Source of the DNA: Paracoccus jeotgali
GTDB taxonomy: Bacteria; Pseudomonadota; Alphaproteobacteria; Rhodobacterales; Rhodobacteraceae
Direction: 5' to 3'
Length of the DNA stretch: 64,000 bases
Assembly: GCF_002865605.1 (NCBI RefSeq)
Contig: NZ_CP025584.1
Coordinates: 62,001-126,000 of the forward strand
Below are positions 1 to 64,000 of this stretch, in pieces. A program made the position numbers and the translations under genes. Below the pieces are notes generated by a model. It saw only the letters and a list, made by a program, of their open reading frames with translations, was not told the DNA's origin and did no database searches. How positions within the stretch are numbered: position 1 is the first letter of the stretch; every line of letters begins with the position of its first letter.

Positions 1-1792
1 CAGCCACCCCCAACTGCCGGGTCAGCTCTGCCAGTTCGCCGGTGGCGAGGAACGGGCTTTCCAGCAGGGTGATCTCGGTCTGCGCCGCGCTTTCATCCAG
101 CATGTTCTTGAGGTTCCCGAACCGCGTCCTGAGGGACATGACCCGGCCTTCCCGCAGGCTGTCGATGGGCGGGTTGGTGACTTGGCTGAAGTTCTGGCGG
201 AAGAAGTGGCTGATCGGGCGATAGTGCTGCGACAGCACCGCGGGCGGCGTGTCGTCACCCATGGAGGCCAGCGCTTCCTTTGCGTCCTCGACCATGGGCG
301 CAAGGACCGTCTCCAGATCCTCCACCGTCAGGCCGGCGGCGATCTGGCGGCGGCGCAGGGCCTCCCCGGAATGGGTCGCGGGCTCCGGCAGCGCGGCCAT
401 CATCGGCGAGGGTTGCACGACCTTCTTCACCCATTCGCCGAAGGGATGCCGCGCGGCCAGAAGATCCTTGATCTCGCGGTCGTGGTAAAGGCGGCCTTTG
501 GCCATGTCGACGGCGATCATCTGCCCCGGCCCTAGCGCGCCTTTCTCGCGCACTGTGGCCTCGTTCACCGGCACCATGCCGACCTCCGATCCGGCGATCA
601 GCAACCCCTCGCCGGTAACGACATAGCGCATCGGCCTGAGGCCGTTCCGGTCGAGGCCCCCGCAAATCCAGCGACCGTCGGTCATCGCCAGCGCTGCCGG
701 GCCGTCCCATGGCTCCATGACGGCGTTACTGTAGGCATACATGTCCGCCCAGGCCTTCGACATGTCGGTGGTGGCCTTCGACCACGCTTCCGGCACGAGG
801 ATGGTCTTGACCATGGGCGCGCTGCGGCCCGAGCGGACCATGAGTTCGAATACCGCATCCAGCGCCGCGCTGTCGCTGGACCCGGAGGGCACCACCGGCT
901 TCACGTCCTCGGCCATTTCACCAAAAGCAGCAGACGCCATGCGGATCTCGTGGCTGCGGAGCCAGTTCAGGTTCCCCTTCAGCGTGTTGATCTCGCCGTT
1001 ATGGGCCAGTGTGCGGAACGGTTGCGCCAGCCACCATTGGGGAAACGTGTTGGTGGAATAGCGCTGGTGATAGATGGCGAAGGCACTCTCGAACCGGTCG
1101 TCCTGAAGGTCAGGATAGAACTCGGCCACGTGCTCGGCCAGCATCATCCCCTTGTAGATGATGCTGCGGCAGGACAGCGTGCAGATATACAGACCCTGCA
1201 CCTGCGCCTGCACCGCGGCGCGTTCGATCCGTCGGCGTATGACATAGAGCTCACGCTCGAACTCCTCCTCATCCCGCTCACCCCCGCAACGGATAAGGAT
1301 CTGCTCGATCTCCGGACGCGTGGCGTTGGCTTTATCGCCCAGAAGTGCGGTATTCACCGGCACATGACGCCAGCCGTAGATGGCGTGGCCCATCCGCAGC
1401 ACCTCGGTCTCGACGATGGTGCGACACCGTTCTTGCGCGCCGAAGTCCGTTCGCGGCAGGAACACTTGGCCCACCGCAATGCGCTTAGATGCGTCCGGCT
1501 CGTGCCCGGTGCGGCGTATCTGGTCGTGGAAGAACGGGACCGGAATCTGCACATGGATGCCCGCGCCGTCGCCGGTCTTACCATCGGCGTCGACCGCGCC
1601 GCGGTGCCAGACGGCCTTCAGCGCGTCGATGCCGTTCAGCACCACCCGCCGCGACGGCGTACCGTCTATGCTGACGACCAGACCCACTCCGCAGGATGAA
1701 TGCTCGTCCTCCGCACGGTAAAGGCTGGTGGCCGCCAGATGCGCACGCCGCTTCGTCTCCGCGGCCATCCAGCCGTCCTCATAGATGGTCAT
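1..1792 (-). CDS. gltB: Glutamate synthase (NADPH) large subunit, N-terminal part
   Basis: Large subunit of glutamate synthase, which moves the amide of glutamine onto 2-oxoglutarate in ammonium assimilation. The frame is open from the left window edge to an ATG preceded by GGAGGAG, so about 597 codons of a gene of roughly 1500 codons are present. The protein starts MTIYEDGW and has a pro-sequence of 33 residues before EHSSCGVG. Cys34 fits the class II glutamine amidotransferase nucleophile exposed by maturation in this family. gltD lies 121 bases upstream on the same strand, which suggests a gltD-gltB transcript. The identification rests on the Cys context and the following glutamine-amidotransferase sequence (VWHRGAVDADGKTGDGAG). 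Confidence 0.93.
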   Translation of the reverse strand, partial: MTIYEDGWMAAETKRRAHLAATSLYRAEDEHSSCGVGLVVSIDGTPSRRVVLNGIDALKAVWHRGAVDADGKTGDGAGIHVQIPVPFFHDQIRRTGHEPDASKRIAVGQVFLPRTDFGAQERCRTIVETEVLRMGHAIYGWRHVPVNTALLGDKANATRPEIEQILIRCGGERDEEEFERELYVIRRRIERAAVQAQVQGLYICTLSCRSIIYKGMMLAEHVAEFYPDLQDDRFESAFAIYHQRYSTNTFPQWWLAQPFRTLAHNGEINTLKGNLNWLRSHEIRMASAAFGEMAEDVKPVVPSGSSDSAALDAVFELMVRSGRSAPMVKTILVPEAWSKATTDMSKAWADMYAYSNAVMEPWDGPAALAMTDGRWICGGLDRNGLRPMRYVVTGEGLLIAGSEVGMVPVNEATVREKGALGPGQMIAVDMAKGRLYHDREIKDLLAARHPFGEWVKKVVQPSPMMAALPEPATHSGEALRRRQIAAGLTVEDLETVLAPMVEDAKEALASMGDDTPPAVLSQHYRPISHFFRQNFSQVTNPPIDSLREGRVMSLRTRFGNLKNMLDESAAQTEITLLESPFLATGELAELTRQLGVA

Positions 1793-1913
1793 GGATGCTC
1801 CTCCGCTGGATAAGATCCGGTGCTTTCGGTTCTAGCCTTTCGGGCGACGCGGCACCCCGCATGGCGACAGGCTCCGGCGTCGTTCGTCAATGGGTGCGGA
1901 TGCGCCATGGTCG

Positions 1914-3419
1914 TCATTGCGCAACGACCGTCTGAGTCGCAGAAAGATCTGCGAGGATAGCCGCCGCTGCCTCCTGTCCGTCCCGGATGGCCCAGACAAC
2001 AAGCGAGGCACCGCGCACGATATCGCCCACCGCATAGACGCCGGGTAAGGAGGTCCGATGCGTCTCATGGCTGGCGCGAACAGTTCCCCACAGCGTAACC
2101 TCCAATCCGTTCGCACCCCACAGCCGGGGCAGCTCCTCTGCCTCGAAGCCAAGCGCCTTGATAACCATCTCGGCCGGCTCGTGGTAGTCGGCCCCCTCGG
2201 TTGGCTCGGGCATCTGGCGGCCGCTGATATCGGGTGCGCCGAGGCGCATGGGCCTGACGCGGATTGCTGTCAGCACCGGATTGTCGCCACCCCCCGCGCC
2301 GGTATGGGCGTTGCAGAATGACGCATTGTCGCCGTCCCGGGCGATGCCGGGAACGTGGCCACAGAAACCAGTGGGGGCAGATAACCAGACGAACTCCACC
2401 CCTTCCTCCTCGGCATTCTCCACCTCTCGGCGGCTGCCGGGCATATTATCACGATCCCGGCGGTAGAGGCATTTGACTGACTGTGCACCCTGCCGAATCG
2501 CGGTCCGGACACAGTCCATTGCAGTGTCTCCGCCTCCGACAACGACGACGCGCTTGCCCCGTGCGTCCAGTTTGCCATCGGCAAAGTCCGGCACCTCGTC
2601 GCCGAAGTCTATCCGATTCGCCGCCGTCAGATAATCGATGGCGCGAATCACGCCGCTAGCGGGAGAGTCGTCGATGTCGAGATCGCGCGAACGATAGACC
2701 CCGGTCGCGATCACAACGGCATCATGGCGTCCGCGAATCGCTTCGAAGGTGACATCGACACCAATATTGGTGTCGAGCATGAATTCGACCCCAGCCGCAG
2801 ACAGTTGTGCGACCCGGCGCTGCACAACGTGTTTTTCCAGCTTAAAGCTGGGGATGCCGTAGGTCAGCAGTCCGCCCGCACGATCATGGCGGTCATAGAC
2901 AGTGACCTGAACCCCCGCGCGACGCAGCATGTTAGCACAGGCAAGGCCGGCGGGTCCGGCGCCGATAATCCCCACGCTCTCGCTGCGCTCGATCTGGGGC
3001 ATGACGGGCAGTACCCAGCCCTCTTCCCACGCAGTATCGGTGATGTATTTCTCGATCGCGCCAATGGTGACGGTGCCGTGGCCCGCCTGCTCAATGACGC
3101 AATTGCCCTCGCAAAGCCGGTCCTGCGGGCAGATGCGGCCGCAGATCTCAGGAAAGGTGCTGGTCTCCTGGGCGCGCTCCCACGCCTCGCGGATGCGGCC
3201 CTCGGCGGTCAGGCGCAGCCAGTCGGGAATATTGTTGTGCAACGGACAATGCGTCTGGCAGTAGGGAACACCGCACTGGCTGCAGCGGCTGGCCTGCTGC
3301 GCTGCCTTAAGGGCGGCAAACTCCCGATAGATCTCATGGAAGTCCTGCGCGCGATCTTCGGGTGCTCGCTTGACGGGCATTTCCCGCGCCAACGAGACGA
3401 ACCGCAGCATGTTATCCAT
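1914..3419 (-). CDS. gltD: Glutamate synthase (NADPH) small subunit
   Basis: FAD and NADPH-dependent electron donor subunit that feeds GltB. About 501 residues, the usual size. The N-terminal half carries the cysteine groups expected for Fe-S clusters (CSQCGVPYC, CGRICP, CEGNC), then an FAD dinucleotide fold ([13 protein letters not shown]) and a second NADPH fold (VVVVGGGDTAMDC). The frame extends 34 codons further upstream, but the ATG at 3419 begins the family-typical MDNMLRFV, so it is chosen. A weak purine stretch (GAGGG) lies ahead of it. gltB follows on the same strand. Confidence 0.95.
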   Translation of the reverse strand: MDNMLRFVSLAREMPVKRAPEDRAQDFHEIYREFAALKAAQQASRCSQCGVPYCQTHCPLHNNIPDWLRLTAEGRIREAWERAQETSTFPEICGRICPQDRLCEGNCVIEQAGHGTVTIGAIEKYITDTAWEEGWVLPVMPQIERSESVGIIGAGPAGLACANMLRRAGVQVTVYDRHDRAGGLLTYGIPSFKLEKHVVQRRVAQLSAAGVEFMLDTNIGVDVTFEAIRGRHDAVVIATGVYRSRDLDIDDSPASGVIRAIDYLTAANRIDFGDEVPDFADGKLDARGKRVVVVGGGDTAMDCVRTAIRQGAQSVKCLYRRDRDNMPGSRREVENAEEEGVEFVWLSAPTGFCGHVPGIARDGDNASFCNAHTGAGGGDNPVLTAIRVRPMRLGAPDISGRQMPEPTEGADYHEPAEMVIKALGFEAEELPRLWGANGLEVTLWGTVRASHETHRTSLPGVYAVGDIVRGASLVVWAIRDGQEAAAAILADLSATQTVVAQ

Positions 3420-3593
3420 AAAGCCCACACCCTCGTCCTGTATGTGCCTGCAGTAACTGCAGACAGGGCAAGATACAGCAAGGTCTCTCTCGGCATAAGA
3501 GGAAATCGTCGATCGTTCCAACCCATGCTGCCGTCAAACCTGAACCAAACCAGCCCGCTCGGACCTCTACCATCAGGTAATTGTTAAGACGGA

Positions 3594-3899
3594 TTGCTCT
3601 TCTTGAAGAAAGCTTGCCCGTCGGATGAGTCGCACCTTGAGTGGTTGCACCGGTCTGAAGCTTGATTCCACGCGCAGCCGCGTCTTCGGCAAGGGCGCAC
3701 GAATCGGAACCGCTCGTGCCTGTCGGCACAGTGTCAGCACCACCGGCGAGTGGCCGTCGCGTAAGGCTGCCAGTGCTTGGTCTAGGCCGGAGCCGGCACG
3801 GGTGGTGCCGGTAAAGCCGTAACCTGTAAGGATCCGATCGGCTGCCACACCCAAGCCGGTCAGGATCTCCCTTTTCGCGGCAAGATCGTTCGTCAACAT
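3594..3899 (-). pseudogene. Serine recombinase (resolvase) remnant
   Basis: Decayed resolvase N-terminal domain. One frame reads NDLAAKREILTGLGVAADRI, then GLDQALAALRDG, which matches the part of resolvases after the catalytic serine. The expected RLARS is degenerate (RQARA), and the match continues in another frame as AEDAAARGIKLQTGATT, so there is a frameshift near 3705. The true N-terminus with the YxRVS motif is missing. It cannot be active. It lies just upstream of gltD and probably marks the edge of the mobile segment. Confidence 0.6.
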
Positions 3900-3920
3900 C
3901 CGGTGTAGGCCGCAGCAAGG

Positions 3921-4046
3921 TCATTGCGCGTGCTCACAGTCCATCCCGATGAAGTCTAGCAGGTTTTTGATACCGAACGGGCGGAATGCGATCACGCTGT
4001 CGTCGCCGGCGAGGTAGACCCAGATCACGCCATCTTCGGTTTCCAT
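3921..4046 (-). CDS. Small hypothetical protein downstream of RelB-type antitoxin
   Basis: Short frame of 41 codons starting METEDGVIWVYLAGDD and ending before a TGA at 3921. It follows the RelB/DinJ-type antitoxin on the same strand with a 35-base gap. The residue composition is protein-like (acidic, with hydrophobic strands), and the frame remains open upstream into the antitoxin tail. I do not recognise a family and see no clear ribosome site. It could be a degenerate partner of the antitoxin. Confidence 0.35.
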   Translation of the reverse strand: METEDGVIWVYLAGDDSVIAFRPFGIKNLLDFIGMDCEHAQ

Positions 4047-4081
4047 ATCGATGGCGAGATCAAAGGATCCGGTCGACGGGG

Positions 4082-4357
4082 TCAGGCACCCCGCCTGCCT
4101 TCGATCATGGCAGGAGCCTCCCGCATCAGCTGATCGTGCGGTGTGGCGGGGCGCTGATCCGCCAAGGCCTCCTGCACCTTGGCGCGGAACCAGGCATCAT
4201 AGGCCCCCGGATCTGCTGTCAGACCTGCAGGCAAGCCGCCCTCAGCGGCTACGCGGGTCAGCAGGATGCGCACAGCATCTGAAAGCGTGAGGCCGACACC
4301 GGACAGTGCATCGGCCGCTTGTGTCTTGATCCGGTCATCGACGCGGACGTGGAGCAT
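4082..4357 (-). CDS. RelB/DinJ-family antitoxin, orphan
   Basis: Protein of 91 residues starting MLHVRVDDRIKTQAADAL. The N-terminal ribbon-helix-helix and the following GLTLSDAVRILLTRVA are typical of RelB/DinJ antitoxins, which bind operator DNA and neutralise an RNase-type toxin. The frame continues upstream without stop into the adjacent insertion sequence, so the ATG at 4357 is chosen because the family sequence starts there. Its promoter side is cut 34 bases upstream by the IS903-like element, and no RelE or YafQ-type toxin is visible downstream. It may be silent or a leftover. Confidence 0.75.
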   Translation of the reverse strand: MLHVRVDDRIKTQAADALSGVGLTLSDAVRILLTRVAAEGGLPAGLTADPGAYDAWFRAKVQEALADQRPATPHDQLMREAPAMIEGRRGA

Positions 4358-4391
4358 TGAAGTCTGGGCGGCCCTGACGTGTCCTCGTTTT

Positions 4392-5400
4392 GGCTCTGTT
4401 GCACAAATCGCGTAAGGGAGACATCTAGTGAATCGAGCGTGGTAGCTGGGCTGCATGAGCAGCCCCACCTACAGGACCAGAAACTGGCCAGCCTACGATA
4501 AAGCGCCCAAGCTCGCTGATTAGATCCCACTATGACCTGGGATGCCGCACCGACAGGCAGAGATGGCCGCCAGCGAACCTACAGCGATGCCGCTATCCAG
4601 ACCTGCCTCTCGATGAAGGTGCTGTTCGTCATGGCGCTCCGTCAGACGACAGGCTTCGCGGAAAGCATGTTGCGGCTGGTCGGTCAGTCGGTTTCGACTG
4701 GACAGTGCACGGCTTCAGAACGCTGTCGCGCCGCCAGAAGACCCTGGCCGTAAACATCCCATATCGCGGGTCCAAGGGGCCGCTACACCTGCTGATCGAC
4801 AGCACCGGCATCAAGGTTGAGGGCGAAGGCGAGTGGCACGGCCCCAAGCATGGCCGTCCCAAGCGGCGGGTCTGGTGCAAGATCCATCTCGGGATTGATG
4901 AGGAAACGCTGGAGATCCGCTCTGTCGAGATCACCGGGAGCCATACCGGTCGCGCACCTGTCCTGCCTGATCTGCTCAGCCAGATACCGTTTGGCGAAGA
5001 GGTCGGTTCTGTAACCGCCGACGGCGCCTACGACACCCGCAAGTGCCTTGATGTGATCGCCGAACGCGGCGCGCACGCTGTCATCCCGCCCCGCAAGAAC
5101 GCGAAGCCCTGGAAGACCATCACCGGGGAAGCCGTGGCGAGAAACGACACCCTTCGCGCGGCCAAATACCTTGGCCGTGCGCTCTGGCGACGATGGAGCG
5201 GATACCATCGCCGGAGCCTGAAACTGCTGGGCCAGGGGCTCATCGCACGGGACTTCGACCGTTAGGTTGCCGGACTCCAGATCCGCATCGCCCTTCTGAA
5301 CGGCTACACCGCACTCGGTATACCAGTCACGGAAGCTGCGGGATAAGTCCGTCCGGGGAAAGGGGAGCTTTGCCCATCAGCCGATTTGTGCAACAGAGCC
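4392..5400. mobile_element. Decayed IS5-family element, IS903-like
   Basis: Element of 1009 bases bounded by inverted ends GGCTCTGTTGCACAAATCG and its complement. The transposase resembles the IS903 group. The 9 bases outside each end differ (CCTCGTTTT and TGTGGAAAT), so no target duplication survives, consistent with a deletion or recombination at this site. It separates the antitoxin gene from the HU-like gene. Confidence 0.85.
4455..5346 (+). pseudogene. IS903-like transposase, broken
   Basis: Remnant of a DDE transposase. It starts MSSPTYRTRNWPAYDK and is stopped after about 23 codons by TAG. It resumes in another frame (TWDAAPTG, QTCLSMKVLF), shifts again near 4690 into WTVHGFRTLSRRQK, and then runs through LLIDSTGIKVEGEGEWHG (first catalytic Asp) and VTADGAYDTRKC (second). 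Near the C-terminus the residues expected between HRRS and KLLGQ are missing, and a TAG follows RDFDR. At least two frame changes, two stops and a small deletion make it inactive. Confidence 0.85.
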
Positions 5401-5424
5401 TGTGGAAATACCGGAGCTTTCCTG

Positions 5425-5739
5425 ATGAGCCAGCCCTTGACGCAACCTTACACGCCCAAGCCTTTGACCAAGGCCCAGCTTGTCTCTGCCTTGGCGGAGG
5501 AGATGGGAGGCGACAAGCAAACGGCCACGGCAGCGCTGGACGCTTTGCAGGCCTTGGTTGCCAGGACGATACAAGCTGGTGGTGCGCTGACGCTGCCGGG
5601 GATCGGCAAGATCGCCTGCCGCGACAGGCCGGAGCGGATGGTCCGCAACCCGCAGACGCAGGAGCTGACCCATCGGCCAGCAGATCGGGCAGTCAAGGTC
5701 ACAATTGCCAAGGCGCTGAAGGATGCGGTGAACTCCTGA
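5425..5739 (+). CDS. HU-family DNA-binding protein
   Basis: Protein of 104 residues with the HU/IHF fold: LTKAQLVSALAEEMGGDKQT at the start and the strand region GALTLPGIGKIACRDRPER with NPQTQE. HU proteins bind and bend DNA as dimers. The ATG at 5425 is chosen because the residues before it are encoded by the end of the insertion sequence, so the native promoter is probably lost or replaced. The last third (HRPADRAVKVTIAKALKDAV) fits the family. Confidence 0.85.
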   Translation: MSQPLTQPYTPKPLTKAQLVSALAEEMGGDKQTATAALDALQALVARTIQAGGALTLPGIGKIACRDRPERMVRNPQTQELTHRPADRAVKVTIAKALKDAVNS

Positions 5740-5961
5740 ACGGGAGCCGCGCCGGTCTCTTTCGCGCCCAGCTGACTGCGGGTGGGGGCGGCTTTGCCCC
5801 TGCCGCGCCTTACACCCCCACATTGCTCCGGTAGCAGAGCAGGGACACTGCGCGGTGCTGTGGGCGTGGCCGAGACTGCATCTTCGGCATTCCGGCGACT
5901 GGCCGAGCACCGCCTCCGGGTATATTCTGGCTTCATGCTGTGAGCCGATCTGAGGTCTGAC

Positions 5962-6216
5962 ATGGTCAAGAGCCTGACGCGGCAGGCGAACTGGCGCCGC
6001 TCGAACCCACGCAAATACGGTGCCCACCTCGCCGTGCAGCGGGCGTTGAACGCCGGGTTGCTGGTGAAGGAGTGCTGTGAAGTCTGCGGCAAGGCGACCG
6101 TTGATGCTCACCATGATCATTATGACCAGCCGCTGAATGTCCGCTGGCTGTGCCGCCGCCACCACGTCAGGCTGCATCAATTTGGTGAGGACATGTTCCC
6201 GCTGTTTCCCAAATAG
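5962..6216 (+). CDS. Small CxxC/HH zinc protein, HNH-like
   Basis: Protein of 84 residues with a paired metal-site layout: CEVCGK, then DAHHDHYDQPLNVRWLCRRHH. The Cys-x2-Cys and Cys-x2-His-His spacing with the central HHDHY resembles HNH-type zinc folds common in phage and plasmid genes. The N-terminus is basic (RQANWRRSNPRKYG), consistent with nucleic acid binding. Function unknown. It stands alone between the HU gene and the mobilisation module. Confidence 0.65.
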   Translation: MVKSLTRQANWRRSNPRKYGAHLAVQRALNAGLLVKECCEVCGKATVDAHHDHYDQPLNVRWLCRRHHVRLHQFGEDMFPLFPK

Positions 6217-6958
6217 GCTCGTCGGAGCATCCGGCTCCAGCGAGATCGGCGCTCCGAGCCTGCCCTCTCAGCATCGTTCTCCCCCGCCTCCTCCTGCCAC
6301 CGCGCGAGATCCGTGGCCGTGACCTCAGGTGACAGCGCTTCCGCCGCGATCCGCTCCGCCGGCAGACCTGGACGCGTGCCGCGTCCACCGCCGTCGCTGA
6401 TCGTCCCCTGCCGCGCTGTCGGATGAGATCATGCGGCGCACCGATCCCCGGAGCTGCCGTCGCGCCGTGACGGTGATCTGTCCGCCCGCTTCCGTTTCCC
6501 CGCCGCAACCAGCCGCTCCCTGGGACAGCCTCCACGTCTACCCGGTCCCCCCAGATCCAGCACCTAGCCATCCATGCCTTTGCGTCTCAACTGCGAGACA
6601 GCGTCGCCCGCCATCGCTGATGCCAGAGCGCCACCTTGGGCGCCGAGGCCCTGTCCGTCCCGAAGCTTAATTTGGCTGTTTTCCGGAGCCGGGGACGGTC
6701 TGACCGTCAGCATACCCTGATGGCCGTAATTCAGACTGGCGCGATACTATTGCCAGGACTTCTGGCAGGGAATGGCCAAATCCGCGCGGGGCAGGGCGAT
6801 GTCTGCCTGAACGCGATCGGCACCTGCGGCCGGGTGCCGGCGCAGGCTCGGCTACGGACCCGCAGCACGCAGTTGTGGATAACGCGAATCAACATTTCGG
6901 ATTTTCACGCTCGGCAAATAATCTGGTTGCAGACAGAGTTTGCAAGGGAAATCCTAAG
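6217..6958. other. Non-coding stretch upstream of the mobilisation genes
   Basis: No convincing gene is visible here; open frames are short and composition-driven. The first 400 bases are unusually C/T-rich. Around 6690-6710 a short inverted repeat GACGG-TCTGA-CCGTC is followed by ATACCCTGATGG. Because this stretch sits directly ahead of the mobilisation genes it is the natural place for an origin of transfer, but I cannot identify a nick site. Confidence 0.35.
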
Positions 6959-7537
6959 ATGAGCAAGACTACCGCCGTCCTCTCCAGCTCCAAGGTCGAG
7001 GCGCTGCGCGCGGCGCTGAAGAACCTGCAGCCGAAGCAGAAGACCAGCTTCACCAACCGCGAGGCTGTGGCCGAGCTGGAAAAGGAGATCCGCCACGCGC
7101 AGGAGAAGCTCGGCTACAGCGTCTCCGATATCGCCGCCCTGTGGCGCGACCAGGGGATCGAGATTCAGGACAGCACGCTGCGCAGCTATGTGCGCGATCA
7201 GGCCACGGGCGCCGGGAAACCGCCCATCAAGCGGCGCAACACGAAGAGGGAGCTGCCGCTCATTGACCCCGCGACCAGGGCGCGCCAGCCGCAGCACCCG
7301 GAGACCGAGCCCGCCGTTCAGCCCGACGCCGCGCCGACCCCTGAGACTGCGCACGAGCCCCCGCCCGAACCCACGCCTGCGCCCGAGCCGGAGGTCACGC
7401 CTGAACCTGGCCCCGCACCCGAAGAGCTCCCGCAGGAGACCGGGGCGCAAATCGCCGAGCGACTGAAACGTCTTGCCCGTGGCGTGCCCGTAGATGATCC
7501 GATGCTGCAGCTCTTGCCGGAGGAAGAAGATGGCTAG
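6959..7537 (+). CDS. Mobilisation-associated protein with proline-rich tail
   Basis: Protein of 192 residues. The N-terminal third is a helical basic domain (FTNREAVAELEKEIRHAQEK, SVSDIAALWRDQGIEI, STLRSYVRD) that looks like a small DNA-binding fold. A Pro/Glu-rich linker of about 70 residues follows, then a short helix (AQIAERLKRLARG). The ATG at 6959 follows AAGGGA. The stop overlaps the next gene by 8 bases, so it is the first gene of a three-gene mobilisation operon. It is probably a relaxosome accessory protein, inferred from context. Confidence 0.7.
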   Translation: MSKTTAVLSSSKVEALRAALKNLQPKQKTSFTNREAVAELEKEIRHAQEKLGYSVSDIAALWRDQGIEIQDSTLRSYVRDQATGAGKPPIKRRNTKRELPLIDPATRARQPQHPETEPAVQPDAAPTPETAHEPPPEPTPAPEPEVTPEPGPAPEELPQETGAQIAERLKRLARGVPVDDPMLQLLPEEEDG

Positions 7538-7901
7538 GGCCGGAGATGGCCAGCCGCGCAGCAACCGCCGTCGCAGCACCGCGATGATCTCGCTGCGCGT
7601 CACCGAGAGGGAGCGCGCGACGGCGCGCAGGCTGGCCGAGGCGCAGGGCTATGACAGCGTCTCGGCGTGGATCCGGGACCGGGTCCTCCATGGCGATGCG
7701 ACGCCGCAGGCCCAGGCACGGGTGGTCGGCAGCCTCGGCCGGATCGGCGGCTGGCTCAACGAGGCGGCGCAGGCCTTGGAGGCGGCAGGCGCGGCGCCGG
7801 AGGCCCAGCTCTATCGCGGTCGCTCGGGCGAGGTGGCGGCCATGCAGCGCCGGTTTCTCGGGCAGGACGCGGAACTGATCGAGGATGACGATGCTGGCTA
7901 A
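7530..7901 (+). CDS. MobC-like relaxosome accessory protein
   Basis: Protein of 123 residues. It has a ribbon-helix-helix-like start (MISLRVTERERATARRLAEA, then SAWIRDRVLHG) and the region GRIGGWLNEAAQALEAAG, the pattern of bacterial mobilisation proteins of the MobC type, which help open the transfer origin for the relaxase. The ATG at 7530 lies within the end of the previous gene, and the stop overlaps the relaxase start by 17 bases, showing translational coupling. Confidence 0.75.
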   Translation: MARAGDGQPRSNRRRSTAMISLRVTERERATARRLAEAQGYDSVSAWIRDRVLHGDATPQAQARVVGSLGRIGGWLNEAAQALEAAGAAPEAQLYRGRSGEVAAMQRRFLGQDAELIEDDDAG

Positions 7902-9675
7902 AGCCATCCGCAACCGCAGATCGGTGCGCGATGCCGCGCGCGATTTTCTGCGCCGCCTGCGTTATGCCTGTGCCAAGGCCTGCGCGGTGGCGCTGCAGAA
8001 CCTGGCCGGGCTGTGGCAGGACGCGACGATGCAGATGAATGTCGCGGCCTCGCTGAACAGGCGGGTGCGCCGGCCGTGCTATCACCTGGTCCTGAGCTGG
8101 CCGGCCGTCGAGACGCCGAGCGATCGCGAGCTGATCGGAGCCGCCCATCGGGCGATGACAGAGATGGGCGCAAGCGACTATCAATACGTGATCGCGGTGC
8201 ATCGCGACACGCCCCAGATCCATGTCCATATCGTCCTGAACCGGATCCATCCCGAGACCGGAGTGACGCTGTCGCTCAGCCATGATTATGCGCGCCTCGA
8301 ACATGCCTGCCGCATCATCGAGCATGCCTTCGGCTGGCCCCCTGACCGCGGCCGGTTTCAGCCGGAGCTGGTCGATGGGGAGATCCGTCTCGCCCCGCTG
8401 CCGGCGGCGCATTGGCAGGCAAAGCTTGCGCGGCGCGCGAAGGGCTGGCAGCGCGACCTCGATGACGGGCAGGTGGCCCCGCGAGACCCCTTCGCAGCCG
8501 AGCTTCTGGACCGCGCCCGAACTGTCTTCCAGCAGGCCAGGAATTGGGCGGCGCTTCACGCCGGTCTGATCGGACACGGGCTGCGCTATCTGCGGCATCG
8601 GTTCGGCGGACGGCTCGAACATGTCAGGAGCGGCGAGACGATGGCGGCCGGGGATCTTGGCAGCGCCTATACGCTGCCGCGCCTCGAAGCCAGCTGGGGC
8701 AGCTATCGCGCGGGTCCGGAGGTCGCCATCGACCGGCTGGGTGCCCGCGCCCGGTCGGGCCGCGCCTATCGCGAAGGCCGCGCCGCCCGGCGCCAGCTTC
8801 TGGCCGAACTGGAGGAGCAACAGAACCGCGAGGAGACGCAGCTGAGCGTCGTGGCAGCGGGTCTTTCCGCACTCAGGCGGCGCGCGCTGCGCCGGGTCCT
8901 GCGCCAGGACCACAAGCTTGCGCGGGCGCGCCTTCGCGCGGCCCTGCCGCTGCCGCGGCTCGCCGATTACGGGTTGACCAGCCGGGCCCCCGGGCAGGAC
9001 GCGCGGCGCTCTCGCGGCAGGCGGTGGGCGCGCCAGGTGACGCCGGTCCAGGCCTTGGATCACGGGGTCCTGGACCACGAGGCTCTGGATCACACGGCGC
9101 TGCGTCAGGCTTGGGCGCAGGCCGACGCTCTGAGCGCCGGCGGCGGCGCTGATCTCCGGATGACAGAAGATGGAGCCCTGCTCGTCCCGCGCCGCAATGG
9201 CCGGGGCAGCGTGGTGGGCGTGGACAGGTTCAGGCAGACAGAAGCCGGCGTCGATTATCAGCTCAGCGGTTGCAGCGCGCTCGGCGTGGCGCTGCTCGGT
9301 CCGCACGAGGCCCAGACCTGCATCATCGTCGCTGATGGGGCGACCGGCGCCTATCTCTCTGGGCGCTTCCCCGCCGTTCTCATCGCGGTCACCGGCCCGT
9401 CCCTCTCGCTTTGGACGGAAGCGCAATTGCTGGAGCTGGCCCGGGATCGCTGGGTTTACGCTCATGACAGCGGGGCCGCAGAGGATCAGCCCCTGCTGGA
9501 CCGCCTCGAGGAGCTGTTGCCCGACATCCGGATCCGCGCGCTGGATGCGAATTACTATTGTGCAGAGACTGACGAGCACGAGGCCGGTCAGGACGCACCA
9601 GACGAGGCTTGGGAGGGCGATCTCCCCGGGGCGGAAGAGCCTGGAGAAGAGGATGACTTCGACTTTTCCCCATGA
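7885..9675 (+). CDS. Relaxase / mobilisation endonuclease
   Basis: Relaxase of 596 residues that would nick the transfer origin and lead the strand during conjugative mobilisation. The N-terminal domain carries CYHLVLSWP, and around residues 105-120 the metal-binding HRDTPQIHVHIVLNRI, the HxHxH-type motif of relaxases. A Tyr in the first 30 residues (RLRYACAK) could be the nucleophile, but I cannot prove it. The C-terminal half is Arg/Ala-rich with an acidic tail and is less conserved. A second in-frame ATG lies at 7891. No type IV secretion genes are in the window, so transfer would need a helper. Confidence 0.85.
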   Translation: MTMLAKAIRNRRSVRDAARDFLRRLRYACAKACAVALQNLAGLWQDATMQMNVAASLNRRVRRPCYHLVLSWPAVETPSDRELIGAAHRAMTEMGASDYQYVIAVHRDTPQIHVHIVLNRIHPETGVTLSLSHDYARLEHACRIIEHAFGWPPDRGRFQPELVDGEIRLAPLPAAHWQAKLARRAKGWQRDLDDGQVAPRDPFAAELLDRARTVFQQARNWAALHAGLIGHGLRYLRHRFGGRLEHVRSGETMAAGDLGSAYTLPRLEASWGSYRAGPEVAIDRLGARARSGRAYREGRAARRQLLAELEEQQNREETQLSVVAAGLSALRRRALRRVLRQDHKLARARLRAALPLPRLADYGLTSRAPGQDARRSRGRRWARQVTPVQALDHGVLDHEALDHTALRQAWAQADALSAGGGADLRMTEDGALLVPRRNGRGSVVGVDRFRQTEAGVDYQLSGCSALGVALLGPHEAQTCIIVADGATGAYLSGRFPAVLIAVTGPSLSLWTEAQLLELARDRWVYAHDSGAAEDQPLLDRLEELLPDIRIRALDANYYCAETDEHEAGQDAPDEAWEGDLPGAEEPGEEDDFDFSP

Positions 9676-9827
9676 ATCGTCAGTTCACGCCGCGCTTATG
9701 CCAAAAATCCCCTGCCTGAGGGGCTGACGCGGCTCATACTGAAGCCAGACCCCGGACAGAGATGCCCGCGCCCCCACCGTTCTCCCGCCTCGCCCTGCAA
9801 GTGCGGCACCAGGAAAGGATTGCCCTC

Positions 9828-12161
9828 GTGACCACCCATTCCCCGCCGCGCCGCCCGCCGCCCGGTGCCACCGCTGACGCTGCGGCTCCGGCGCCGATCT
9901 GCTGCACCCAGGTGCCTTCCCTCTTGCCGGGACATGATCTCGCCGCCGGCACGCGTCCGGCGCATGAAGGCCTTGCCGTGGCGGCAGCGGAAGTGACACC
10001 CGAGGCCGCAGCGGCAGGGTCCGGCGGGACAGGATCTGGCTTGGCGAAGTTTGGCTTGGCGGAGCTGGGCTTGTCGGGGTCCGACACCCGGTCCAACAGC
10101 GGGGCGGCTCAGATGGACGTCGATGCCGCCCCTGCGAACCAGGCGGAGACAGGGTTCGTGGCACCCGGCGATCATGTGGCGGTCCAACCGTCCAACGGTC
10201 CAACAGATGCGGGCGATCTCCTGGACGCGGATGACGTGGTGTCTGATCTGCCCGGGAAGGGTGGAGAGACCATCGCCTGCGGCGATACCGGGCCGGCCCC
10301 GCGCCCCGGCGCCTCCGAGGCGGCCGAACCCGCGGCGCCCGCACCAGGTGCCGAGGGGCCGGCGGATGCCCCGGCCGCCCCCGAACCCCGTTCGCACGTT
10401 CGGGACTTCCACGCGCAGCTGCACCGGGCGCTCGCGGGCACCGGCTTTCGGTTCGATGAGGTCATGGGCTGCATCTTCAATGGTGATGGCGCCATCTCGG
10501 GGCCGATCCGCCTCGTCAATCGCGCGTCGCGGATCAACAAGACCGGCCAGTGCTGGGAGCTGGAGTTTCTCGATCTCGACGACGACCTTCACCGGGTGAC
10601 CATGGCGCGCGCGACCGGTCGCACCGCGCAAGGTAGCCTGGACGCGACCTTCCGCGACCGCAACTTTAACTATTTCGTGGCCTACGACCATCTCATGGAC
10701 ATGCTCAACAGCATGAAGGAGGTGCCGCGCGGCTGGCGCGTGGACCACGCCGGCTGGTTTATCGACCCCAAAGGGCCGGCGAGCTTCGTCCGTCCGACCG
10801 GCGCGGTGCACCAGCCGCCGGGCGCCACCCCGTTGGTGCTTTACGGCGCCGACCGGTCCGGCCCGCCACCCCCCGGCAGCCTGCAGGGCTGGCAGGACGA
10901 GGTGGCAACGCTCGCGCTCGGCAATCCCGGTCTCGTCTTTGCCATTGCCGCCGCGCTTGCGGGTCCCCTGCTGCGGTTGGCCGGGATCGAGACCTGCGGC
11001 TTCAACATCTCCGGCGGCTCGGGGAGCGGCAAGTCGCTGTTCCTGCGGCTGGCGCTCAGCTGCGGCAGCGATCCGGCAAGACTGCCACCCTGGAGCGCTG
11101 CCCAGACCGGGCTCCAGCACCTCAGCGCGCGGGCGCAAGACGGTCTGATCGCGCTCGATGGCTTTCCCCGCGATCCCGACAGCCGGCTCATCCGCGCGCT
11201 CCTGGCGATTGCGGATGATGCAGGCTTCGGCCGCACGGTGCTGCCGGGCGACCCGGACGGGGCCACCCGCTGGCGGCGCCTGCTGTTGTCGAGTTCGGAG
11301 CTGCCGCTGGCCGCGGCGCTGCTGCGCAAGCGCAGGCCGCCGCCGGCAGCGCTGTTGTCGCGCTTCATCGAATTGCCAGCACCCTGGCAGCAAGACGGCG
11401 TCAACACCGCATTCCATGGAGCCGGTGACAGCTTGAGCTTTGCCCGCCGGCTCGAGGCGACCATGCGGCGCCAGCACGGCCATGTGCTTCCGGCCTTCCT
11501 CGATCGTCTGGTCGCCGATCTCGCTGCAGTGGAAGCCGATCTGCCGCGCCAGATCGCGGATCATGTCGATGAGATCAAGCAGCTCTGGCCGGGCGGACGG
11601 ATGGGGGATGCGCGCCAGACCCACGCCGCGGCCGAGCGCCTGGCGCTGGTTGCCTGCGCAGGCGAGCTGGCCATCGGCTGGCATCTCCTGCCCTGGCCCG
11701 CGGGCACCGCCAAGGCCGCGGTGCTGCGGATGGCGGGCCTGGCGCTGCCCACCGGTGGGTCAGGAGGCGGCCCCGGCAGCATCGGCCGGCTGCGCGACTT
11801 CGTGGGCCGCCATGAGCGCGAGATCATTGATCTCGATCGCGCGACAGCGATCACGCGCCGCAGCGAGGGAGATCGCGACCCACCTCCGGAGCAGATCGGC
11901 TGGCAGGATCAGCGCTATCTCTACCTGCGCCCCGACGCCGTCCGCGCGGCCTTCACGGACCTCGACGCGCTGCTCGCTGCCTGGCAGGAAGAGGATCTTC
12001 TGGTCCCAGGCGGCGAGAAGCGCTCGCTGCAATACAAGTTGCCAGCCACGAAGCTCGCCCACCGCCCGCGCGCTTATCGCATTGACCGCCAGAAGCTGGC
12101 GCAGAGCGAGGATGACGAGACGGATCTCTGGCTTGATGGCGCCGACGATGAGGCAGGGTGA
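9828..12161 (+). CDS. DUF927-domain ATPase, plasmid-type
   Basis: Protein of about 777 residues. The first 190 residues are a low-complexity Ala/Pro/Gly region. The rest matches the DUF927 helicase-like family: GWRVDHAGWFIDPKG, then a Walker A motif GGSGSGKSLFLRLAL near residue 400 and IALDGFPRDP as a candidate Walker B. The frame opens upstream to an ATG at 9762, but the GTG at 9828 has AGGAAAGGA at the right distance, so it is preferred. DUF927 proteins are common on plasmids and integrative elements and are thought to act in DNA processing; the exact role is unknown. It follows the relaxase on the same strand. Confidence 0.75.
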   Translation: MTTHSPPRRPPPGATADAAAPAPICCTQVPSLLPGHDLAAGTRPAHEGLAVAAAEVTPEAAAAGSGGTGSGLAKFGLAELGLSGSDTRSNSGAAQMDVDAAPANQAETGFVAPGDHVAVQPSNGPTDAGDLLDADDVVSDLPGKGGETIACGDTGPAPRPGASEAAEPAAPAPGAEGPADAPAAPEPRSHVRDFHAQLHRALAGTGFRFDEVMGCIFNGDGAISGPIRLVNRASRINKTGQCWELEFLDLDDDLHRVTMARATGRTAQGSLDATFRDRNFNYFVAYDHLMDMLNSMKEVPRGWRVDHAGWFIDPKGPASFVRPTGAVHQPPGATPLVLYGADRSGPPPPGSLQGWQDEVATLALGNPGLVFAIAAALAGPLLRLAGIETCGFNISGGSGSGKSLFLRLALSCGSDPARLPPWSAAQTGLQHLSARAQDGLIALDGFPRDPDSRLIRALLAIADDAGFGRTVLPGDPDGATRWRRLLLSSSELPLAAALLRKRRPPPAALLSRFIELPAPWQQDGVNTAFHGAGDSLSFARRLEATMRRQHGHVLPAFLDRLVADLAAVEADLPRQIADHVDEIKQLWPGGRMGDARQTHAAAERLALVACAGELAIGWHLLPWPAGTAKAAVLRMAGLALPTGGSGGGPGSIGRLRDFVGRHEREIIDLDRATAITRRSEGDRDPPPEQIGWQDQRYLYLRPDAVRAAFTDLDALLAAWQEEDLLVPGGEKRSLQYKLPATKLAHRPRAYRIDRQKLAQSEDDETDLWLDGADDEAG

Positions 12162-12230
12162 GGGGGCTGGCAGGTGAGGCGGGCCTGGGCCGGGCAGACT
12201 TCAGCGGTGGCGCAGCCCGGAGCTAACCCG

Positions 12231-12401
12231 TCAGCTTGAGGGTGGGTCAGTCATCTCCAGCCACTGCGCCAGCGCGCGCCGTATCATCTCCGGCCGCGTC
12301 GGCAGGTCCGGCTCGATCCGACGTCGCTCGTCGATTGCCGCGATCATCGCCTGAGACAGGCGGAGATTGATCGCTTCCGTATCTTTTCTGGGAGGAGCCA
12401 T
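12231..12401 (-). CDS. Small ribbon-helix-helix protein
   Basis: Frame of 56 residues on the opposite strand to its neighbours: MAPPRKDTEAINLRLSQ, then RPEMIRRALAQWLEM. A beta strand followed by two helices is the CopG/Arc ribbon-helix-helix layout, so it is likely a DNA-binding repressor or copy-control type protein. AGGA lies upstream of the ATG. It is divergent from the 183-residue gene at 12526, so the 124 bases between them probably hold both promoters and an operator. Confidence 0.6.
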   Translation of the reverse strand: MAPPRKDTEAINLRLSQAMIAAIDERRRIEPDLPTRPEMIRRALAQWLEMTDPPSS

Positions 12402-12525
12402 ATAATTTTAAGTTCCTATGTTGACACCGAGATACCAATGTGCCAAATTGATCGGGCCGAGACAAGGAGTCCTACGTCCTTGCCTCAGCCCTGACCACAG
12501 ACGTTCTCGGATAAGGAGACCGACC

Positions 12526-13077
12526 ATGGCTAAAGCCATTACTACCATGCAGGTTGGCGTGACTGAAGTCCTGCCGCTTGCGAAGACCCCCATCACCTGC
12601 GCATTTTCGCAGATGCTGGCGGCGCTTACCACGCATCTCGTCGCCGAACGCAGCTTCGGCACGCGCGATCTGTCCGCGGCTGAGCGAGCCCTCTGGCTGC
12701 AGGAGGCGGCGCTCGTGCGCAGCCAGCTGCTGGATCTTCTGATCGAAATCCAGGAAACCGCCCAAGCCTCGCCTCTCGACCGGCCGCTGGTCCGGATGGC
12801 AGGGGTGGTGGAATGGCTGGTGCGGTCTGATGAGCCGGACGAGTTCATCCGCCGCTTCTCGGCTCTGCCGGGTTACGCGCCGTTCCTGTCCATTCCGGGC
12901 GCGGACATGGCCTCGGCTGCGATCACCGCGCTGATGCGCCGGGCCGAGCGGGGCCTCGAGATGCTGGCGGATCTTCCCCGCTATCGCGGCGCGCCCGCGT
13001 GCGCGCAACGCCATCTTGCTGGCAGCGGCCCGGTGCAGGCAGCCGATCAGGTCCTCGCACCGCTTCAGGCCGCCTGA
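12526..13077 (+). CDS. Hypothetical protein, 183 residues
   Basis: I do not recognise the family. The ATG at 12526 has AAGGAG 13 bases upstream. The protein is helical: AFSQMLAALTTHLVAERSF, AERALWLQEAALVRSQLLDL, PLVRMAGVVEWLVRSDEPD. There is no membrane segment or catalytic motif. It lies between the small ribbon-helix-helix gene and the GIY-YIG gene in the plasmid backbone. It could relate to plasmid maintenance, but that is only context. Confidence 0.6.
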   Translation: MAKAITTMQVGVTEVLPLAKTPITCAFSQMLAALTTHLVAERSFGTRDLSAAERALWLQEAALVRSQLLDLLIEIQETAQASPLDRPLVRMAGVVEWLVRSDEPDEFIRRFSALPGYAPFLSIPGADMASAAITALMRRAERGLEMLADLPRYRGAPACAQRHLAGSGPVQAADQVLAPLQAA

Positions 13078-13215
13078 GCCCCCCCCAAAAAAAAATCCTC
13101 GCTGATCGGTCCGGCTGACCCCCGGGCTGACGGGCACGGCATCATTCAGGATCAGTCCTGGGCTGCTGCCGTGTCCGTGGCGAACCCCTCCCGCACAGAA
13201 CAAGGAGCGCTGCCC

Positions 13216-14202
13216 ATGTGCCGCCATCACCACCACACCCCTGCCACTCCTGAACAGACCCTCACCATCGCGGGCGAGGCCCTGCCGATCCATGACGCCG
13301 ACATCCCGCCGCAATGGGCCGAGAGGGCGCGGCGCAAGGGCTACGATGCCGTCTGCCGCGTCAAGGATCGCTATCACATCGCGCTCTGTTGCCACCGCTG
13401 CGGCGAAATGGTGTCGGTGAAAGCCTTTACTCTCATGAACAACCGCCCGCGCTGTCCGACTTGTCTCGGACGCAAATGGGACGGCGAGGCCCAACAAGCC
13501 GGCCTCGTCTTCCTGCGCCGCGACCCCCGCCACACGCAGTATGGCCTCTTCCGCGCCGGCTGCGGCCATGAGGTCCGGCGCCAGTGGGAACTGATCCGCC
13601 GGATCGGCGCCGGCAAGGTGGGCCTGCGCTGTGAGACCTGCCATCTGGCCATTGAGCAGGCCGAAGCCCGCGCGCAAGGCTGGACCCGTCTCGGGACCGA
13701 CCCGAAGAACAATCAGAATTACCGGCTCTACCGCCATCTTTGCGGGCATCGGCAACGGATTGCGCGGGCCAATGTCCAGAGCGGGCGTTTCGGCTGTGGC
13801 CACTGCGATCCCGGCTGGATTGCCGCACCAAGCTTCATCTATGCGATGCGCTTCCAGCTGACGGACGGTGAGACGGTCGTGAAGCTGGGCTTCTCCCGCA
13901 ATCCGGTGTCGCGGCTCCGCTTCCAGCTTGCCCGGAGCCTCGATCAGGACTGCGCCCTGCTCCAGCAGATCCGGATCGCCACCGGCCGCAAGGCCTTGAG
14001 CCTCGAAAAACAACTGCATGCGCGGCTCCGCAAGACCTTTCCAGAGGCGGTCGTGGCGAAGGAGCGCTTCGAAAGCGTCATCAATGTCGGCTCGGAGATC
14101 TACGAGGGTTGGCTCGAGCCGGTCATCCTCCGCCATCTCGACGAACTGGCGGCAAGGGAAGAGCGTGCGCGTCGCTCAGGTCGAGGGAGGGAAACGGACT
14201 GA
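13216..14202 (+). CDS. GIY-YIG nuclease-family protein with zinc ribbons
   Basis: Protein of 328 residues. The ATG at 13216 follows AAGGAG; an in-frame ATG further upstream at 13171 lacks one. The N-terminus is His-rich (CRHHHH). Three CxxC-type pairs follow (CCHRCGE, CPTCLG, CETC, CGHCD), suggesting zinc ribbons that recognise DNA. The C-terminal part, from about residue 205 (FIYAMRF, VVKLGFSRNPVSRLRFQL, EKQLHARLRKTFP), matches the T5orf172-like branch of GIY-YIG nucleases: strand, Lys-Leu-Gly-Phe-Ser, Arg and Glu in order. It may cut or process DNA of incoming elements. Confidence 0.7.
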   Translation: MCRHHHHTPATPEQTLTIAGEALPIHDADIPPQWAERARRKGYDAVCRVKDRYHIALCCHRCGEMVSVKAFTLMNNRPRCPTCLGRKWDGEAQQAGLVFLRRDPRHTQYGLFRAGCGHEVRRQWELIRRIGAGKVGLRCETCHLAIEQAEARAQGWTRLGTDPKNNQNYRLYRHLCGHRQRIARANVQSGRFGCGHCDPGWIAAPSFIYAMRFQLTDGETVVKLGFSRNPVSRLRFQLARSLDQDCALLQQIRIATGRKALSLEKQLHARLRKTFPEAVVAKERFESVINVGSEIYEGWLEPVILRHLDELAAREERARRSGRGRETD

Positions 14203-14494
14203 CACGCTCGACGAGCGACCGGCGACCCGGCAGAAACCACTGACAGATGCTGGCCATCTGCAGAACTGGGGCGAACATGCTGGACTGATTGCTCTTGCTT
14301 CCGCGCGTGGGATCCAGGGTTGGACGAAAGTAACGACCGACCCGCCCGCAGCGGCCAGCCCCTTCTCCCCAGAAGAGAGCCAAGCCGGTGGCCCCAACCT
14401 GCAGACGGGCTAAGCCGTCCCTCCGGTTGGACCACCGGCCAACTTGGGGGTCGCTTATCCGGGCCGGTTCACGTCATCAGAGGCGGCCTGGATC

Positions 14495-14728
14495 CTAGTG
14501 AACTGCTGAACATTCCTCGTCGCCCTGTAATAGCAATCGAAGCTCTCTCGCCTCGGCGGCAGTGATCTCGCGACCTTGCGCGCGCATGAATGCGCCAATC
14601 ACGAACAGCGCTTCTTCAACACTGCTGGTTTCGAGGTTCAGAAAGCAGTCGGCAAGCGGCACAGGACTGATTTGATGTCTTTCTCGCGCCTGTCTTATGC
14701 GGCGCAGCGCATTAATTGACGCGGTCAT
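14495..14728 (-). CDS. Hypothetical protein coupled to RTX gene
   Basis: Small helical protein of 77 residues (SINALRRIRQARERHQ, SVEEALFVIGAFMRAQGR, TAAEARELRLLLQGD). Its ATG shares one base with the TGA of the RTX gene (TGATG), so translation is probably coupled. No known domain is recognised. Cotranscription suggests a role in making or controlling the RTX protein. Confidence 0.55.
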   Translation of the reverse strand: MTASINALRRIRQARERHQISPVPLADCFLNLETSSVEEALFVIGAFMRAQGREITAAEARELRLLLQGDEECSAVH

Positions 14729-16692
14729 CAACGCGATCTTTCTTTAGGCAATGGATCGGACTGTAGATACACCCACCGCCTCTGCAGCCGCCTCACCATC
14801 CGGGACAGCAGGAACCGCGAGACGCGGCCTGCCCGGTTGCGCGGCGTGAACCAGCGGGCGAGTTTGGGGCCGATCCACCAGTAGAAGGCGATGAAGGCCC
14901 GCCCTGCCCGGTAGTTGCGCAGCGTGTTGTCGCGGAAGGCGCGCAGGTAGCAGACGTCGGGGTGCATCGGGTCGCCGTAAGTGGCGGTGGCGACGAAACA
15001 CGAGCCGCCGCTGTCGGGGGTGGAGGCGGGGTCGTCCTCGGGCGGCACGCGGTCGGGGTCGGTGGGGGGTTCGCCGTCCATGACGTCGCGGGTGAAGTCC
15101 TCGACGCTCATGTGGCCGAGACCCTTGAACAGCGTCGTGGTGCCGTCGCTGTAGGTGACCTTCATGTCCATGCGGTCGCTGCCGTCGGAGGCGGGTTCGG
15201 GCTCGCAGGCGTATTCGGACCCGGCCGAGAAGGCGCGCGCACCGGTGGTCATGTTGAACTCGTAGAAATCCACGCCGACCTGGAAATCGGTGATGGTGGT
15301 CACCGAATTGCTGACGATGACAAAGGTGTCGCTGCCGGCGCCGCCGGTCATGATCACCTCGCCGCCATCGGCGCCGATCAGCGTGTCGTTGCCATTGCCG
15401 CCGATCAGGATGTCGACATCGCCCTCGTCGGCGCGGCCGTATTCGTCGCCCGCCTGCAGCCGGTCATCGCCGTCGCCGCCGATCAGCGTGTCACTGCCCT
15501 TGCCGCCGATCAGAACGTCGTTGCCCGCGCCGCCGTCGAGCTTGTCGTGGCCCTCCCCGCCAAGCAGCCGGTCCGCGCCCTCCCCGCCTTCCAGCAGGTC
15601 ATTCCCGGCGCCGCCGTTCAGGATGTCATTGCCCGGCCCGCCCTTGATGGTGTCGTTGCCGGCGCCGCCGAGCAGCGTGTCATTGCCGCGCCCGCCCGAG
15701 ATCAAATCGTCGCCGAAGCCGCCCTCGATCCGGTCATCGCCGCCGTTGCCGTAAAGCGTGTCATTGCCGGCGCCGCCATAGATCGTGTCGTTGCCGCTGC
15801 CGCCATAGATGATGTCATCGCCCTCGCCGCCGTCGATCCAGTCGTCGTCGAGCCCGCCGGCGATGCTGTCATCGCCCTTGCCGCCATGGATCACGTCGGT
15901 CGATTTGCCGCCATCGATCCAGTCGCCGCCATCGCCGCCATAGATGGTGTCGGCACCCATTCCGCCGTCGATATGCACGCCGTCGTCATTGTCGGCGTGG
16001 ATTTCCTCGGCGTCGCGGCCGCCGCGCTGGTGGTGAAACTCGCTCTCGTCGCGGTCCAGATCGAAGGCGGGGAAGGTGTCGACATAATCCTCGTATGCGA
16101 TGTCGGCGCTGGCCGGGACGCCGTGCGCCCAGTCCTTCGGCCATTCGATGAAATGCGGTTCCTGATTGCCCCGGATCGCCTCTTCGGGCGGCACCTCGCG
16201 CGCGCCTTCCAACGCATAGAGGATGTTCCCGTTGATCAAGATCCAAGGCTGCTCGTTATGTTCGACAATGCGGACATGCGAGGGCAGGTTGGCGAAGTCG
16301 ATCTCTTTGCCGTCCACCGCAATCTTGTCGCGCGAGGCGTCGAAATCATCGAGCCGGCCGACGATCTTCTTCGTCGAGCCTTCGGTGATGAAGTTGAAGG
16401 TGTCGCTGCCCTCGCCGCCAAAGACGTGCGAGCCATGCGGTGCGATCTTGTCGCCGCTGTGGATGTGGATGACGTCGTCGCCGTCAAGCGCGTAGACATG
16501 AGCTTGCGAGGCACCGATCGGCGCGGAATAGATGACATCGTCGCCATGAGTGCCGACCACCATGCCGCCATCGCTGGAATGGCTGGGCGCGTGGATGGTG
16601 CCACCCGCGGTGCCGGCGTTGTGAAGGAGATGATCGGGGAGCTCGGACCCCTCATGGGCGGAACGGGGAGAAAGATGGCCTGCGGTCTGCAT
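14728..16692 (-). CDS. RTX calcium-binding repeat protein with CFI-box C-terminus
   Basis: Protein of 654 residues. About twenty hemolysin-type nonapeptide repeats ([16 protein letters not shown] and variants) run roughly from residue 255 to 470; these bind calcium after export and typify type I secreted proteins. Two further GG-D-type units lie nearer the N-terminus. The C-terminus is unusual: [15 protein letters not shown] matches the CFI-box C-terminal domain, followed by [17 protein letters not shown], a possible membrane-associated helix, and a basic tail. The ATG at 16692 has GAGG upstream; the frame opens 25 codons further. No TolC or ABC exporter genes are nearby. No enzyme domain is visible, so adhesion or a surface role is possible. 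Confidence 0.8.
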
Positions 16693-17140
16693 GTCGCTTC
16701 GCCTCGCGCTTGTGATGGGGACACACGCTAAAGCTGCAACTCGGTACACCACAGGTTGATCGAACAACCGCGAGACGAATTCAAGCGGGAAATAGGTCTA
16801 TTACGGGTTCTGACGAACTGATTTTGCTTGGGTAGCTTGCAACCACAGGACGTAATCCGCGGCGTAGATGCGCCGTCAGCTTGAGCCGTCACCATTCCAT
16901 GGGTCTTAGAGGTGCCGCCGGGGATGTGGTTCCCACGATGTCGTGCTCAGGACCGTTGCTGGCGTCCGTTAACGACACTTGATGAGATGGGCCCGGCGGG
17001 CATTGCACCGAACAAGCATCATGTCGGCAGCCACGCGCTGGCCACCGGCCAAAGGACGTGCCCAAATGACCTTATGAATGCGGGTGCGAAAAAAGGGCAG
17101 CGAACCAAAAAGGGTTGGCCGCTCTCCTGCTTCGGCAAAG
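16693..17140. other. No gene recognised
   Basis: About 450 bases upstream of the RTX gene. I see no supported gene. It should hold the RTX promoter. Composition is less GC-rich near 16740-16860 than in the flanking genes. Confidence 0.5.
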
Positions 17141-17401
17141 TCAATCTTCTTGTGTCAAGTGACTTGACTGCGACGAACCCGTTGCCAAAGCCCTGATCCT
17201 GCCTGAGCAGTAATCGATTGCTGCAGCAGCAATGCCTGTCAGCCAGGATAGTCTTGATAGCACTATGACTCTGTTTGCGTAGAGCGGTGTGCGAGTGCCA
17301 TCCAGGCTTTCTCCCATCAAATCTGGGCCAAGCTGGGCAACGATCAAGAATACTTGGCCTGTCGCAAGGCACCTCACGCGCTTTCCTATCAAATTCTTCA
17401 T
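17141..17401 (-). CDS. Small hypothetical protein
   Basis: Frame of 86 residues from an ATG at 17401: MKNLIGKRVRCLATGQVFLI, then GESLDGTRTPLYANRVIVLS. The first 50 residues look like a small beta-rich fold; the rest looks random. There is a weak AGGTG upstream. I recognise no family; it may be a decayed gene. Confidence 0.35.
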   Translation of the reverse strand: MKNLIGKRVRCLATGQVFLIVAQLGPDLMGESLDGTRTPLYANRVIVLSRLSWLTGIAAAAIDYCSGRIRALATGSSQSSHLTQED

Positions 17402-17572
17402 AAACGCACCTAGAGTTATGATAGTTTGCATCGGCCCAGCGGAATCTGCTGCGGTTAAGCCGCTCATCTACATTGCTCGGAAGGCGTGTGCAGGGCAAGG
17501 CATGATGAGGGCGGAAGTTGTTTTAGAAGCTGATTTACTCGCCACAAGCGCGTGTGGCGTATGATGATATCG

Positions 17573-17656
17573 AAGTGCCAGCATCCACGCCAGCAGCGTG
17601 TGCTTGTGCAGATCGGCCGCGTTTCCGGCGTGATAGATGTGCTGATAGGACAACAT
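17573..17656 (-). pseudogene. rlmJ: rlmJ 5' remnant
   Basis: The first 28 codons read MLSYQHIYHAGNAADLHKHT and LLAWMLAL, the characteristic start of RlmJ, the 23S rRNA adenine-2030 N6-methyltransferase. After this the frame loses all similarity and soon stops. Only the N-terminus survives, so the gene was cut by a rearrangement. It lies 26 bases beyond the U-rich tract of the small-RNA array on the same strand. Confidence 0.65.
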
Positions 17657-17681
17657 GCGGGTTTATCGCGCTCCTGCCCCG

Positions 17682-17724
17682 AAAAGGAAAGCGGCGGCGC
17701 CCAGGGAGGAGGGGGCGCCGCCGC
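17682..17724 (-). terminator. Rho-independent terminator ending the small-RNA array
   Basis: The last hairpin of the array (arms 17691-17702 and 17713-17724, 12 paired bases, almost all G/C) is followed on the minus strand by TTTCCTTTT. This gives a strong intrinsic terminator and fixes the direction of transcription as minus. Confidence 0.8.
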
Positions 17725-17836
17725 ATCAACGCTGGCCCAGGGAGGAGGAGGGGCCGCGTATGGGGTGCGGTGCCGGCAGGGAGGAGGACGCCTGCACCGC
17801 GAACACGGACCCCGAGGGAGGAGGAGGGGGCCGCGT
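17691..17836 (-). ncRNA. CcsR/cuckoo-type small RNAs, distal quartet
   Basis: Four stem-loops spaced 37-39 bases apart. Arms: 17803-17813 with 17826-17836 (one mismatch, one G-U); 17767-17777 with 17790-17800 (one mismatch); 17729-17738 with 17751-17759 (one bulge); 17691-17702 with 17713-17724 (perfect). On the minus strand every loop carries UCCUCC followed by CU or CCU, the CCUCC core of the CcsR (cuckoo) RNA family. Stem sequences differ while loops are conserved, so selection acts on the loops. The last one doubles as the terminator. The loops could pair with Shine-Dalgarno sequences or other GGAGG sites. Confidence 0.8.
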
Positions 17837-17869
17837 ATTCTCTGCGCCATCCCGGTTCGGAACGCACAG

Positions 17870-17893
17870 GCCGGCCCTTTGCGAAGGTCCGGC
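17870..17893 (-). other. Linker hairpin without the CCUCC loop
   Basis: Inverted repeat between the two small-RNA quartets: arms 17870-17879 and 17884-17893, nine pairs and one mismatch around a 4-base loop (CGCA on the minus strand). No U tract follows, so it is probably a processing or spacer structure, not a terminator. Confidence 0.55.
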
Positions 17894-17905
17894 GGTCATC
17901 TGTTA

Positions 17906-18059
17906 TGCGGCGACCCCACAGGGAGGAGGAGGCAGGGTCGCCGCAGCACCAACGAAGCAAGGGAGGAGAGAGCTTCGTTGTATTCAGCGGTGACGCCCCA
18001 AGGGAGGAGGAGGAGGGGCGTCACCTGAACCCTGACCCGAGGGAGGAGGAGGGTCGGGG
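17906..18059 (-). ncRNA. CcsR/cuckoo-type small RNAs, proximal quartet
   Basis: Four stem-loops directly downstream of the DUF1127 gene, centres 38-42 bases apart. Arms: 18030-18038 with 18051-18059; 17989-17999 with 18015-18025 (perfect, 11 pairs); 17950-17958 with 17972-17980 (perfect, 9 pairs); 17906-17916 with 17935-17945 (perfect, 11 pairs). Loops of 12-18 bases read CCUCCUCCC on the minus strand, or CUCUCCUCCC in the third. In Rhodobacter sphaeroides four such RNAs (CcsR1-4) follow the DUF1127 gene ccaF1, are cut from its transcript and act in oxidative stress. The same order here makes the assignment strong. Confidence 0.85.
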
Positions 18060-18069
18060 ATGGGAATTC

Positions 18070-18294
18070 TTACTTGCCCCAGGCGGCTTCGGTTGCGATC
18101 CTGGTGATCATGCTGCGGTGAATGCCGAGATCGGCGAGTTCACGGTTCGACAGATGCGACAGCTCGGTCACGGTCTGGCGATAGACGGCACGACGTGCGC
18201 GGGCTTCCTGCAGGCGCATGATCATCCCCAGGATACCGGTTCCGGCGTCACGCTGGGTGCGAGCGGTTTGGTGAAGGGTGTCGGTTGCGGCCAT
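18070..18294 (-). CDS. ccaF1: DUF1127 protein, CcaF1-like
   Basis: Basic protein of 74 residues. The DUF1127 signature fills the C-terminal half: AVYRQTVTELSHLSNRELAD, then LGIHRSMITRIA. In Rhodobacter sphaeroides the homologue CcaF1 is a small RNA-binding protein cotranscribed with CcsR1-4 and affecting their maturation. Here the stop codon is 10 bases before the first hairpin. The symbol is given by synteny plus domain; other DUF1127 paralogues exist in this group. Confidence 0.8.
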   Translation of the reverse strand: MAATDTLHQTARTQRDAGTGILGMIMRLQEARARRAVYRQTVTELSHLSNRELADLGIHRSMITRIATEAAWGK

Positions 18295-18352
18295 AATACT
18301 AACTGTTCTTCTTTTTCTGGTTCATCTGGTCGGTGCGGGGTTCCGCGCCGTT

Positions 18353-18387
18353 GGGATAAAGATGGGGCAAATGCTGCGGGTGCACAA
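18353..18387 (-). promoter_or_regulatory. Possible RpoH-type promoter of ccaF1 and small RNAs
   Basis: On the minus strand GTTGTGC (TTGTGC at 18387-18382) is followed after 15 bases by CCCATCTTTA. This resembles heat-shock sigma promoters (CTTG-type -35, CCCATnT -10). It would give a leader of about 50 bases. The known Rhodobacter locus is driven by RpoHI/RpoHII. Confidence 0.5.
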
Positions 18388-18487
18388 CGCATATTCCCTC
18401 AATGCTGCCATGCGGCATCTGCAAGCCGCCCCGAAGATGAGCCGATAAGTTAACGGGTTTGTTACATAAAATTTCAGTGTTTCCGTG

Positions 18488-18945
18488 TTAGCGCCTGACA
18501 AATGATGTAGCGGCGAAGTCCGCCAGCATGTCGAGGACACTCTCGCGTAAAGAATCCTGCGGAATGCTATCGAGCTGACGGCGCAGGTCGCGCATGACGC
18601 GGCCCGGTAGTCCTTCAGCGTCCGCAGCGCCTTGCGCAGCCGCTTGAATTGTCGGCGTGGGCATAACGTCCGACCTTGACCGCCAGCCTTGGCGCGTCAG
18701 GCGCGCGTAGCCCTCGCAGAGCCCAATGTCGACCTCGGCGGTAAGCGCCACCAGTTTTTGCCGCACAGTCTCTCAGAGCCGGGCGTCGGTCGGATGGGCA
18801 ATGTTCTTTTCCATGACCGTGGTGTCGACCGGCACCGAGGTTTCGAGATACAGCTGCAAAACCCTGCAGTCTCCCGCAGAGGCAGGCGGCGTCTGAGTGC
18901 CCGCCGCCCCACCCTCGCAATGTCGGGAGGAGTCGGTAGCTGCAT
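18488..18945 (-). pseudogene. IS5-type transposase C-terminal remnant
   Basis: The minus strand reads LYLETSVPVDTTVMEKNIAH, then PTDARL, a TGA, and VRQKLVALTAEVDIGL. It then changes frame twice around RLAVKVGRYAHA and resumes as GRVMRDLRRQLDSIP. This is the middle and C-terminal part of an IS5-family transposase with an in-frame stop and at least two frameshifts. It lies upstream of the ccaF1 promoter, with no intact ends visible. Confidence 0.7.
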
Positions 18946-19042
18946 CGGACGCCGCAGGGATGCCCCAGTAGAGCGGCCTTGCGGAGAGGCGATGTCAGAT
19001 ATACATTTTAATTCTGTGTATCCAGAAACGGAGGCGAGACTG

Positions 19043-19270
19043 ATGCAGGTGTCGAAATGGGGCAACTCCCTTGCGGTCCGATTGCCGGTCAAACTCCTCC
19101 GGGAGCTGGGATTGAAGGAGGGGGATCGGATCGATTTCAGGAAGGATGATGGTGCGGTTCTGGTTCGGCGCCAGCCGGAGGCCGAGCAGGTGCTGCAGGA
19201 ACTGCGTGGGTTCCGCGGCAGGTTGCCGAGGCAGGACCGCCTGAGCCGCGACGCAGCGAATGAGCGTTGA
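19043..19270 (+). CDS. AbrB/MazE-type antitoxin
   Basis: Protein of 75 residues starting MQVSKWGNSLAVRLPVKLLR, then LGLKEGDRIDF, the swapped-hairpin AbrB fold of VapB/MazE antitoxins. The ATG at 19043 has GGAGGCGAG upstream. The C-terminal part (ELRGFRGRLPRQDRL) is the toxin-binding tail. The stop overlaps the PIN-domain gene by 11 bases. Confidence 0.85.
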   Translation: MQVSKWGNSLAVRLPVKLLRELGLKEGDRIDFRKDDGAVLVRRQPEAEQVLQELRGFRGRLPRQDRLSRDAANER

Positions 19271-19655
19271 ATTCGCCGTTACCAATGTGATCCTGTATCT
19301 CCTCGACGAGGGGCCGAAAGCGGACCGGGCCGAAGAGATACTGGCGAACGGGCCGCGGATCAGCGTGCAGGTGCTGAACGAAGCCCTGGTCAACTGCCGC
19401 AGAAAGGCGGGCCTTGATTGGGACGAGACAGGGGTTTTCCTCACCGGCATCCAGACGTTGTGCACCGTCGAGGATCTGACCGTACAAACCCATCAGGTGG
19501 GACGCGCCTTGGCCGAGCGCTACCAGTTCTCTGTTTATGACGCCATGATCGTCGCTGCGGCACTGCTCTCCGGCTGCACGACCTTGTGGAGCGAGGACAT
19601 GCACGATGGCCTGCTCGTGGAAGATCAACTCCGCATCGTCAATCCGTTTCACTGA
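19260..19655 (+). CDS. PIN-domain toxin, VapC-type, with altered first acidic residue
   Basis: Protein of 131 residues with PIN-domain layout: FAVTNVILYLLDEG at the start, VLNEALVNCRRKAGL in the middle, and YDAMIVAAALLSGCTTLWSEDM near the end. VapC toxins are metal-dependent RNases controlled by the antitoxin encoded just upstream. The first strand normally reads xxDTN; here it is AVTN, so the first catalytic Asp is Val. The later Glu and two Asp positions are kept. The toxin may be inactive or weakened. Confidence 0.8.
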   Translation: MSVEFAVTNVILYLLDEGPKADRAEEILANGPRISVQVLNEALVNCRRKAGLDWDETGVFLTGIQTLCTVEDLTVQTHQVGRALAERYQFSVYDAMIVAAALLSGCTTLWSEDMHDGLLVEDQLRIVNPFH

Positions 19656-19970
19656 GAGAATGCTGCCAAAAATTTTTGTCGAACGCCGTTCGGCAGTTCA
19701 GGTCCGAGGCAAGGCGTGGGTCATATGGCGCTCCCGGAGGCAAGGCCTTTGGCAAGATCAGTTGTCGCCGTTTAGAAGTGTGCTCTCTCCGGCGCCCCGA
19801 CTATCGGCCGCACAAATGTTCCAGGCGACATCGAAATCAAGCCCGCGGGCCATCAGAAAGCGTAAATGGCGCTGTTCCGAGAAGCACCGATCGCCTGCAC
19901 GTTGCGCCGGCCGAAAAGGAGCAGACTGGCCCGAAGCGTCGGACACAAGTTAAGTTGACGCCTTCTGGCT
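19656..19970. other. No gene recognised
   Basis: About 315 bases between the PIN toxin gene and the truncated gene at 19971. A short minus frame (RHLRFLMARGLDFDVAWNIC) looks faintly protein-like but is not placed in a family. Confidence 0.4.
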
Positions 19971-20438
19971 CTAGGGCAGCGGGATGCTCCCCCTGTTGCT
20001 AACCTGTCTCAGATCAAAGCGGGCCTTCAGTGGCAGCACATCAGCAGGATTATGGACGGGTTCCTCGGTCTGCTGCGCCGACAGCTCGCCATCTACGGTG
20101 GCAACGATCGACAGAGTGTCTTCGTCCGCGCGGGTGACACTTTCGATCTGGAAGCGGCCATGGGTGAGGGCATAGTAGTTGCTCTCCTCGCCCTGACCGG
20201 GGAAATACCTCAGGTCGACCGCGGGATCCGCCTTTAGGTCGAGCGTTACCGGGTCAAGGGAGAATTCGACCCTCAGTTCTGGCTGCCCTGCCGTCGGTGA
20301 GATCGTGTGGCGCGAACTGAGCGTGACGAAGACATCATCCGGTGTGATGTTCACGCCACCCAAGAGCATCGGCTTCAAAATGACCCAGCTTGCGGAGTGA
20401 ACCTCTCGTTCCGCATTGCCCGGGACAGTGTTCCATGT
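19971..20438 (-). pseudogene. Truncated hypothetical protein, 5' end removed by IS66
   Basis: The frame enters from the IS66 end and reads native sequence from TWNTVPGNAEREVHSASW onward: DDVFVTLSSRHTISPTAG, LDLKADPAVDLRYFPGQGEE, RFQIESVTRADEDTLSIVAT. It is beta-rich and acidic, ending at 19971, with about 155 residues left. I do not recognise the family. The missing start codon and N-terminus do not appear on the other side of the element, so a deletion accompanied or followed the insertion. Confidence 0.55.
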
Positions 20439-20458
20439 GTAAGCGTCCGGCCTGACCG

Positions 20459-21956
20459 CTACCCGCGCCATTTCCAAGGCAGCAGGTCATCGACCTTTGT
20501 GATCTTGTAATCAGGGATACGGGCCAGGGTGTCGGCGAGCCAGGCATGGGGATCGATGGCGTTGAGCTTGGCTGTTTCGATCAGGGTGTAGGCGATGGCG
20601 GCGGCCTTTCCACCTGCCTCGGAACCGACGAATAGGTAGTTTTTCCGCCCGAGGGCGATGGCGCGCATGCCGCGTTCGGCGGCGTTGTTGTCGAGCTCGA
20701 GGATGCCGTTGTCGAGGTAGGGGCGCAGGCGTTCCATCCTGGTGAGGGCGTATCGGATGGCGGCCGCTAGGGGGGATTTCCCCGAGATCGTGGTGAGTTG
20801 CATGGCCAGCCAGACTTCCAGGTCATCGAAGACCGGGGCGGCATGTGCCTTACGGAGTTCGGCGCGGCGGTCCGGTGGCGAACCTCGGGCTTCCTTCTCG
20901 ACGGCATAGAGCCGGGCGATGCGGCCGATGGCCTCCTCAGCGATCGGCGAACCTTGCGATCGGTGGATGTCCACGAACTTGCGCCTGACATGGGCCATGC
21001 AGGCGACCTCGCGGATGGCGCCGGAACGGTAGAGATCCTCGAACCCGGCATAGCCGTCGGCATGCATCCAGCCGCGGAAACGGGCCAGATGATCCTTGGG
21101 GTGCTGACCCTTGCGGTCGCCCGAGAAGCGATACCATGCGGCAGGCGGAGCATCGCCATCCCATGGGCGCTCATCGCGGGCATAGGTCCAGAGCCGGGCC
21201 GTCTGGGTCTTGCCGGTGCCGGGCGCCAGCATCCGCACCGGCGTATCGTCGGCGAAGATCGCCTCGGCCGACAGGACATGGCGCCCGATGGCCTCGGCCA
21301 GTGGCTCCAGAAGGGTGGTGGTCTTGCCGACCCAGTCGGCCAGGGTCGATCGGTCGAGATCGAGCCCTTCGCGGCCGAAGATCTGGCTCTGGCGATAGAG
21401 GGGAGATGGTCGGCATACTTGCTGACCAGCACATGGGCCAGCAGACCCGGCCCGGGGCGACCGCGCTCGATCGGGCGCGACGGCAGCGGGGCCTGGACGA
21501 AGCGTTCGCAGCAAGCGCAGGTCAGCCGGGGCGGACAATCCGGTTCACGATGAAGCGCCCAGGAACATACTCCAGCTCTTCCGTGACGTCCTCGCCGATC
21601 CGGCGCAGGCGACCGCCGCAATCGGCACAGGCATCGGCGCCGGGCATCAGTTCCACCTCCATCCGGGGGATATGATCCGGGATCGGACGGCGCTTGGGTT
21701 TGCCCTTCTCCTCGATGTCCGGCAGACGCATCCGCGCCGTCATCGCGGCGGCCGCGATCTCGCTGGCCTCAAGAGCCAACTGAAGCTGTTCTGCCGTCTC
21801 CGAGGACGCGCCGAACCGGTGTGCCCGGTGCCCGGCCAGTTGGTGCCGCAGCTTCTCGATCAGGATCGCCTGCGCCTTCACCTCGGCCAGAAGCCGCGCG
21901 GTGAAGCTGCGCAACTCCTCGGGATCTTCCGGCAGGGTCAGGGTCTGATCGAGCAT
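20459..21956 (-). pseudogene. tnpC: IS66 transposase TnpC, frameshifted
   Basis: The DDE transposase of IS66 spread over three frames. The first part has a Leu-rich helix (RLLAEVKAQAILIEKLRHQL), a zinc site (CADCGGRLRRIG) and ends after NRIVRPG. The second reads LTCACCERFVQAP through VSKYADHLP. The third runs from YRQSQIFGREGLDLDRSTLA to LLPWKWRG and holds the catalytic core (FADDTPVR, HADGYAGFEDLY). Each join is explained by one missing base, near 21535 and 21412, both in C-rich runs. Either the copy is decayed or these are sequencing errors. Confidence 0.85.
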
Positions 21957-22015
21957 GCAAGGAGTTTATCCCACGGGATTCCTTATGGGAATCATTCTCT
22001 TGTGGCCCCCCCTGA

Positions 22016-22360
22016 TTATCCCGCTGCCAAGGGCCGCCACGTTCGCTCCGGGCACGCCAGTCGATCCCTTCCAGGAGCATCGACAACTGCGCCGGTGTCA
22101 GCGCCACCTTCCCTCCTTGGCCGAGGGCCAGACGAACCGGCCCGCTCCAGCCGCTTCATGAACATGCAGGCCCCCTGGCCATCCCACCAGATGACCTTCA
22201 CCAGATCACCGCGACGGCCGCGGAAGACGAAGAGATGCCCGCCGAAAGGATCCTGCTTCAGCACCGCCTCGGCCTGCGCCGCCAAGGAAGCAAAGCCCTT
22301 GCGCATGTCGGTGACCCCGGCAGCCAGCCAGACCCGCGTGTTGGCCGGAACCGGGATCAC
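22016..22360 (-). pseudogene. tnpB: IS66 TnpB, frameshifted
   Basis: Accessory protein of IS66 transposition. It starts [20 protein letters not shown], then [20 protein letters not shown]. After KRLER one G is missing near 22145, and the family sequence continues in another frame ([18 protein letters not shown]). A second single-base loss near 22050 returns it to [10 protein letters not shown] at the stop. It overlaps tnpA by ATGA. Confidence 0.85.
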
Positions 22361-22752
22361 GCCGAAAGTCCCCGGATCAGCCGCGCCAGCGCCTCAGGAT
22401 CATAGCTGCCGCTGATCCGCATCCGGTGACCGCCCGCCAGCTCGATCTCGATGTGGTTCTCGGCGGCAGGTGCCGCCGGAGTAGACCTGGTCTCCGCGAC
22501 GATCTCTACGGGCAGAAACCGCGCCTCCTCTGCTGGGGGCGCAACCGAGGTGGGGTCCGGCGCATAACGGGGATCGCGCAGCCACTTGAAGATCAGGTTC
22601 GCGTTCACCGCGTAGCGCCGCGCCACCTGAGCCACGGAAACGCCCGGCGCCGCCGTCTGGAAACAGATCGAACGCTTCTCCTCATCCGTCCAAAGTCGCT
22701 TCGTCCGACGCGCCACGCCATCACCATAGTGTCCACTATCAATGGTGGACAC
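22357..22752 (-). CDS. tnpA: IS66 TnpA (Orf1)
   Basis: Intact first gene of the IS66 element, 131 residues. It carries a helix-turn-helix typical of Orf1 ([20 protein letters not shown], then [15 protein letters not shown]) and a C-terminal [20 protein letters not shown]. It probably recognises the ends. Translationally coupled to tnpB by a 4-base overlap. Confidence 0.9.
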
Positions 22753-22800
22753 TATCCGCCTCTTTCACCACGCGGCAGGGCGGTCAGGCCGGACGCTTAC

Positions 22801-22889
22801 TCCAGATGCACGGCGGGATCGGCATGACCGAGGAGTGCTTCGTCGGTCGTTATGTCCGGCGAATACTCCACAACGCTTCGCTCGTTTGA
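22801..22889 (+). pseudogene. Acyl-CoA dehydrogenase C-terminal fragment
   Basis: Directly after the IS66 end the plus strand reads LQMHGGIGMTEECFVGRYVR and ends at TGA. The QMHGGIGMTEE segment is a hallmark of the C-terminus of acyl-CoA dehydrogenases. About 29 codons are left and no start remains. Confidence 0.6.
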
Positions 22890-22935
22890 TGGATGGGACG
22901 ATCAGGGGAGGGGTGGCTGAGCGGCAGAGGACACA

Positions 22936-22990
22936 TGTCACTGAGTCCTGACCAGGTGATCAAAATTGTCACTGAGAATTGACCCAGGTG
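22936..22990. repeat. Imperfect direct repeat TGTCACTGAG
   Basis: Two copies 31 bases apart, each starting TGTCACTGAG and ending GAC(C)CAGGTG. Spaced terminal repeats of this kind are seen at the ends of IS21-family elements, so this may be an end of a lost element. No IstA or IstB gene is nearby. Confidence 0.4.
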
Positions 22991-23029
22991 GAAACCTTCC
23001 CCCTGCTCAGGCCCGGCTGTGGTCAGGTC

Positions 23030-23920
23030 TCATGGAGCGTGGCTCTCGAGCCGCGACATCCGGCAGTCGCCGAGATGGCCGCGACGCAGCCAGCCGGCCA
23101 CCAGTTGAAACCCGCTTTGCGGCCAGTCGCGAGGCGTGTCGATCTTCACCAGCTCAGCAATGCCGAAGCCGGCCCTGTCGATCATCCGCAGCCGGGCCTT
23201 CGTGGTGAGGTTGGTGAGCGGTGCCAGAAACACGATGTTGTCGGCCACTGTCATGGAGTGCTCCAGAAACTCGGGCAGCAGGGACCACGGCGGGTTGGTG
23301 ATGATCCAGTCGACTGGCTCCCGCCAGTCCAGGAAATCGCGTCCGGCTTCGATCTCGCACCACTCCCGCCGGAGGTGCCCGGGAAAGCTCTCATAGAAGG
23401 CCCCGTCGCCGCGCGCCGGGTCGAGTAGCGTGCCCTGCAGGTGGGGCGCAAAATGAGCGCAGATTTCTTGTGCAAGCGCAGGCGGCGTCATCACACGATC
23501 ACGGTCGGCGCTATTGGGGGCGGGGATCAGCCGGCGCTTGCCTCGCAGAGGCGCGATCGGAGACCGGAAGCCGAGGAGCGAAGCATAGCCGCGCAGTGAG
23601 GCCAGTTCACCCTGCATCCGCTTCTCAATCCTGATGATCACCGGCCGACTGATCTTCAAGCGTTCCGCCACCTCCGCCTGGGTCATGCCTTGGCGGCGGC
23701 GCAGCGTCGCCAGCCCTGCGCCCGCCTCAAGCGTCGGGTGCGGCACCCAAGACCAGCCGAGATCGAGATGCGGCAAGCAGCGGGACAGGCTGCCGATGGT
23801 GCCGCCACCGCGCATGATCTTGCGCAGCGTGGGAGTTGAGATGCCGCTCTGCCGGGCAAGGGTGGTCCGTGTCAGGTCGAGGCGCTGCGTCTGCGCGGCG
23901 AAAATAGGAGTCAGCGGCAA
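23030..23920 (-). CDS. HTH plus adenine-type DNA methyltransferase protein
   Basis: About 296 residues. The N-terminal part carries two helix-turn-helix units (LARQSGISTPTLRKIMRGGG; RQGMTQAEVAERLKISRPV). The C-terminal part is a methyltransferase: ALAQEICAHF, motif I LLDPARGDGAFYESFP and motif IV WIITNPPWSLLPEF, the NPPW type used for adenine-N6 (or cytosine-N4) methylation. The frame is open to an ATG at 24058, but a related fragment at 59.1 kb begins at a GTG just before NPIVAAQVQRL, so I place the start near the TTG at 23920; this is uncertain. No restriction enzyme is nearby. It may be an orphan methylase or a regulator. Confidence 0.7.
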   Translation of the reverse strand: MPLTPIFAAQTQRLDLTRTTLARQSGISTPTLRKIMRGGGTIGSLSRCLPHLDLGWSWVPHPTLEAGAGLATLRRRQGMTQAEVAERLKISRPVIIRIEKRMQGELASLRGYASLLGFRSPIAPLRGKRRLIPAPNSADRDRVMTPPALAQEICAHFAPHLQGTLLDPARGDGAFYESFPGHLRREWCEIEAGRDFLDWREPVDWIITNPPWSLLPEFLEHSMTVADNIVFLAPLTNLTTKARLRMIDRAGFGIAELVKIDTPRDWPQSGFQLVAGWLRRGHLGDCRMSRLESHAP

Positions 23921-24226
23921 GGCGGAACCGGAAGAAACAAATTGTGACAAACGAGCAAAGCATTCGTGACACGCGGAAGAGGTGGGCGCAACGGGTCTGC
24001 CTCGCAACGCGATCAGCAAAAGCAGATCATAGCTTAAAAAAGTGCCAAATCCGTCCAAGGAATGGGGAGTAGCTCAGACGGCGTGCATGGTTGCGTCGCT
24101 TTCATGACGAACTTGGCCCACAATGCTTCCTTCCATTCCTGAGATAGGATCGCACCATCAAACCGTGGGATCAAATACATAGCCAAGGATAAGCTGAAGC
24201 CGAAATGTGGTGGTTAGCGTAATGAA

Positions 24227-25711
24227 TTACCGCCCGCGTTCGCTAACACGTGAAATTATTCTTAACCCAGCGGTAATTTTGGCTTCAGTTATCGACCCAT
24301 AACCCAGGCGGAAATACGGGCACGGCTCCGGGGGCATCTCGAAAAAAACCGCTCCGGGTTCGATCAGCACACTGTGGTTGCGTAATTCCGCAGCTAATTT
24401 TGTGCTGTCACTGCCGTCTTTTCCCTTTAGCCACACGCTGGAACCTCCGCTCGACGCAGCGCCGGCTATCTCAAGTCGGGTCTCTGCAACAGCATCCTCG
24501 AGCACTGCGCGTCGCAACTTCATCGTTTCTCGCAGCCTCACGATATGTGTATCGTAATATCCAAGCGCCAAGAAATAGGCGGTGATGCGCTGAAGGTGTC
24601 CTGGCGGATGACGCAGGATAAATGAACGTAGAATACGCGCCTGGGCGATCAATGCAGCGGGTGCAACCATGTAGCCAATTCGCAGGCCGGGAAACAGGGA
24701 TTTCGAAAAGCTTCCAAGGTAGATGACTCGCCCACTCACATCCAGAGACTTCAGCGCCGGGACGGGAGGCGCGAGATATGACATTTCGAAATCGTAGTCG
24801 TCCTCGATGATCAGAAAATCATCTGCGCTGGCGCGGGCAATCAGGTCCCGGCGACGCTCCAGTGGCATTGTGCTGCCGGTTGGAACCTGATGACTGGGCG
24901 TGACGATCACCAGCCGCGTATTGGCCGGCAGATCAGCGGGATTCAGTCCCAGCGAGTCAACGGGCAGAAAAGTCGTGGGGCTGTAGGCGCGACGGAGCGT
25001 TTCAGCAAAATCCGGATAACCCGGTTCTTCCGTCACAGCAATCCTGTCTGCGCGGGCGAGTAATTCGACAGCCAAAAATAGGGCGTTTTGCGATCCCAAA
25101 GTAATCAACACCTCGTCATGAGAGGCGTTGATGCCACGACGTGGGAGCGTGTTGGAACAAATGTAATCGACCAGAAGCGGGTCATCGGCACCATAACGAT
25201 CAGCCGATAAATCCGCGAAGTCCCGCGACCCAAGGGCGCGGCGCGCGCAGTCGCGCCATGCATTGTTGTCGAACAGCGACGGATCCGTCTGGCCGAAGAT
25301 AAACGGGTATTTGTAACTGCGCCAGTCGATCGGCTTGCTGATCGTCCGCCGCGGCAACTGGTGATCTGATAGCCATTCCCCCCAATCCGGTGGCTGGGCG
25401 ATTATGCGATGCTTCGGGGGCGGCTCCGACAGTTCCAGGCGCCGATGCGGCACAGTCGCCGCGACGGTGATCGCGGACCGAGGCTGCGCTTCAAGGTAAC
25501 CCTGTCCGATCAGATCCTGATAGACCAACGTCACCGTCATTCGCGAAATCCCCAACGCCGTGGCCAATTGGCGCGTGGAAGGAAGACGCGTCCCCGGGCG
25601 CGCCCGACTGTCGAGAATGGCGCGAACAACTGCCGCCGCGAGACGCCCCTGCAGGGTTGGCGCCTCATCATCGCGCAAGATGACGGTTTCTAGGGAAAGG
25701 CGGTTGGTCAT
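24227..25711 (-). CDS. tauR: Taurine operon regulator, MocR/GntR type
   Basis: Protein of 494 residues: an N-terminal GntR winged helix (PGTRLPSTRQLATALGISRM) followed by an aminotransferase-like domain, the MocR architecture. The PLP lysine lies in YLGSFSKSLFPGLRIGYMV, with DDYDFEMSY and LGSQNALFLAVELL typical of the fold. In Rhodobacter and Paracoccus TauR activates taurine genes in response to taurine. It is divergent from the taurine operon with 117 bases between, and its start codon abuts the candidate operator. Confidence 0.9.
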   Translation of the reverse strand: MTNRLSLETVILRDDEAPTLQGRLAAAVVRAILDSRARPGTRLPSTRQLATALGISRMTVTLVYQDLIGQGYLEAQPRSAITVAATVPHRRLELSEPPPKHRIIAQPPDWGEWLSDHQLPRRTISKPIDWRSYKYPFIFGQTDPSLFDNNAWRDCARRALGSRDFADLSADRYGADDPLLVDYICSNTLPRRGINASHDEVLITLGSQNALFLAVELLARADRIAVTEEPGYPDFAETLRRAYSPTTFLPVDSLGLNPADLPANTRLVIVTPSHQVPTGSTMPLERRRDLIARASADDFLIIEDDYDFEMSYLAPPVPALKSLDVSGRVIYLGSFSKSLFPGLRIGYMVAPAALIAQARILRSFILRHPPGHLQRITAYFLALGYYDTHIVRLRETMKLRRAVLEDAVAETRLEIAGAASSGGSSVWLKGKDGSDSTKLAAELRNHSVLIEPGAVFFEMPPEPCPYFRLGYGSITEAKITAGLRIISRVSERGR

Positions 25712-25743
25712 CTGGACCTATATTCTGGCTCAACTGGTCATAC
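25712..25743. promoter_or_regulatory. Candidate TauR operator direct repeats
   Basis: CTGGACCTAT at 25712, CTGGCTCAAC at 25725 and CTGGTCATAC at 25734. The known TauR site in Rhodobacter capsulatus is a direct repeat of CTGGACTTAA type; the first copy matches 8 of 10 (9 of 10 if the seventh base may be C or T) and the others are weaker. Confidence 0.5.
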
Positions 25744-25828
25744 CGTTCCTGGTCCCGACCTGCAACATTATGTCGCACGGCAAAGAAGCGCGACCAACGC
25801 GAGACGACAACACACAGGGAGTTTTCCA

Positions 25829-26833
25829 ATGACATCCATGACACGCCTGCTGACCGGCACTGCTGCCGTCCTGTTCCTGACATTGCCTGCCGTCGCGGCC
25901 GAATACCGGATCGCGGTAGGCGACGGCGCCGGCGGAACCCAAGAAGCATTGGGTAAGGCTTTCGTCGCGGCGCTCGAGGAGCAATCCGGTGGCAAGATGA
26001 ACGGAAAGCTGTTCGTGAACGGTCAACTCGGGGACGAACAGGACACGGTAACCGCCGCCGCCACGGGCACGCTGGACTTCTCGATCCTCGCCATCAACAA
26101 CATCACGCCGTTCTCACCCTCGGTGGGCACGCTGACCCTTCCCTACGTCATTCTCAGCCAGGAAGACGCCGAGAAGGTCACGCAAGGTGATGTCGGGCAG
26201 CAGATGATCGAGCAGACCATCGAGGATGCAGGCGTGCGCATTATCGGCTGGGGGTATTCGGGCTTCCGCGTGCTGACCAACTCGAAGAAGCCGGTATCCA
26301 CCGTAGCCGATCTGCAGGGACTGGTGATCCGGGTTCCGAAAAACGAGATCATGATCGAGACCTACAAAAGCTGGGGTATCAGCCCGACGCCGATGGCATG
26401 GGGTGAAACCTTCGCGGCGCTCCAGCAGAAGGTCGTCGACGGTCAGGACAACCCCTTCATGACCGTCTACGCGATGAAATTCGACGAGGTTCAGAAATAT
26501 ATCACTGACCTTCACTATCTGTTCTCGATCGAGCCGCTGATCGTCTCGGAGGCGCTGTTCACGAGCCTCAGCGACGAGGAGCAGGCGCAGGTTTTGGCAG
26601 CCGGCGAGGCAGCCACAAAAGCATCGTCCGAGTTCCTGCGCGCGGAAGAAGCAAAGATCAAAGAAGAGCTGGTAAGCCGCGGCATGGAAATCACCGAGCC
26701 TGCAGATGATGAGCAAGAATTCATGAAGCTCGCCACCGAAGCAGTCTGGCCGCAGTTCTATGACCAGATTGGCGGCAAAGAGGTCTTGGACAATGTCCTG
26801 ACCTCGCTGGGTCGAGAGCCGGCGGCCGAGTGA
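25829..26833 (+). CDS. tauK: Taurine TRAP transporter, substrate-binding protein
   Basis: Periplasmic DctP-type binding protein of 334 residues. A signal peptide (MTSMTRLLTGTAAVLFLTLP, cleaved after AVAA) is followed by EYRIAVGDGAGG. The ligand-anchoring region reads FRVLTNSKKPVSTVADLQGL, then VIRVPKN, and the DctP helix is GETFAALQQKVVDGQDNP. GGGAG precedes the ATG. It starts the operon tauKLM-XY-xsc-tauZ-pta. Assignment to taurine rests on synteny. Confidence 0.9.
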   Translation: MTSMTRLLTGTAAVLFLTLPAVAAEYRIAVGDGAGGTQEALGKAFVAALEEQSGGKMNGKLFVNGQLGDEQDTVTAAATGTLDFSILAINNITPFSPSVGTLTLPYVILSQEDAEKVTQGDVGQQMIEQTIEDAGVRIIGWGYSGFRVLTNSKKPVSTVADLQGLVIRVPKNEIMIETYKSWGISPTPMAWGETFAALQQKVVDGQDNPFMTVYAMKFDEVQKYITDLHYLFSIEPLIVSEALFTSLSDEEQAQVLAAGEAATKASSEFLRAEEAKIKEELVSRGMEITEPADDEQEFMKLATEAVWPQFYDQIGGKEVLDNVLTSLGREPAAE

Positions 26834-26912
26834 TCTTTCGGGCGCGAGGGCTGAAGCCCTGCGCCCTACCCCCTCCCCATGATTCCACCCTGCTCTCCAC
26901 CGGAGGCCTGTC

Positions 26913-27470
26913 ATGTCTGCGCTCTGGTCTTTTTTCGACAAGTTCGAAAGCCACGTTTGCCGCGTTCTCCTTGCCGTTTTTGTGGTGCTTCTGTTTGTGC
27001 AGATCGTTGCTCGCCAGATCTTCGGCTTCTCGATCACCTGGATCGAAGAGTTGTCCGTTATCTTGTTCGTCTGGTTTGCATATTTCGGTGCGTCCTATGC
27101 GGCTCGCATGGCCGCGCATAACCGGGTCACGTTCCAGTTCAATGCTCTGCCGCGCTCCAGGGCCCGCGTGTTCGAGTCGCTTGGCGACCTGTTCTGGATT
27201 GGCTTCAATCTCGTTTTCATCTGGCAGTCGATCAGCTTCATCAGCCGGCTGAAGCCGTTCGTGAAGGCCCAGACGCTGGGGTGGGAAATGCGCTGGGTCT
27301 ATATGGCGCTCCCCATCGCCTTTGCGCTGATGACGATCCGCATCCTGCAAGTGAATTACATGAAGCTCGTTCTCGGTATCGACCCCCGTGATCCGGACAA
27401 GGTCGAGGTGGAGGACATGCTCGAGCTTGCTGAAGACGAGCAGCGCGCATTCGAGCAGAGGAAAAACTGA
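26913..27470 (+). CDS. tauL: Taurine TRAP transporter, small permease
   Basis: DctQ-type small membrane subunit of 185 residues with four predicted membrane helices (VLLAVFVVLLFVQIVARQI, LSVILFVWFAYFGASYAA, LFWIGFNLVFIWQSISFI and a fourth near residue 135). The DctQ signature GFSITWIEELSVILF is present. The last base of its stop is the first base of tauM. Confidence 0.9.
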   Translation: MSALWSFFDKFESHVCRVLLAVFVVLLFVQIVARQIFGFSITWIEELSVILFVWFAYFGASYAARMAAHNRVTFQFNALPRSRARVFESLGDLFWIGFNLVFIWQSISFISRLKPFVKAQTLGWEMRWVYMALPIAFALMTIRILQVNYMKLVLGIDPRDPDKVEVEDMLELAEDEQRAFEQRKN

Positions 27471-28810
27471 TGGACGATCTGCTTATCGAGATCCTGTTCG
27501 GCTCCTTTTTCGGACTGATGCTGCTGGGCGCGCCGATCACTGTGGCACTGGGCGTCGCCTCACTGGCCGCGATGTACTACCTGGGCGACAACCCCATCAA
27601 GATGGTCCAGATGGCTTGGTCATCTGTGGGATCGTTCCCGCTGATGGCGCTGCCCGCCTTTATTCTGGCTGGGGCACTGATGGAGGCTGCGGGCCTGTCG
27701 CGCCGGCTGATCAACGTGGCCGAAAGCCTTGCCGGCCCGTTTACCGGTGGATTGTCGGCCGCCACGGTGGTCGCTTGTCTGTTCTTCGGCGCGATCTCTG
27801 GATCGGGCCCTGCAACCACAGCAGCCGTCGGGATGCTGATGATCCCCGCGATGGTGCGGCAGGGCTACGGCCCAGGCTACGCAGCTTCCGTCACTGCCGC
27901 GGCTGGCGGTCTGGGCATCATCATCCCTCCGTCCATTCCAATGGTGATCTTTGGCATCTCTGCCATGGGGATGCAGGCGCCGCCTGAGGCTGTTGAGACA
28001 TACGGGCCATTTCAGTCGGTCTCCATCTCCAAGCTGTTCATTGCCGGATTTCTTCCCGGCGTGGTCATGGCGGGTGGGCTTCTCGTCATGAACTATCTGC
28101 GCTGCCGGTTGCGTGGCTTCAACGGCTCCGCCGAGCCGCTGTCGCTGCACAAGGTCGCCTGTGCCTGCTATCAGGGTTTTTGGGCGCTCCTCGCCCCCAT
28201 TGTGATCTTGGGTGGCATCTACAGCGGTTTCTTCACGCCGACCGAAGCTGCCATCGTCGCGATTTTCTACACCCTGTTTGTGGGTGGCGTGATCTATCGC
28301 GAGCTTGACCTGCGCGAGATGATCAAGGCGCTGGACACGACCACATGGCTGTCCGGCCGGGTGCTGCTGGTGCTCTTCACGGCCACCATCTTTGGTCGCA
28401 TTCTCGTTGAAAACGACATTCCCGGGATCATCGCGGGCGGCATCCTGTCGCTGACGACGAACCTCTATGTCATCTGGGCAATGGTCATCGGCCTGCTCCT
28501 GATCGTCGGGATGTTCATGGAAACCCTGGCCGCGATCATGATCCTCGTCCCGGTGATGCTGCCGGTCGCCTACATGATGGGCATCGACCCGATCCATTTC
28601 GGGATCGTCATGATCTGCACCCTCTCGGTCGGGTTCCAGACACCTCCACTCGGCGAAAACCTGTTTATCGCATCAGGCATCTCGGGCGTGTCAATCGAAC
28701 GCATCAGCCTTCGCGCGCTTCCCTTCGCCGCCGCATCTGTCACCGCCATCTTCATCATCGCGTCATTCCCGGCTCTCTCTCTGTGGCTGCCGCGCATGAT
28801 GGGTTACTAA
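27470..28810 (+). CDS. tauM: Taurine TRAP transporter, large permease
   Basis: DctM-type subunit of 446 residues with about 12 membrane segments. Family features: LFFGAISGSGPATTAAVG, GGLGIIIPPSIPMVIFGI, FFTPTEAAIVAIFY and PLGENLFIASGISG. It uses the sodium gradient to bring in the ligand delivered by TauK. It overlaps tauL by one base (TGATG). Confidence 0.92.
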   Translation: MDDLLIEILFGSFFGLMLLGAPITVALGVASLAAMYYLGDNPIKMVQMAWSSVGSFPLMALPAFILAGALMEAAGLSRRLINVAESLAGPFTGGLSAATVVACLFFGAISGSGPATTAAVGMLMIPAMVRQGYGPGYAASVTAAAGGLGIIIPPSIPMVIFGISAMGMQAPPEAVETYGPFQSVSISKLFIAGFLPGVVMAGGLLVMNYLRCRLRGFNGSAEPLSLHKVACACYQGFWALLAPIVILGGIYSGFFTPTEAAIVAIFYTLFVGGVIYRELDLREMIKALDTTTWLSGRVLLVLFTATIFGRILVENDIPGIIAGGILSLTTNLYVIWAMVIGLLLIVGMFMETLAAIMILVPVMLPVAYMMGIDPIHFGIVMICTLSVGFQTPPLGENLFIASGISGVSIERISLRALPFAAASVTAIFIIASFPALSLWLPRMMGY

Positions 28811-28825
28811 TCAAGGAGTTAACCC

Positions 28826-29221
28826 ATGTCCCGCAAACTGACCGCCAGCGATCTGAAGGATACCTTCGACGCTTTCAACCGGCACGACATCGACGGTGTC
28901 ATGACCCACTTCGCCGATGACTGCGTGTTCTACACGGTTGCCGGCGACAACGAATACGGCACCCGGATCGAGGGCAAGGAGGCCATTGCCAAGGCTTTCG
29001 AGGGGGTGTGGACGACGATGCCGGATGTGCAGTGGGATAACCACAGCCATTTCCTGTCCGAAGATGGCAGCCGCGGCGTCAGCCAGTGGACCTTCCGCGC
29101 CACCAACCCCGACGGCACCCGAACCGAGGTTCAGGGCGTGGACCTGTTCCGCATCCGGGATGGCAAGCTGGTCGAAAAGCAGGCGATCCGGAAGCAACGG
29201 CCGCCAGTTGAGGTGAAGTGA
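28826..29221 (+). CDS. tauX: Taurine dehydrogenase small subunit
   Basis: Protein of 131 residues with a SnoaL/NTF2-like fold: DTFDAFNRHDIDGVMTHFAD, DCVFYT, EGKEAIAKAFEGVW, VDLFRIRDGKLVEK. In Paracoccus TauX pairs with the flavoprotein TauY to form taurine dehydrogenase, which oxidises taurine to sulfoacetaldehyde and ammonium with cytochrome c as electron acceptor. It sits directly before tauY, 7 bases apart. Confidence 0.85.
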   Translation: MSRKLTASDLKDTFDAFNRHDIDGVMTHFADDCVFYTVAGDNEYGTRIEGKEAIAKAFEGVWTTMPDVQWDNHSHFLSEDGSRGVSQWTFRATNPDGTRTEVQGVDLFRIRDGKLVEKQAIRKQRPPVEVK

Positions 29222-29228
29222 GGCAATC

Positions 29229-30620
29229 ATGCAGGCAATTGGAAAACTCCGCGGATCGCGCCCCTATAACGCGCTCTACGATCCGATGACGGACAAAACA
29301 GTCGGTCCCGGCAGTGACTATGCCCCCACCTACTGGATGGCGACCGCCGGGCCGCTGCCCGAGGACGACGGGCCTGTCACAGGCGATATGGAGGCCGACG
29401 TGGTGGTCATCGGATCGGGTTACACCGGGCTTTCGACCGCGCTGCACCTGGCGAAGATGCACGGCATCAAGGCCGTGGTGCTCGAGGCAAACGGCGTCGC
29501 TTATGGCTGCTCTACCCGCAACGGCGGACAGGCGCAGGTCAGCGCCGGTCGGCTGAAGCGCAGCCAGTGGATCGACCGCTGGGGCCTTGATGTCGCCAAG
29601 CGCCTGCATGCTGAGGTCGTCGAGGGGTTTGAGTTGTTCCGCGGCCTGATCCGCGACCATGACATCGACTGCCAGCCGCAGGATGGCGGCCACTACTACA
29701 TCGCACATAAGGCATCGATGATGCCGGTGCTGGAAAAGGAAGCAAAGCTGCTCCGCGAGACGTTCGGTTATGGCGCCAGTGTGCTGAGCCGCGACGAGTT
29801 GCACCAGACGGTTGCCCGCGAAATGGAGGCGCACGGGGCGATGTGGGAGCCCGATGGCGTCGCTGTTCATGCAGCCAAACTTGCCTTTGGCTATCTGCGC
29901 ATCGCGCGCGAACTGGGTGCCAAGATCCATACTGACAGCCCGGTGACGGCTTGGGAGTATCGCGACGGCGTCCATCATCTGCGCACGCCCGGAGGCACCG
30001 TCAGGGCCCGCCGGGTCGCGGTGGCCACAGCCGCCTATGCGCCGCGGACGCTCCATCCGCGGCTGAAGGACCGGCTGATGCCGATCATGTCGAACAGCAT
30101 TGTCACGCGCGTCTTGACGGCGTCGGAGCTTGACGTGGTCGGCATCCGCAAAACGTCACCCCTGACCGACACGCGAACGCTGCGCCATTACTACCGCCTG
30201 CTGCCCGACAACCGACTGCAGATCGGCTCGCGCGCCGCGATCACTGGCCGTGATGCTGCCAACCCTGCGCATCTGAAGGGGCTTCGAGAGGGAATGGCGC
30301 GCAAGTTCCCGGCTCTGCGCGAGGTCGAGCTGGATTATTCTTGGTGGGGCTGGGTGGATGTCAGCCATGACATGATGCCGCGCATCACCGGCCTGCCCGA
30401 CCTGCCGGGCGCCTACTATGCGTTGGGATATGGCGGCAACGGCGTGATGTATTCCGCAATGGCCGGACGACGCATGGCGCAACTTGTGGCGGGCGAACGA
30501 GTGCCTGACCTGCCGATTTTCAACAACGAGCTGCCTCACGAGGGCTGGAAAACGCCGTTCCGGCGCTTGGGCCAGCGTGGGCTGTATCACCTTTATCAAT
30601 TCCGAGATGAGCGCAAATAA
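29229..30620 (+). CDS. tauY: Taurine dehydrogenase large subunit
   Basis: FAD-dependent oxidoreductase of 463 residues in the DadA/GlyOx family. Early residues ADVVVIGSGYTGLSTALHLA form the FAD dinucleotide site; YGCSTRNGGQAQVSAGRLK follows, and the C-terminal FAD site is YYALGYGGNGVMYSAMAG. It removes the amino group of taurine oxidatively. xsc follows 11 bases after the stop. Confidence 0.88.
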   Translation: MQAIGKLRGSRPYNALYDPMTDKTVGPGSDYAPTYWMATAGPLPEDDGPVTGDMEADVVVIGSGYTGLSTALHLAKMHGIKAVVLEANGVAYGCSTRNGGQAQVSAGRLKRSQWIDRWGLDVAKRLHAEVVEGFELFRGLIRDHDIDCQPQDGGHYYIAHKASMMPVLEKEAKLLRETFGYGASVLSRDELHQTVAREMEAHGAMWEPDGVAVHAAKLAFGYLRIARELGAKIHTDSPVTAWEYRDGVHHLRTPGGTVRARRVAVATAAYAPRTLHPRLKDRLMPIMSNSIVTRVLTASELDVVGIRKTSPLTDTRTLRHYYRLLPDNRLQIGSRAAITGRDAANPAHLKGLREGMARKFPALREVELDYSWWGWVDVSHDMMPRITGLPDLPGAYYALGYGGNGVMYSAMAGRRMAQLVAGERVPDLPIFNNELPHEGWKTPFRRLGQRGLYHLYQFRDERK

Positions 30621-30631
30621 GGAGCGACACC

Positions 30632-32413
30632 ATGAAAATGACCACCGAAGAGGCCTTCGTCAAAGTTCTTCAGATGCACGGGATCGAGCATGCTTTCGGG
30701 ATTATCGGCTCGGCAATGATGCCGGTGTCGGATCTGTTCCCGAAGGCGGGCATCACGTTCTGGGACACCGCGCACGAAACCAACGCCGGCATGATGGCGG
30801 ACGGGTTTACCCGCTCTACCGGCAAGATGTCGATGGCCATTGCCCAGAACGGTCCCGGTGTGACCGGCTTTGTCACCGCAATCAAGACTGCCTATTGGAA
30901 CCATACTCCGCTGCTCTTGGTGACACCCCAGGCCGGCAACCGCACCATTGGACAGGGCGGCTTCCAAGAGATGGAGCAGATGCGGCTGTTTGCCGATGCT
31001 GTCGCCTATCAGGAAGAGGTGCGCGATCCGAACCGCATCCCCGAGGTGCTGAACCGGGTGATCATGCAGGCCTGGCGCAACAGCGCGCCCGCGCAGATCA
31101 ACATCCCCCGCGACTACTGGACCCAGGTGATCGACGTCGAACTGCCGCAGATCGTCGCCTTCGAGCGTCCTGCCGGGGGCGAGCAGGCCGTGGCCAATGC
31201 GGCCAAGCTGCTGAGCGAGGCTAAGTTCCCGGTCATCCTTTCGGGTGCTGGCGTGGTTCTTGGCGGCGCGATCCCCGATCTGGTGAAGTTGGCCGAGCGT
31301 CTGGATGCCCCGGTCGCCTCGAACTACCAGCACAATGACAGCTTCCCGGGCAGCCACCCGCTGGCGGTGGGCCCTTTGGGCTATAACGGCAGCAAGGCGG
31401 CGATGGAGTTGATCGCCAAGGCGGATGTGGTTCTTGCCCTCGGCACGCGGCTGAACCCGTTCTCGACCCTGCCAGGCTACGGCATCGACTACTGGCCCAA
31501 GGACGCAAAGATCATCCAGGTCGACATCAACGCCGACCGTATCGGCCTGACCAAGAAGGTCACCGTCGGTATTCAGGGCGATGCAGGCAAGGTGGCGCGC
31601 GCCATCCTCGCGCAGCTCGACAGCCATGCCGGCGATGCCGGACGGCAGGATCGCCGGGACCTGCTCAGCACCACGAAAAGCCGTTGGGCGCAGGAGCTGT
31701 CCTCACTGGACCATGAGCAGGATGATCCGGGCACTGAATGGAATGCCGAAGCGCGAGAGCGCGACAGTGAGTTGATGTCGCCACGCCAGGCCTGGCGGGC
31801 GATCATGCAGGCGGTGCCTGCCGACGCCATCGTCAGTTCGGATATCGGCAACAACTGCGCCATCGGCAACGCCTACCCCACCTTCGAGCAGGGGCGGAAA
31901 TATCTCGCTCCCGGCCTGTTTGGTCCGTGCGGTTACGGCTTTCCATCGATCCTTGGGGCCAAGATCGGCAATCCCGACACGCCGGTGATCGGCTTCGCCG
32001 GCGATGGCGCTTTCGGGATCTCGATGAACGAGATGACGGCGTGCGGCCGCGAGGACTGGCCGGCCATCACCATGGTCATTTTCCGCAATTATCAGTGGGG
32101 CGCGGAAAAGCGGAACACGACGCTGTGGTACGACAACAACTTCGTCGGCACCGAACTGGACCGCGACACCTCCTATGCAGGGATTGCCAAAGCCTGTGGG
32201 TTGGAAGGTGTCGTCGTGCGCAGTGCCGAGGAACTGACCCATGAGCTGCACGACGCGGTCGAGCGGCAAATGAAAGAGGGCAAGACCACCTTCATCGAGG
32301 TTCTGCTGAATCAGGAGTTGGGTGAGCCGTTCCGCCGCGACGCAATGAAAGCGCCGGTCGAGGTGGCAGGAATCGATGCCGCCGACATGCGCCCGCAACA
32401 GGGCGCCGTCTGA
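30632..32413 (+). CDS. xsc: Sulfoacetaldehyde acetyltransferase
   Basis: Thiamine diphosphate enzyme of 593 residues converting sulfoacetaldehyde and phosphate to acetyl phosphate and sulfite, the C-S bond cleavage step. The ThDP and magnesium motif appears as GFAGDGAFGISMNEMTACGR and continues to an Asn about 30 residues later (VIFRNYQWGAEKRN). The N-terminal acetolactate-synthase-like part has HGIEHAFGIIGSAMMP and NGPGVTGFVTA. Its length and context match Xsc rather than acetolactate synthase. Confidence 0.93.
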   Translation: MKMTTEEAFVKVLQMHGIEHAFGIIGSAMMPVSDLFPKAGITFWDTAHETNAGMMADGFTRSTGKMSMAIAQNGPGVTGFVTAIKTAYWNHTPLLLVTPQAGNRTIGQGGFQEMEQMRLFADAVAYQEEVRDPNRIPEVLNRVIMQAWRNSAPAQINIPRDYWTQVIDVELPQIVAFERPAGGEQAVANAAKLLSEAKFPVILSGAGVVLGGAIPDLVKLAERLDAPVASNYQHNDSFPGSHPLAVGPLGYNGSKAAMELIAKADVVLALGTRLNPFSTLPGYGIDYWPKDAKIIQVDINADRIGLTKKVTVGIQGDAGKVARAILAQLDSHAGDAGRQDRRDLLSTTKSRWAQELSSLDHEQDDPGTEWNAEARERDSELMSPRQAWRAIMQAVPADAIVSSDIGNNCAIGNAYPTFEQGRKYLAPGLFGPCGYGFPSILGAKIGNPDTPVIGFAGDGAFGISMNEMTACGREDWPAITMVIFRNYQWGAEKRNTTLWYDNNFVGTELDRDTSYAGIAKACGLEGVVVRSAEELTHELHDAVERQMKEGKTTFIEVLLNQELGEPFRRDAMKAPVEVAGIDAADMRPQQGAV

Positions 32414-32469
32414 CATGTCCGCGGCTTGGCGGCATGCGCCGCCAGGCCGCTCTCCACGGGAGTGCCTCC

Positions 32470-33492
32470 ATGACGAGCTTTACTGCGCGCCTGACCGGCG
32501 TCGATACGATGAAAGAGATCTTTCCTGGGTTCGCCGTCTCGGTTCTCGTCGCCATTACCGCGCAGTTCTTGTCAGAACACTACGGCGCGCCGGCAATGCT
32601 GTTGGCGTTGTTGCTGGGGCTGGCGCTAAATTTTCTATCCGAGGAGGGCGCTCGGACCGCGCCGGGCGTCGCCGTTACGGCGCGCACCGTTTTGCGCCTT
32701 GGGGTGGCCTTGCTGGGTGCGCGCATCAGCGTGAACATGCTTGCCGAACTCGGCGGGCCTGCCATTGCACTTGTGATCAGTGGGGTAGTCCTGACCATTG
32801 GTTTTGCACTGCTCGCAAGCCGGTTTGTCGGTCGCAGTTGGCGCTTCGCTCTCCTGACCGGCGGTTCTGTCGCGATCTGCGGCGCATCAGCGGCGATGGC
32901 TATTGCCGCAGTCCTGCCGAAACATGAGAAGTCCGAACGCGATCTGGTCTTTACCGTGCTGTGTGTCACCGTGCTCTCGACAGTCGCGATGGTCGTTTAT
33001 CCAATGCTGTCGGAAATCTTCGAATTCAACGCCCGCGACTCCGGTGTTTTCCTTGGCGGCACCATTCATGACGTCGCTCAGGTCGTTGGCGCTGGCTTTT
33101 CTGTCGGCGAAGAGACTGGCGAGACCGCTACGCTTGTGAAATTGATCCGCGTGTCAATGCTGGCACCGGTCGTTCTTGGCTTCTCGGTCGCCATCCGGCA
33201 GATGGGCGCCAGCGACCTTTCCTCCGGAAAGAAGCCGCCGCTTCTGCCCGGCTTTGTCATCGGCTTTCTGGCGCTCGCGGCGGTGAATTCGTTCGGGCTG
33301 ATCCCGCAGATACTTGCCGAAGGGGCGGGTGCATTGTCGCGGTGGGCGTTGCTGGTCGCAATTGCCGCAGTGGGGATCAAGACGTCGCTCGGCCGGATGG
33401 TCGAGGTGGGCGCTGGCGCCATCGGTCTTATGGTCGCTGAAACGATCTTCCTCGGCGCGTTTATCGTCATCGGACTGCATCTCATGGGCTGA
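32470..33492 (+). CDS. tauZ: Putative sulfite/sulfate exporter, YeiH family
   Basis: Integral membrane protein of 340 residues with about ten hydrophobic segments: GFAVSVLVAITAQFLSEH, PAMLLALLLGLALNFL, LTGGSVAICGASAAMAIAA, FLGGTIHDVAQVVGAGFSVG. The last two are YeiH-family signatures. In taurine operons TauZ is proposed to export the sulfite or sulfate made after Xsc. The ATG at 32470 is chosen as the family start; the frame opens 12 codons upstream. Confidence 0.88.
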   Translation: MTSFTARLTGVDTMKEIFPGFAVSVLVAITAQFLSEHYGAPAMLLALLLGLALNFLSEEGARTAPGVAVTARTVLRLGVALLGARISVNMLAELGGPAIALVISGVVLTIGFALLASRFVGRSWRFALLTGGSVAICGASAAMAIAAVLPKHEKSERDLVFTVLCVTVLSTVAMVVYPMLSEIFEFNARDSGVFLGGTIHDVAQVVGAGFSVGEETGETATLVKLIRVSMLAPVVLGFSVAIRQMGASDLSSGKKPPLLPGFVIGFLALAAVNSFGLIPQILAEGAGALSRWALLVAIAAVGIKTSLGRMVEVGAGAIGLMVAETIFLGAFIVIGLHLMG

Positions 33493-33592
33493 CGCGGCAC
33501 ATCCCTTTGCGGCTGAACGACCGTCGCAAACCTTAGCTCGCAGCCCCGCCGCAGTCTCTCAGTCTGTCGCGCTTTCTGAAAGGTCACACCCC

Positions 33593-34606
33593 ATGAAGCC
33601 GCTCGAACGCATTTTCGACACCGCCCGCGCCCATCCTCGCCACATTATCTTACCTGAAGGCAATGATCCGCGCGTTGTCGAAGCCGCTATCCGGCTCACC
33701 GAACTGCGCTTGGCGCGCATCACATTGATGAATGGACCTGATTTGCCCGGCGTGGCCACGCTTAACCCGGCCGAAGCGGCCGATCTGGTCGAGCTTTCGA
33801 CGCACTGGCACGAAATGCGGGCGGGAAAAGGACTGACGGCGGAGCAAGCCCTTGAAGATATGCGCGACCCAATCCGTCAAGCGGCAATGAGAGTTCGTTT
33901 GGGTAAGGCTGACGGGACCGTGGGCGGTGCCGTAGCTACAACGGCTGACACGGTCCGTGCAGCGCTGCAAATCATTGGACGCGCCCCGGATGCAAGCATC
34001 GTCAGCAGCTTCTTTTTGATGCTCTCCTGCACGCCTGAGGCACCGATCAAGGGTGGCATGGTGTTTGCAGACTGCGGGTTGGTAATTGCGCCGGACGCGC
34101 AAGAGCTGGCAGCTATTGCACGCTCGGCGGCGCTGTCCTGCCGGCAGCTCCTGAACGAGACGCCGCGCGTCGCGCTGCTGTCATTTTCGACGGCAGGTTC
34201 CGCCAATCATCCCAGCATAACGCGCATCCGCGAAGCTTTGACGCTGATCCGTGAGGCCGAGCCAGATCTGGAAGTTGATGGGGAACTACAATTCGATGCT
34301 GCCCTCCATGACGCAGTCCGCGCCAAAAAAGCGTCAGGCAGTAGGCTGAGCGGTCGCCCCAACGTCTTCATCTTTCCCGACCTTGCTTCGGGCAATATCG
34401 GATATAAGATCGCTCAGCACCTCGGAGGTCTGAACGCGATTGGACCAATCCTGCAGGGCTTGGCAAAGCCTGCGAACGATCTATCACGAGCATGTTCCGT
34501 CGACGATATCATCGCGGCGACTGCGGTTACCGCTGTGCAGGTTGACCAGCCATCATTGCACAAACCGAGCGGTGGCTTCAGTCCTGCGATGCAGAGCGGC
34601 CGTTGA
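33593..34606 (+). CDS. pta: Phosphate acetyltransferase
   Basis: Protein of 337 residues with the short Pta fold: ARAHPRHIILPEGNDPRVVE at the start, KADGTVGGAVATTADTVRAA, FFLMLSCT, ADCGLVIAPDAQELA, AALLSFST-type GS region and FPDLASGNIGYKIAQHLGG. It converts acetyl phosphate from Xsc and CoA to acetyl-CoA. The ATG at 33593 is the family start; the upstream extension of the frame overlaps tauZ and is not used. It closes the taurine operon. Confidence 0.92.
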   Translation: MKPLERIFDTARAHPRHIILPEGNDPRVVEAAIRLTELRLARITLMNGPDLPGVATLNPAEAADLVELSTHWHEMRAGKGLTAEQALEDMRDPIRQAAMRVRLGKADGTVGGAVATTADTVRAALQIIGRAPDASIVSSFFLMLSCTPEAPIKGGMVFADCGLVIAPDAQELAAIARSAALSCRQLLNETPRVALLSFSTAGSANHPSITRIREALTLIREAEPDLEVDGELQFDAALHDAVRAKKASGSRLSGRPNVFIFPDLASGNIGYKIAQHLGGLNAIGPILQGLAKPANDLSRACSVDDIIAATAVTAVQVDQPSLHKPSGGFSPAMQSGR

Positions 34607-34851
34607 TGGGAATGAGCCGGCCTACATCGGCGCTGGCGGTCGCAGTCCCTCACTGAACCAAATGAACATAGGTTCACCCGCCTGATAGGCCGGGCGAGAT
34701 CAAAGGGCTGAAACAAACGTCGGTCCAGACGCTCATCAAGACCTGTCTTCATTGCAGCGATTGAAGAGAAGCATGTCTTTCAGCGCCCGGCCTTTCTCAA
34801 ACTGAAGAGAGAAAAAATCTGGGCAGTCGTCACGGAAAGTGGAGTTGGCGC

Positions 34852-35598
34852 GTGGAACTCGGCATTCTTGTCTATCTAATCGTCGGGACAGTGGCGGGCG
34901 GCCTCATTAACGGTCTGGCCGGTTTCGGCACCGCCCTTTTTTCCTTGGGTTTCCTCCTTAGTGTCTTGCCACCTGTGCAGGCGATTGCCATCGTCGTCGT
35001 CCACTCCGTGATCAGCGGATTGAGAGGCTTGTGGATAGTTCGCGAGACAATCCGCGAAAATCGGCGCAGGCTTGCACGATTTCTGATCCCAGCGATCGTC
35101 GGAATACCCTTCGGCATCATGCTGCTCAATATAGTGGAAGCGGATGCCCTGAAGATCACCATCGGATTCTTTCTTATCCTTTATGGAGGGTTCTTCAGCC
35201 TGCGCAGATCCTTGCCCAACATTACGCACCCGACGCCTGGCATAGATGCCGCGGTGGGGTTCATCAGCGGCGTACTTGGCGGTGCCGCGTCTCTTTCTGG
35301 GGCGCTTCCGACAATGTGGTGCTCAATGCGCCCCTGGACAAAGGAAGAAACACGCGCCGTCCTGCAGCCCTTCAATGGCGCGGTGCTTTCATTGACCGCC
35401 ATAATGCTGGCCGTGAAAGGTGCCTACACATTCCAGACCCTCGTCTTCATCGCCCTCACGTTGCCTGTCGGCATCATCTGTGCCGAGATCGGCATCGTCG
35501 TTTTTCAACGCCTCTCGGACGAGGTCTTTCGACGTCTGATAATCGGCCTGAGCTTTGCGTCAGGCCTGATACTGCTCGTGCGACAGTTGTTATCATAG
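34852..35598 (+). CDS. TSUP-family membrane exporter (TauE/SafE type)
   Basis: Membrane protein of 248 residues with about eight hydrophobic segments. The TauE/SafE signature is present in GTVAGGLINGLAGFGTALFS at the start and repeated as GFISGVLGGAASLSGALPTM. Start is GTG, with GGAG eight bases upstream. It lies 245 bases after pta, so it may be cotranscribed or have its own promoter. Sulfite or a sulfonate is a plausible substrate given the neighbours, but this is inferred. Confidence 0.8.
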   Translation: MELGILVYLIVGTVAGGLINGLAGFGTALFSLGFLLSVLPPVQAIAIVVVHSVISGLRGLWIVRETIRENRRRLARFLIPAIVGIPFGIMLLNIVEADALKITIGFFLILYGGFFSLRRSLPNITHPTPGIDAAVGFISGVLGGAASLSGALPTMWCSMRPWTKEETRAVLQPFNGAVLSLTAIMLAVKGAYTFQTLVFIALTLPVGIICAEIGIVVFQRLSDEVFRRLIIGLSFASGLILLVRQLLS

Positions 35599-35832
35599 AA
35601 AACCAAGGCTTTGGGTTTTAGATCGCGAGCCGAGGCTTCATTGCCTCCAGAGGTTTTCCGCGCCAGCGCGGAGGCCAGCCGGGACAGCCCCGAACAGGTT
35701 TAGAAGCCATACTCGATTCCAAGGCCCAGGCTAACTTTGCGCCGCAACGAGGGCGCGAAAGCCCGAAAACGGCTGATGCGCCGGACAGGCAGACTTCCGC
35801 TCGCAGGAGGCGACGTGAAGTGTCTATCACTC

Positions 35833-36906
35833 TCAGCCTTCAGGATCTTCCACCGACCTCGATGCGCGGGTCAGCATACCAAAGAGGTCCCTGGGATCGT
35901 CTGGATCGGCGATGATATCGAGAGACTGATAAAAGCCGGTGCCGGTCAGCTTCTGGCGAATGTAACGTAGTGCAGAGAAATCCTCGATGGCGAAGCCCAC
36001 GCCGTCGAACAGCGTGATCTGACGGTCAGAGGTGCGCCCGGGTGCGCTGCCATCAATGATCTGCCACATCTCAGTCACGGGGAAGTCAGCCGGCATCTGC
36101 TGGATCTCGCCCTCGATCCGGGTCTGTGGGGTGTATTCGACAAAGACATCAGCGCGGCGAAGAATGTCGCCATGCAACTCGGTCTTGCCAGGGCAGTCGC
36201 CGCCGATGGCGTTGATGTGGACGCCCGCGCCGACCATGTTGTCCGTGAGGATCGTGGCGTATTGCTTATCGGCCGTGCAGGTGGTGATGATCTGCGCGCC
36301 CTCGATTGCGTCCTGCGCAGTCTTGCAGGTGGTCAGGTCGAAGCCCAGACCGGACAGGTTCCGCACCAGTTTCGCCGTCGCGGTCGGGTCGATGTCGTAA
36401 AGCCGCAAACGGTCGACGCCGCAGATGGCGCGCATCGCCAGGGCCTGAAACTCCGACTGCGCCCCATTGCCGATCATGGCCATGGTCGTGGCCCCTTTCG
36501 GTGCAAGATGACTGGCAACCATGGCGCTGGTAGCGGCAGTGCGCAGCGCGGTCAGCACGGTCATTTCGGTGAGCAGTTCAGGATAGCCGGTGTCAACGCG
36601 AGCCAGCAGTCCGAAGGCGGTCACGGTCTGCAACCCCGATTTCGTGTTTTTGGGGTGGCCGTTGACGTATTTGAACCCGTAGCTAACGCCATCGGAGGTT
36701 GGCATCAGCTCGATCACGCCATCCTTGGAATGGGCGGCCACGCGCGGCGTCTTGTCAAACTGACTCCATCGGCGGAAGTCGTCCTCGATATAGTTGGCGA
36801 GGTCTTTCAGCACGGTTTCGACGCCGATGCTATGGACCAGCCGCATCATGTTCTCAACGCTGACGAAGCGGATAAAGGCCAATTCGGAGGGTTTGGGAGC
36901 AGTCAT
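35833..36906 (-). CDS. Ornithine cyclodeaminase
   Basis: Protein of 357 residues converting ornithine to proline and ammonium. Features: the substrate region FKYVNGHPKNTKSGLQTVTA, ELLTEMTVLTALRTAATSA, the NAD-binding AMIGNGAQSEFQALAM, and the catalytic-loop region NAIGGDCPGKTEL. It is the last gene of the opine-type operon. It follows arginase by 9 bases, so arginine would go to ornithine and then proline. Same enzyme order as in Ti-plasmid noc/occ regions. Confidence 0.92.
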   Translation of the reverse strand: MTAPKPSELAFIRFVSVENMMRLVHSIGVETVLKDLANYIEDDFRRWSQFDKTPRVAAHSKDGVIELMPTSDGVSYGFKYVNGHPKNTKSGLQTVTAFGLLARVDTGYPELLTEMTVLTALRTAATSAMVASHLAPKGATTMAMIGNGAQSEFQALAMRAICGVDRLRLYDIDPTATAKLVRNLSGLGFDLTTCKTAQDAIEGAQIITTCTADKQYATILTDNMVGAGVHINAIGGDCPGKTELHGDILRRADVFVEYTPQTRIEGEIQQMPADFPVTEMWQIIDGSAPGRTSDRQITLFDGVGFAIEDFSALRYIRQKLTGTGFYQSLDIIADPDDPRDLFGMLTRASRSVEDPEG

Positions 36907-36915
36907 GACAGTCCT

Positions 36916-37842
36916 TCAGGAGTAGCTGCGGGTGGGACGGTCGAAGACGCGACGCCCAAAAAGCGAGCCAGTCAAATCCGCCATCAGTGAGGCGGTGCGG
37001 CCGCGGTCGTCCAGAAACGGGTTCAGCTCGACGAGGTCCAGCGAGGTGACAAGCCCACTGTCATGCAGCATTTCCATCGCCAGGTGGGCCTCGCGAAAGG
37101 TTGCCCCGCCGGGAACAGTGGTGCCAACGGCCGGGGCAATGGCGGGATCGAGAAAATCGACATCCAGCGACAGATGCAGCATGCCATTCGCGGCACGCAC
37201 CTCGGCGATGAATTCGGCCAGGGGGGCGGCGATCCCGCGTTCGTCGATCTGACGCATGTCGATGGCGCGCATCCCGGCCGACTGGATCGCCGCGCGTTCG
37301 GGTCCGTCCACGGAGCGCAAGCCAATAAAGCAGATGTTTCCGGGGGGAACCGGGTTCATCAGGGGCGGAAAGCCGTCGAAACCAGGCTGCCCGGTGACAT
37401 AGCCAATGGGGGTCCCATGCAGGTTTCCCGAGGCGGTCGTGTCAGGATTATGAACGTCGGGATGCGCGTCAAGCCACAGCACAAACAGCGGCCGCCCTGT
37501 GGCCGCTGCGTAATCGGCCACGCCCGCAACCGTGCCCAGCGAGAGCGCGTGGTCACCGCCCATGAAGATGGGAAAGCCTTCAGCCATTGCGTTCAGAGCC
37601 GCGTCCGATAGCAGCCGCGTCCATTCCGCGGTTTGCGTCAGCGCATGAACATGCCCCTCTGGCGCCGGCGGCGGCGCCTTGGGACCCGGCAGGTCGCCGC
37701 GATCCTCGACAGACCAGCCAAGGGCGGTCAGCGTTTCAGCCAGCCCAGCCACCCGCAAGGCGTCAGGCCCCATGGAGCAGCCGCGCCGGCGTTTGCCGCA
37801 GTCAATACCCGCGCCGATCAGAATGCAGGTCCGGGCCCTCAT
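36916..37842 (-). CDS. Arginase
   Basis: Manganese enzyme of 308 residues splitting arginine to ornithine and urea. Metal ligands lie in [11 protein letters not shown] (near residue 95), [12 protein letters not shown] (near 125) and [12 protein letters not shown] (near 230). The ATG at 37842 lies inside the end of the RidA gene (ATGA overlap). The frame stays open far upstream but that part overlaps other genes. No urease genes are in the window. Confidence 0.93.
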
Positions 37843-38183
37843 GTCGACACCGCCGCCGTCACGATGACCTCGACCAGAAGATCCGAGCCCGCCAGTCGCG
37901 CCTCGGCGCAGGCGCGTGCGGGCGCGCAGCCTGCGGGTATCCAGTCGTCCCAAACTTCGTTCATCGCTGGGTAATCGGACATGTGTGCAAGCCAGATGGT
38001 CGCCGCCAGAATATCGCGGCGAGTGGATCCGGCCTCGGTCAGCAGCGAGTCGACGCGGGATAGGCAGTCGCGAGTCTGCTCGGTCACGGTCTCGCCCTCG
38101 CCAACCTGTCCACATAGATAGACGGTGCCGTTGTGGCGGACGATGCGGCTCATCCTTGCGTTGGTGTGGAAGCGTTCGATCAT
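37839..38183 (-). CDS. RidA-family deaminase
   Basis: Protein of 114 residues with RidA features: [20 protein letters not shown] and [20 protein letters not shown], then the Arg-containing [11 protein letters not shown] region. RidA proteins hydrolyse reactive enamines and imines; here they would come from the opine oxidase or cyclodeaminase steps. It overlaps both neighbours by 4 bases, so it is an integral part of the operon. Confidence 0.88.
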
Positions 38184-38947
38184 TTGATTCCCATCGGTGG
38201 TGCGATGTTGCGTGCGACGGGTTCACGGCGGCGTTCGAGATGGCGCAGATAGCGCCGCTCGAGCCAACGAAAGACCCGTGTGATTGCAAAGACGATGATG
38301 AAATACAGCATGGCGGCGGTGATCAGCCCCTCGTACGCCAGGTAATAGCGTCCGTTCAGCCAGCGGCCGACACCCAGAATGTCCTGCAGCGTGATGGTGC
38401 TGGCCACCACCGAGCCGTGCAGCATGAAGATCACTTCGTTCGAGTAGGCTGGAATGGCGCGGCGAAAGGCCGAAGGCAGCACGATCCGCCGCAGCCGCCC
38501 ACGTCCTGACATGCCGACGGCGATGGCAGCCTCGACCTCGCCCTTGGGCGTGTCCGCGATCGCGCCGCGCAAAAGCTCGGTGGTGTAGGCGCAGGTGTTA
38601 AGCGTGAACACGATCAGGGCGCACCACCAGGCATGCGACAGCACCGGATCCCATAGCCAGCTGTTGCGGACCACTTCGAATTGGCCCGCGCCATAATACA
38701 ACAAATAGGTCTGGACCAGCAGTGGGGTGCCACGAAAGACATAGGTGTAGAACCATACCAGCGGGTTGAGGACTTGGTGGCGGGACGCGCGCACGATAGC
38801 CAGCGGCACTGCCAATGCACCGCCTATCGCCAGAGAGAGGAAGGTCAGGCTCAGCGTGACTCCGACGCCATAAAGAAAGCGGTCGAAATTCTCAGCGATC
38901 AGGGCCAGATCCAGCGGAGCCCATGAGAGCAGGTTTTCCATCGTCAC
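38180..38947 (-). CDS. Amino acid/opine ABC transporter permease (HisM-like)
   Basis: Permease of 255 residues with five or so membrane segments and the HisMQ signature ([20 protein letters not shown]; the EAA loop region [20 protein letters not shown]). It pairs with the next permease for octopine, nopaline, histidine or arginine-type uptake. It overlaps both neighbours by 4 bases. Confidence 0.9.
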
Positions 38948-39633
38948 GCCCTTACCACGCCGCGGCTGTAGCGGCGTTCCAGCGCGCGAAGACCGAGATC
39001 GGAACTAGCCGTCAGCGCCAGATAGATCACGAATGCCGCCGCCATGAAGGTGAACAACGCTCCGGTCGAGCGGCCGGCCGAAAACGCGTTATAGACTAGG
39101 TCCTGCAGGCCGATCACCGACACCAGTGCGGTCGTCTTCAACTGCACCAGCCAGTTGTTGCCGAAACCCGGCAGTGCGTATCGTACCATCTGCGGCCAGA
39201 TGATGCGGCGGAAAACCAACGATCGGGACATGCCAATGCTAGTTCCGGCTTCGATCTGACCGCGCGGAATGGCAAGGATCGCACCTCGGAAGGTTTCGGT
39301 GAAATACGCCCCGAAAATCACGCCGATTGTGGCGGCGCCGGCAATGAACTGGCTGATTTCTACATAATCCCACAAGCCCGTGGCGGCACCGATTGCGTTG
39401 ACCGTGACCTGCCCACCGAAAAAGACCAGCATGATCAGCACCAGGTCCGGCACGCCCCGCACGACCGTCGTATAGGCGCCGGCCACGGCGTTTGCCACGC
39501 GACTGGAAGAGAGCTTCGCCCAGGCACCGAGCAGGCCCAAGCTGACCGAGAGCACGAGCGAGGTCAGAGCAAGCTGGACCGTGGTGATGACCCCCGCCAG
39601 AAGCTGTTCGCGATATTCAAAAAGCAGATCCAT
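38944..39633 (-). CDS. Amino acid/opine ABC transporter permease (HisQ-like)
   Basis: Permease of 229 residues: GVITTVQLALTSLVLSVSLG, TTVVRGVPDLVLIMLVFFGG, and the EAA loop IEAGTSIGMSRSLVFRRIIW. Closest in layout to HisQ/OccQ/NocQ. The 48-base gap to the binding-protein gene is the largest in this part of the operon. Confidence 0.9.
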   Translation of the reverse strand: MDLLFEYREQLLAGVITTVQLALTSLVLSVSLGLLGAWAKLSSSRVANAVAGAYTTVVRGVPDLVLIMLVFFGGQVTVNAIGAATGLWDYVEISQFIAGAATIGVIFGAYFTETFRGAILAIPRGQIEAGTSIGMSRSLVFRRIIWPQMVRYALPGFGNNWLVQLKTTALVSVIGLQDLVYNAFSAGRSTGALFTFMAAAFVIYLALTASSDLGLRALERRYSRGVVRA

Positions 39634-39681
39634 CTTCGCCTCAATGGCTGGCGGGGGCGCAGCTGGCGCCCCCGGCTGCGG

Positions 39682-40464
39682 TTACATCCCCTCGGGACGA
39701 CCGCCGTAGATGTCGAAGGGGAAGTATTTGTCGTTGATCGTGGCGTAGGTGCCGTCTTCCCGGATCGCGGCGATTGCTGCACTGAGCGCATCGCGCAATT
39801 CTTCGTCACCCTTGCGCACGGCGATGCCCACGCCTTCGCCATAACATTCGACATCCGTGTGATCCCCGGGCAGGAACGCGTACTCCGCCCCCTCGGGTTT
39901 TGACAGGAACGCTTCCTGCGCGATCAGAGAATCCGACAGCTGCGCGTCGATGCGACCCAGCGAAAGGTCGCGAAAGACCTCGTCCTGCGTGCCGTAAAGA
40001 ACGATCTCTGCATCGGGAAAATGCGCCTCGGCATAGCATTGATGGGTCGAGCCACGCTGCACGCCCAAACGCTTGCCGGCAAGAGCCTCGGCGGAGCCTT
40101 CCAGGCCCGACGCCTTGGGGGCGACGACCCGGGCCGGGGTTTTGTAATATTTCTCTGAAAAATCGATCTGGCGCTTGCGCTCTTCGGTGATCGACATGGA
40201 CGCCACGATGGCATCGAACTTGCGCGCCTTCAGGGCCGGGATCATCCCGTCCCATTCCTGTTCCACCAGTTCGCAGTCACGCTGCATCTGCGCGCAAAGC
40301 GCCTTGGCAATCTCGATGTCGAACCCCGAAAGGCTGCCATCGGCTTCCTTGAATGAGAACGGCGGATAGGCGCCCTCGACGCCGATGCGAAGGCTCTCGG
40401 CCGCGAAGGTGCCGGTGGCAAGGGCCGCGAGTGCGGCGGCAGCAAGAAGAGTTCGTCTGATCAT
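39682..40464 (-). CDS. Periplasmic opine/basic amino acid-binding protein
   Basis: Family 3 binding protein of 260 residues. Signal peptide MIRRTLLAAAALAALATGTF then AA and mature ESLRIGVEGAYPPFSFKEAD. The signature GFDIEIAKALCAQMQRDCEL follows, then IVASMSITEERKRQIDFSEK. Similar to HisJ, ArgT and OccT/NocT. The ligand is not certain; operon context suggests an arginine-derived opine. Confidence 0.9.
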   Translation of the reverse strand: MIRRTLLAAAALAALATGTFAAESLRIGVEGAYPPFSFKEADGSLSGFDIEIAKALCAQMQRDCELVEQEWDGMIPALKARKFDAIVASMSITEERKRQIDFSEKYYKTPARVVAPKASGLEGSAEALAGKRLGVQRGSTHQCYAEAHFPDAEIVLYGTQDEVFRDLSLGRIDAQLSDSLIAQEAFLSKPEGAEYAFLPGDHTDVECYGEGVGIAVRKGDEELRDALSAAIAAIREDGTYATINDKYFPFDIYGGRPEGM

Positions 40465-40486
40465 GGTGATACCTCCGTTGGATTTG

Positions 40487-41251
40487 TCAGTTCATCCGGG
40501 ACAGGAAGGCCCGGAATTGCTCGGTCTGGGGATTGCGGAACAGATCTCCGGGCGCGCCTTCCTCGCAGACCTGCCCCTGGTGCAGGAACACGGTCCGGGT
40601 CGAGACATCGCGGGCAAAGGCCATCTCGTGGGTCACGACAAGCATGGTCCGGCCTTCATCCGCAAGCGCCCGCATCACCGCGAGCACCTCGCCCACGAGC
40701 TCGGGATCAAGGGCCGAGGTCGGCTCGTCAAACAGCATGACGTCCGGCTCCATGGCCAGGGCGCGGGCGATCGCCACGCGCTGCTGCTGACCGCCCGACA
40801 GGTGGGCGGGATAGTAGTCCGCACGGTCCGCCAGTCCGACCTTGGCGAGTAAGGCGGCGGCCTTTTCGCCAGCCTCGCGCCGCGCGATGCCCAGCACATT
40901 CACGGGGCCTTCGACGATGTTTTCCAGCACGGTCATATGCGACCAAAGGTTGAAGCTCTGAAAGACCATGGCCAGCTTCGACCGCATGCGCTCGACCTGT
41001 CTCAGATCCGCGGGGCGTCGGATGCCATGGCGGGTAGTCATCCGCATTTCCTCGCCCTTCAGCCAGACTTTGCCGTCGCTTGGCGTCTCAAGCAGATTGA
41101 TGCAGCGCAGAAAGGTGCTTTTGCCCGATCCGGAAGCGCCCAAGATCGCTACCACGTCGCCCTTTTCAGCTGTCATCGAAATGCCTTTCAGAACGACATG
41201 ATCGCCAAAGCTCTTGTGCATGTTCTCGATACGAAGGGCGGCTTCGGTCAT
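40487..41251 (-). CDS. Amino acid/opine ABC transporter ATPase (HisP-like)
   Basis: ATPase of 254 residues. Walker A is [14 protein letters not shown], the signature [15 protein letters not shown] and Walker [15 protein letters not shown]. The inserted [20 protein letters not shown] segment is typical of HisP/OccP/NocP. The ATG at 41251 overlaps the stop of the oxidase gene (ATGA). Confidence 0.92.
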
Positions 41252-42627
41252 GAGTTTTCCTCGGGATGGAGGCCGAGCGAGGCAATCTCGGCCAAGGTGA
41301 CGGGCTTGACGGGGCTGCGGGCGCGACCCGGTCCTATCATGGAAGGGTCGCGGCCTGTTGCTTCGGCGATCAGGCCCGAAACCGTCGCTTCGCACATGCG
41401 GCCTTGGCAGGGTCCCATACCGGTGCGCAGCGTAGTGCGCATCAGGCGCATACCATGCGCGCCGTCTGCCAAAGCGTCGCGGATCGCGCGGGCGGTGACC
41501 TCTTCGCAGCGGCACACGATGGTCTCGTCGGCGGGGGCAAGAAAGTCCGGCGGCACGGGATAGGCGGCGTCCAGGAACGGGCGGACCGACAGGCTTCGCG
41601 ACAAGCTGCGGCGCAACGGCCGGGCGCGGTGATCACGTTCCGCGGCGTCCAGCCGTCCGGCACGGTGCAGGATTTCAATCGCGGCAAGTGCACCCTGCGC
41701 GCGCGCAGCATCTGCACCGCCAATACCGCCGCCATCGCCCGCGACAAACACATTCTCGATCGAGGACTGGCCCCACCTGCTCAGGCTTGGTCGCCACGCC
41801 TGCTGCGCATGGTCGTAGACGTGCCGAAGGCCCATCGCACGCGCCAAATGCGTCTGCGGGATGACGCCCAGATGGGTCAGCAGCAGGGAAGATGTCAGTT
41901 TCTGCCTTCCTCTGCGCGTGCTGAAACTGACAGCAACCTGACCGTCTTGGACCTGAGCCGCACGGAGATCCTTCGCGCCTCGATAACGCGGGACGCCCGC
42001 GGCGCGAATGCGGCGGATCAGGCCCAACCCCTTGGCCAGCGTCTTGGCACCGGGAACGGCCCGCGGCAGCCTGGGCAGGGCGCGCAGAAGGTCGACGTCA
42101 GTTTCGATCAGCGCCTGCGGCGGCGACCCGGCCTCGATCATTTGCGCGGCGACCAGATAGAGCAGCGGCCCTGCCCCTGCGAGGATGGCGTCGCAGGGAA
42201 CCATGCCCGACTGCTTCATCAGAACCTGTGCCGCACCTGCTGGCATGACGCCGGGCAGGGTCCAGCCCGGAAACGGCACCGGTCGTTCCTGGGCACCGGT
42301 GGCGAGCAAAATCTGTGCGGCCGTGGTAACGTGGCTTTGACCGTCTCGCGACCAGATGATGCCCTGATCAGAGTCGATGCGCCAGACTGTCGCGCGCGGC
42401 TGATGCGTGATCAGCTGATGGTTCAGACCGTGAATGAGATCGACGCCACGGGCATAATCGTTTCCGAGCCAGCCCCACTCCGCGGCTGTCGCGATATTGC
42501 GATAGATCTGTCCCCCGGGACGATTTTGTTCATCCAGAAGCGTAACGCGGAGGCCGCCTTCGGCGGCCACTCTGGCCGCCGCCATGCCCGCTGGTCCTGC
42601 GCCTATGATGGCCAGATCGACGGTCAT
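41248..42627 (-). CDS. Opine oxidase large FAD subunit (OoxA/NoxA/HcnB-like)
   Basis: Protein of 459 residues. It begins [20 protein letters not shown] (FAD site), then [16 protein letters not shown] middle NAD/FAD region is [20 protein letters not shown]. The C-terminus has the Fer2-BFD-like cysteines [11 protein letters not shown] and [12 protein letters not shown]. This is the large subunit of octopine, nopaline or cyanide-forming glycine oxidases. The ATG at 42627 is chosen as the FAD domain start. With the two following subunits it forms a three-part membrane-linked oxidase. Confidence 0.88.
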
Positions 42628-42941
42628 GAGCCCTTCCCGATCCGGCGCGCGCCATGCTGGCGGCGGATAACCATGCCTTCGCGCGCCTCGACCATGCATG
42701 CCTGCACATTCGGGAGGCCGTCGATGGTCACGAGGCAGTCGAAACAGACCCCCATCATGCAGAAGGGGGTGCGCCCTGCCCCGCTCACAGGGGTGGTGCG
42801 TGTTGCGGCAGAATCCCGCCCCAGTAATGCGGCGGCGACGCTTTCCCCCGGGCGAGCCAGCACCTCTGCGCCCTCGAAACTCATTCGGATACTGCGCGGG
42901 ACCACGCCCGGTGCGTCATGAAAGCGCGAAGCGGCGTTCAT
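42624..42941 (-). CDS. 2Fe-2S subunit of opine oxidase (HcnA-like)
   Basis: Small protein of 105 residues with a ferredoxin-like fold and cysteines in GRTPFCMMGVCFDCLVTIDG and QACMVEA, matching Cys-x4-Cys-x2-Cys and a distal Cys for a 2Fe-2S cluster. It would pass electrons between the two flavin subunits. It overlaps both neighbours. Confidence 0.88.
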   Translation of the reverse strand: MNAASRFHDAPGVVPRSIRMSFEGAEVLARPGESVAAALLGRDSAATRTTPVSGAGRTPFCMMGVCFDCLVTIDGLPNVQACMVEAREGMVIRRQHGARRIGKGS

Positions 42942-44022
42942 CGAAAGCCTCTAGCTTCGGGGCCGCGGGATCCTCGTCGATCCACTCGGCCAGCCGCGTC
43001 GCATGCAGCGGTGCCAGCGTCACCCCGCTGTGGCAGGTGACGAGAAACGCGCCAGGGTAATCGGTGGAGCGCTGATAGATCGGATAGCCGTCAGGCGTCA
43101 TCACCCGCAGCGCCGCCCACGACCGCAGCACGCGGATATCGGCCAGTCTGGGCCAAACCTGCACAGCGTGTTGCGCCAGCCCGACCATATGCTCAGTAGT
43201 CTCGACATCATTTTCGGCTTCTGCCTTGGTGCCGCCAATCTGCAGTCCGCCCTCATCCACCTGCCGGATCGTGCTAGACAGGAACGGCAGGCGGTCGGCA
43301 ACCCGCTCGGTAATCAGCAACTCCCCTTGCTGCGCGCGGATCGGCGCGCAGAACCCGAGTTGGGGACCGAGATGCGCGGCACCCAAGCCCGCGCAGAGAA
43401 CAACCCGGCTGACGCAGATCGTCTCACCGTTTTCGCGAAGGATCTCGAAGCCCTCAGCTTTCGCACGCACCGACGCCACACGCGCGTCTCCGACGAAACG
43501 AACGCCCTCTGCCTGACCTGCCTTGCGCAGCGCGACATGCAGCCGCAGCGGATTTACATGCCCGTCCAGCGGGCAAAATGTCGCTCCAACCACCGCGCGA
43601 CCTATTCCGGGCAACCGGTGCGAAAGATCGCCTTGGCTTAAGCACTCGAAGGAAAAGCCTTCACCCAGAGCAGCGGCTTGCTGGCGCAGTTCCTGACCAA
43701 AGCCTTCAAACTCGCGGGCGTCGGTGAAAAATTCGTATCCGCCCTGTTGGCACAGGGCGACATCAATCCCTGTCAGTGACGACAGCCAGTCGGCGAAACC
43801 GGCCCAAGCCTGCGCTGCCTGAAAAGACCAACGGGCATAAGGAGCGTGCCCGGCGCCCTTTCCCTGCAACCAGACAAGACCGAAATTGCCCTGCGTAGCG
43901 CGCATGTCCTGGTCGCTCCCATCCAGCACCAGCACATTATGCCCGCGCGTGGCGAGGCCCAAAGCCACGGCCAGCCCGACGATGCCGCCGCCGATAATTG
44001 CCGTGGGTGATTGTGGGACCAT
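42916..44022 (-). CDS. Opine oxidase small FAD subunit (OoxB/NoxB/HcnC-like)
   Basis: FAD-dependent amine oxidoreductase of 368 residues. The N-terminus PTAIIGGGIVGLAVALGLAT is the FAD site, followed by MRATQGNFGLVWLQGKG, and near the end PGAFLVTCHSGVTLAPLHAT. It oxidises the C-N bond of the substrate. First gene of the operon, read divergently from the LysR gene. Confidence 0.88.
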   Translation of the reverse strand: MVPQSPTAIIGGGIVGLAVALGLATRGHNVLVLDGSDQDMRATQGNFGLVWLQGKGAGHAPYARWSFQAAQAWAGFADWLSSLTGIDVALCQQGGYEFFTDAREFEGFGQELRQQAAALGEGFSFECLSQGDLSHRLPGIGRAVVGATFCPLDGHVNPLRLHVALRKAGQAEGVRFVGDARVASVRAKAEGFEILRENGETICVSRVVLCAGLGAAHLGPQLGFCAPIRAQQGELLITERVADRLPFLSSTIRQVDEGGLQIGGTKAEAENDVETTEHMVGLAQHAVQVWPRLADIRVLRSWAALRVMTPDGYPIYQRSTDYPGAFLVTCHSGVTLAPLHATRLAEWIDEDPAAPKLEAFDERRFALS

Positions 44023-44068
44023 GGTCGCATCTCCTCCCCTGTCACATGGCGGAATCGCGTTCGATATG

Positions 44069-44085
44069 TAAAATCGGAAATTTTA
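44069..44085. promoter_or_regulatory. Candidate LysR operator
   Basis: Perfect inverted repeat TAAAAT-CGGAA-ATTTTA between the divergent oxidase and LysR genes. It has the T-Nx-A dyad form bound by LysR-type regulators and is AT-rich compared with its surroundings. Confidence 0.5.
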
Positions 44086-44117
44086 TGCTACACATGTTCA
44101 AATACTATGAGTTGGAC

Positions 44118-45020
44118 ATGAAACTCTCCCACCGCCAGATCGAGGCCTTTCGCGCCATCATTGAGAGCGGGTCTGTCACCGCGGCCGCTGATCTGCTGTT
44201 TGTGACCCAGCCGTCGGTCAGTCGCCTGCTGGCGGACTTGGAGGCTGAACTGGGGTTCTCGCTGTTTGCCAGGATTGGGCGCAGCCTGACCCCAACACCT
44301 GAGGCGAACGCGCTCTACGAGGAGGTCAGACGCTCATATGTCGGCTTGCAGGAGGTCTCTCGCGTGGCGGACGATATCAGGAGGTATCGCAGCGGTAGCC
44401 TTAAAATCGCTGCCATGCCCGCACTGGGCCTGAGCTTTCTGCCGTCCATTGTCGCCCAGTTTCTGGCAGAACGGACAGGAATAGCCGTCTCGCTTCGGGT
44501 TCGCAGTTCGCATGCCGTCGTTCAACATGTAAGTTCGCAGCAGTTCGACATCGGCTTCAGCGCGTTGGACGTGGACCTTCCCGCCATTCGGCGCGAGCCT
44601 CTGGGAACCTTGCCTATGCTGGCGGTGCTACCGCCAAACCACGTCTTGTGCGAGAAGCAGGTGCTTGAACCCAGAGACTTCCACGGCAAACCCTTCATCG
44701 CCCTTGGAAGCGAGATAAGCACCCGGTCGGACACAGATCATTTCTTCTCGTTGGCGAAAGTGCGGCCTCTTGTGGTCGCCGAAGCGCAGCTGTCATTCTC
44801 TATCTGTGCAATGGTTGCCGGAGGAGCCGGAATGTCGATTGTCGAACCCGTTACGGCCCGACATTGTGCCGAACTGGGGCTGGTCGAAGTCCGACCCCTG
44901 TCGCCTGAACAGCCCTTTACCTATGACATGCTTACCCCTGCTCTTCGTCCTTCGTCGCGCCTCGTGGGCGACCTCGCGGCGAGGGTAAAAGAGAGGTTCC
45001 TGGCGCTTGGCTCTGGATAG
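44118..45020 (+). CDS. LysR regulator, OccR/NocR-like
   Basis: Regulator of 300 residues. The winged helix is MKLSHRQIEAFRAIIESGSV and TQPSVSRLLADLEAELGFSL, followed by an effector domain (LKIAAMPALGLSFLPSIVAQ). The tone of the sequence (QIEAFRA, MPALG) resembles OccR/NocR, the opine-responsive regulators of Ti plasmids. The frame opens upstream, but the family start is the ATG at 44118. It probably controls the divergent operon. Confidence 0.88.
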   Translation: MKLSHRQIEAFRAIIESGSVTAAADLLFVTQPSVSRLLADLEAELGFSLFARIGRSLTPTPEANALYEEVRRSYVGLQEVSRVADDIRRYRSGSLKIAAMPALGLSFLPSIVAQFLAERTGIAVSLRVRSSHAVVQHVSSQQFDIGFSALDVDLPAIRREPLGTLPMLAVLPPNHVLCEKQVLEPRDFHGKPFIALGSEISTRSDTDHFFSLAKVRPLVVAEAQLSFSICAMVAGGAGMSIVEPVTARHCAELGLVEVRPLSPEQPFTYDMLTPALRPSSRLVGDLAARVKERFLALGSG

Positions 45021-45246
45021 AAACGACGCCTTTTGCGCCTTTCCCTATCCGTCACCCTCCCTTTCATCTGAGAGCCGGAACCCCTCGCCTTCTGCGCCAC
45101 CTTCGAGGAGAGATGAACCTGAAGGCCGAGGGTGCCGCAGTCGCTCGGCCGCTACGAGGTTGAAGACGATATTGCTCTCGCCCCCTGCAACGCTGTAGGT
45201 CGTCGCGGCCGTAGCGCCTTTGATGAGTGCTGCTGCACGCGGTCTT

Positions 45247-45708
45247 CTACTCTGAGGACGACGATCCGATGGCGCCCGTTACCTCCAACAGCACGGGTGC
45301 GTTTCGCGGGAGGCGGCTGACGCCGATCACCGAGCGCGGATGACGGCCACGCTCACCCAGGGCGGAGATAAAGACCCGCGACGCTGCATCGGCGATCGCC
45401 GAAATATCGACCTCGGCCCCGCTGTCGCCAACAGCGACATAGGCAGTCATGCGCATGATACGTTCGATCCGCTCACCCGGCGCCTGTTGCCGCGTCAGCC
45501 AGGCGAGCGCCTGCGCCGCGGCGATCTCTGCGCTTTTCTGCGCTGTCGGCAGGTCGACATCTTCACCGCAACGACCGACGGCATGTAGCTGGTTGTGAGC
45601 GGTCTTCGCGATCTGTCCTGCAACCATGACGATCCGGTCGTGGCGCGAAGCCAAGATATATTCGTAATCCGTCCCAATTGGCTCAGGTAGAGGAAAGGCT
45701 GTGTTCAT
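45247..45708 (-). CDS. RidA-like protein (YjgF family)
   Basis: Protein of 153 residues, longer than standard RidA: YILASRHDRIVMVAGQIAKT, AAQALAWLTRQQAPGERIE, RMTAYVAVGDSGAEVDI and RHPRSVIGVSRLPRNAPVLL. It belongs to the YjgF group with an endoribonuclease-like core, though it need not be an RNase. The start overlaps the stop of the TRAP permease gene by 4 bases. Confidence 0.8.
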   Translation of the reverse strand: MNTAFPLPEPIGTDYEYILASRHDRIVMVAGQIAKTAHNQLHAVGRCGEDVDLPTAQKSAEIAAAQALAWLTRQQAPGERIERIMRMTAYVAVGDSGAEVDISAIADAASRVFISALGERGRHPRSVIGVSRLPRNAPVLLEVTGAIGSSSSE

Positions 45709-47639
45709 GACGAGTGGACCCTTGAAATTTGGCGCGACTGGTGGCGCTGAAAGCCATAGATGCCGGCGAGGACGAGCCCGCCTGCAAGGGTGGACAGAAC
45801 GTCCGGATGGATCATCATGACCGCTGCAAGGACCAGAACGACCCGAGTCGCCCAAGTCAGCCGTGCGCCGAACAGCCACCCGACAACGACCGCAGACAGG
45901 GCGGCGACAGCCACGACGGATCGCAAGAGCGTATAGAGCAAGTCTACGCTTAGCTCCGGCGTCAGAAGTACCGTGTTCGACACGAACATGAACGGGATGA
46001 TGTATATTGGCAGCCCGATCAGAAACGCGGTCCATCCGACCCGTGTCGCAGTTTCGCCGGCGATGGGGGCGGCGGCGTAGGCTGCGACTGCAAGCGGCGG
46101 CGTGATCTGGCCCAGAACAGCGTAATAGAACACGAACATATGGGCGGCCAGCGGATCGGCACCAAGCTTGACCAGCGCGGGCGCGACGAGCGTCGCCTGA
46201 ACGATATAGGCGGCGGTGGTCGGCATCCCCATGCCAAAGATGAATGACGCGATCATCGCCAGAAGCAGCGCGATATCCAGCGACCCACCGGAGAAGCTTG
46301 TGACCAAGGCGCTGAACTTGAAACCGAGGCCCGAGATCTGAACGATCCCGACAATGATGCCCGCTGACGCACAGGCCGCAGCGACGACGACGGCGCCTTC
46401 CACACCGAGCCGGATCCCGGCAACCTGCTGCCGCCAGCCGACAAACGTGGATGGCCTGAGATAGGGGGTCACGAAGGCGGCGATGACACCAAAGAAAGCG
46501 CTGAAGCCGGCTGAATATCCCTGAAGCATCAGCACCACCAGGATGACGACCGGGATCAGGAAGGTCCACCCGCCCAGGAGGACGGCCCGTGTCGATCCAG
46601 CCTCGGCCCGGTCAAGCGGCTGAAGGTTCAGCTTGATCGACGCCAAGTGAACGGCAAGTAGCAATGCAACATAAAACAACGCTGCCGGGATGATGGCCGC
46701 TGCAGCGACCTCAAGATAGCTGATGCCTAGAATGCCGGCCATCAAAAAGGCCGCAGCCCCCATGATCGGAGGGGTCAGCTGTCCGCCGGTCGAGGCGATG
46801 GCTTCGACCGCGCCGGCGAAGCGGCGTGGGTAGCCAAGTTTGAGCATCATCGGGATGGTCAGTGAACCCGTGGTGGCCACATTCGCCACGGCGCTGCCCG
46901 ACATCATGCCCATCAGACCGCTTGCGACAACCGCAATTTTCGCGGGCCCCCCACGGCTTTGGCCGGTCATCGCGCGGGTGATGGTGATGAAGAAGTCACC
47001 GCCGCCGGCGACCTGAAGCACCGCACCGAACATCACGAACAAAAAGATATACTCCGCCGAGACACCAAGCGCGGTGCCGAAGAGCCCTTCGAAGCTGAAA
47101 TACATCTGGTCGACAAATTCATTGATGCTGACGCCACCATGCGCCAGGGGGCGCAGCCAACTGACAAAACGCAGTTCCGGCCCGACGAAAGCGTAAACGA
47201 TAAAGATCAGGCATAGCCAGACGATCGCCATGCCAAGACTGCGCCGCGTGGCTTCAAGCACAACAAATATTGCGCCCATCGCCACGAACAGCTCGAGAGT
47301 CGAAGCCTCAAGTGTCCAAGGCGGTCGCACGGCAATCGAGCTGTGATAGAGAGCGGCGTAGCCGAGTGTGCCGATGGCGAGGGCGACCAGAGCGCTATTG
47401 ATCAGCCTCCCGAAGATGCCGCGCCCGACCGGGTGAAGCAAAAAGATGATGACCACCGCAAACAAGATATGAACCGCACGCAGGAGCAGGTTCGGCGCCA
47501 GCCACAGCGGCGATGCCGCTAGCAGGTGAAACGCCGTCATGGCGAGCGACAAAGCGGTGATGACTCCGTCGCGAAGCTTGTTTTCCACCTGCGCTCGGGC
47601 AACAGGAAGCGGCGCGACAGGGACTGGTGCAGTGGTCAT
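45705..47639 (-). CDS. TRAP transporter fused permease (4TM/12TM)
   Basis: Protein of 644 residues with about 16 membrane segments. The small-permease part (first about 150 residues) is fused to a DctM-like part: MFGAVLQVAGGGDFFITITR, GLMGMMSGSAVANVATTGSL and PPIMGAAAFLMAGI. This architecture goes with TAXI-type binding proteins. The partner lies just upstream. The substrate is unknown. Confidence 0.92.
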   Translation of the reverse strand: MTTAPVPVAPLPVARAQVENKLRDGVITALSLAMTAFHLLAASPLWLAPNLLLRAVHILFAVVIIFLLHPVGRGIFGRLINSALVALAIGTLGYAALYHSSIAVRPPWTLEASTLELFVAMGAIFVVLEATRRSLGMAIVWLCLIFIVYAFVGPELRFVSWLRPLAHGGVSINEFVDQMYFSFEGLFGTALGVSAEYIFLFVMFGAVLQVAGGGDFFITITRAMTGQSRGGPAKIAVVASGLMGMMSGSAVANVATTGSLTIPMMLKLGYPRRFAGAVEAIASTGGQLTPPIMGAAAFLMAGILGISYLEVAAAAIIPAALFYVALLLAVHLASIKLNLQPLDRAEAGSTRAVLLGGWTFLIPVVILVVLMLQGYSAGFSAFFGVIAAFVTPYLRPSTFVGWRQQVAGIRLGVEGAVVVAAACASAGIIVGIVQISGLGFKFSALVTSFSGGSLDIALLLAMIASFIFGMGMPTTAAYIVQATLVAPALVKLGADPLAAHMFVFYYAVLGQITPPLAVAAYAAAPIAGETATRVGWTAFLIGLPIYIIPFMFVSNTVLLTPELSVDLLYTLLRSVVAVAALSAVVVGWLFGARLTWATRVVLVLAAVMMIHPDVLSTLAGGLVLAGIYGFQRHQSRQISRVHSS

Positions 47640-47659
47640 CGTCAGAAGCCTCTCAATCG

Positions 47660-48676
47660 TCAGGTGCCGAGGGCAGAGTCGCCAACGGCGATGTCCTGCT
47701 CTTCGAAGTATTTTCGTGCCCCCGGATGCACGGGCACCACCATTCCTTTTCCGACCGTCTCTTCAGTCATGTGTTTCAGTAGCGAATGGGCCGCATACAG
47801 ATCCTCGCGGTTTTCCCAGAGTTGCTTGACGATGTCGTAGGCAATGTCGTCAGGCATGTCGGCCTTTGCGAAAAGAATGGTATTGGTGCCCACTGTTTCA
47901 GCCGGTTCGTCCTGTCCGCCGAACAGACCCGCAGGCAGCGTCACACGCTCGAAGCCCCCGCCGCTTTCACCCAGAAACTTCTCAAGGACAGCGCCGTCGA
48001 ATGACAGTGTGCGCATCGGGCGCACGGTTTCATTCTGCAGAATGGTCGGATGCGGCCACAGGGAAAGCCACATCACTGCGTCAAGCTGCCCGTTGCTCAG
48101 TGCCTCCTGAGATTCTGCCCAGCTGAGCGGATGCAGTTTGCCGCCGTTCGCTTCGATGTCACCGGGGGTCATGCCGGCGGCGGCCAACAGGTTTTCGAAC
48201 ACGAGCCATGACGTCTGTCCGGGCTGGCCCGCGCTGACTTGCTTGCCGCGCAGATCTTCCAGAGTGCGGATATCAGACCGCGCATCGACCCAAATCTGTA
48301 TCGCGCTCTGCATCAGTGTCATCATGCCGCGCACGTTGCGGACTGGCGACTCGGGCGTCGCCGGATCACGGCCCTCCCAAGCATCAAGAGCGTTGTTGGC
48401 CGATGTGATCCCGAGATCGGCCTTGCCCGCTCCGACGCGAAGCAGGTTCGGCCCAGACCCGCCGGGCTGCACGTCGATGATGGAGTCGGGGAAGATCTGT
48501 GACAGCATGCTTGCAATGGCGGTGCCCACGATGCCGAACACACCACCTGACGGGCCACCGCCGATGGTCAAAAAATCCGGGCCTGCGGCAAACGCGCCGC
48601 GTGGCATGCTGGCGGCAACGAACGCGGCCGCAGCGGTGGTGCCCATGAATGATCGTCTGCTGAACCTGCTGGTCAT
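47660..48676 (-). CDS. TAXI-family TRAP solute-binding protein
   Basis: Protein of 338 residues. The start MTSRFSRRSFMGTTAAAAFV is a signal with a twin-arginine motif (SRRSFMG), suggesting export in folded form. The TAXI signature is LTIGGGPSGGVFGIVGTAIA, with later QPGGSGPNLLRVGAGKADLG. The ATG at 48676 is chosen; the frame opens further upstream without a signal sequence. It serves the fused permease encoded next. Confidence 0.9.
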   Translation of the reverse strand: MTSRFSRRSFMGTTAAAAFVAASMPRGAFAAGPDFLTIGGGPSGGVFGIVGTAIASMLSQIFPDSIIDVQPGGSGPNLLRVGAGKADLGITSANNALDAWEGRDPATPESPVRNVRGMMTLMQSAIQIWVDARSDIRTLEDLRGKQVSAGQPGQTSWLVFENLLAAAGMTPGDIEANGGKLHPLSWAESQEALSNGQLDAVMWLSLWPHPTILQNETVRPMRTLSFDGAVLEKFLGESGGGFERVTLPAGLFGGQDEPAETVGTNTILFAKADMPDDIAYDIVKQLWENREDLYAAHSLLKHMTEETVGKGMVVPVHPGARKYFEEQDIAVGDSALGT

Positions 48677-48784
48677 TTGAACCTCCCTCGACGCCCGAAC
48701 TGCGGGTCGGGCCTGAAATGCAGTGATGCACCAGTGCCACACGGTTCTTGGATTACAATCAATCAAAAAGAAATGATGGGCATT

Positions 48785-49693
48785 TCAGTTATCTTGAATC
48801 TCGCCCAGCACCAGGTCTGCGCGCTCTGCGACGCTGTCCACCACCGCCTGCTCAAACGCGCGCGCGACCGGCGGTAGTTCGGCCTGCATCCGGGTCAGGA
48901 TGTTCACGCGCCGGACGGTGTGCGGGTAGGCGAGCGGCAGAAACAGCAGGCCATCAGCATCCCTGTCGATCGTCAGTTTCGGCAGGATCGTTATGCCTAC
49001 ATCCGCCCTGACCATCCCCAATACTGATCCGGTGTTCCGGATCCGCAGGAAAGCCGCGTCGTCCATGGCTCGAAATTCCGGATCGTCGATCTGAGCACCG
49101 GTCGCATTAGAGATCAGCGTGAATGGCTGCAAATCTGACCATTCCAGGTCGCGGCGCAGCGTCCGCAACGGATGATCTGCACGACACACCACCCCGAACC
49201 GATCCGTAAACAGATGCCGGGCGCTGATCGCCGACATGCCGATCCTGCTGGAAGCAAACCCGATATCGATGCGCTGCATTTCGACCTCTCGAAGGACTGT
49301 CGCCGAGTCCATGTCCCGGATGTGAATGATCACGTCGGGGCGGTCGCGCATGAAAGCTTGAACAACGGTAGGCAGCAGCACGGTCGTAACGGACGGTACG
49401 GCGCCGATCCTCACAATGCCGACGCGCGCTTTGGCGAAGGCGGTGATCGTCTCGACGCAATGGGCGAATTGCTCCACCTCTCGCCGCCCCTCAATCAAGG
49501 TGAAGCGTCCAAGCGCCGTCAGTCTATTCTTCCTGTCGCTTTCGAACAGGGGCGAGCCGAGATGGTCTTCGAGTTGCTTCAGGGACATGGACACAGCTGA
49601 CGGAGTCCGTCCGAGCCGCTCGGCAGCATCACTGAGGTTGCCGAGTTCTGCCACGGCCACGAAGTTACGCAGCATCTCGATCTTGATCGCCAT
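48785..49693 (-). CDS. LysR-family regulator
   Basis: Regulator of 302 residues. The helix-turn-helix is LRNFVAVAELGNLSDAAERL and GRTPSAVSMSLKQLEDHLGS. The effector domain starts VGIVRIGAVPSVTTVLLPTV. It faces the dipeptidase-RidA pair divergently and lies beside the TAXI-TRAP genes, so it may control either set. Confidence 0.88.
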   Translation of the reverse strand: MAIKIEMLRNFVAVAELGNLSDAAERLGRTPSAVSMSLKQLEDHLGSPLFESDRKNRLTALGRFTLIEGRREVEQFAHCVETITAFAKARVGIVRIGAVPSVTTVLLPTVVQAFMRDRPDVIIHIRDMDSATVLREVEMQRIDIGFASSRIGMSAISARHLFTDRFGVVCRADHPLRTLRRDLEWSDLQPFTLISNATGAQIDDPEFRAMDDAAFLRIRNTGSVLGMVRADVGITILPKLTIDRDADGLLFLPLAYPHTVRRVNILTRMQAELPPVARAFEQAVVDSVAERADLVLGEIQDN

Positions 49694-49797
49694 ACTTAAA
49701 CGCGCCTCAAATACGGTTCAGATATTTGAACGTGACTGAAGCCGAGCGAGAGGGCAACGTCTTACCGAACTCTGACCAGCCAGCGAGGAGCCTGCCC

Positions 49798-50820
49798 GTG
49801 TCCCCACCGCACCTGATCGATGGCCTGCAATATGCCAACTGGTCCGAAAAGATCTTTCGCCAGATGCGCGATGGCGGTGTCGATGCGGTCCATGTGACCA
49901 TCGCCTATCATGAAGACTTCCGTGAAACAGTGCGCAACATCACGGACTGGAACCTTCGCTTCCAGCGCCATTCTGATCTGATCATGCAGGCTTTCACCGG
50001 CGATGATATCCGCCATGCGCGCGCAACCGGCCGGACAGCGATCATTTTCGGTTTCCAGACACCTGCCCCGATCGAAGCCGATATCGGCCTGGTCGAGGTC
50101 GTCCACCGGCTGGGCGCGCGGTTCATGCAGTTATCGTATAACAACCAGTCGCTGCTGGCGACTGGTTGTTATGAAGCGGAGGACCCGGGCCTGACGCGTA
50201 TGGGCCGGCAAGTGGTGACAGAAATGAACCGGGTCGGGCTTGTTGTTGATATGAGCCATTCGGCAGACCGCTCTACCCTGGATGCGATTGCCCATTCACA
50301 GCGCCCCATCGCCATCACGCATGCCAACCCGGCGAAGTGGCATCCGGCACGGCGTAACAAGTCCGACACGGTGCTGCGTGCACTGGCGGAAAGCGGCGGA
50401 ATGCTGGGGCTTTCGCTCTATCCGCATCATTTGAGGGACGGCAGCGCGTGCACGCTGCAATCCTTCTGCGATATGGTCGCCCGGACGGCCGAGTTGATGA
50501 GCGTCGACCAGATCGGCATTGGCAGCGATCTGTGTCAGGATCAGCCTGACAGTGTCGTCGAATGGATGCGCGTTGGTCGCTGGACACGCGAAATTGATTA
50601 TGGCGAGGGCTCGGCAAGTGCTGCCGGCTTCCCCGATCAACCCGATTGGTTCACCGACAACCGCAGCCTGCCGGGACTGGCCGACGGATTGCGAAATGCA
50701 GGGTTCTCGCAAGAGGAGGCAGACAAGATCATGGGCGACAACTGGCTGCACTTCTTCGACCGGAACTTCGGACCTCTCTCTGACGACCGAACCAATTACA
50801 CGTCGGCCGCGCGTGCTTGA
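49798..50820 (+). CDS. M19 (membrane dipeptidase) homologue lacking standard metal ligands
   Basis: Protein of about 340 residues. The GTG at 49798 has GCGAGGAG upstream and begins VSPPHLIDG, so it is preferred over a TTG at 49726. The M19 fold is clear: VVDMSHSADRSTLDAI, ITHANPAKWHPARRNKSD, GIGSDLC. The early HxD metal motif of this family (usually DGHND) reads DGLQY here, and the bridging Glu (usually GFEG) reads FGFQTP. Thus at least three usual zinc ligands are changed. Catalysis on dipeptides is therefore doubtful; another amidohydrolase role is possible. Confidence 0.8.
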   Translation: MSPPHLIDGLQYANWSEKIFRQMRDGGVDAVHVTIAYHEDFRETVRNITDWNLRFQRHSDLIMQAFTGDDIRHARATGRTAIIFGFQTPAPIEADIGLVEVVHRLGARFMQLSYNNQSLLATGCYEAEDPGLTRMGRQVVTEMNRVGLVVDMSHSADRSTLDAIAHSQRPIAITHANPAKWHPARRNKSDTVLRALAESGGMLGLSLYPHHLRDGSACTLQSFCDMVARTAELMSVDQIGIGSDLCQDQPDSVVEWMRVGRWTREIDYGEGSASAAGFPDQPDWFTDNRSLPGLADGLRNAGFSQEEADKIMGDNWLHFFDRNFGPLSDDRTNYTSAARA

Positions 50821-50836
50821 GTCAGGAGGAAAGTTC

Positions 50837-51190
50837 ATGTCTGTAATCCGGTCCAACCCTGGCGCACGCATGAGTGAAGCGGCGCGTATCGGCGACATTG
50901 TCTTTCTGGCAGGGCAGGTGCCAGACGACCTGACCGCCGACGTAGCCACCCAGACGCGTCAGGTGCTGGCGAATATTGATCGAGTCCTCGCAAAAATGGG
51001 CTGTTCAAAGGCGGACCTGGCCTCGGTTCAGGTCTGGCTCAATGATATCAGTGATATTGGCATCATGAACCGCGTCTGGGATGAATGGGTGGATCGCGAC
51101 AACCCACCGGCGCGCGCCACGGGCGGTGTTCGGCTAGCGCGTGCCGGGATGGCTGTCGAAATGATCGCAATTGCGAGCGCCAGGAAGTAA
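50837..51190 (+). CDS. RidA-family protein
   Basis: Protein of 117 residues (IGDIVFLAGQVPDDLTADVA, ADLASVQVWLNDISDIGIM, ARATGGVRLARAGMAVEM). It has the RidA Arg motif replaced in part (TGGVRLA). AGGAGGAAAG precedes the ATG. It follows the M19 homologue by 16 bases, so they are cotranscribed. It would clear an imine made by the pathway. Confidence 0.88.
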   Translation: MSVIRSNPGARMSEAARIGDIVFLAGQVPDDLTADVATQTRQVLANIDRVLAKMGCSKADLASVQVWLNDISDIGIMNRVWDEWVDRDNPPARATGGVRLARAGMAVEMIAIASARK

Positions 51191-51908
51191 GGGATCAGGG
51201 CGGCCCCAAGGTGAAGCTGCTCATGAGGGCCTGAAGCCGCCGCAAGCAGGTTCTTCGGCCGCAGCTGGTGCCGCTGCCGCCGCAAGCCGAGATGGCGGGA
51301 CGCCTGCAGATCAGCCGGTCGGTGGACCACCAATAATCTCTATGCTTTCCTGACATGCGACTGCAGCGTCGAGGTGAACGCGGTGCATTCGCTTGCGATG
51401 CCCTTCATCCTGCCTGGCTTCCGTGGCTGGGAGAGCTGGCTGTTGGTCCCGATCGAGATTCCGTGCCAGCTGCAGCGGCCGCCGAGGGCGTTCAATGATG
51501 AATGTCCGTGCAAGCGCGGAAGATCGTATGCAGCCTTTCGCCTGCCGCGAGCAGGTCGCCTCAATTAGAGGCGCGATTGCTTGAGTGAGCCGGTCCTGAT
51601 CCAGAGACTTGGCCTCATGTCGGCCGGGGAGGTCGGCAAGTTTCACCACGGGCCCCAGGCCGCTTGTTAGTCGCCCGATGGTCCACCCGGCGCGGGCAAG
51701 TGCGTCCAATTCTGCTGAACCCTAGCCAGATGCCGTCAGGGCCAGAGGGCGAGCCGATTCACGCCGACTCGGTCGCTATCATCGCTGCCCTGTATGCAAA
51801 TCGGACCCCGTCGGAAATCTCGGTTCCGGCGAAAGCGATGAGGGGATATCAGTTCCGACAGATTGAAAGTCACTTCGATAAGTCTTATCTGTCTAGATAG
51901 GTAGCTAG
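51191..51908. other. No gene recognised
   Basis: About 720 bases with only overlapping short frames and no domain match I can support. At its right end the dyad TATCT-GTCT-AGATA (51886-51899), just before the Phd gene, may be the operator for the toxin-antitoxin pair. Confidence 0.45.
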
Positions 51909-52169
51909 ATGAGGTTCGCAATGTGGAGTCTTCAGGACGCAAAGAACCGCTTTTCGGCGGTTGTTGCCGCGGCGCTCGCCGGCGAGCCGCAAGAGGTAAC
52001 TCGTCGCGGCAAGCCTGCTGTCGTCGTCCTCTCTGCGGCTGAATACGCTCGCATGCTGGACGCAGCGCGGGCGGCGCGTGGCAGCTTTGCCCGGCATCTC
52101 TTGGCGCAGCCCTGCGGAGAACTCGATGAAAGTCGCCCTGGTGTGCATCCGCGCGATGTCGCGTTCTGA
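51909..52169 (+). CDS. Phd/YefM-family antitoxin
   Basis: Protein of 86 residues: MWSLQDAKNRFSAVVAAALA, EPQEVTRRGKPAVVVLSAAE, YARMLDA. This is the Phd/YefM fold, a DNA-binding antitoxin. AGGTAG lies before the ATG at 51909; a second in-frame ATG at 51921 begins the conserved part. The stop codon abuts the toxin ATG (TGAATG). Confidence 0.9.
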   Translation: MRFAMWSLQDAKNRFSAVVAAALAGEPQEVTRRGKPAVVVLSAAEYARMLDAARAARGSFARHLLAQPCGELDESRPGVHPRDVAF

Positions 52170-52574
52170 ATGCTGATCCTCGACACCAATGTCGTTTCTG
52201 CACTGCGGCGTCCCGAGCGCGCGCCTCAGGTCGCCGCATGGCTCGCGCAGCAGCAAGAGGATCAGCTTTATCTGTCCGTCGTGACCTTGGGCGAGATCGA
52301 GCGCGGCATTGCCCGCCAGGATAAGCTTGATCCGAGCTTTGCAACGGATCTGCGCGCATGGCTTGCGCGAACGGAGCAGCTATTCGGTGATCGCCTGCTT
52401 CCGGTCGATGCGCGAGTTGCGCGGATCTGGGGAGAGCTGTCGGCCCGGCTTGGCCATAGCGGGGCCGACTTGCTGATCGCAGCCACGGCACTTCGCCACG
52501 ACGCCGTCGTGGCGACCAGGAACGTCGATGATTTCACCCCGACCGGGTGCCTGATCACCAACCCTTTCGCCTGA
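52170..52574 (+). CDS. vapC: VapC/FitB-type PIN toxin
   Basis: Protein of 134 residues with all PIN acidic residues: LILDTNVVSALRRPE, VVTLGEIERGIARQD, GADLLIAATALRHD and TRNVDDF. Predicted RNase toxin held by the Phd-like antitoxin encoded immediately upstream. It probably stabilises the replicon, being beside parB. Confidence 0.92.
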   Translation: MLILDTNVVSALRRPERAPQVAAWLAQQQEDQLYLSVVTLGEIERGIARQDKLDPSFATDLRAWLARTEQLFGDRLLPVDARVARIWGELSARLGHSGADLLIAATALRHDAVVATRNVDDFTPTGCLITNPFA

Positions 52575-52844
52575 ATTGCTTCTGGGTCGGGTCGCTCTGG
52601 CAGGACAGCCGGCGCCCCTCCCACTTTAAGCGCTGCGACCGTCCACGGTTTTCCAAGACCGTGCACCAGCAGCGCCGCATCACAGCAGCCAAAGCTCTAT
52701 GACAGGAGCGAACGCGACTAAGCCGGCTTAAAAGATGGTCACAGCTCTATGGCGACGAACGTAATTGTCGCAGCAGAAATTTGCCGTGACTTGACCCTTC
52801 CTTCGCTCGTTTTAAACTTATCAGACTACGGCGTCGCTCTCTTT

Positions 52845-53981
52845 CTAATCTATCTGATCAAGTAGTTGAACTATCGCATTTTCCAGACGCCGTCTGTCGA
52901 CGGCCGTGAAGTCGCGCCCAAGACGAATCTCCAATCTCCCGTTTGCTGCCGTGCATTTTGCTTTTCCTTGCGGACGCTCGAGTTGAAAGGTCATTCGCGC
53001 TCGCGCACCGCTGGTCCCCTGCCCTGCCCCAAGATCCGACCCGTCTTCCTCAATTTCAGACAGACCATCAGGCGAGCTACCCAAACGCGCTCCGACCTTG
53101 CTTGTGGCTTGTTCGAGTCCCGAAAAACGGCGTAAGACCGACAACTCATCTGCCGCCGAGCGATCGGACCAACCAGAGAATTCGGCCTCCAGCGCGGCGA
53201 TGACTCCGGGCTGCTCCTCGATGCGGCGAGCCAAGGCCAAGCCCAGTGCGCGGGGGATCTCGTGAGGATACAGCAGGATATTACTCAGGCGCTCAATTAG
53301 CGGGATGAACGCGCGGATATAGCTCCGCTTCTGATAGCCCGCAGACTTGAACAGGATTGCGACGGCTTTTTCGGCGTCAGTTTCGCCCGTTAGCGGATCA
53401 TTTGCATAACGGAGTGCCAATTGTGCCATCTCGGCGAAAGACAGGTCTTTGCGGACGAGGTTTTCGTCGACCATCCGTCTGTAAAGATCCTCCAGCGCGT
53501 CGCCCCGCGCAGCGATCCCGGCCGGAATGTTACCCCATCGCTCACTATCGCCGGTTTCATCCCGAAGGCGGCGATAGGCTGACAACCGCCGCCAGCCCTG
53601 GATCAACTCGTAACGCCCGCCATCGCTCGGCTCGACGCGGATAGGATTGGAAAGCCCAATCTCCCGAATCGAATCGACCAGTTCGGCAAGTTCAGGATCG
53701 GGCGCCGGATTGCGGTCGCGCACCAGCTTTGTGGTGTCGACAGAGTCGAGCGGGATCATGTCGACAATGAGCCCTGCCCGCTTCAACCTGACATGCTCTT
53801 TCGCCAAAGCGTCGTTTTCGGCGCGAATTTCAGCCTCGATCCGGGCTCGTTCGCGTGTTGAATCGGCGGTTTCTACGATTGCCGCTGCCATTGGCCCACG
53901 CCGTCCAGCTTCCTTCCCCGTGGGGAAGCTGTCATCCTCCACTGGAAGGTCAATTTCAAAGACTCGGCGTTTTCTGGTCAT
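52845..53981 (-). CDS. parB: Plasmid partition protein ParB
   Basis: CTP-dependent centromere-binding protein of 378 residues. ParB features: IPLDSVDTTKLVRDRNPAPD, IREIGLSNPIRVEPSDGGRY, LIQGWRRLSAYRRL and the helix-turn-helix LSFAEMAQLALRYAND. The ATG overlaps the stop of parA (4 bases). With the upstream ATPase and the initiator it makes a full replicon maintenance set. Confidence 0.92.
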   Translation of the reverse strand: MTRKRRVFEIDLPVEDDSFPTGKEAGRRGPMAAAIVETADSTRERARIEAEIRAENDALAKEHVRLKRAGLIVDMIPLDSVDTTKLVRDRNPAPDPELAELVDSIREIGLSNPIRVEPSDGGRYELIQGWRRLSAYRRLRDETGDSERWGNIPAGIAARGDALEDLYRRMVDENLVRKDLSFAEMAQLALRYANDPLTGETDAEKAVAILFKSAGYQKRSYIRAFIPLIERLSNILLYPHEIPRALGLALARRIEEQPGVIAALEAEFSGWSDRSAADELSVLRRFSGLEQATSKVGARLGSSPDGLSEIEEDGSDLGAGQGTSGARARMTFQLERPQGKAKCTAANGRLEIRLGRDFTAVDRRRLENAIVQLLDQID

Positions 53982-55297
53982 ACCTCATCCTCCAGCGTTT
54001 CCCACGCGGCCAAGAGATTTCCGCGGAACTCTTCATATGCACGGTCAAAGGTTGCTCGCGCACGTCGCCATGTTCCTCGGGTCATCTCGCGATAGTCTAT
54101 TTCGTATATCGACGACAGGAAGCGGCCTGACTGCTCGACAGCCCGCGTCAGCTCGATCGGATGCTCAGCCATACGATCGCCAAAGACCTGACGAAACGCG
54201 CTCAGCATCGCCTGATGAAGCTCGTTCGATGGTTCATAGCGAGTCATGAGAAAGCGAATATCCGCGAAGCGCTTTGGCAGCGCTATCTTCCCCGTGGGGA
54301 AGTTTTCGAAGCCGTCTGACAGGTCACCCAAGGCTTCGGCCAACTGACCGATGAAGCTCGTCGTCGAGTCGTATTCCCAATATCCAGGCCCTGAAGGGAT
54401 ATACAACACATCAGCAGCAAAGACTGCGTTCATCGACTGGTATCCAATCGCCGGTGGGCAGTCGAAGAGGATGAGATCATAGGCATCGTCAGGAAGACTA
54501 TCTAAAAATCGCGATACGGCGGCAAAGAACGTCCACTCCGGATTCAGGTGCCGATACTGAGCGCTCGCGAACTCAACGAAAGCAGCGTTGGCGCAGCTCG
54601 GAATGATGTCGATCGTCGACCAAGCCGTCGGCTTGATGAAATCTGCTGGGCGCAAAGGGCCCAGTCCCAGGTCGCGTATCGAGGGCGGTAGCTTCCGACG
54701 GGGCAGGGCGGTGCCTGACTCGGCACCTTCTGACGCCGCATTCATCCGGTCGGTCTCGCGCTCAAGATCACGCGCCATGATGCCCCAGACGGTATGATCT
54801 TCGCCGACATCGCTGAGGCCCATCGAATGGCTGAGCGTCGCCTGCGGGTCGAAGTCAACGGCCAGGACGCGGTATCCATCCAGCGCTGCGGCATGTGCAA
54901 AGTGCAGAGCCACCGTCGACTTGCCGGCGCCCCCCTTAAAGTTCGCGATGGCGGCGCGTATCGCGCGCTTTCCCTCGGGCCGAGGCGGCAACAGAGACTT
55001 CCTGTTGACGCGAATACGCCGCCGAAGTTCGTTGATCTCGTCGAGACTGAACCAACGCTGCCGCCCGTCTTCCTCGACTTCCCCGAGGGGAAGGTTGGGA
55101 TCTGCCGCGAGCTTACCGCGAAAGGTTGACTGATTGATCCGAAAGATCAGCTCCGACACCTCCCAGCTGGAAAAGCGCCTCAGAGTCTTCTTGTCATCGG
55201 GGCTGAACGTCTGGCGCCGGATCCAACCTTGCATCCGCAGAGATTGCCCCTGTAACCGACCGAGATCTTCATGCGAATACATTATCCCTCGCCTCAT
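53978..55297 (-). CDS. parA: Plasmid partition ATPase ParA
   Basis: ParA of 439 residues. An N-terminal DNA-binding part of about 110 residues (FSSWEVSELIFRINQSTFRG) precedes the deviant Walker A AIANFKGGAGKSTVALHFA. Walker A' and B are VLAVDFDPQATLS and LILFDCPPAIG. The long N-terminus is typical of large plasmid ParA/RepA types that also repress their own operon. An internal ATG at 55282 is an alternative start. It reads away from the initiator gene. Confidence 0.93.
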   Translation of the reverse strand: MRRGIMYSHEDLGRLQGQSLRMQGWIRRQTFSPDDKKTLRRFSSWEVSELIFRINQSTFRGKLAADPNLPLGEVEEDGRQRWFSLDEINELRRRIRVNRKSLLPPRPEGKRAIRAAIANFKGGAGKSTVALHFAHAAALDGYRVLAVDFDPQATLSHSMGLSDVGEDHTVWGIMARDLERETDRMNAASEGAESGTALPRRKLPPSIRDLGLGPLRPADFIKPTAWSTIDIIPSCANAAFVEFASAQYRHLNPEWTFFAAVSRFLDSLPDDAYDLILFDCPPAIGYQSMNAVFAADVLYIPSGPGYWEYDSTTSFIGQLAEALGDLSDGFENFPTGKIALPKRFADIRFLMTRYEPSNELHQAMLSAFRQVFGDRMAEHPIELTRAVEQSGRFLSSIYEIDYREMTRGTWRRARATFDRAYEEFRGNLLAAWETLEDEV

Positions 55298-55793
55298 AAG
55301 AACGCTTTTCAGCGATAAGTGTTGATTTACGCCGAATTTGCCATTCTTGTAAACTCATTGTTTGATTGGATCATCGCGAGCCGTTGGCTGGACGTTAGCC
55401 CCAATTCAGTGGTGCCTGCGGCGCGAATCAACGTGCTCTCCGATTCGCTGCACCCTGCGGACGAGACGGGTCAGGAGGGCGATTATAGGGGGTCATTATA
55501 CCGTAGTACCCCAGATAATGGGGGACAGGCAGCCACGGAATAGGGGACGGCCTAGGCGTCCCCTATAACCATGAATACCATTTTTCTTAATTCCTGTTGC
55601 CTTCGACTTGCCTCAAGCCAAAACCCTGCACTTGACTCTCGACGGCACTAGGACGCTAATGACAGCAGGATGGAGAAGAGCGTTCCGAAAGCGTAAGCCA
55701 TCCCACTGAATGTGCTGTCGCGGAAGGCTGGAACCCCCCCCAAGGTTGCCTCGCCCGAAAGCGCGACAAGGCGGCTGAGGTGAGGCAGAGGCA
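55298..55793. other. Probable replication origin region
   Basis: About 500 bases between divergent parA and the initiator gene, with no frame I support. The stretch 55480-55570 is rich in TATAGGGG/CCCCTATA-like words (near 55483, 55517, 55540, 55561), which could be iterons or an operator. This position is where origins of DnaA-like Rhodobacterales replicons are expected. Confidence 0.5.
55540..55566. repeat. 10-base inverted repeat in origin region
   Basis: Perfect dyad ATAGGGGACG - 7 bases - CGTCCCCTAT. A ParA operator, a ParB site or an initiator-binding site are all possible. Confidence 0.7.
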
Positions 55794-56486
55794 ATGCATT
55801 TTATCCGTCCCGTCGGGCGAGAGGCATCAAGCAGGAAGTACGACCTGCTCTCTGCCCTCATGGCGCACGGTCTTGCTGGCGACAAGCATCGGCAGCGGCT
55901 GGTCCTGCGCCTGATGGCGCTGATTACCACCCGCTACAACTGGCAGCGGGACGAACTGACAATGGGCCAGACAGAGATTGCCCGCCTCTGGGCGGTCGAT
56001 CAGCGGACGGTCAAGCGTGACATGGCGCGTCTGCGCGAATTGGGTTGGATCGTCGTAAAACGACCGGGTGCGAGGGGTCGGGTTTCTGTTCTTGGCATCT
56101 CGTTTACCAACATCATGCGTGACACGCAGCCCTCATGGCCAAACATTGGCCCGGACTTCATTGCACGTATGGGAAGCACGGCGGGTGTGGCGGATAACCA
56201 GGACGACAAAGACACGACCATCGTACCCTTCCGTCGACGGCAGGTCAGTACCGCAACGACTGATTGTTGGGCCAATGCATGCGCCTTTCTTGCTCAGAAT
56301 AATCCGAGCCAGTTCGACGCCTGGATAGCGCCGCTGACTGATGAGGGAATCGAGGGCGGCCAGTTGATCCTGATCGCACCGAGCCGTTTTCATGCCAGCT
56401 ATGTGCGCACCAACTTGATGGAGCGTCTGGTGACGGCGGTCCGTACAGTCGACCCGTCGCTCAGCGGAGTGCTTCTGCGCTCTTAG
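55794..56486 (+). CDS. DnaA-like replication initiator
   Basis: Protein of 230 residues. The first half is a winged helix (QTEIARLWAVDQRTVKRDMA, RLRELGWIVVKR). The C-terminal part resembles the N-terminal domain of DnaA: CWANACAFLAQNNPSQFDAW, then PSRFHASYVRTNLMERLVTA. This mix is the DnaA-like replicase of Rhodobacterales plasmids, one of their four main replicon types. GAGGCAGAGG precedes the ATG. It lies divergently from parAB. Confidence 0.82.
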   Translation: MHFIRPVGREASSRKYDLLSALMAHGLAGDKHRQRLVLRLMALITTRYNWQRDELTMGQTEIARLWAVDQRTVKRDMARLRELGWIVVKRPGARGRVSVLGISFTNIMRDTQPSWPNIGPDFIARMGSTAGVADNQDDKDTTIVPFRRRQVSTATTDCWANACAFLAQNNPSQFDAWIAPLTDEGIEGGQLILIAPSRFHASYVRTNLMERLVTAVRTVDPSLSGVLLRS

Positions 56487-56784
56487 GTCTCCGAATGGGG
56501 ACGCCGGCTTTGTTTGCTACAACCCGGCGAAGAATTCTCCCCAGGCGGTATTGAGGCGGCCGATAAGATTGGGGCGTTCCGGTAAGGGTGGGGGCACGGT
56601 AGTCGAGCGACGAGACCGCTTGCGATCCGTTTCCGGAAGCGCATTTTTCATTGTGACGCGCGCTGCGGGGCGGTGGCTAACCGGGTGAGCAGCTAGGCGC
56701 GAGCGACCGCATGGGTGTGACGATCATGGTCAGATGGAATTTGCTTGAACCACCGCTGAAAAGAACTACCGGCAGACTTGCAGA

Positions 56785-57666
56785 CTACAGCAGCCCCAGC
56801 TTCTCGGCCCGCTCCAGCAGCATCTTGACCGAAGACGGCTGCCACTGCCTGCGCCCCCGCGGGGTGGGCTCGCGCATCGCCTCCAGCCGGTCGCAGATCG
56901 CCTGCAGTGTGATTTGCGGGTCTGCGCCCCGGATCGCCGCCACGAGCGCCGGCAAGCGGTCCGAGGTCATCTTTCGCGTGGCCCGGCCCAGCACGCTCTC
57001 CGGCAGCATCCCATCTCGCACATAGGCATTGACCGCGCGCAGCAGGCGGCTTTGCGTCCAACGCCGCGCCTCGGGCAGGGGGGCGTTGATGAGACGCAGC
57101 ACATCCTCCCAAGCCATATCAGGACGCAGCCGGCGCACATGCGGCACCCAATCCGGCGCGCGCTCGTTCAGACGCTCCATATACCCCTCATGCCGCGCCA
57201 GCCTGATCTTGCGCAGAGCGGCGGGATCGCCCTGCCTCACACCCGGATTTCCGCCGATCCGGCCCTGGCTCCGTGCAGCCTTCAGCCCGGCCCGGGTGCG
57301 CTCGCGGATCAGGGCACGCTCGAACTCGGCCGCTGCCCCCAGAACCTGCAAGGTGAACTTACCCTGCGGCGAGGCGGTGTCGATCGGGTCCTGCAATGAC
57401 CGGAAGAACGCCCCCTTCGCCTCCAACCGCTCTATGATCTCGAGCAGATGCGACAGCGACCGCGCCAGCCGGTCAATGCGCATGACGACCAGCGTGTCGC
57501 CCTTGCCGATCCGGTCCAGCACGCGGGCGAGCACCGGCCGGGACCGATTGCCACCCGAAGCCTGTTCCTCGTGGATCTCGGCACAACCGGCCGCACGGAG
57601 CGCGTGCGACTGGGGCAGAGGGGTCTGATCCTCGGTGGAGACGCGGGCGTAGCCGATCAGGGGCAT
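56785..57666 (-). CDS. Serine recombinase / resolvase family
   Basis: Protein of 293 residues. The catalytic domain begins IGYARVSTEDQTPLPQSHAL (Ser10) and has VVMRIDRLARSLSHLLEIIE and AEFERALIRERTRAGLKAAR. The C-terminal part is longer than simple resolvases and may hold extra DNA-binding helices (PSSVKMLLERAEKLGLL). It likely resolves replicon dimers or inverts DNA. It is the intact counterpart of the remnant near 3.7 kb, though not closely alike. Confidence 0.9.
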   Translation of the reverse strand: MPLIGYARVSTEDQTPLPQSHALRAAGCAEIHEEQASGGNRSRPVLARVLDRIGKGDTLVVMRIDRLARSLSHLLEIIERLEAKGAFFRSLQDPIDTASPQGKFTLQVLGAAAEFERALIRERTRAGLKAARSQGRIGGNPGVRQGDPAALRKIRLARHEGYMERLNERAPDWVPHVRRLRPDMAWEDVLRLINAPLPEARRWTQSRLLRAVNAYVRDGMLPESVLGRATRKMTSDRLPALVAAIRGADPQITLQAICDRLEAMREPTPRGRRQWQPSSVKMLLERAEKLGLL

Positions 57667-57889
57667 CAGAAGCCTGTTTTCAATTTAATCTGTCGTCAGT
57701 AAACGACCGTTTGGAAACAGGTGCAAGGGCACTCTCTCTGGCGCGGTTCCGCCCAGTCCCCTTGGTTTCCTCAGCCTGTGCTCGATCAGATAGCTTGCGC
57801 CGGCTGTCGCACGCGCGTGTGCACACCAAAAATGAGACGCAGCCCAAGAAACCCTTGGGTAGGCGTCAAGATTGTCCTATTCTGCACAT

Positions 57890-58948
57890 ATGAAGGCTCA
57901 AGCACCTACTTCCTCTGTGAATTTTATCTTTGGCCTCAATGAGGTCGAGGAGACCTCTGAAGCCGATCTCTGGTTCCTGCCGGGTCCCACCGAAGGGGAG
58001 CCCGACCTCCTGCCGTCAGGGCCCGGGGCGCAATCTCGGGCCGCTGCGGTTCTTGACGAGTGGCGGAAAGCGGAGGCTGACCATGCCGCACGGCTCGCTC
58101 ATGTCGCTGGCAGGCTCGGCGCGCTGGATGACCGGCTGCAGCGCGGGCCTGAGGGCTGGCGCCACTATCTCGCTCTGATCGAGGCGGCGGAGCTGAGCTG
58201 GTTTTTTGGGGACCGGATCACACCGGATCGACTGGCGCTCTGGACCAACCTGCGCCTGTCGGGCATGCAAGAGGACACGGCCGCACTGACCCGCGCTGGA
58301 TGGGCCGTGCAGCGGCTGAGCGGTAGCCCCGGCCCGGAGGCCGGCCTTGCCGAGTTTCTCGGCCGCCACGACCCCGAGCATCCCGACCTTGAGACGGAGC
58401 CGCTCGCAGACCGCGCGGACAGCTGGCGGGATCTGATGGCCTCCCTGAGCAACCTGCATCCGATCAGCCGCGCCTGCGCAGGCTTTCACGTCTGGAGCCT
58501 GGCCGGTCTCACCCACCAGTCTGAGAGCGTGGAGGCTGCCGTGACAGCGTCACGAATTGCCGCCGGTCAAGGAAAGGGCGCAGTCTTTGCGCCGCTGGCC
58601 ATGGGCGGGGCAGGGGGCTTGCGCGGCGGTGGCTCCCCCGCCGACCGCCTGTCGCGCTGGCTCGACGGCATGGAGAGCGCCATCTTTAGCGCCATGCGCC
58701 GCCTCGACGATCTCGAGGCCTGGGCCACGCGCGCGGACACCGTCATGGCCTCGCTGTCAGGCCGGACGCCGCCTGCGTTGCGCGCGGCGCTGACCGACTG
58801 GCCGGTCCTCTCGGCTCCGATGGCCGAGGCGCTGATCGGTGCAAGCCGCGCCGCCGTGCAGCGCAACCTGGCGTGGATGGAGAAACATGGGCTGGTGCAG
58901 GAAATTACCGGGCAAGGGCGGTTCCGATTCTGGCGAGCGGCAGTCTGA
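57890..58948 (+). CDS. DUF1612/HTH-domain protein
   Basis: Protein of 352 residues. The conserved core of the DUF1612 family is RHYLALIEAAELSWFFGDRI, then GWAVQRLSG, and the C-terminus is a winged helix (LSAPMAEALIGASRAAVQRN, WMEKHGLVQEITGQGRFRFW). Such proteins are common on rhizobial and rhodobacterial plasmids; function is unknown but DNA binding is likely. The ATG at 57890 gives MKAQAPTSS; another lies six codons upstream. Confidence 0.75.
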   Translation: MKAQAPTSSVNFIFGLNEVEETSEADLWFLPGPTEGEPDLLPSGPGAQSRAAAVLDEWRKAEADHAARLAHVAGRLGALDDRLQRGPEGWRHYLALIEAAELSWFFGDRITPDRLALWTNLRLSGMQEDTAALTRAGWAVQRLSGSPGPEAGLAEFLGRHDPEHPDLETEPLADRADSWRDLMASLSNLHPISRACAGFHVWSLAGLTHQSESVEAAVTASRIAAGQGKGAVFAPLAMGGAGGLRGGGSPADRLSRWLDGMESAIFSAMRRLDDLEAWATRADTVMASLSGRTPPALRAALTDWPVLSAPMAEALIGASRAAVQRNLAWMEKHGLVQEITGQGRFRFWRAAV

Positions 58949-59089
58949 TCAGGCCAAAGGGATAACGGCTTCGATGATGTGACCGCCGCCCGACGGGAAA
59001 AGTGTCAGCGGAACCGCTTGGCTGGGAAAGCCCAGTTACAGAATGTCTGACGCGAGGAGCTGTGCTTCAGACGCTGTTTTTTGCGGCTT

Positions 59090-59220
59090 TTCCCATGTCA
59101 CGAAGACTTGCCCCGCATGTCATCATTTCTTTCTACAGGCTGCATCTTGTGAATCCCATCGTCGCTGCACAAGTGCAGCGCCTTGGCCTGACCCGCGCCG
59201 AGCCTGCTCCGCAGAGCGGC
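59090..59220 (+). pseudogene. Fragment related to the HTH-methyltransferase gene
   Basis: The plus strand reads (GTG start) NPIVAAQVQRLGLTRAEPAP, then QSGIS. This matches the N-terminus of the methyltransferase gene at 23 kb (TPIFAAQTQRLDLTRTTLAR, QSGIS), and the bases upstream are also alike (TGTCACGAA...). The match ends abruptly where the IS3-type fragment begins. It is a truncated second copy with its leader. Confidence 0.65.
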
Positions 59221-59222
59221 AT

Positions 59223-59386
59223 CTCCAGCGCCTTCAGCCGTGCGGCCTCCGACACCTCCATGCCGCCATACTTGGACTTCAGCTTGTAAAAGGTTGCCGG
59301 GCTCAGGCCGTGCCGACGGGCTGTCAGCCTCCCGGCTTCCTGCTCTTTGATCATCCCAATAATTTGCGCCTCGTGAAACGGCTCTT
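59223..59386 (-). pseudogene. IS3-family OrfA fragment
   Basis: The minus strand reads IKEQEAGRLTARRHGLSPAT, then FYKLKSKYGGMEVSEAARLK, part of the helix-turn-helix OrfA of IS3-family elements. Upstream KSRFT is out of frame by one base, and the C-terminal half and OrfB are missing. It is cut on one side by the methyltransferase-like fragment and on the other by the IS5-type element. Confidence 0.75.
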
Positions 59387-59449
59387 AAGGTCAGGACCCA
59401 TTGATCTTGCTAACGCGGCCTGATTCAAGCTCCGCAAGGAGACCGGATC

Positions 59450-60219
59450 ATGAGCAACCTTTTCTGGCTGACCGAGGCGCAGATGGCCCGTTTGCAGCGC
59501 TTATTTCCCAAGAGCCACGGTAAGCCGCGCGTCGATGACAGGCGTGTGCTGAGCGGCATTATCTTCATCAATCGCAATGGGTTGCGGTGGTGCGATGCGC
59601 CGAAGGAATACGGCCCGTCGAAGACCCTCTACAATCGATGGAAGCGGTGGAGCGACAAAGGTGTCTTCGCCCGGATGATGGATGGTCTGGCTGCCGAAGC
59701 CGCCGTTCGGAAGACGGTGATGATCGACGCGACCTATCTCAAGGCCCACCGCACGGCCACCAGTCTGCGGTCAAAAAAGGGGGGCCAGGCGACCAGAGGG
59801 ACCGTCTGATTGGTCCAACCAAGGTTAGGATGAATACGAAGCTACATGCCGTCACCGACGCCGATGGTCGCCCGATCCGGTTCTTCATGACGGCAGGCCA
59901 AGTCAGCGACTACACCGGCGCGGCAGCCCTGCTGGGCAGTCTGCCCGCGGCGGAGTGGCTGCTGGCCGACCGGGGCTATGACGCCGTCTGGTTCAGGGAA
60001 GCGTTGAAAGACAAGGGAATAAAGCCCTGCATCCCAGGTCGGAAGTCGCGCGGCAAACCCATCAAGCATGACAAGCGCCGCTACAAACGACGCAACAGGA
60101 TCGAGATCATGTTCGGTCGCTTGAAAGACTGGCGCAGGATCGCCACCCGCTACGACAGGTGCCCAAAGGTCTTTCTTTCGGCCGTCGCCCAAACCGCAAC
60201 CGTCATGTTCTGGCTATGA
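59450..60219 (+). CDS. IS5/IS427-type transposase, two frames
   Basis: The first frame runs 59450-59809 (LFWLTEAQMARLQRLFPKSH, GLRWCDAPKEYGPSKTLYNR, DATYLKAHRTATSLRSKKGG). The second continues from the slippery run of A and G near 59775 (RLIGPTKVRMNTKLHAV, WLLADRGYDAVWFREAL, RYKRRNRIEIMFGRLKDW) to the stop at 60217. Elements of this group make the full transposase by programmed frameshifting at such a run. The catalytic D-D-E residues are present across the two frames. The junction region (QATRGTV / GDQRDR) looks slightly longer than usual, so it may not be active. Confidence 0.85.
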
Positions 60220-60221
60220 CG

Positions 60222-61599
60222 GGTAGCGTCCGAGCACGTGGTGTAATTTCACCGGCACGTTCGGTGTAATCCCGGGTGGCCATCGAGGTGTATGGTCGAG
60301 GTGGAGTTTGGCGACTTCAACCACGGACCACACGGAGACCCCGATGACCAAGACCAACATGGACCTGTCCGAGCTTCTGCAAAAGCACGATCAGGGTGAT
60401 TTGCTTCGCAGCATTGCCGAGGCCGTCCTCCAGCTGATCATGGAAGCCGATGTAGACGGCCTGATCGGCGCCGGGCGCCATGAACGCAACGGCGACCGCA
60501 CGACCTGGCGCAATGGCTACCGCGACCGGTCCCTCGATACCCGTCTGGGCACGCTGAACCTGCGGGTGCCGAAGCTGCGGCAGGGCAGTTACTTCCCCGG
60601 CTTCCTCGAGGCCCGCAAGACTTCGGAACAGGCTCTGGTCGCGGTGATCCAGGAAGCCTGGATCAGCGGTGTCTCAACCCGGCGTGTCGATGATCTGGTT
60701 CAAGCCATGGGGCTGAGCGGCATCTCGAAGAGCACGGTGTCGAAGCTGTGCAAGGATATCGACGAACGCGTCGGCGAGTTCCTGAACCGTCCGCTCGCCG
60801 GCGAATGGCCTTACGTCTGGCTCGACGCCACTTATCTGAAGGTGCGCCGGGGCGGTCGGATCGTCAGCGTCGCGGCCATAATCGCTGTTGCCGCCAACAC
60901 CGAGGGCCGCCGCGAGATCATCGGCCTTGGGATCGGGCCATCCGAGGCCGAGACCTTCTGGACGGATTTCCTGCGTTCGCTGAAGGCCCGCGGCCTCGAC
61001 GGGGTGAAGCTGGTGATCAGCGACGCCCACACCGGCCTGAAAGGCGCGATCGCCCGTGTCTTCGAAGCCACCTGGCAGCGGTGCCGCGTTCACTGGATAC
61101 GCAATGCCCTGGCCCATGTTTCGAAGGGCCAGCACACAGTCGTCGCCGCCGCGATCCGCCAGGCCTTTGAACAGCCCGACCGCAAGCACGCTGGCGAGAC
61201 TTGGCGCCATGTCGCCGAGCAGCTCCGCACCCGCTGGCCCAAGCTGGCCGATCTGATGGATGCCAGCGAACATGACGTGCTGGCCTACATGGCCTTCCCG
61301 CGCCAGCATCGCACGAAGCTGCACAGCACAAATCCGATTGAGCGCCTCAACAAGGAGGTAAAGCGCCGCGCCGATGTCGTCGGGATCTTCCCCAACGAAG
61401 CATCGATCATGCGCCTCATTGGGGCCGTGTTGTTCGAGCAGAATGACGAGTGGCAGACCTCGAGCCGCTACATGATGGTCGAGGCCTTCGCGCAAATCGA
61501 CAAGGAGGAGATTGATCCCATTCTCAGCATCACAACGAAAGCCGCCTGATCATGCCTTCAGGCCATCTGGGAAATTACACCACCTTGACGGACGTGACC
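60222..61599. mobile_element. IS256-family element with 8-base target duplication
   Basis: Element of 1378 bases. Ends GGTAGCGTCCG...GTGGTGTAATTTC and GAAATTACACCAC...CGGACGTGACC are inverted. The bases CTATGACG occur at 60214-60221 and 61600-61607, an 8-base target duplication, so this insertion is recent and intact. Confidence 0.9.
60344..61549 (+). CDS. IS256-family transposase
   Basis: Intact Mutator-type transposase of 401 residues. N-terminal part: IMEADVDGLIGAGRHERNGD, GTLNLRVPKLRQGSYFPGFL. Catalytic region: VWLDATYLKVRRGGRI (first Asp), LVISDAHTGLKGAIARVF (second Asp), QRCRVHWIRNAL and STNPIERLNKEVKRRADVVG (Glu). The ATG at 60344 is the family start; the frame opens 12 codons upstream. 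Confidence 0.93.
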   Translation: MTKTNMDLSELLQKHDQGDLLRSIAEAVLQLIMEADVDGLIGAGRHERNGDRTTWRNGYRDRSLDTRLGTLNLRVPKLRQGSYFPGFLEARKTSEQALVAVIQEAWISGVSTRRVDDLVQAMGLSGISKSTVSKLCKDIDERVGEFLNRPLAGEWPYVWLDATYLKVRRGGRIVSVAAIIAVAANTEGRREIIGLGIGPSEAETFWTDFLRSLKARGLDGVKLVISDAHTGLKGAIARVFEATWQRCRVHWIRNALAHVSKGQHTVVAAAIRQAFEQPDRKHAGETWRHVAEQLRTRWPKLADLMDASEHDVLAYMAFPRQHRTKLHSTNPIERLNKEVKRRADVVGIFPNEASIMRLIGAVLFEQNDEWQTSSRYMMVEAFAQIDKEEIDPILSITTKAA

Positions 61600-61626
61600 C
61601 TATGACGCGAGAACGAGTCCTGACCC

Positions 61627-62229
61627 TCGTATTGGTTCCAGTAAAACCTACCAAATCCCTGTTTCTGGGCCATATTTTGCCATGCGTCAAGATCAGCCTG
61701 ATGACGTGCTCCCCGCTGGTCCCTCGCTCATGACGAGAGTCTGCGGGTCTGATTTTGGGTAGTCCTCGGTTTCGGGCTTGGCAAGCGCGGCAGGCGCGGA
61801 GCCCTCAAATAGCTCAAGCGCCAGCCAGGCTTGCTTTGCAAGATCCTCGCCCGCCTCAGGGCGCTTTTGGCCCTTCTGATCGGCATGGTTCTCAGAGCCT
61901 TTGCAGCGGGCCGACACCCCGGGAAAACCGAGCCGTCGCCGCCTGATCGGATTGTTCAGGGTAGACCACTTCATGGTGAGGGGTTCTGCGGGGGGCAGGT
62001 CACCACCCATCTGCGCGGGATGGCCCGGCTGTTTTGACGTTTGCAACGATTGTCTTTGGGAGGTTCAAGACACAGCGCGAAGGCCAAAATGCAGTTGTGG
62101 GTAATATTGCGCATACCCTGCAACTCATGCATTGAGTTCCGCGGTACTAGCCGCCCCTAAACAACAAAATCAAAGCATTTGTTGTTTGCAGATTTTCCTT
62201 GGCAGACTTCGGGCGCTTAACGGAGCTGA
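61627..62229. other. No firm gene; weak minus frame
   Basis: About 600 bases. A minus frame from 62046 to 61693 (LAKQAWLALELFEGSAPAAL) has some protein-like stretches but no recognised family and a poor start. The stretch 62060-62210 is AT-richer and probably holds the promoter of the glycosyltransferase gene. Confidence 0.4.
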
Positions 62230-63234
62230 ATGATGAAATGTCTTGTCTACGCCGATGTTAACCTCAACCTGATCGATGGTTCCAGCATTTGGGTGCAAAG
62301 CGTCGTCGAGGTTCTGCGGAGCGTCTACCCTGATGGCCGAATCGTTCTGCTCAGCCGTGAGCCGATGAACGGCAAGGGCGTGTCGGCAACTTTGCAGAAG
62401 GCAGAGGGGATCGACATCCGAATCTGCGACCAGGCCGGACTGCAACAGGCCCGCAACGAAGATAGGGGGACCGCCGGATCGGTGGCCCGTGACATTCTTT
62501 CCCTCGATACGCAGATCGGTTTTGATCGCATTATCCTGCGTGGAACCGAAATTGCCGCCGGGCTGGCGGCGGTTCCGGCGGTGGCACCGCGGCTGTGGGC
62601 CTATCTGCTTGAGTCGCCCGACCTCGGGGGCGGCGACGAAACGCTTGTGCCGGTCGTCCGCAATGCCGGGGGTCTTCTGGTGCAAACCGATGCACAACGC
62701 TCGCTGCTCGAAGCGCTGATCCCCGAGGCCAGCAACAAAACCTCCATCCTTCCGCCCATGGTCAGCCCGGTCCATCCGCAGGCCGATGCGACTGTCGCCG
62801 ATGCGCAGCATGGTGTGCGCTTCATCTACTCGGGAAAGTATTCCTACGCCTGGAATGTCGAGGCTTTTTTTGACATTCCGGCGCGCTGCAGCGAGGCCGG
62901 GATCGCGGCCTCGGTCACCATGATCGGTGACAAGGTTCACAAGGAAAAGGACGATCCCGGCTTTCGCAACCGCATCCTGCGCAAGTTCCGTGAAACGGAA
63001 AACGTGACCTGGCATGGTCCGATGGAGCGCAAGGATGCTATCGCCGTCGCCGCCGCGCATGATCTGGGACTGTGCTGGCGCAATGATGCGCTGAACGATT
63101 CGCTCGAAATTTCGACCAAGTTTCTTGAATTTGCCAGTCAGGGGGTTCCGGCGGTGGTTAATCGGACCGCAGCTTATGAACAGATCCTCGGGCGGAATTA
63201 CCCCTATTTGCAAGCGGTATGGCTGATGTCGTAG
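62230..63234 (+). pseudogene. Glycosyltransferase, N-terminal part before a frameshift
   Basis: About 325 codons of a GT-B-type glycosyltransferase: MKCLVYADVNLNLIDGSSIW, LRGTEIAAGLAAVPAVAPRL, FIYSGKYSYAWNVEAFF, VTWHGPMERKDAIAVAAAHD, DSLEISTKFLEFASQGVPAV. The KFLEFASQGVPAV segment is the donor-binding end of the fold. After RNYPY the frame runs into TAG; dropping one base before this (TTT read as TT near 63209) joins it to the next frame. Reading suggests a single longer protein with two GT domains. Confidence 0.75.
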
Positions 63235-64000
63235 CCATAGCCGGGCGGGTCGCCGCAGATCGTGCAGAGCATTCCCGGATACGCCAGCAGGTTCGCCTGG
63301 TTGCCGAGGATTATAGCTATGAGACCGCCGGGCGCCGTCTATGGCACGCGCTGCGCATGCCGGTTGCCCGTCCGGCGCCCGCTCGTCGCCCCAAGATACT
63401 GATCGCCAGCCACGACCTGAAATTCCTGTCGCTGGCACTGGAATGGCTGCGGGACGAAGACCGCTATGATTTCCTGATCGACAAATGGGCCGCGTCTCTC
63501 AAGCATGACGAGGCGACCAGCGAAGCACTGCTGAGCGAAGCGGACGTGATTTTTGCGGAATGGTGCGGCGGTCAGGCGGTCTGGTACAGTCAGCGAAAGC
63601 GTCCCGGACAAAAGATGTTCATCCGCCTGCACCGCTTCGAGGCCTTCACTCCCGCGCCGCATCAGGTGCAAATCAACAACGTGGATGGCGTCATCGTCGT
63701 CAGCTCGTTCTTTCGTGATTATTGCCACAGGACTTTTGGCTGGCCGCTGGAAAAGATTGTAGTTATTCCGCAGTATTGCGTGGCCGCTCAATTCCGCCGT
63801 CCAAAATATGACGGGGCCGCGCATACGCTGGGACTGGTCGGCATTAACGATTCCCGCAAGCGCCCGCATCTGGCGCTGGACGTGCTGCGTCATGTGCGGC
63901 GCGCCGAGCCGCGGTTCCGGCTACGCATCCGGTCTGTCATGCCTTGGGATATCGCGTGGGTGTGGAACAAACCCCAGCAGAAATCATACTATCGGGATCT
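63219..64000 (+). CDS. Glycosyltransferase, downstream part, runs off window
   Basis: Continuous frame from the likely frameshift to the right edge, with no stop. It begins MADVVAIAGRVAADRAEHSR and contains KILIASHDLKFLSLALEWLR, SEADVIFAEWCGGQAVWYS, MFIRLHRFEAFTPAPHQVQI and VVIPQYCVAAQF, the pattern of a second GT-B N-terminal domain. Most likely it is the rest of the same protein. If the missing base is a sequencing error the gene is intact; a separate start at the ATG 63219 has no clear ribosome site. Surface polysaccharide or cell-wall modification is likely. Confidence 0.7.
   Translation, partial: MADVVAIAGRVAADRAEHSRIRQQVRLVAEDYSYETAGRRLWHALRMPVARPAPARRPKILIASHDLKFLSLALEWLRDEDRYDFLIDKWAASLKHDEATSEALLSEADVIFAEWCGGQAVWYSQRKRPGQKMFIRLHRFEAFTPAPHQVQINNVDGVIVVSSFFRDYCHRTFGWPLEKIVVIPQYCVAAQFRRPKYDGAAHTLGLVGINDSRKRPHLALDVLRHVRRAEPRFRLRIRSVMPWDIAWVWNKPQQKSYYRD

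Follow-up and report, generated by a model that had tools for sequence, protein, structure and literature searches.

The systems nearest to the locus studied here are described after excerpts of the papers cited. DUF1127 genes with CcsR-like small RNAs are frequent in alphaproteobacteria and are termed CIN1 loci (PMC10253847). The ccaF1-CcsR1-4 operon of Rhodobacter sphaeroides has an RpoHI/RpoHII promoter and a Rho-independent terminator, and its transcript is cut by RNase E with the involvement of the DUF1127 protein CcaF1 (PMC10253847, PMC8625941). The flhR mRNA is targeted by CcsR1-4 (PMC8307010). The R. sphaeroides transcript RS0680a was described in 2011 as containing two stem loops, with an anti-Shine-Dalgarno motif in each (PMC3927594). 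In Sinorhizobium meliloti, the sRNA NfeR1 carries three CCUCCUCCC loops, which are redundant and are required to silence ntrB at its start region (PMC10746234). The pairing of a DUF1127 gene with a row of CCUCC hairpins is thus an already known kind of system. For Paracoccus, a term search of a P. denitrificans sRNA paper gave no hit for CcsR, CCUCC, ar14, Rfam, or DUF1127 (PMC5107571). Searches of the openly licensed literature listed no report of CcsR operons carried by plasmids, nor any of CcsR RNAs in Paracoccus, which does not prove that none exists.

The window, which is the whole stretch of 64,000 nucleotides analysed here, contains such an arrangement on its minus strand. An intact 74-codon DUF1127 gene (18070-18294) is followed by eight stem-loops with UCCUCC in the loop, running from 18059 to 17691; ten bases separate the stop codon from hairpin 1. 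The features of the operon are as follows, in the direction of transcription.

18403-18417, minus strand: candidate operator with the palindrome TGCCGCATGGCAGCA, located 30 bp ahead of the -35 element
18360-18387, minus strand: putative RpoH-like promoter, TTGTGC-N14-CCCCATCT; the relaxed motif is conserved upstream of DUF1127 genes of the genus
18070-18294, minus strand: DUF1127 gene, 74 aa, CcaF1-like (PF06568, E 3.4e-13); protein identical to that of the chromosomal copy
18030-18059, minus strand: hairpin 1, loop UCCUCCUCCCUC; first hairpin of the CcsR1-model match at 17985-18067
17982-18030, minus strand: hairpin 2, loop UCCUCCUCCUCCCUU; second hairpin of the CcsR1-model match at 17985-18067
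17950-17980, minus strand: hairpin 3, loop UCUCUCCUCCCUU; in the CcsR1-model match at 17902-17985
17902-17949, minus strand: hairpin 4, loop CUCCUCCUCCCU; in the CcsR1-model match at 17902-17985
17841-17901, minus strand: gap with stem-loops lacking CCUCC (from folding); corresponds in the alignment to hairpins 5 and 6 of relatives that have ten
17801-17840, minus strand: hairpin 5, loop CUCCUCCUCCCUC; in the CcsR1-model match at 17762-17842 and the ar14 match at 17724-17841
17767-17800, minus strand: hairpin 6, loop UCCUCCUCCC; in the CcsR1-model match at 17762-17842 and the ar14 match at 17724-17841
17727-17762, minus strand: hairpin 7, loop CUCCUCCUCCCU; in the CcsR1-model match at 17688-17766; aligned in 61 genomes
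17680-17724, minus strand: hairpin 8 (17691-17724), loop CCUCCUCCCU; together with the U-rich tail it forms a terminator-like end

The initial annotation had described eight UCCUCC-loop stem-loops behind a DUF1127 gene, regularly spaced in two blocks of four with a gap of about 105 bases. A constrained-folding scan recovered all eight, and their loop centres are spaced 37.5, 42, 39.5, 105.5, 36.5, 39, and 37 bases apart from hairpin 1 to hairpin 8, which confirms this description. Elsewhere in the window, on either strand, the longest run of CCUCC-loop hairpins is three, two of them being overlapping calls. The hexamer UCCUCC itself is unremarkable in the whole window (43 occurrences versus 39 expected); the part that is not due to chance is its clustering in hairpins rather than its abundance. 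Folding of the minus-strand transcript, which had been proposed as a check, gave -205.8 kcal/mol (z = -7.2), and none of 100 shuffles was equally good. A coding origin of the repeats seems unlikely; the long overlapping frames there look like a by-product of repetitive, GC-rich sequence.

The loops had been said to be constant and the stems variable. UCCUCC is present in each of the eight loops, and the comparison of hairpins 7 and 8 in 61 genomes of the genus (52 distinct rows) bears out the variable stems: 99.7% of the cells pair, with changes on both sides in 6 of 21 pairs, in an alignment whose structure was drawn from its first row and is therefore somewhat favoured. When the partner was slid by one to three columns, pairing fell to 36-55%. 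Of the 97 last-two-hairpin pieces extracted, the 61 in this alignment were taken for their length of 74-81 bases; one further piece of that length (L236) was left out. The stems of the last two hairpins are supported by this comparison across the genus. The closing U tract stood in part. There is a U-rich, terminator-like end behind hairpin 8, but the tract is imperfect (UUUCCUUUUC), and the site is one of two listed by a terminator scan with 1.1 expected by chance.

Upstream of the gene, two elements are conserved. The relaxed motif TTGWG-N16-19-CCATST, drawn up post hoc from an alignment of related genomes, is present in 83 of 102 regions upstream of DUF1127, with a mean of 0.15 in the mononucleotide shuffles that served as its control. 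The palindrome motif TGCYGCATRGCAGCA, drawn up post hoc in the same way, occurs in 53 of the 102 regions and in none of the shuffles. Both motifs are present in 46 regions, at a distance of 30 or 31 bp in all 46. These counts show conservation, not function. The palindrome at 18403-18417 is perhaps the operator of some regulator. A stricter sigma-32 pattern was found in 15 of 103 upstream regions, the window's among them (shuffle mean 3.5, maximum 9), and was rejected as the general form of the promoter. The sigma-70 promoter scan found none.

No Rfam family attains its gathering score in the window. The CcsR1 model (RF02791) reaches 41.4 bits at best (E 1.3e-8; gathering score 65.3), and the locus is not filed as a member of RF02791. 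The ar14 model (RF02344) reaches 52.6 bits (E 1.3e-8; gathering score 58.8) at 17724-17841 and 52.9 bits in a chromosomal copy of the operon, described below. The covariance search suggested in the initial annotation thus gave matches at E 1.3e-8, but all of them lie below the gathering scores. Each operon copy has four CcsR1-model matches (E 1.3e-8 to 4.2e-4), and the model itself is a two-hairpin RNA of 83 positions. Nine more weak CcsR1 matches (E 0.004-0.8) lie elsewhere in the same genome; at the lax limit of E 1, ar14 matches in 3 and CcsR1 in 8 of 14 control genomes, so only strong matches count. The 6C RNA (RF01066; 27.0 bits, E 0.24, gathering score 47), Streptomyces Scr3202 (E 0.009), and the other weakly matching families, which we take to be out of clade, were rejected as below cut-off.

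Cereibacter johrii and Luteovulum azotoformans, which we take to be of the R. sphaeroides group, were compared with the locus. In C. johrii, the CcsR1 model matches four times behind DUF1127 (106.2, 39.4, 43.6, and 46.6 bits in locus order); only the first of the four units passes the cut-off, and the other three fall short. The hairpin scan found eight hairpins in this species, arranged as four pairs (spacings 38, 66, 38, 76, 39, 74, and 39). L. azotoformans likewise has four CcsR units and eight hairpins. CcsR1-4 in the Cereibacter relatives checked is thus four RNAs with eight hairpins, and the eight of the window equal that number. The divergent mraZ-rsmH genes lie about 2.3 kb from DUF1127 in both relatives and about 1 kb away from the chromosomal copy. 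However, several differences were also found. The hairpins of the window are arranged in quartets, whereas those of Cereibacter are in pairs; rlmJ lies directly behind the array here and was not found beside the Cereibacter arrays; the Rfam score is below the gathering cut-off; and a second, plasmid-borne copy exists here. Quartets or even rows in the genus, as against pairs in Cereibacter, suggest that the processed units may differ. The alpha-r14 sRNAs of S. meliloti, including NfeR1, share the tandem hairpins, the CCUCCUCCC loops, and the variable stems (PMC10746234, PMC3927594), and the ar14 model matches here as given above; NfeR1, in contrast, has three hairpins and is an sRNA expressed from a promoter of its own, whereas the hairpins here lie behind a DUF1127 gene in a longer array.

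Kinship with the CcsR (cuckoo) RNAs behind DUF1127 genes had been claimed from the sequence, and both the model matches at E 1.3e-8 and the same anatomy in C. johrii and L. azotoformans uphold it. The DUF1127 gene lies directly upstream on the same strand; the hairpins are in tandem, with constant CCUCC loops and stems that are variable yet paired; and the orthologous place in the genome is occupied by the chromosomal copy, whose duplicate is the plasmid copy. It is therefore highly probable that the locus is a CIN1/CcsR-type operon, present twice, whose processed RNAs would silence mRNAs through anti-Shine-Dalgarno loops under stress. The genome has a third DUF1127 gene (G000:C1:792380-792484), and none of the listed CcsR1-model or ar14 matches lies next to it.

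The less ordinary feature of the locus is that this operon copy sits on a plasmid and is a near-duplicate of the chromosomal one of the same cell. The window belongs to a contig of 149,225 bases (C2) in a three-contig genome. This contig carries parA, parB, and an initiator-like gene for a DnaA_N/HTH protein. Such ParA, ParB, and DnaA_N/HTH genes mark the DnaA-like plasmids of Rhodobacterales, and the contig is taken as a plasmid on the basis of these genes. A RepABC plasmid was rejected: the profile search found no match to PF03428 or PF07506 in the genome, and no RepC or RepB-family match on the contig. The duplicated block and its edge are as follows.

17578-18507, minus strand: 930-bp duplicated block, also at chromosome C1:395881-396810; 923 of 930 bases identical in blastn, no gaps
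17578-17656, minus strand: first 26 codons of rlmJ, truncated at the block edge; start MLSYQHIYHAGNAADLHKHTLLAWML in common with the chromosomal rlmJ

The block extends from 213 bases upstream of DUF1127 to rlmJ codon 26. The complete rlmJ (262 aa; L007, 8172-8960) is on the chromosome, where the operon lies near the dcw cluster. The two copies differ at seven positions (17612, 17672, 17801, 17840, 17851, 18118, and 18478), of which 18118 is silent. All seven lie outside the loops, the last hairpin, the promoter-like element, and the palindrome. The outermost pair of hairpin 5 (17840-17801) is G-C on the plasmid and C/U, unpaired, on the chromosome. Compared with eight relatives, two sites changed on the chromosome (odd versus all eight), two probably changed on the plasmid, and three are undecidable. 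The distinct flanks and the scattered differences argue against an assembly error. Transfer of the block by an insertion sequence was rejected, as neither an IS end nor a target-site duplication was seen at either edge. An 8-bp repeat, GCCAGCAT, was seen at 17577 and 18522.

The surroundings of the block were also inspected. To its right, the minus strand of 18488-19655 holds what by eye may be the remnant of a transposase, although Pfam gave no match. The plus strand there encodes a MazE/PIN-domain (VapBC-like) pair, relatives of which occur on Rhodobacterales plasmids. An IS66-type transposase is present at 20459-22752, and its neighbouring frames look IS66-related by eye. On the other side, a 679-aa minus-strand frame (14728-16767) has many GGxGxD-type repeats and looks RTX-like by eye.

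The plasmid copy may be a roleless passenger, a piece of the chromosome caught by illegitimate recombination and now decaying; we give this reading slightly less than an even chance. The block breaks off inside rlmJ, its edges show no visible IS or target duplication, and the flanks are mosaic plasmid DNA, all of which would fit a passenger. Differences are spread over both copies, and among 72,556 plasmid records only four show any match to the block, in a collection that may lack records close to the window's genome. On the other hand, everything from promoter to terminator is retained, and the protein is identical. The sparing of loops, promoter-like element, palindrome, and last hairpin, and the closing G-C pair that the two hairpin-5 differences give the plasmid copy, also speak against decay, weakly so with only seven changes.

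Copies of such operons away from the chromosomal place were found in other Paracoccus genomes. The best of the four matching plasmid records is pAK2 of Paracoccus sp. AK26, which covers 36% of the block at 74% identity. On this plasmid, a separate DUF1127 gene and five hairpins lie between a RecD-like helicase gene and a DUF3072 gene. The pAK2-type operon was found at 95-96% identity in four of 121 genomes (G083, G003 on two contigs, G087, and G052), and at 85-86% identity in two more (G022 and G073). Five contigs from the four genomes (L288-L292) share about 4-6 kb with pAK2 (L198) at 93-96%, and the contig of G022 (L296) has about 2 kb in common with it at 88%. Among the seven pAK2-type regions (pAK2 and six contigs), the promoter motif is present in all seven and the palindrome in five. 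The pAK2-type loci resemble the window's operon in having DUF1127, CCUCC hairpins, and the same promoter motif, and in pAK2 in being plasmid-borne. However, only four or five hairpins were found in them, their DUF1127 proteins share 55-69% identity with that of the window in the aligned region, and they are not copies of the window's block.

The shared segments suggest that the pAK2-type segment is likely spreading horizontally. The divergence of its operon indicates that carriage outside the usual chromosomal site is there separate from, and older than, the event seen in the window. From these two cases it might be proposed that CcsR-type operons are mobile regulatory cargo in Paracoccus, whole promoter-DUF1127-hairpin-terminator units being repeatedly acquired by plasmids and shifting the stress response or restraining plasmid or host mRNAs. 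We regard this generalization as rather unlikely. If it were true, such cargo would add anti-Shine-Dalgarno loops and a DUF1127 protein under the host's own heat and oxidative-stress control; the window would be the fresh case, and the pAK2-type operon in the six genomes the older, spreading one.

With respect to the mode of action, stress transcription, RNase E processing, silencing by pairing of the loops, and the role of the protein are modelled here on R. sphaeroides and S. meliloti. An RpoH-like stress promoter would drive one transcript, comprising the DUF1127 gene, the row of CCUCC-loop hairpins, and the terminator-like hairpin. An endonuclease would cut in the linkers and yield small RNAs of one or more hairpins, and the DUF1127 protein might help in their maturation. 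The exposed CCUCC loops would then pair with the Shine-Dalgarno sequences of selected mRNAs, and translation would be lowered. The plasmid copy would act as a second copy of the chromosomal operon near the dcw cluster. Other modes may exist for DUF1127 proteins; in Agrobacterium tumefaciens, they can act through the kinase PhoR (PMC12501420).

Alternatively, the loops might act mainly on a protein, either the DUF1127 protein or another binder of C-rich RNA, or might influence in cis how stable the DUF1127 mRNA is, and not act on Shine-Dalgarno sites. The physical link to DUF1127, termed an RNA-binding protein in R. sphaeroides (PMC10253847), would agree with this, and so would the range from 6 to 20 hairpins over 100 complete loci, as a sponge would allow. 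It is nevertheless improbable, because the same loop in NfeR1 silences ntrB and mutation of the loop abolishes the silencing (PMC10746234), and because flhR mRNA is a target of CcsR1-4 (PMC8307010). Pairing of the loops with Shine-Dalgarno sequences by processed hairpin RNAs, which the initial annotation had suggested as possible and to which both of these analogies point, appears to be the most likely mode here.

The number of hairpins was compared across the genus. The array pattern (three TCCTCCC at such spacing) matches in 119 of 121 Paracoccus genomes, but its backward control also matches in 38 of 121, on the array strand, probably since C-rich loops read alike backwards; the count is therefore carried by the hairpin scan and by the DUF1127 and rlmJ neighbours. 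No array was found in two of the 121 genomes (G017, which is 71% complete, and G084). Taking one locus per genome, 100 loci have DUF1127 before the array and rlmJ behind it; 17 loci of 2 to 9 hairpins that lacked a DUF1127 match within 260 bases, and two without rlmJ, were omitted. Among these 100, subject to a caller that may miss or add single hairpins, there are 6 hairpins in 1 locus, 7 in 1, 8 in 17 (own included), 9 in 3, 10 in 25, 11 in 5, 12 in 23, 13 in 7, 14 in 13, 15 in 1, 16 in 3, and 20 in 1. Eight is an ordinary number, towards the low end of the genus, and more than eight are found in 81 of the 100. The 4+4 layout (a middle gap of at least 64 bases and no other gap above 48) occurs in 9 of the 17 eight-hairpin loci, own included, and does not set this locus apart.

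The nearest relatives suggest how the present number arose. The eight relatives whose DUF1127 is at least 77% identical all have ten hairpins; the next one (G015, DUF1127 76%) has eight and no wide gap. In the alignment, hairpins 5 and 6 of the ten-hairpin relatives fall within the 105-base gap, where the window has stem-loops without CCUCC. Eight here looks like ten minus two: versus the nearest relatives, two hairpins appear to have lost their loops, with the stem-loops staying in place. As both copies in the genome have the CCUCC-less gap, that state predates the duplication. The initial reading of the array as the single CcsR quartet of R. sphaeroides doubled, giving raised dose or specialised members, is hardly tenable: the two blocks of four and the wide gap are real, and the 4+4 layout recurs in the genus, but the CcsR unit has two hairpins, the two Cereibacter relatives total eight, most complete loci of the genus exceed eight, and relatives have two further hairpins opposite the gap, whose CCUCC is absent here.

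This corrects an appealing misreading, in which hairpins are equated with sRNAs; eight hairpins are what CcsR1-4 comprises in the Cereibacter relatives examined. The doubling of four is no oddity, and what deserves to be followed is the duplicate on the plasmid, along with the broad natural variation in loop number. The comparison provides a genus-wide set with 6 to 20 anti-Shine-Dalgarno loops per operon at one syntenic place, as well as natural plasmid copies of the operon. Together, these make the question of dose testable, as loop number against the strength or spread of silencing. The largest array seen has 20 CCUCC-loop hairpins in five quartets with gaps of 70-72 bases, at 5135-6041 of a Paracoccus saliphilus locus (L140); the 20 hairpins of G074 have the same spacing.
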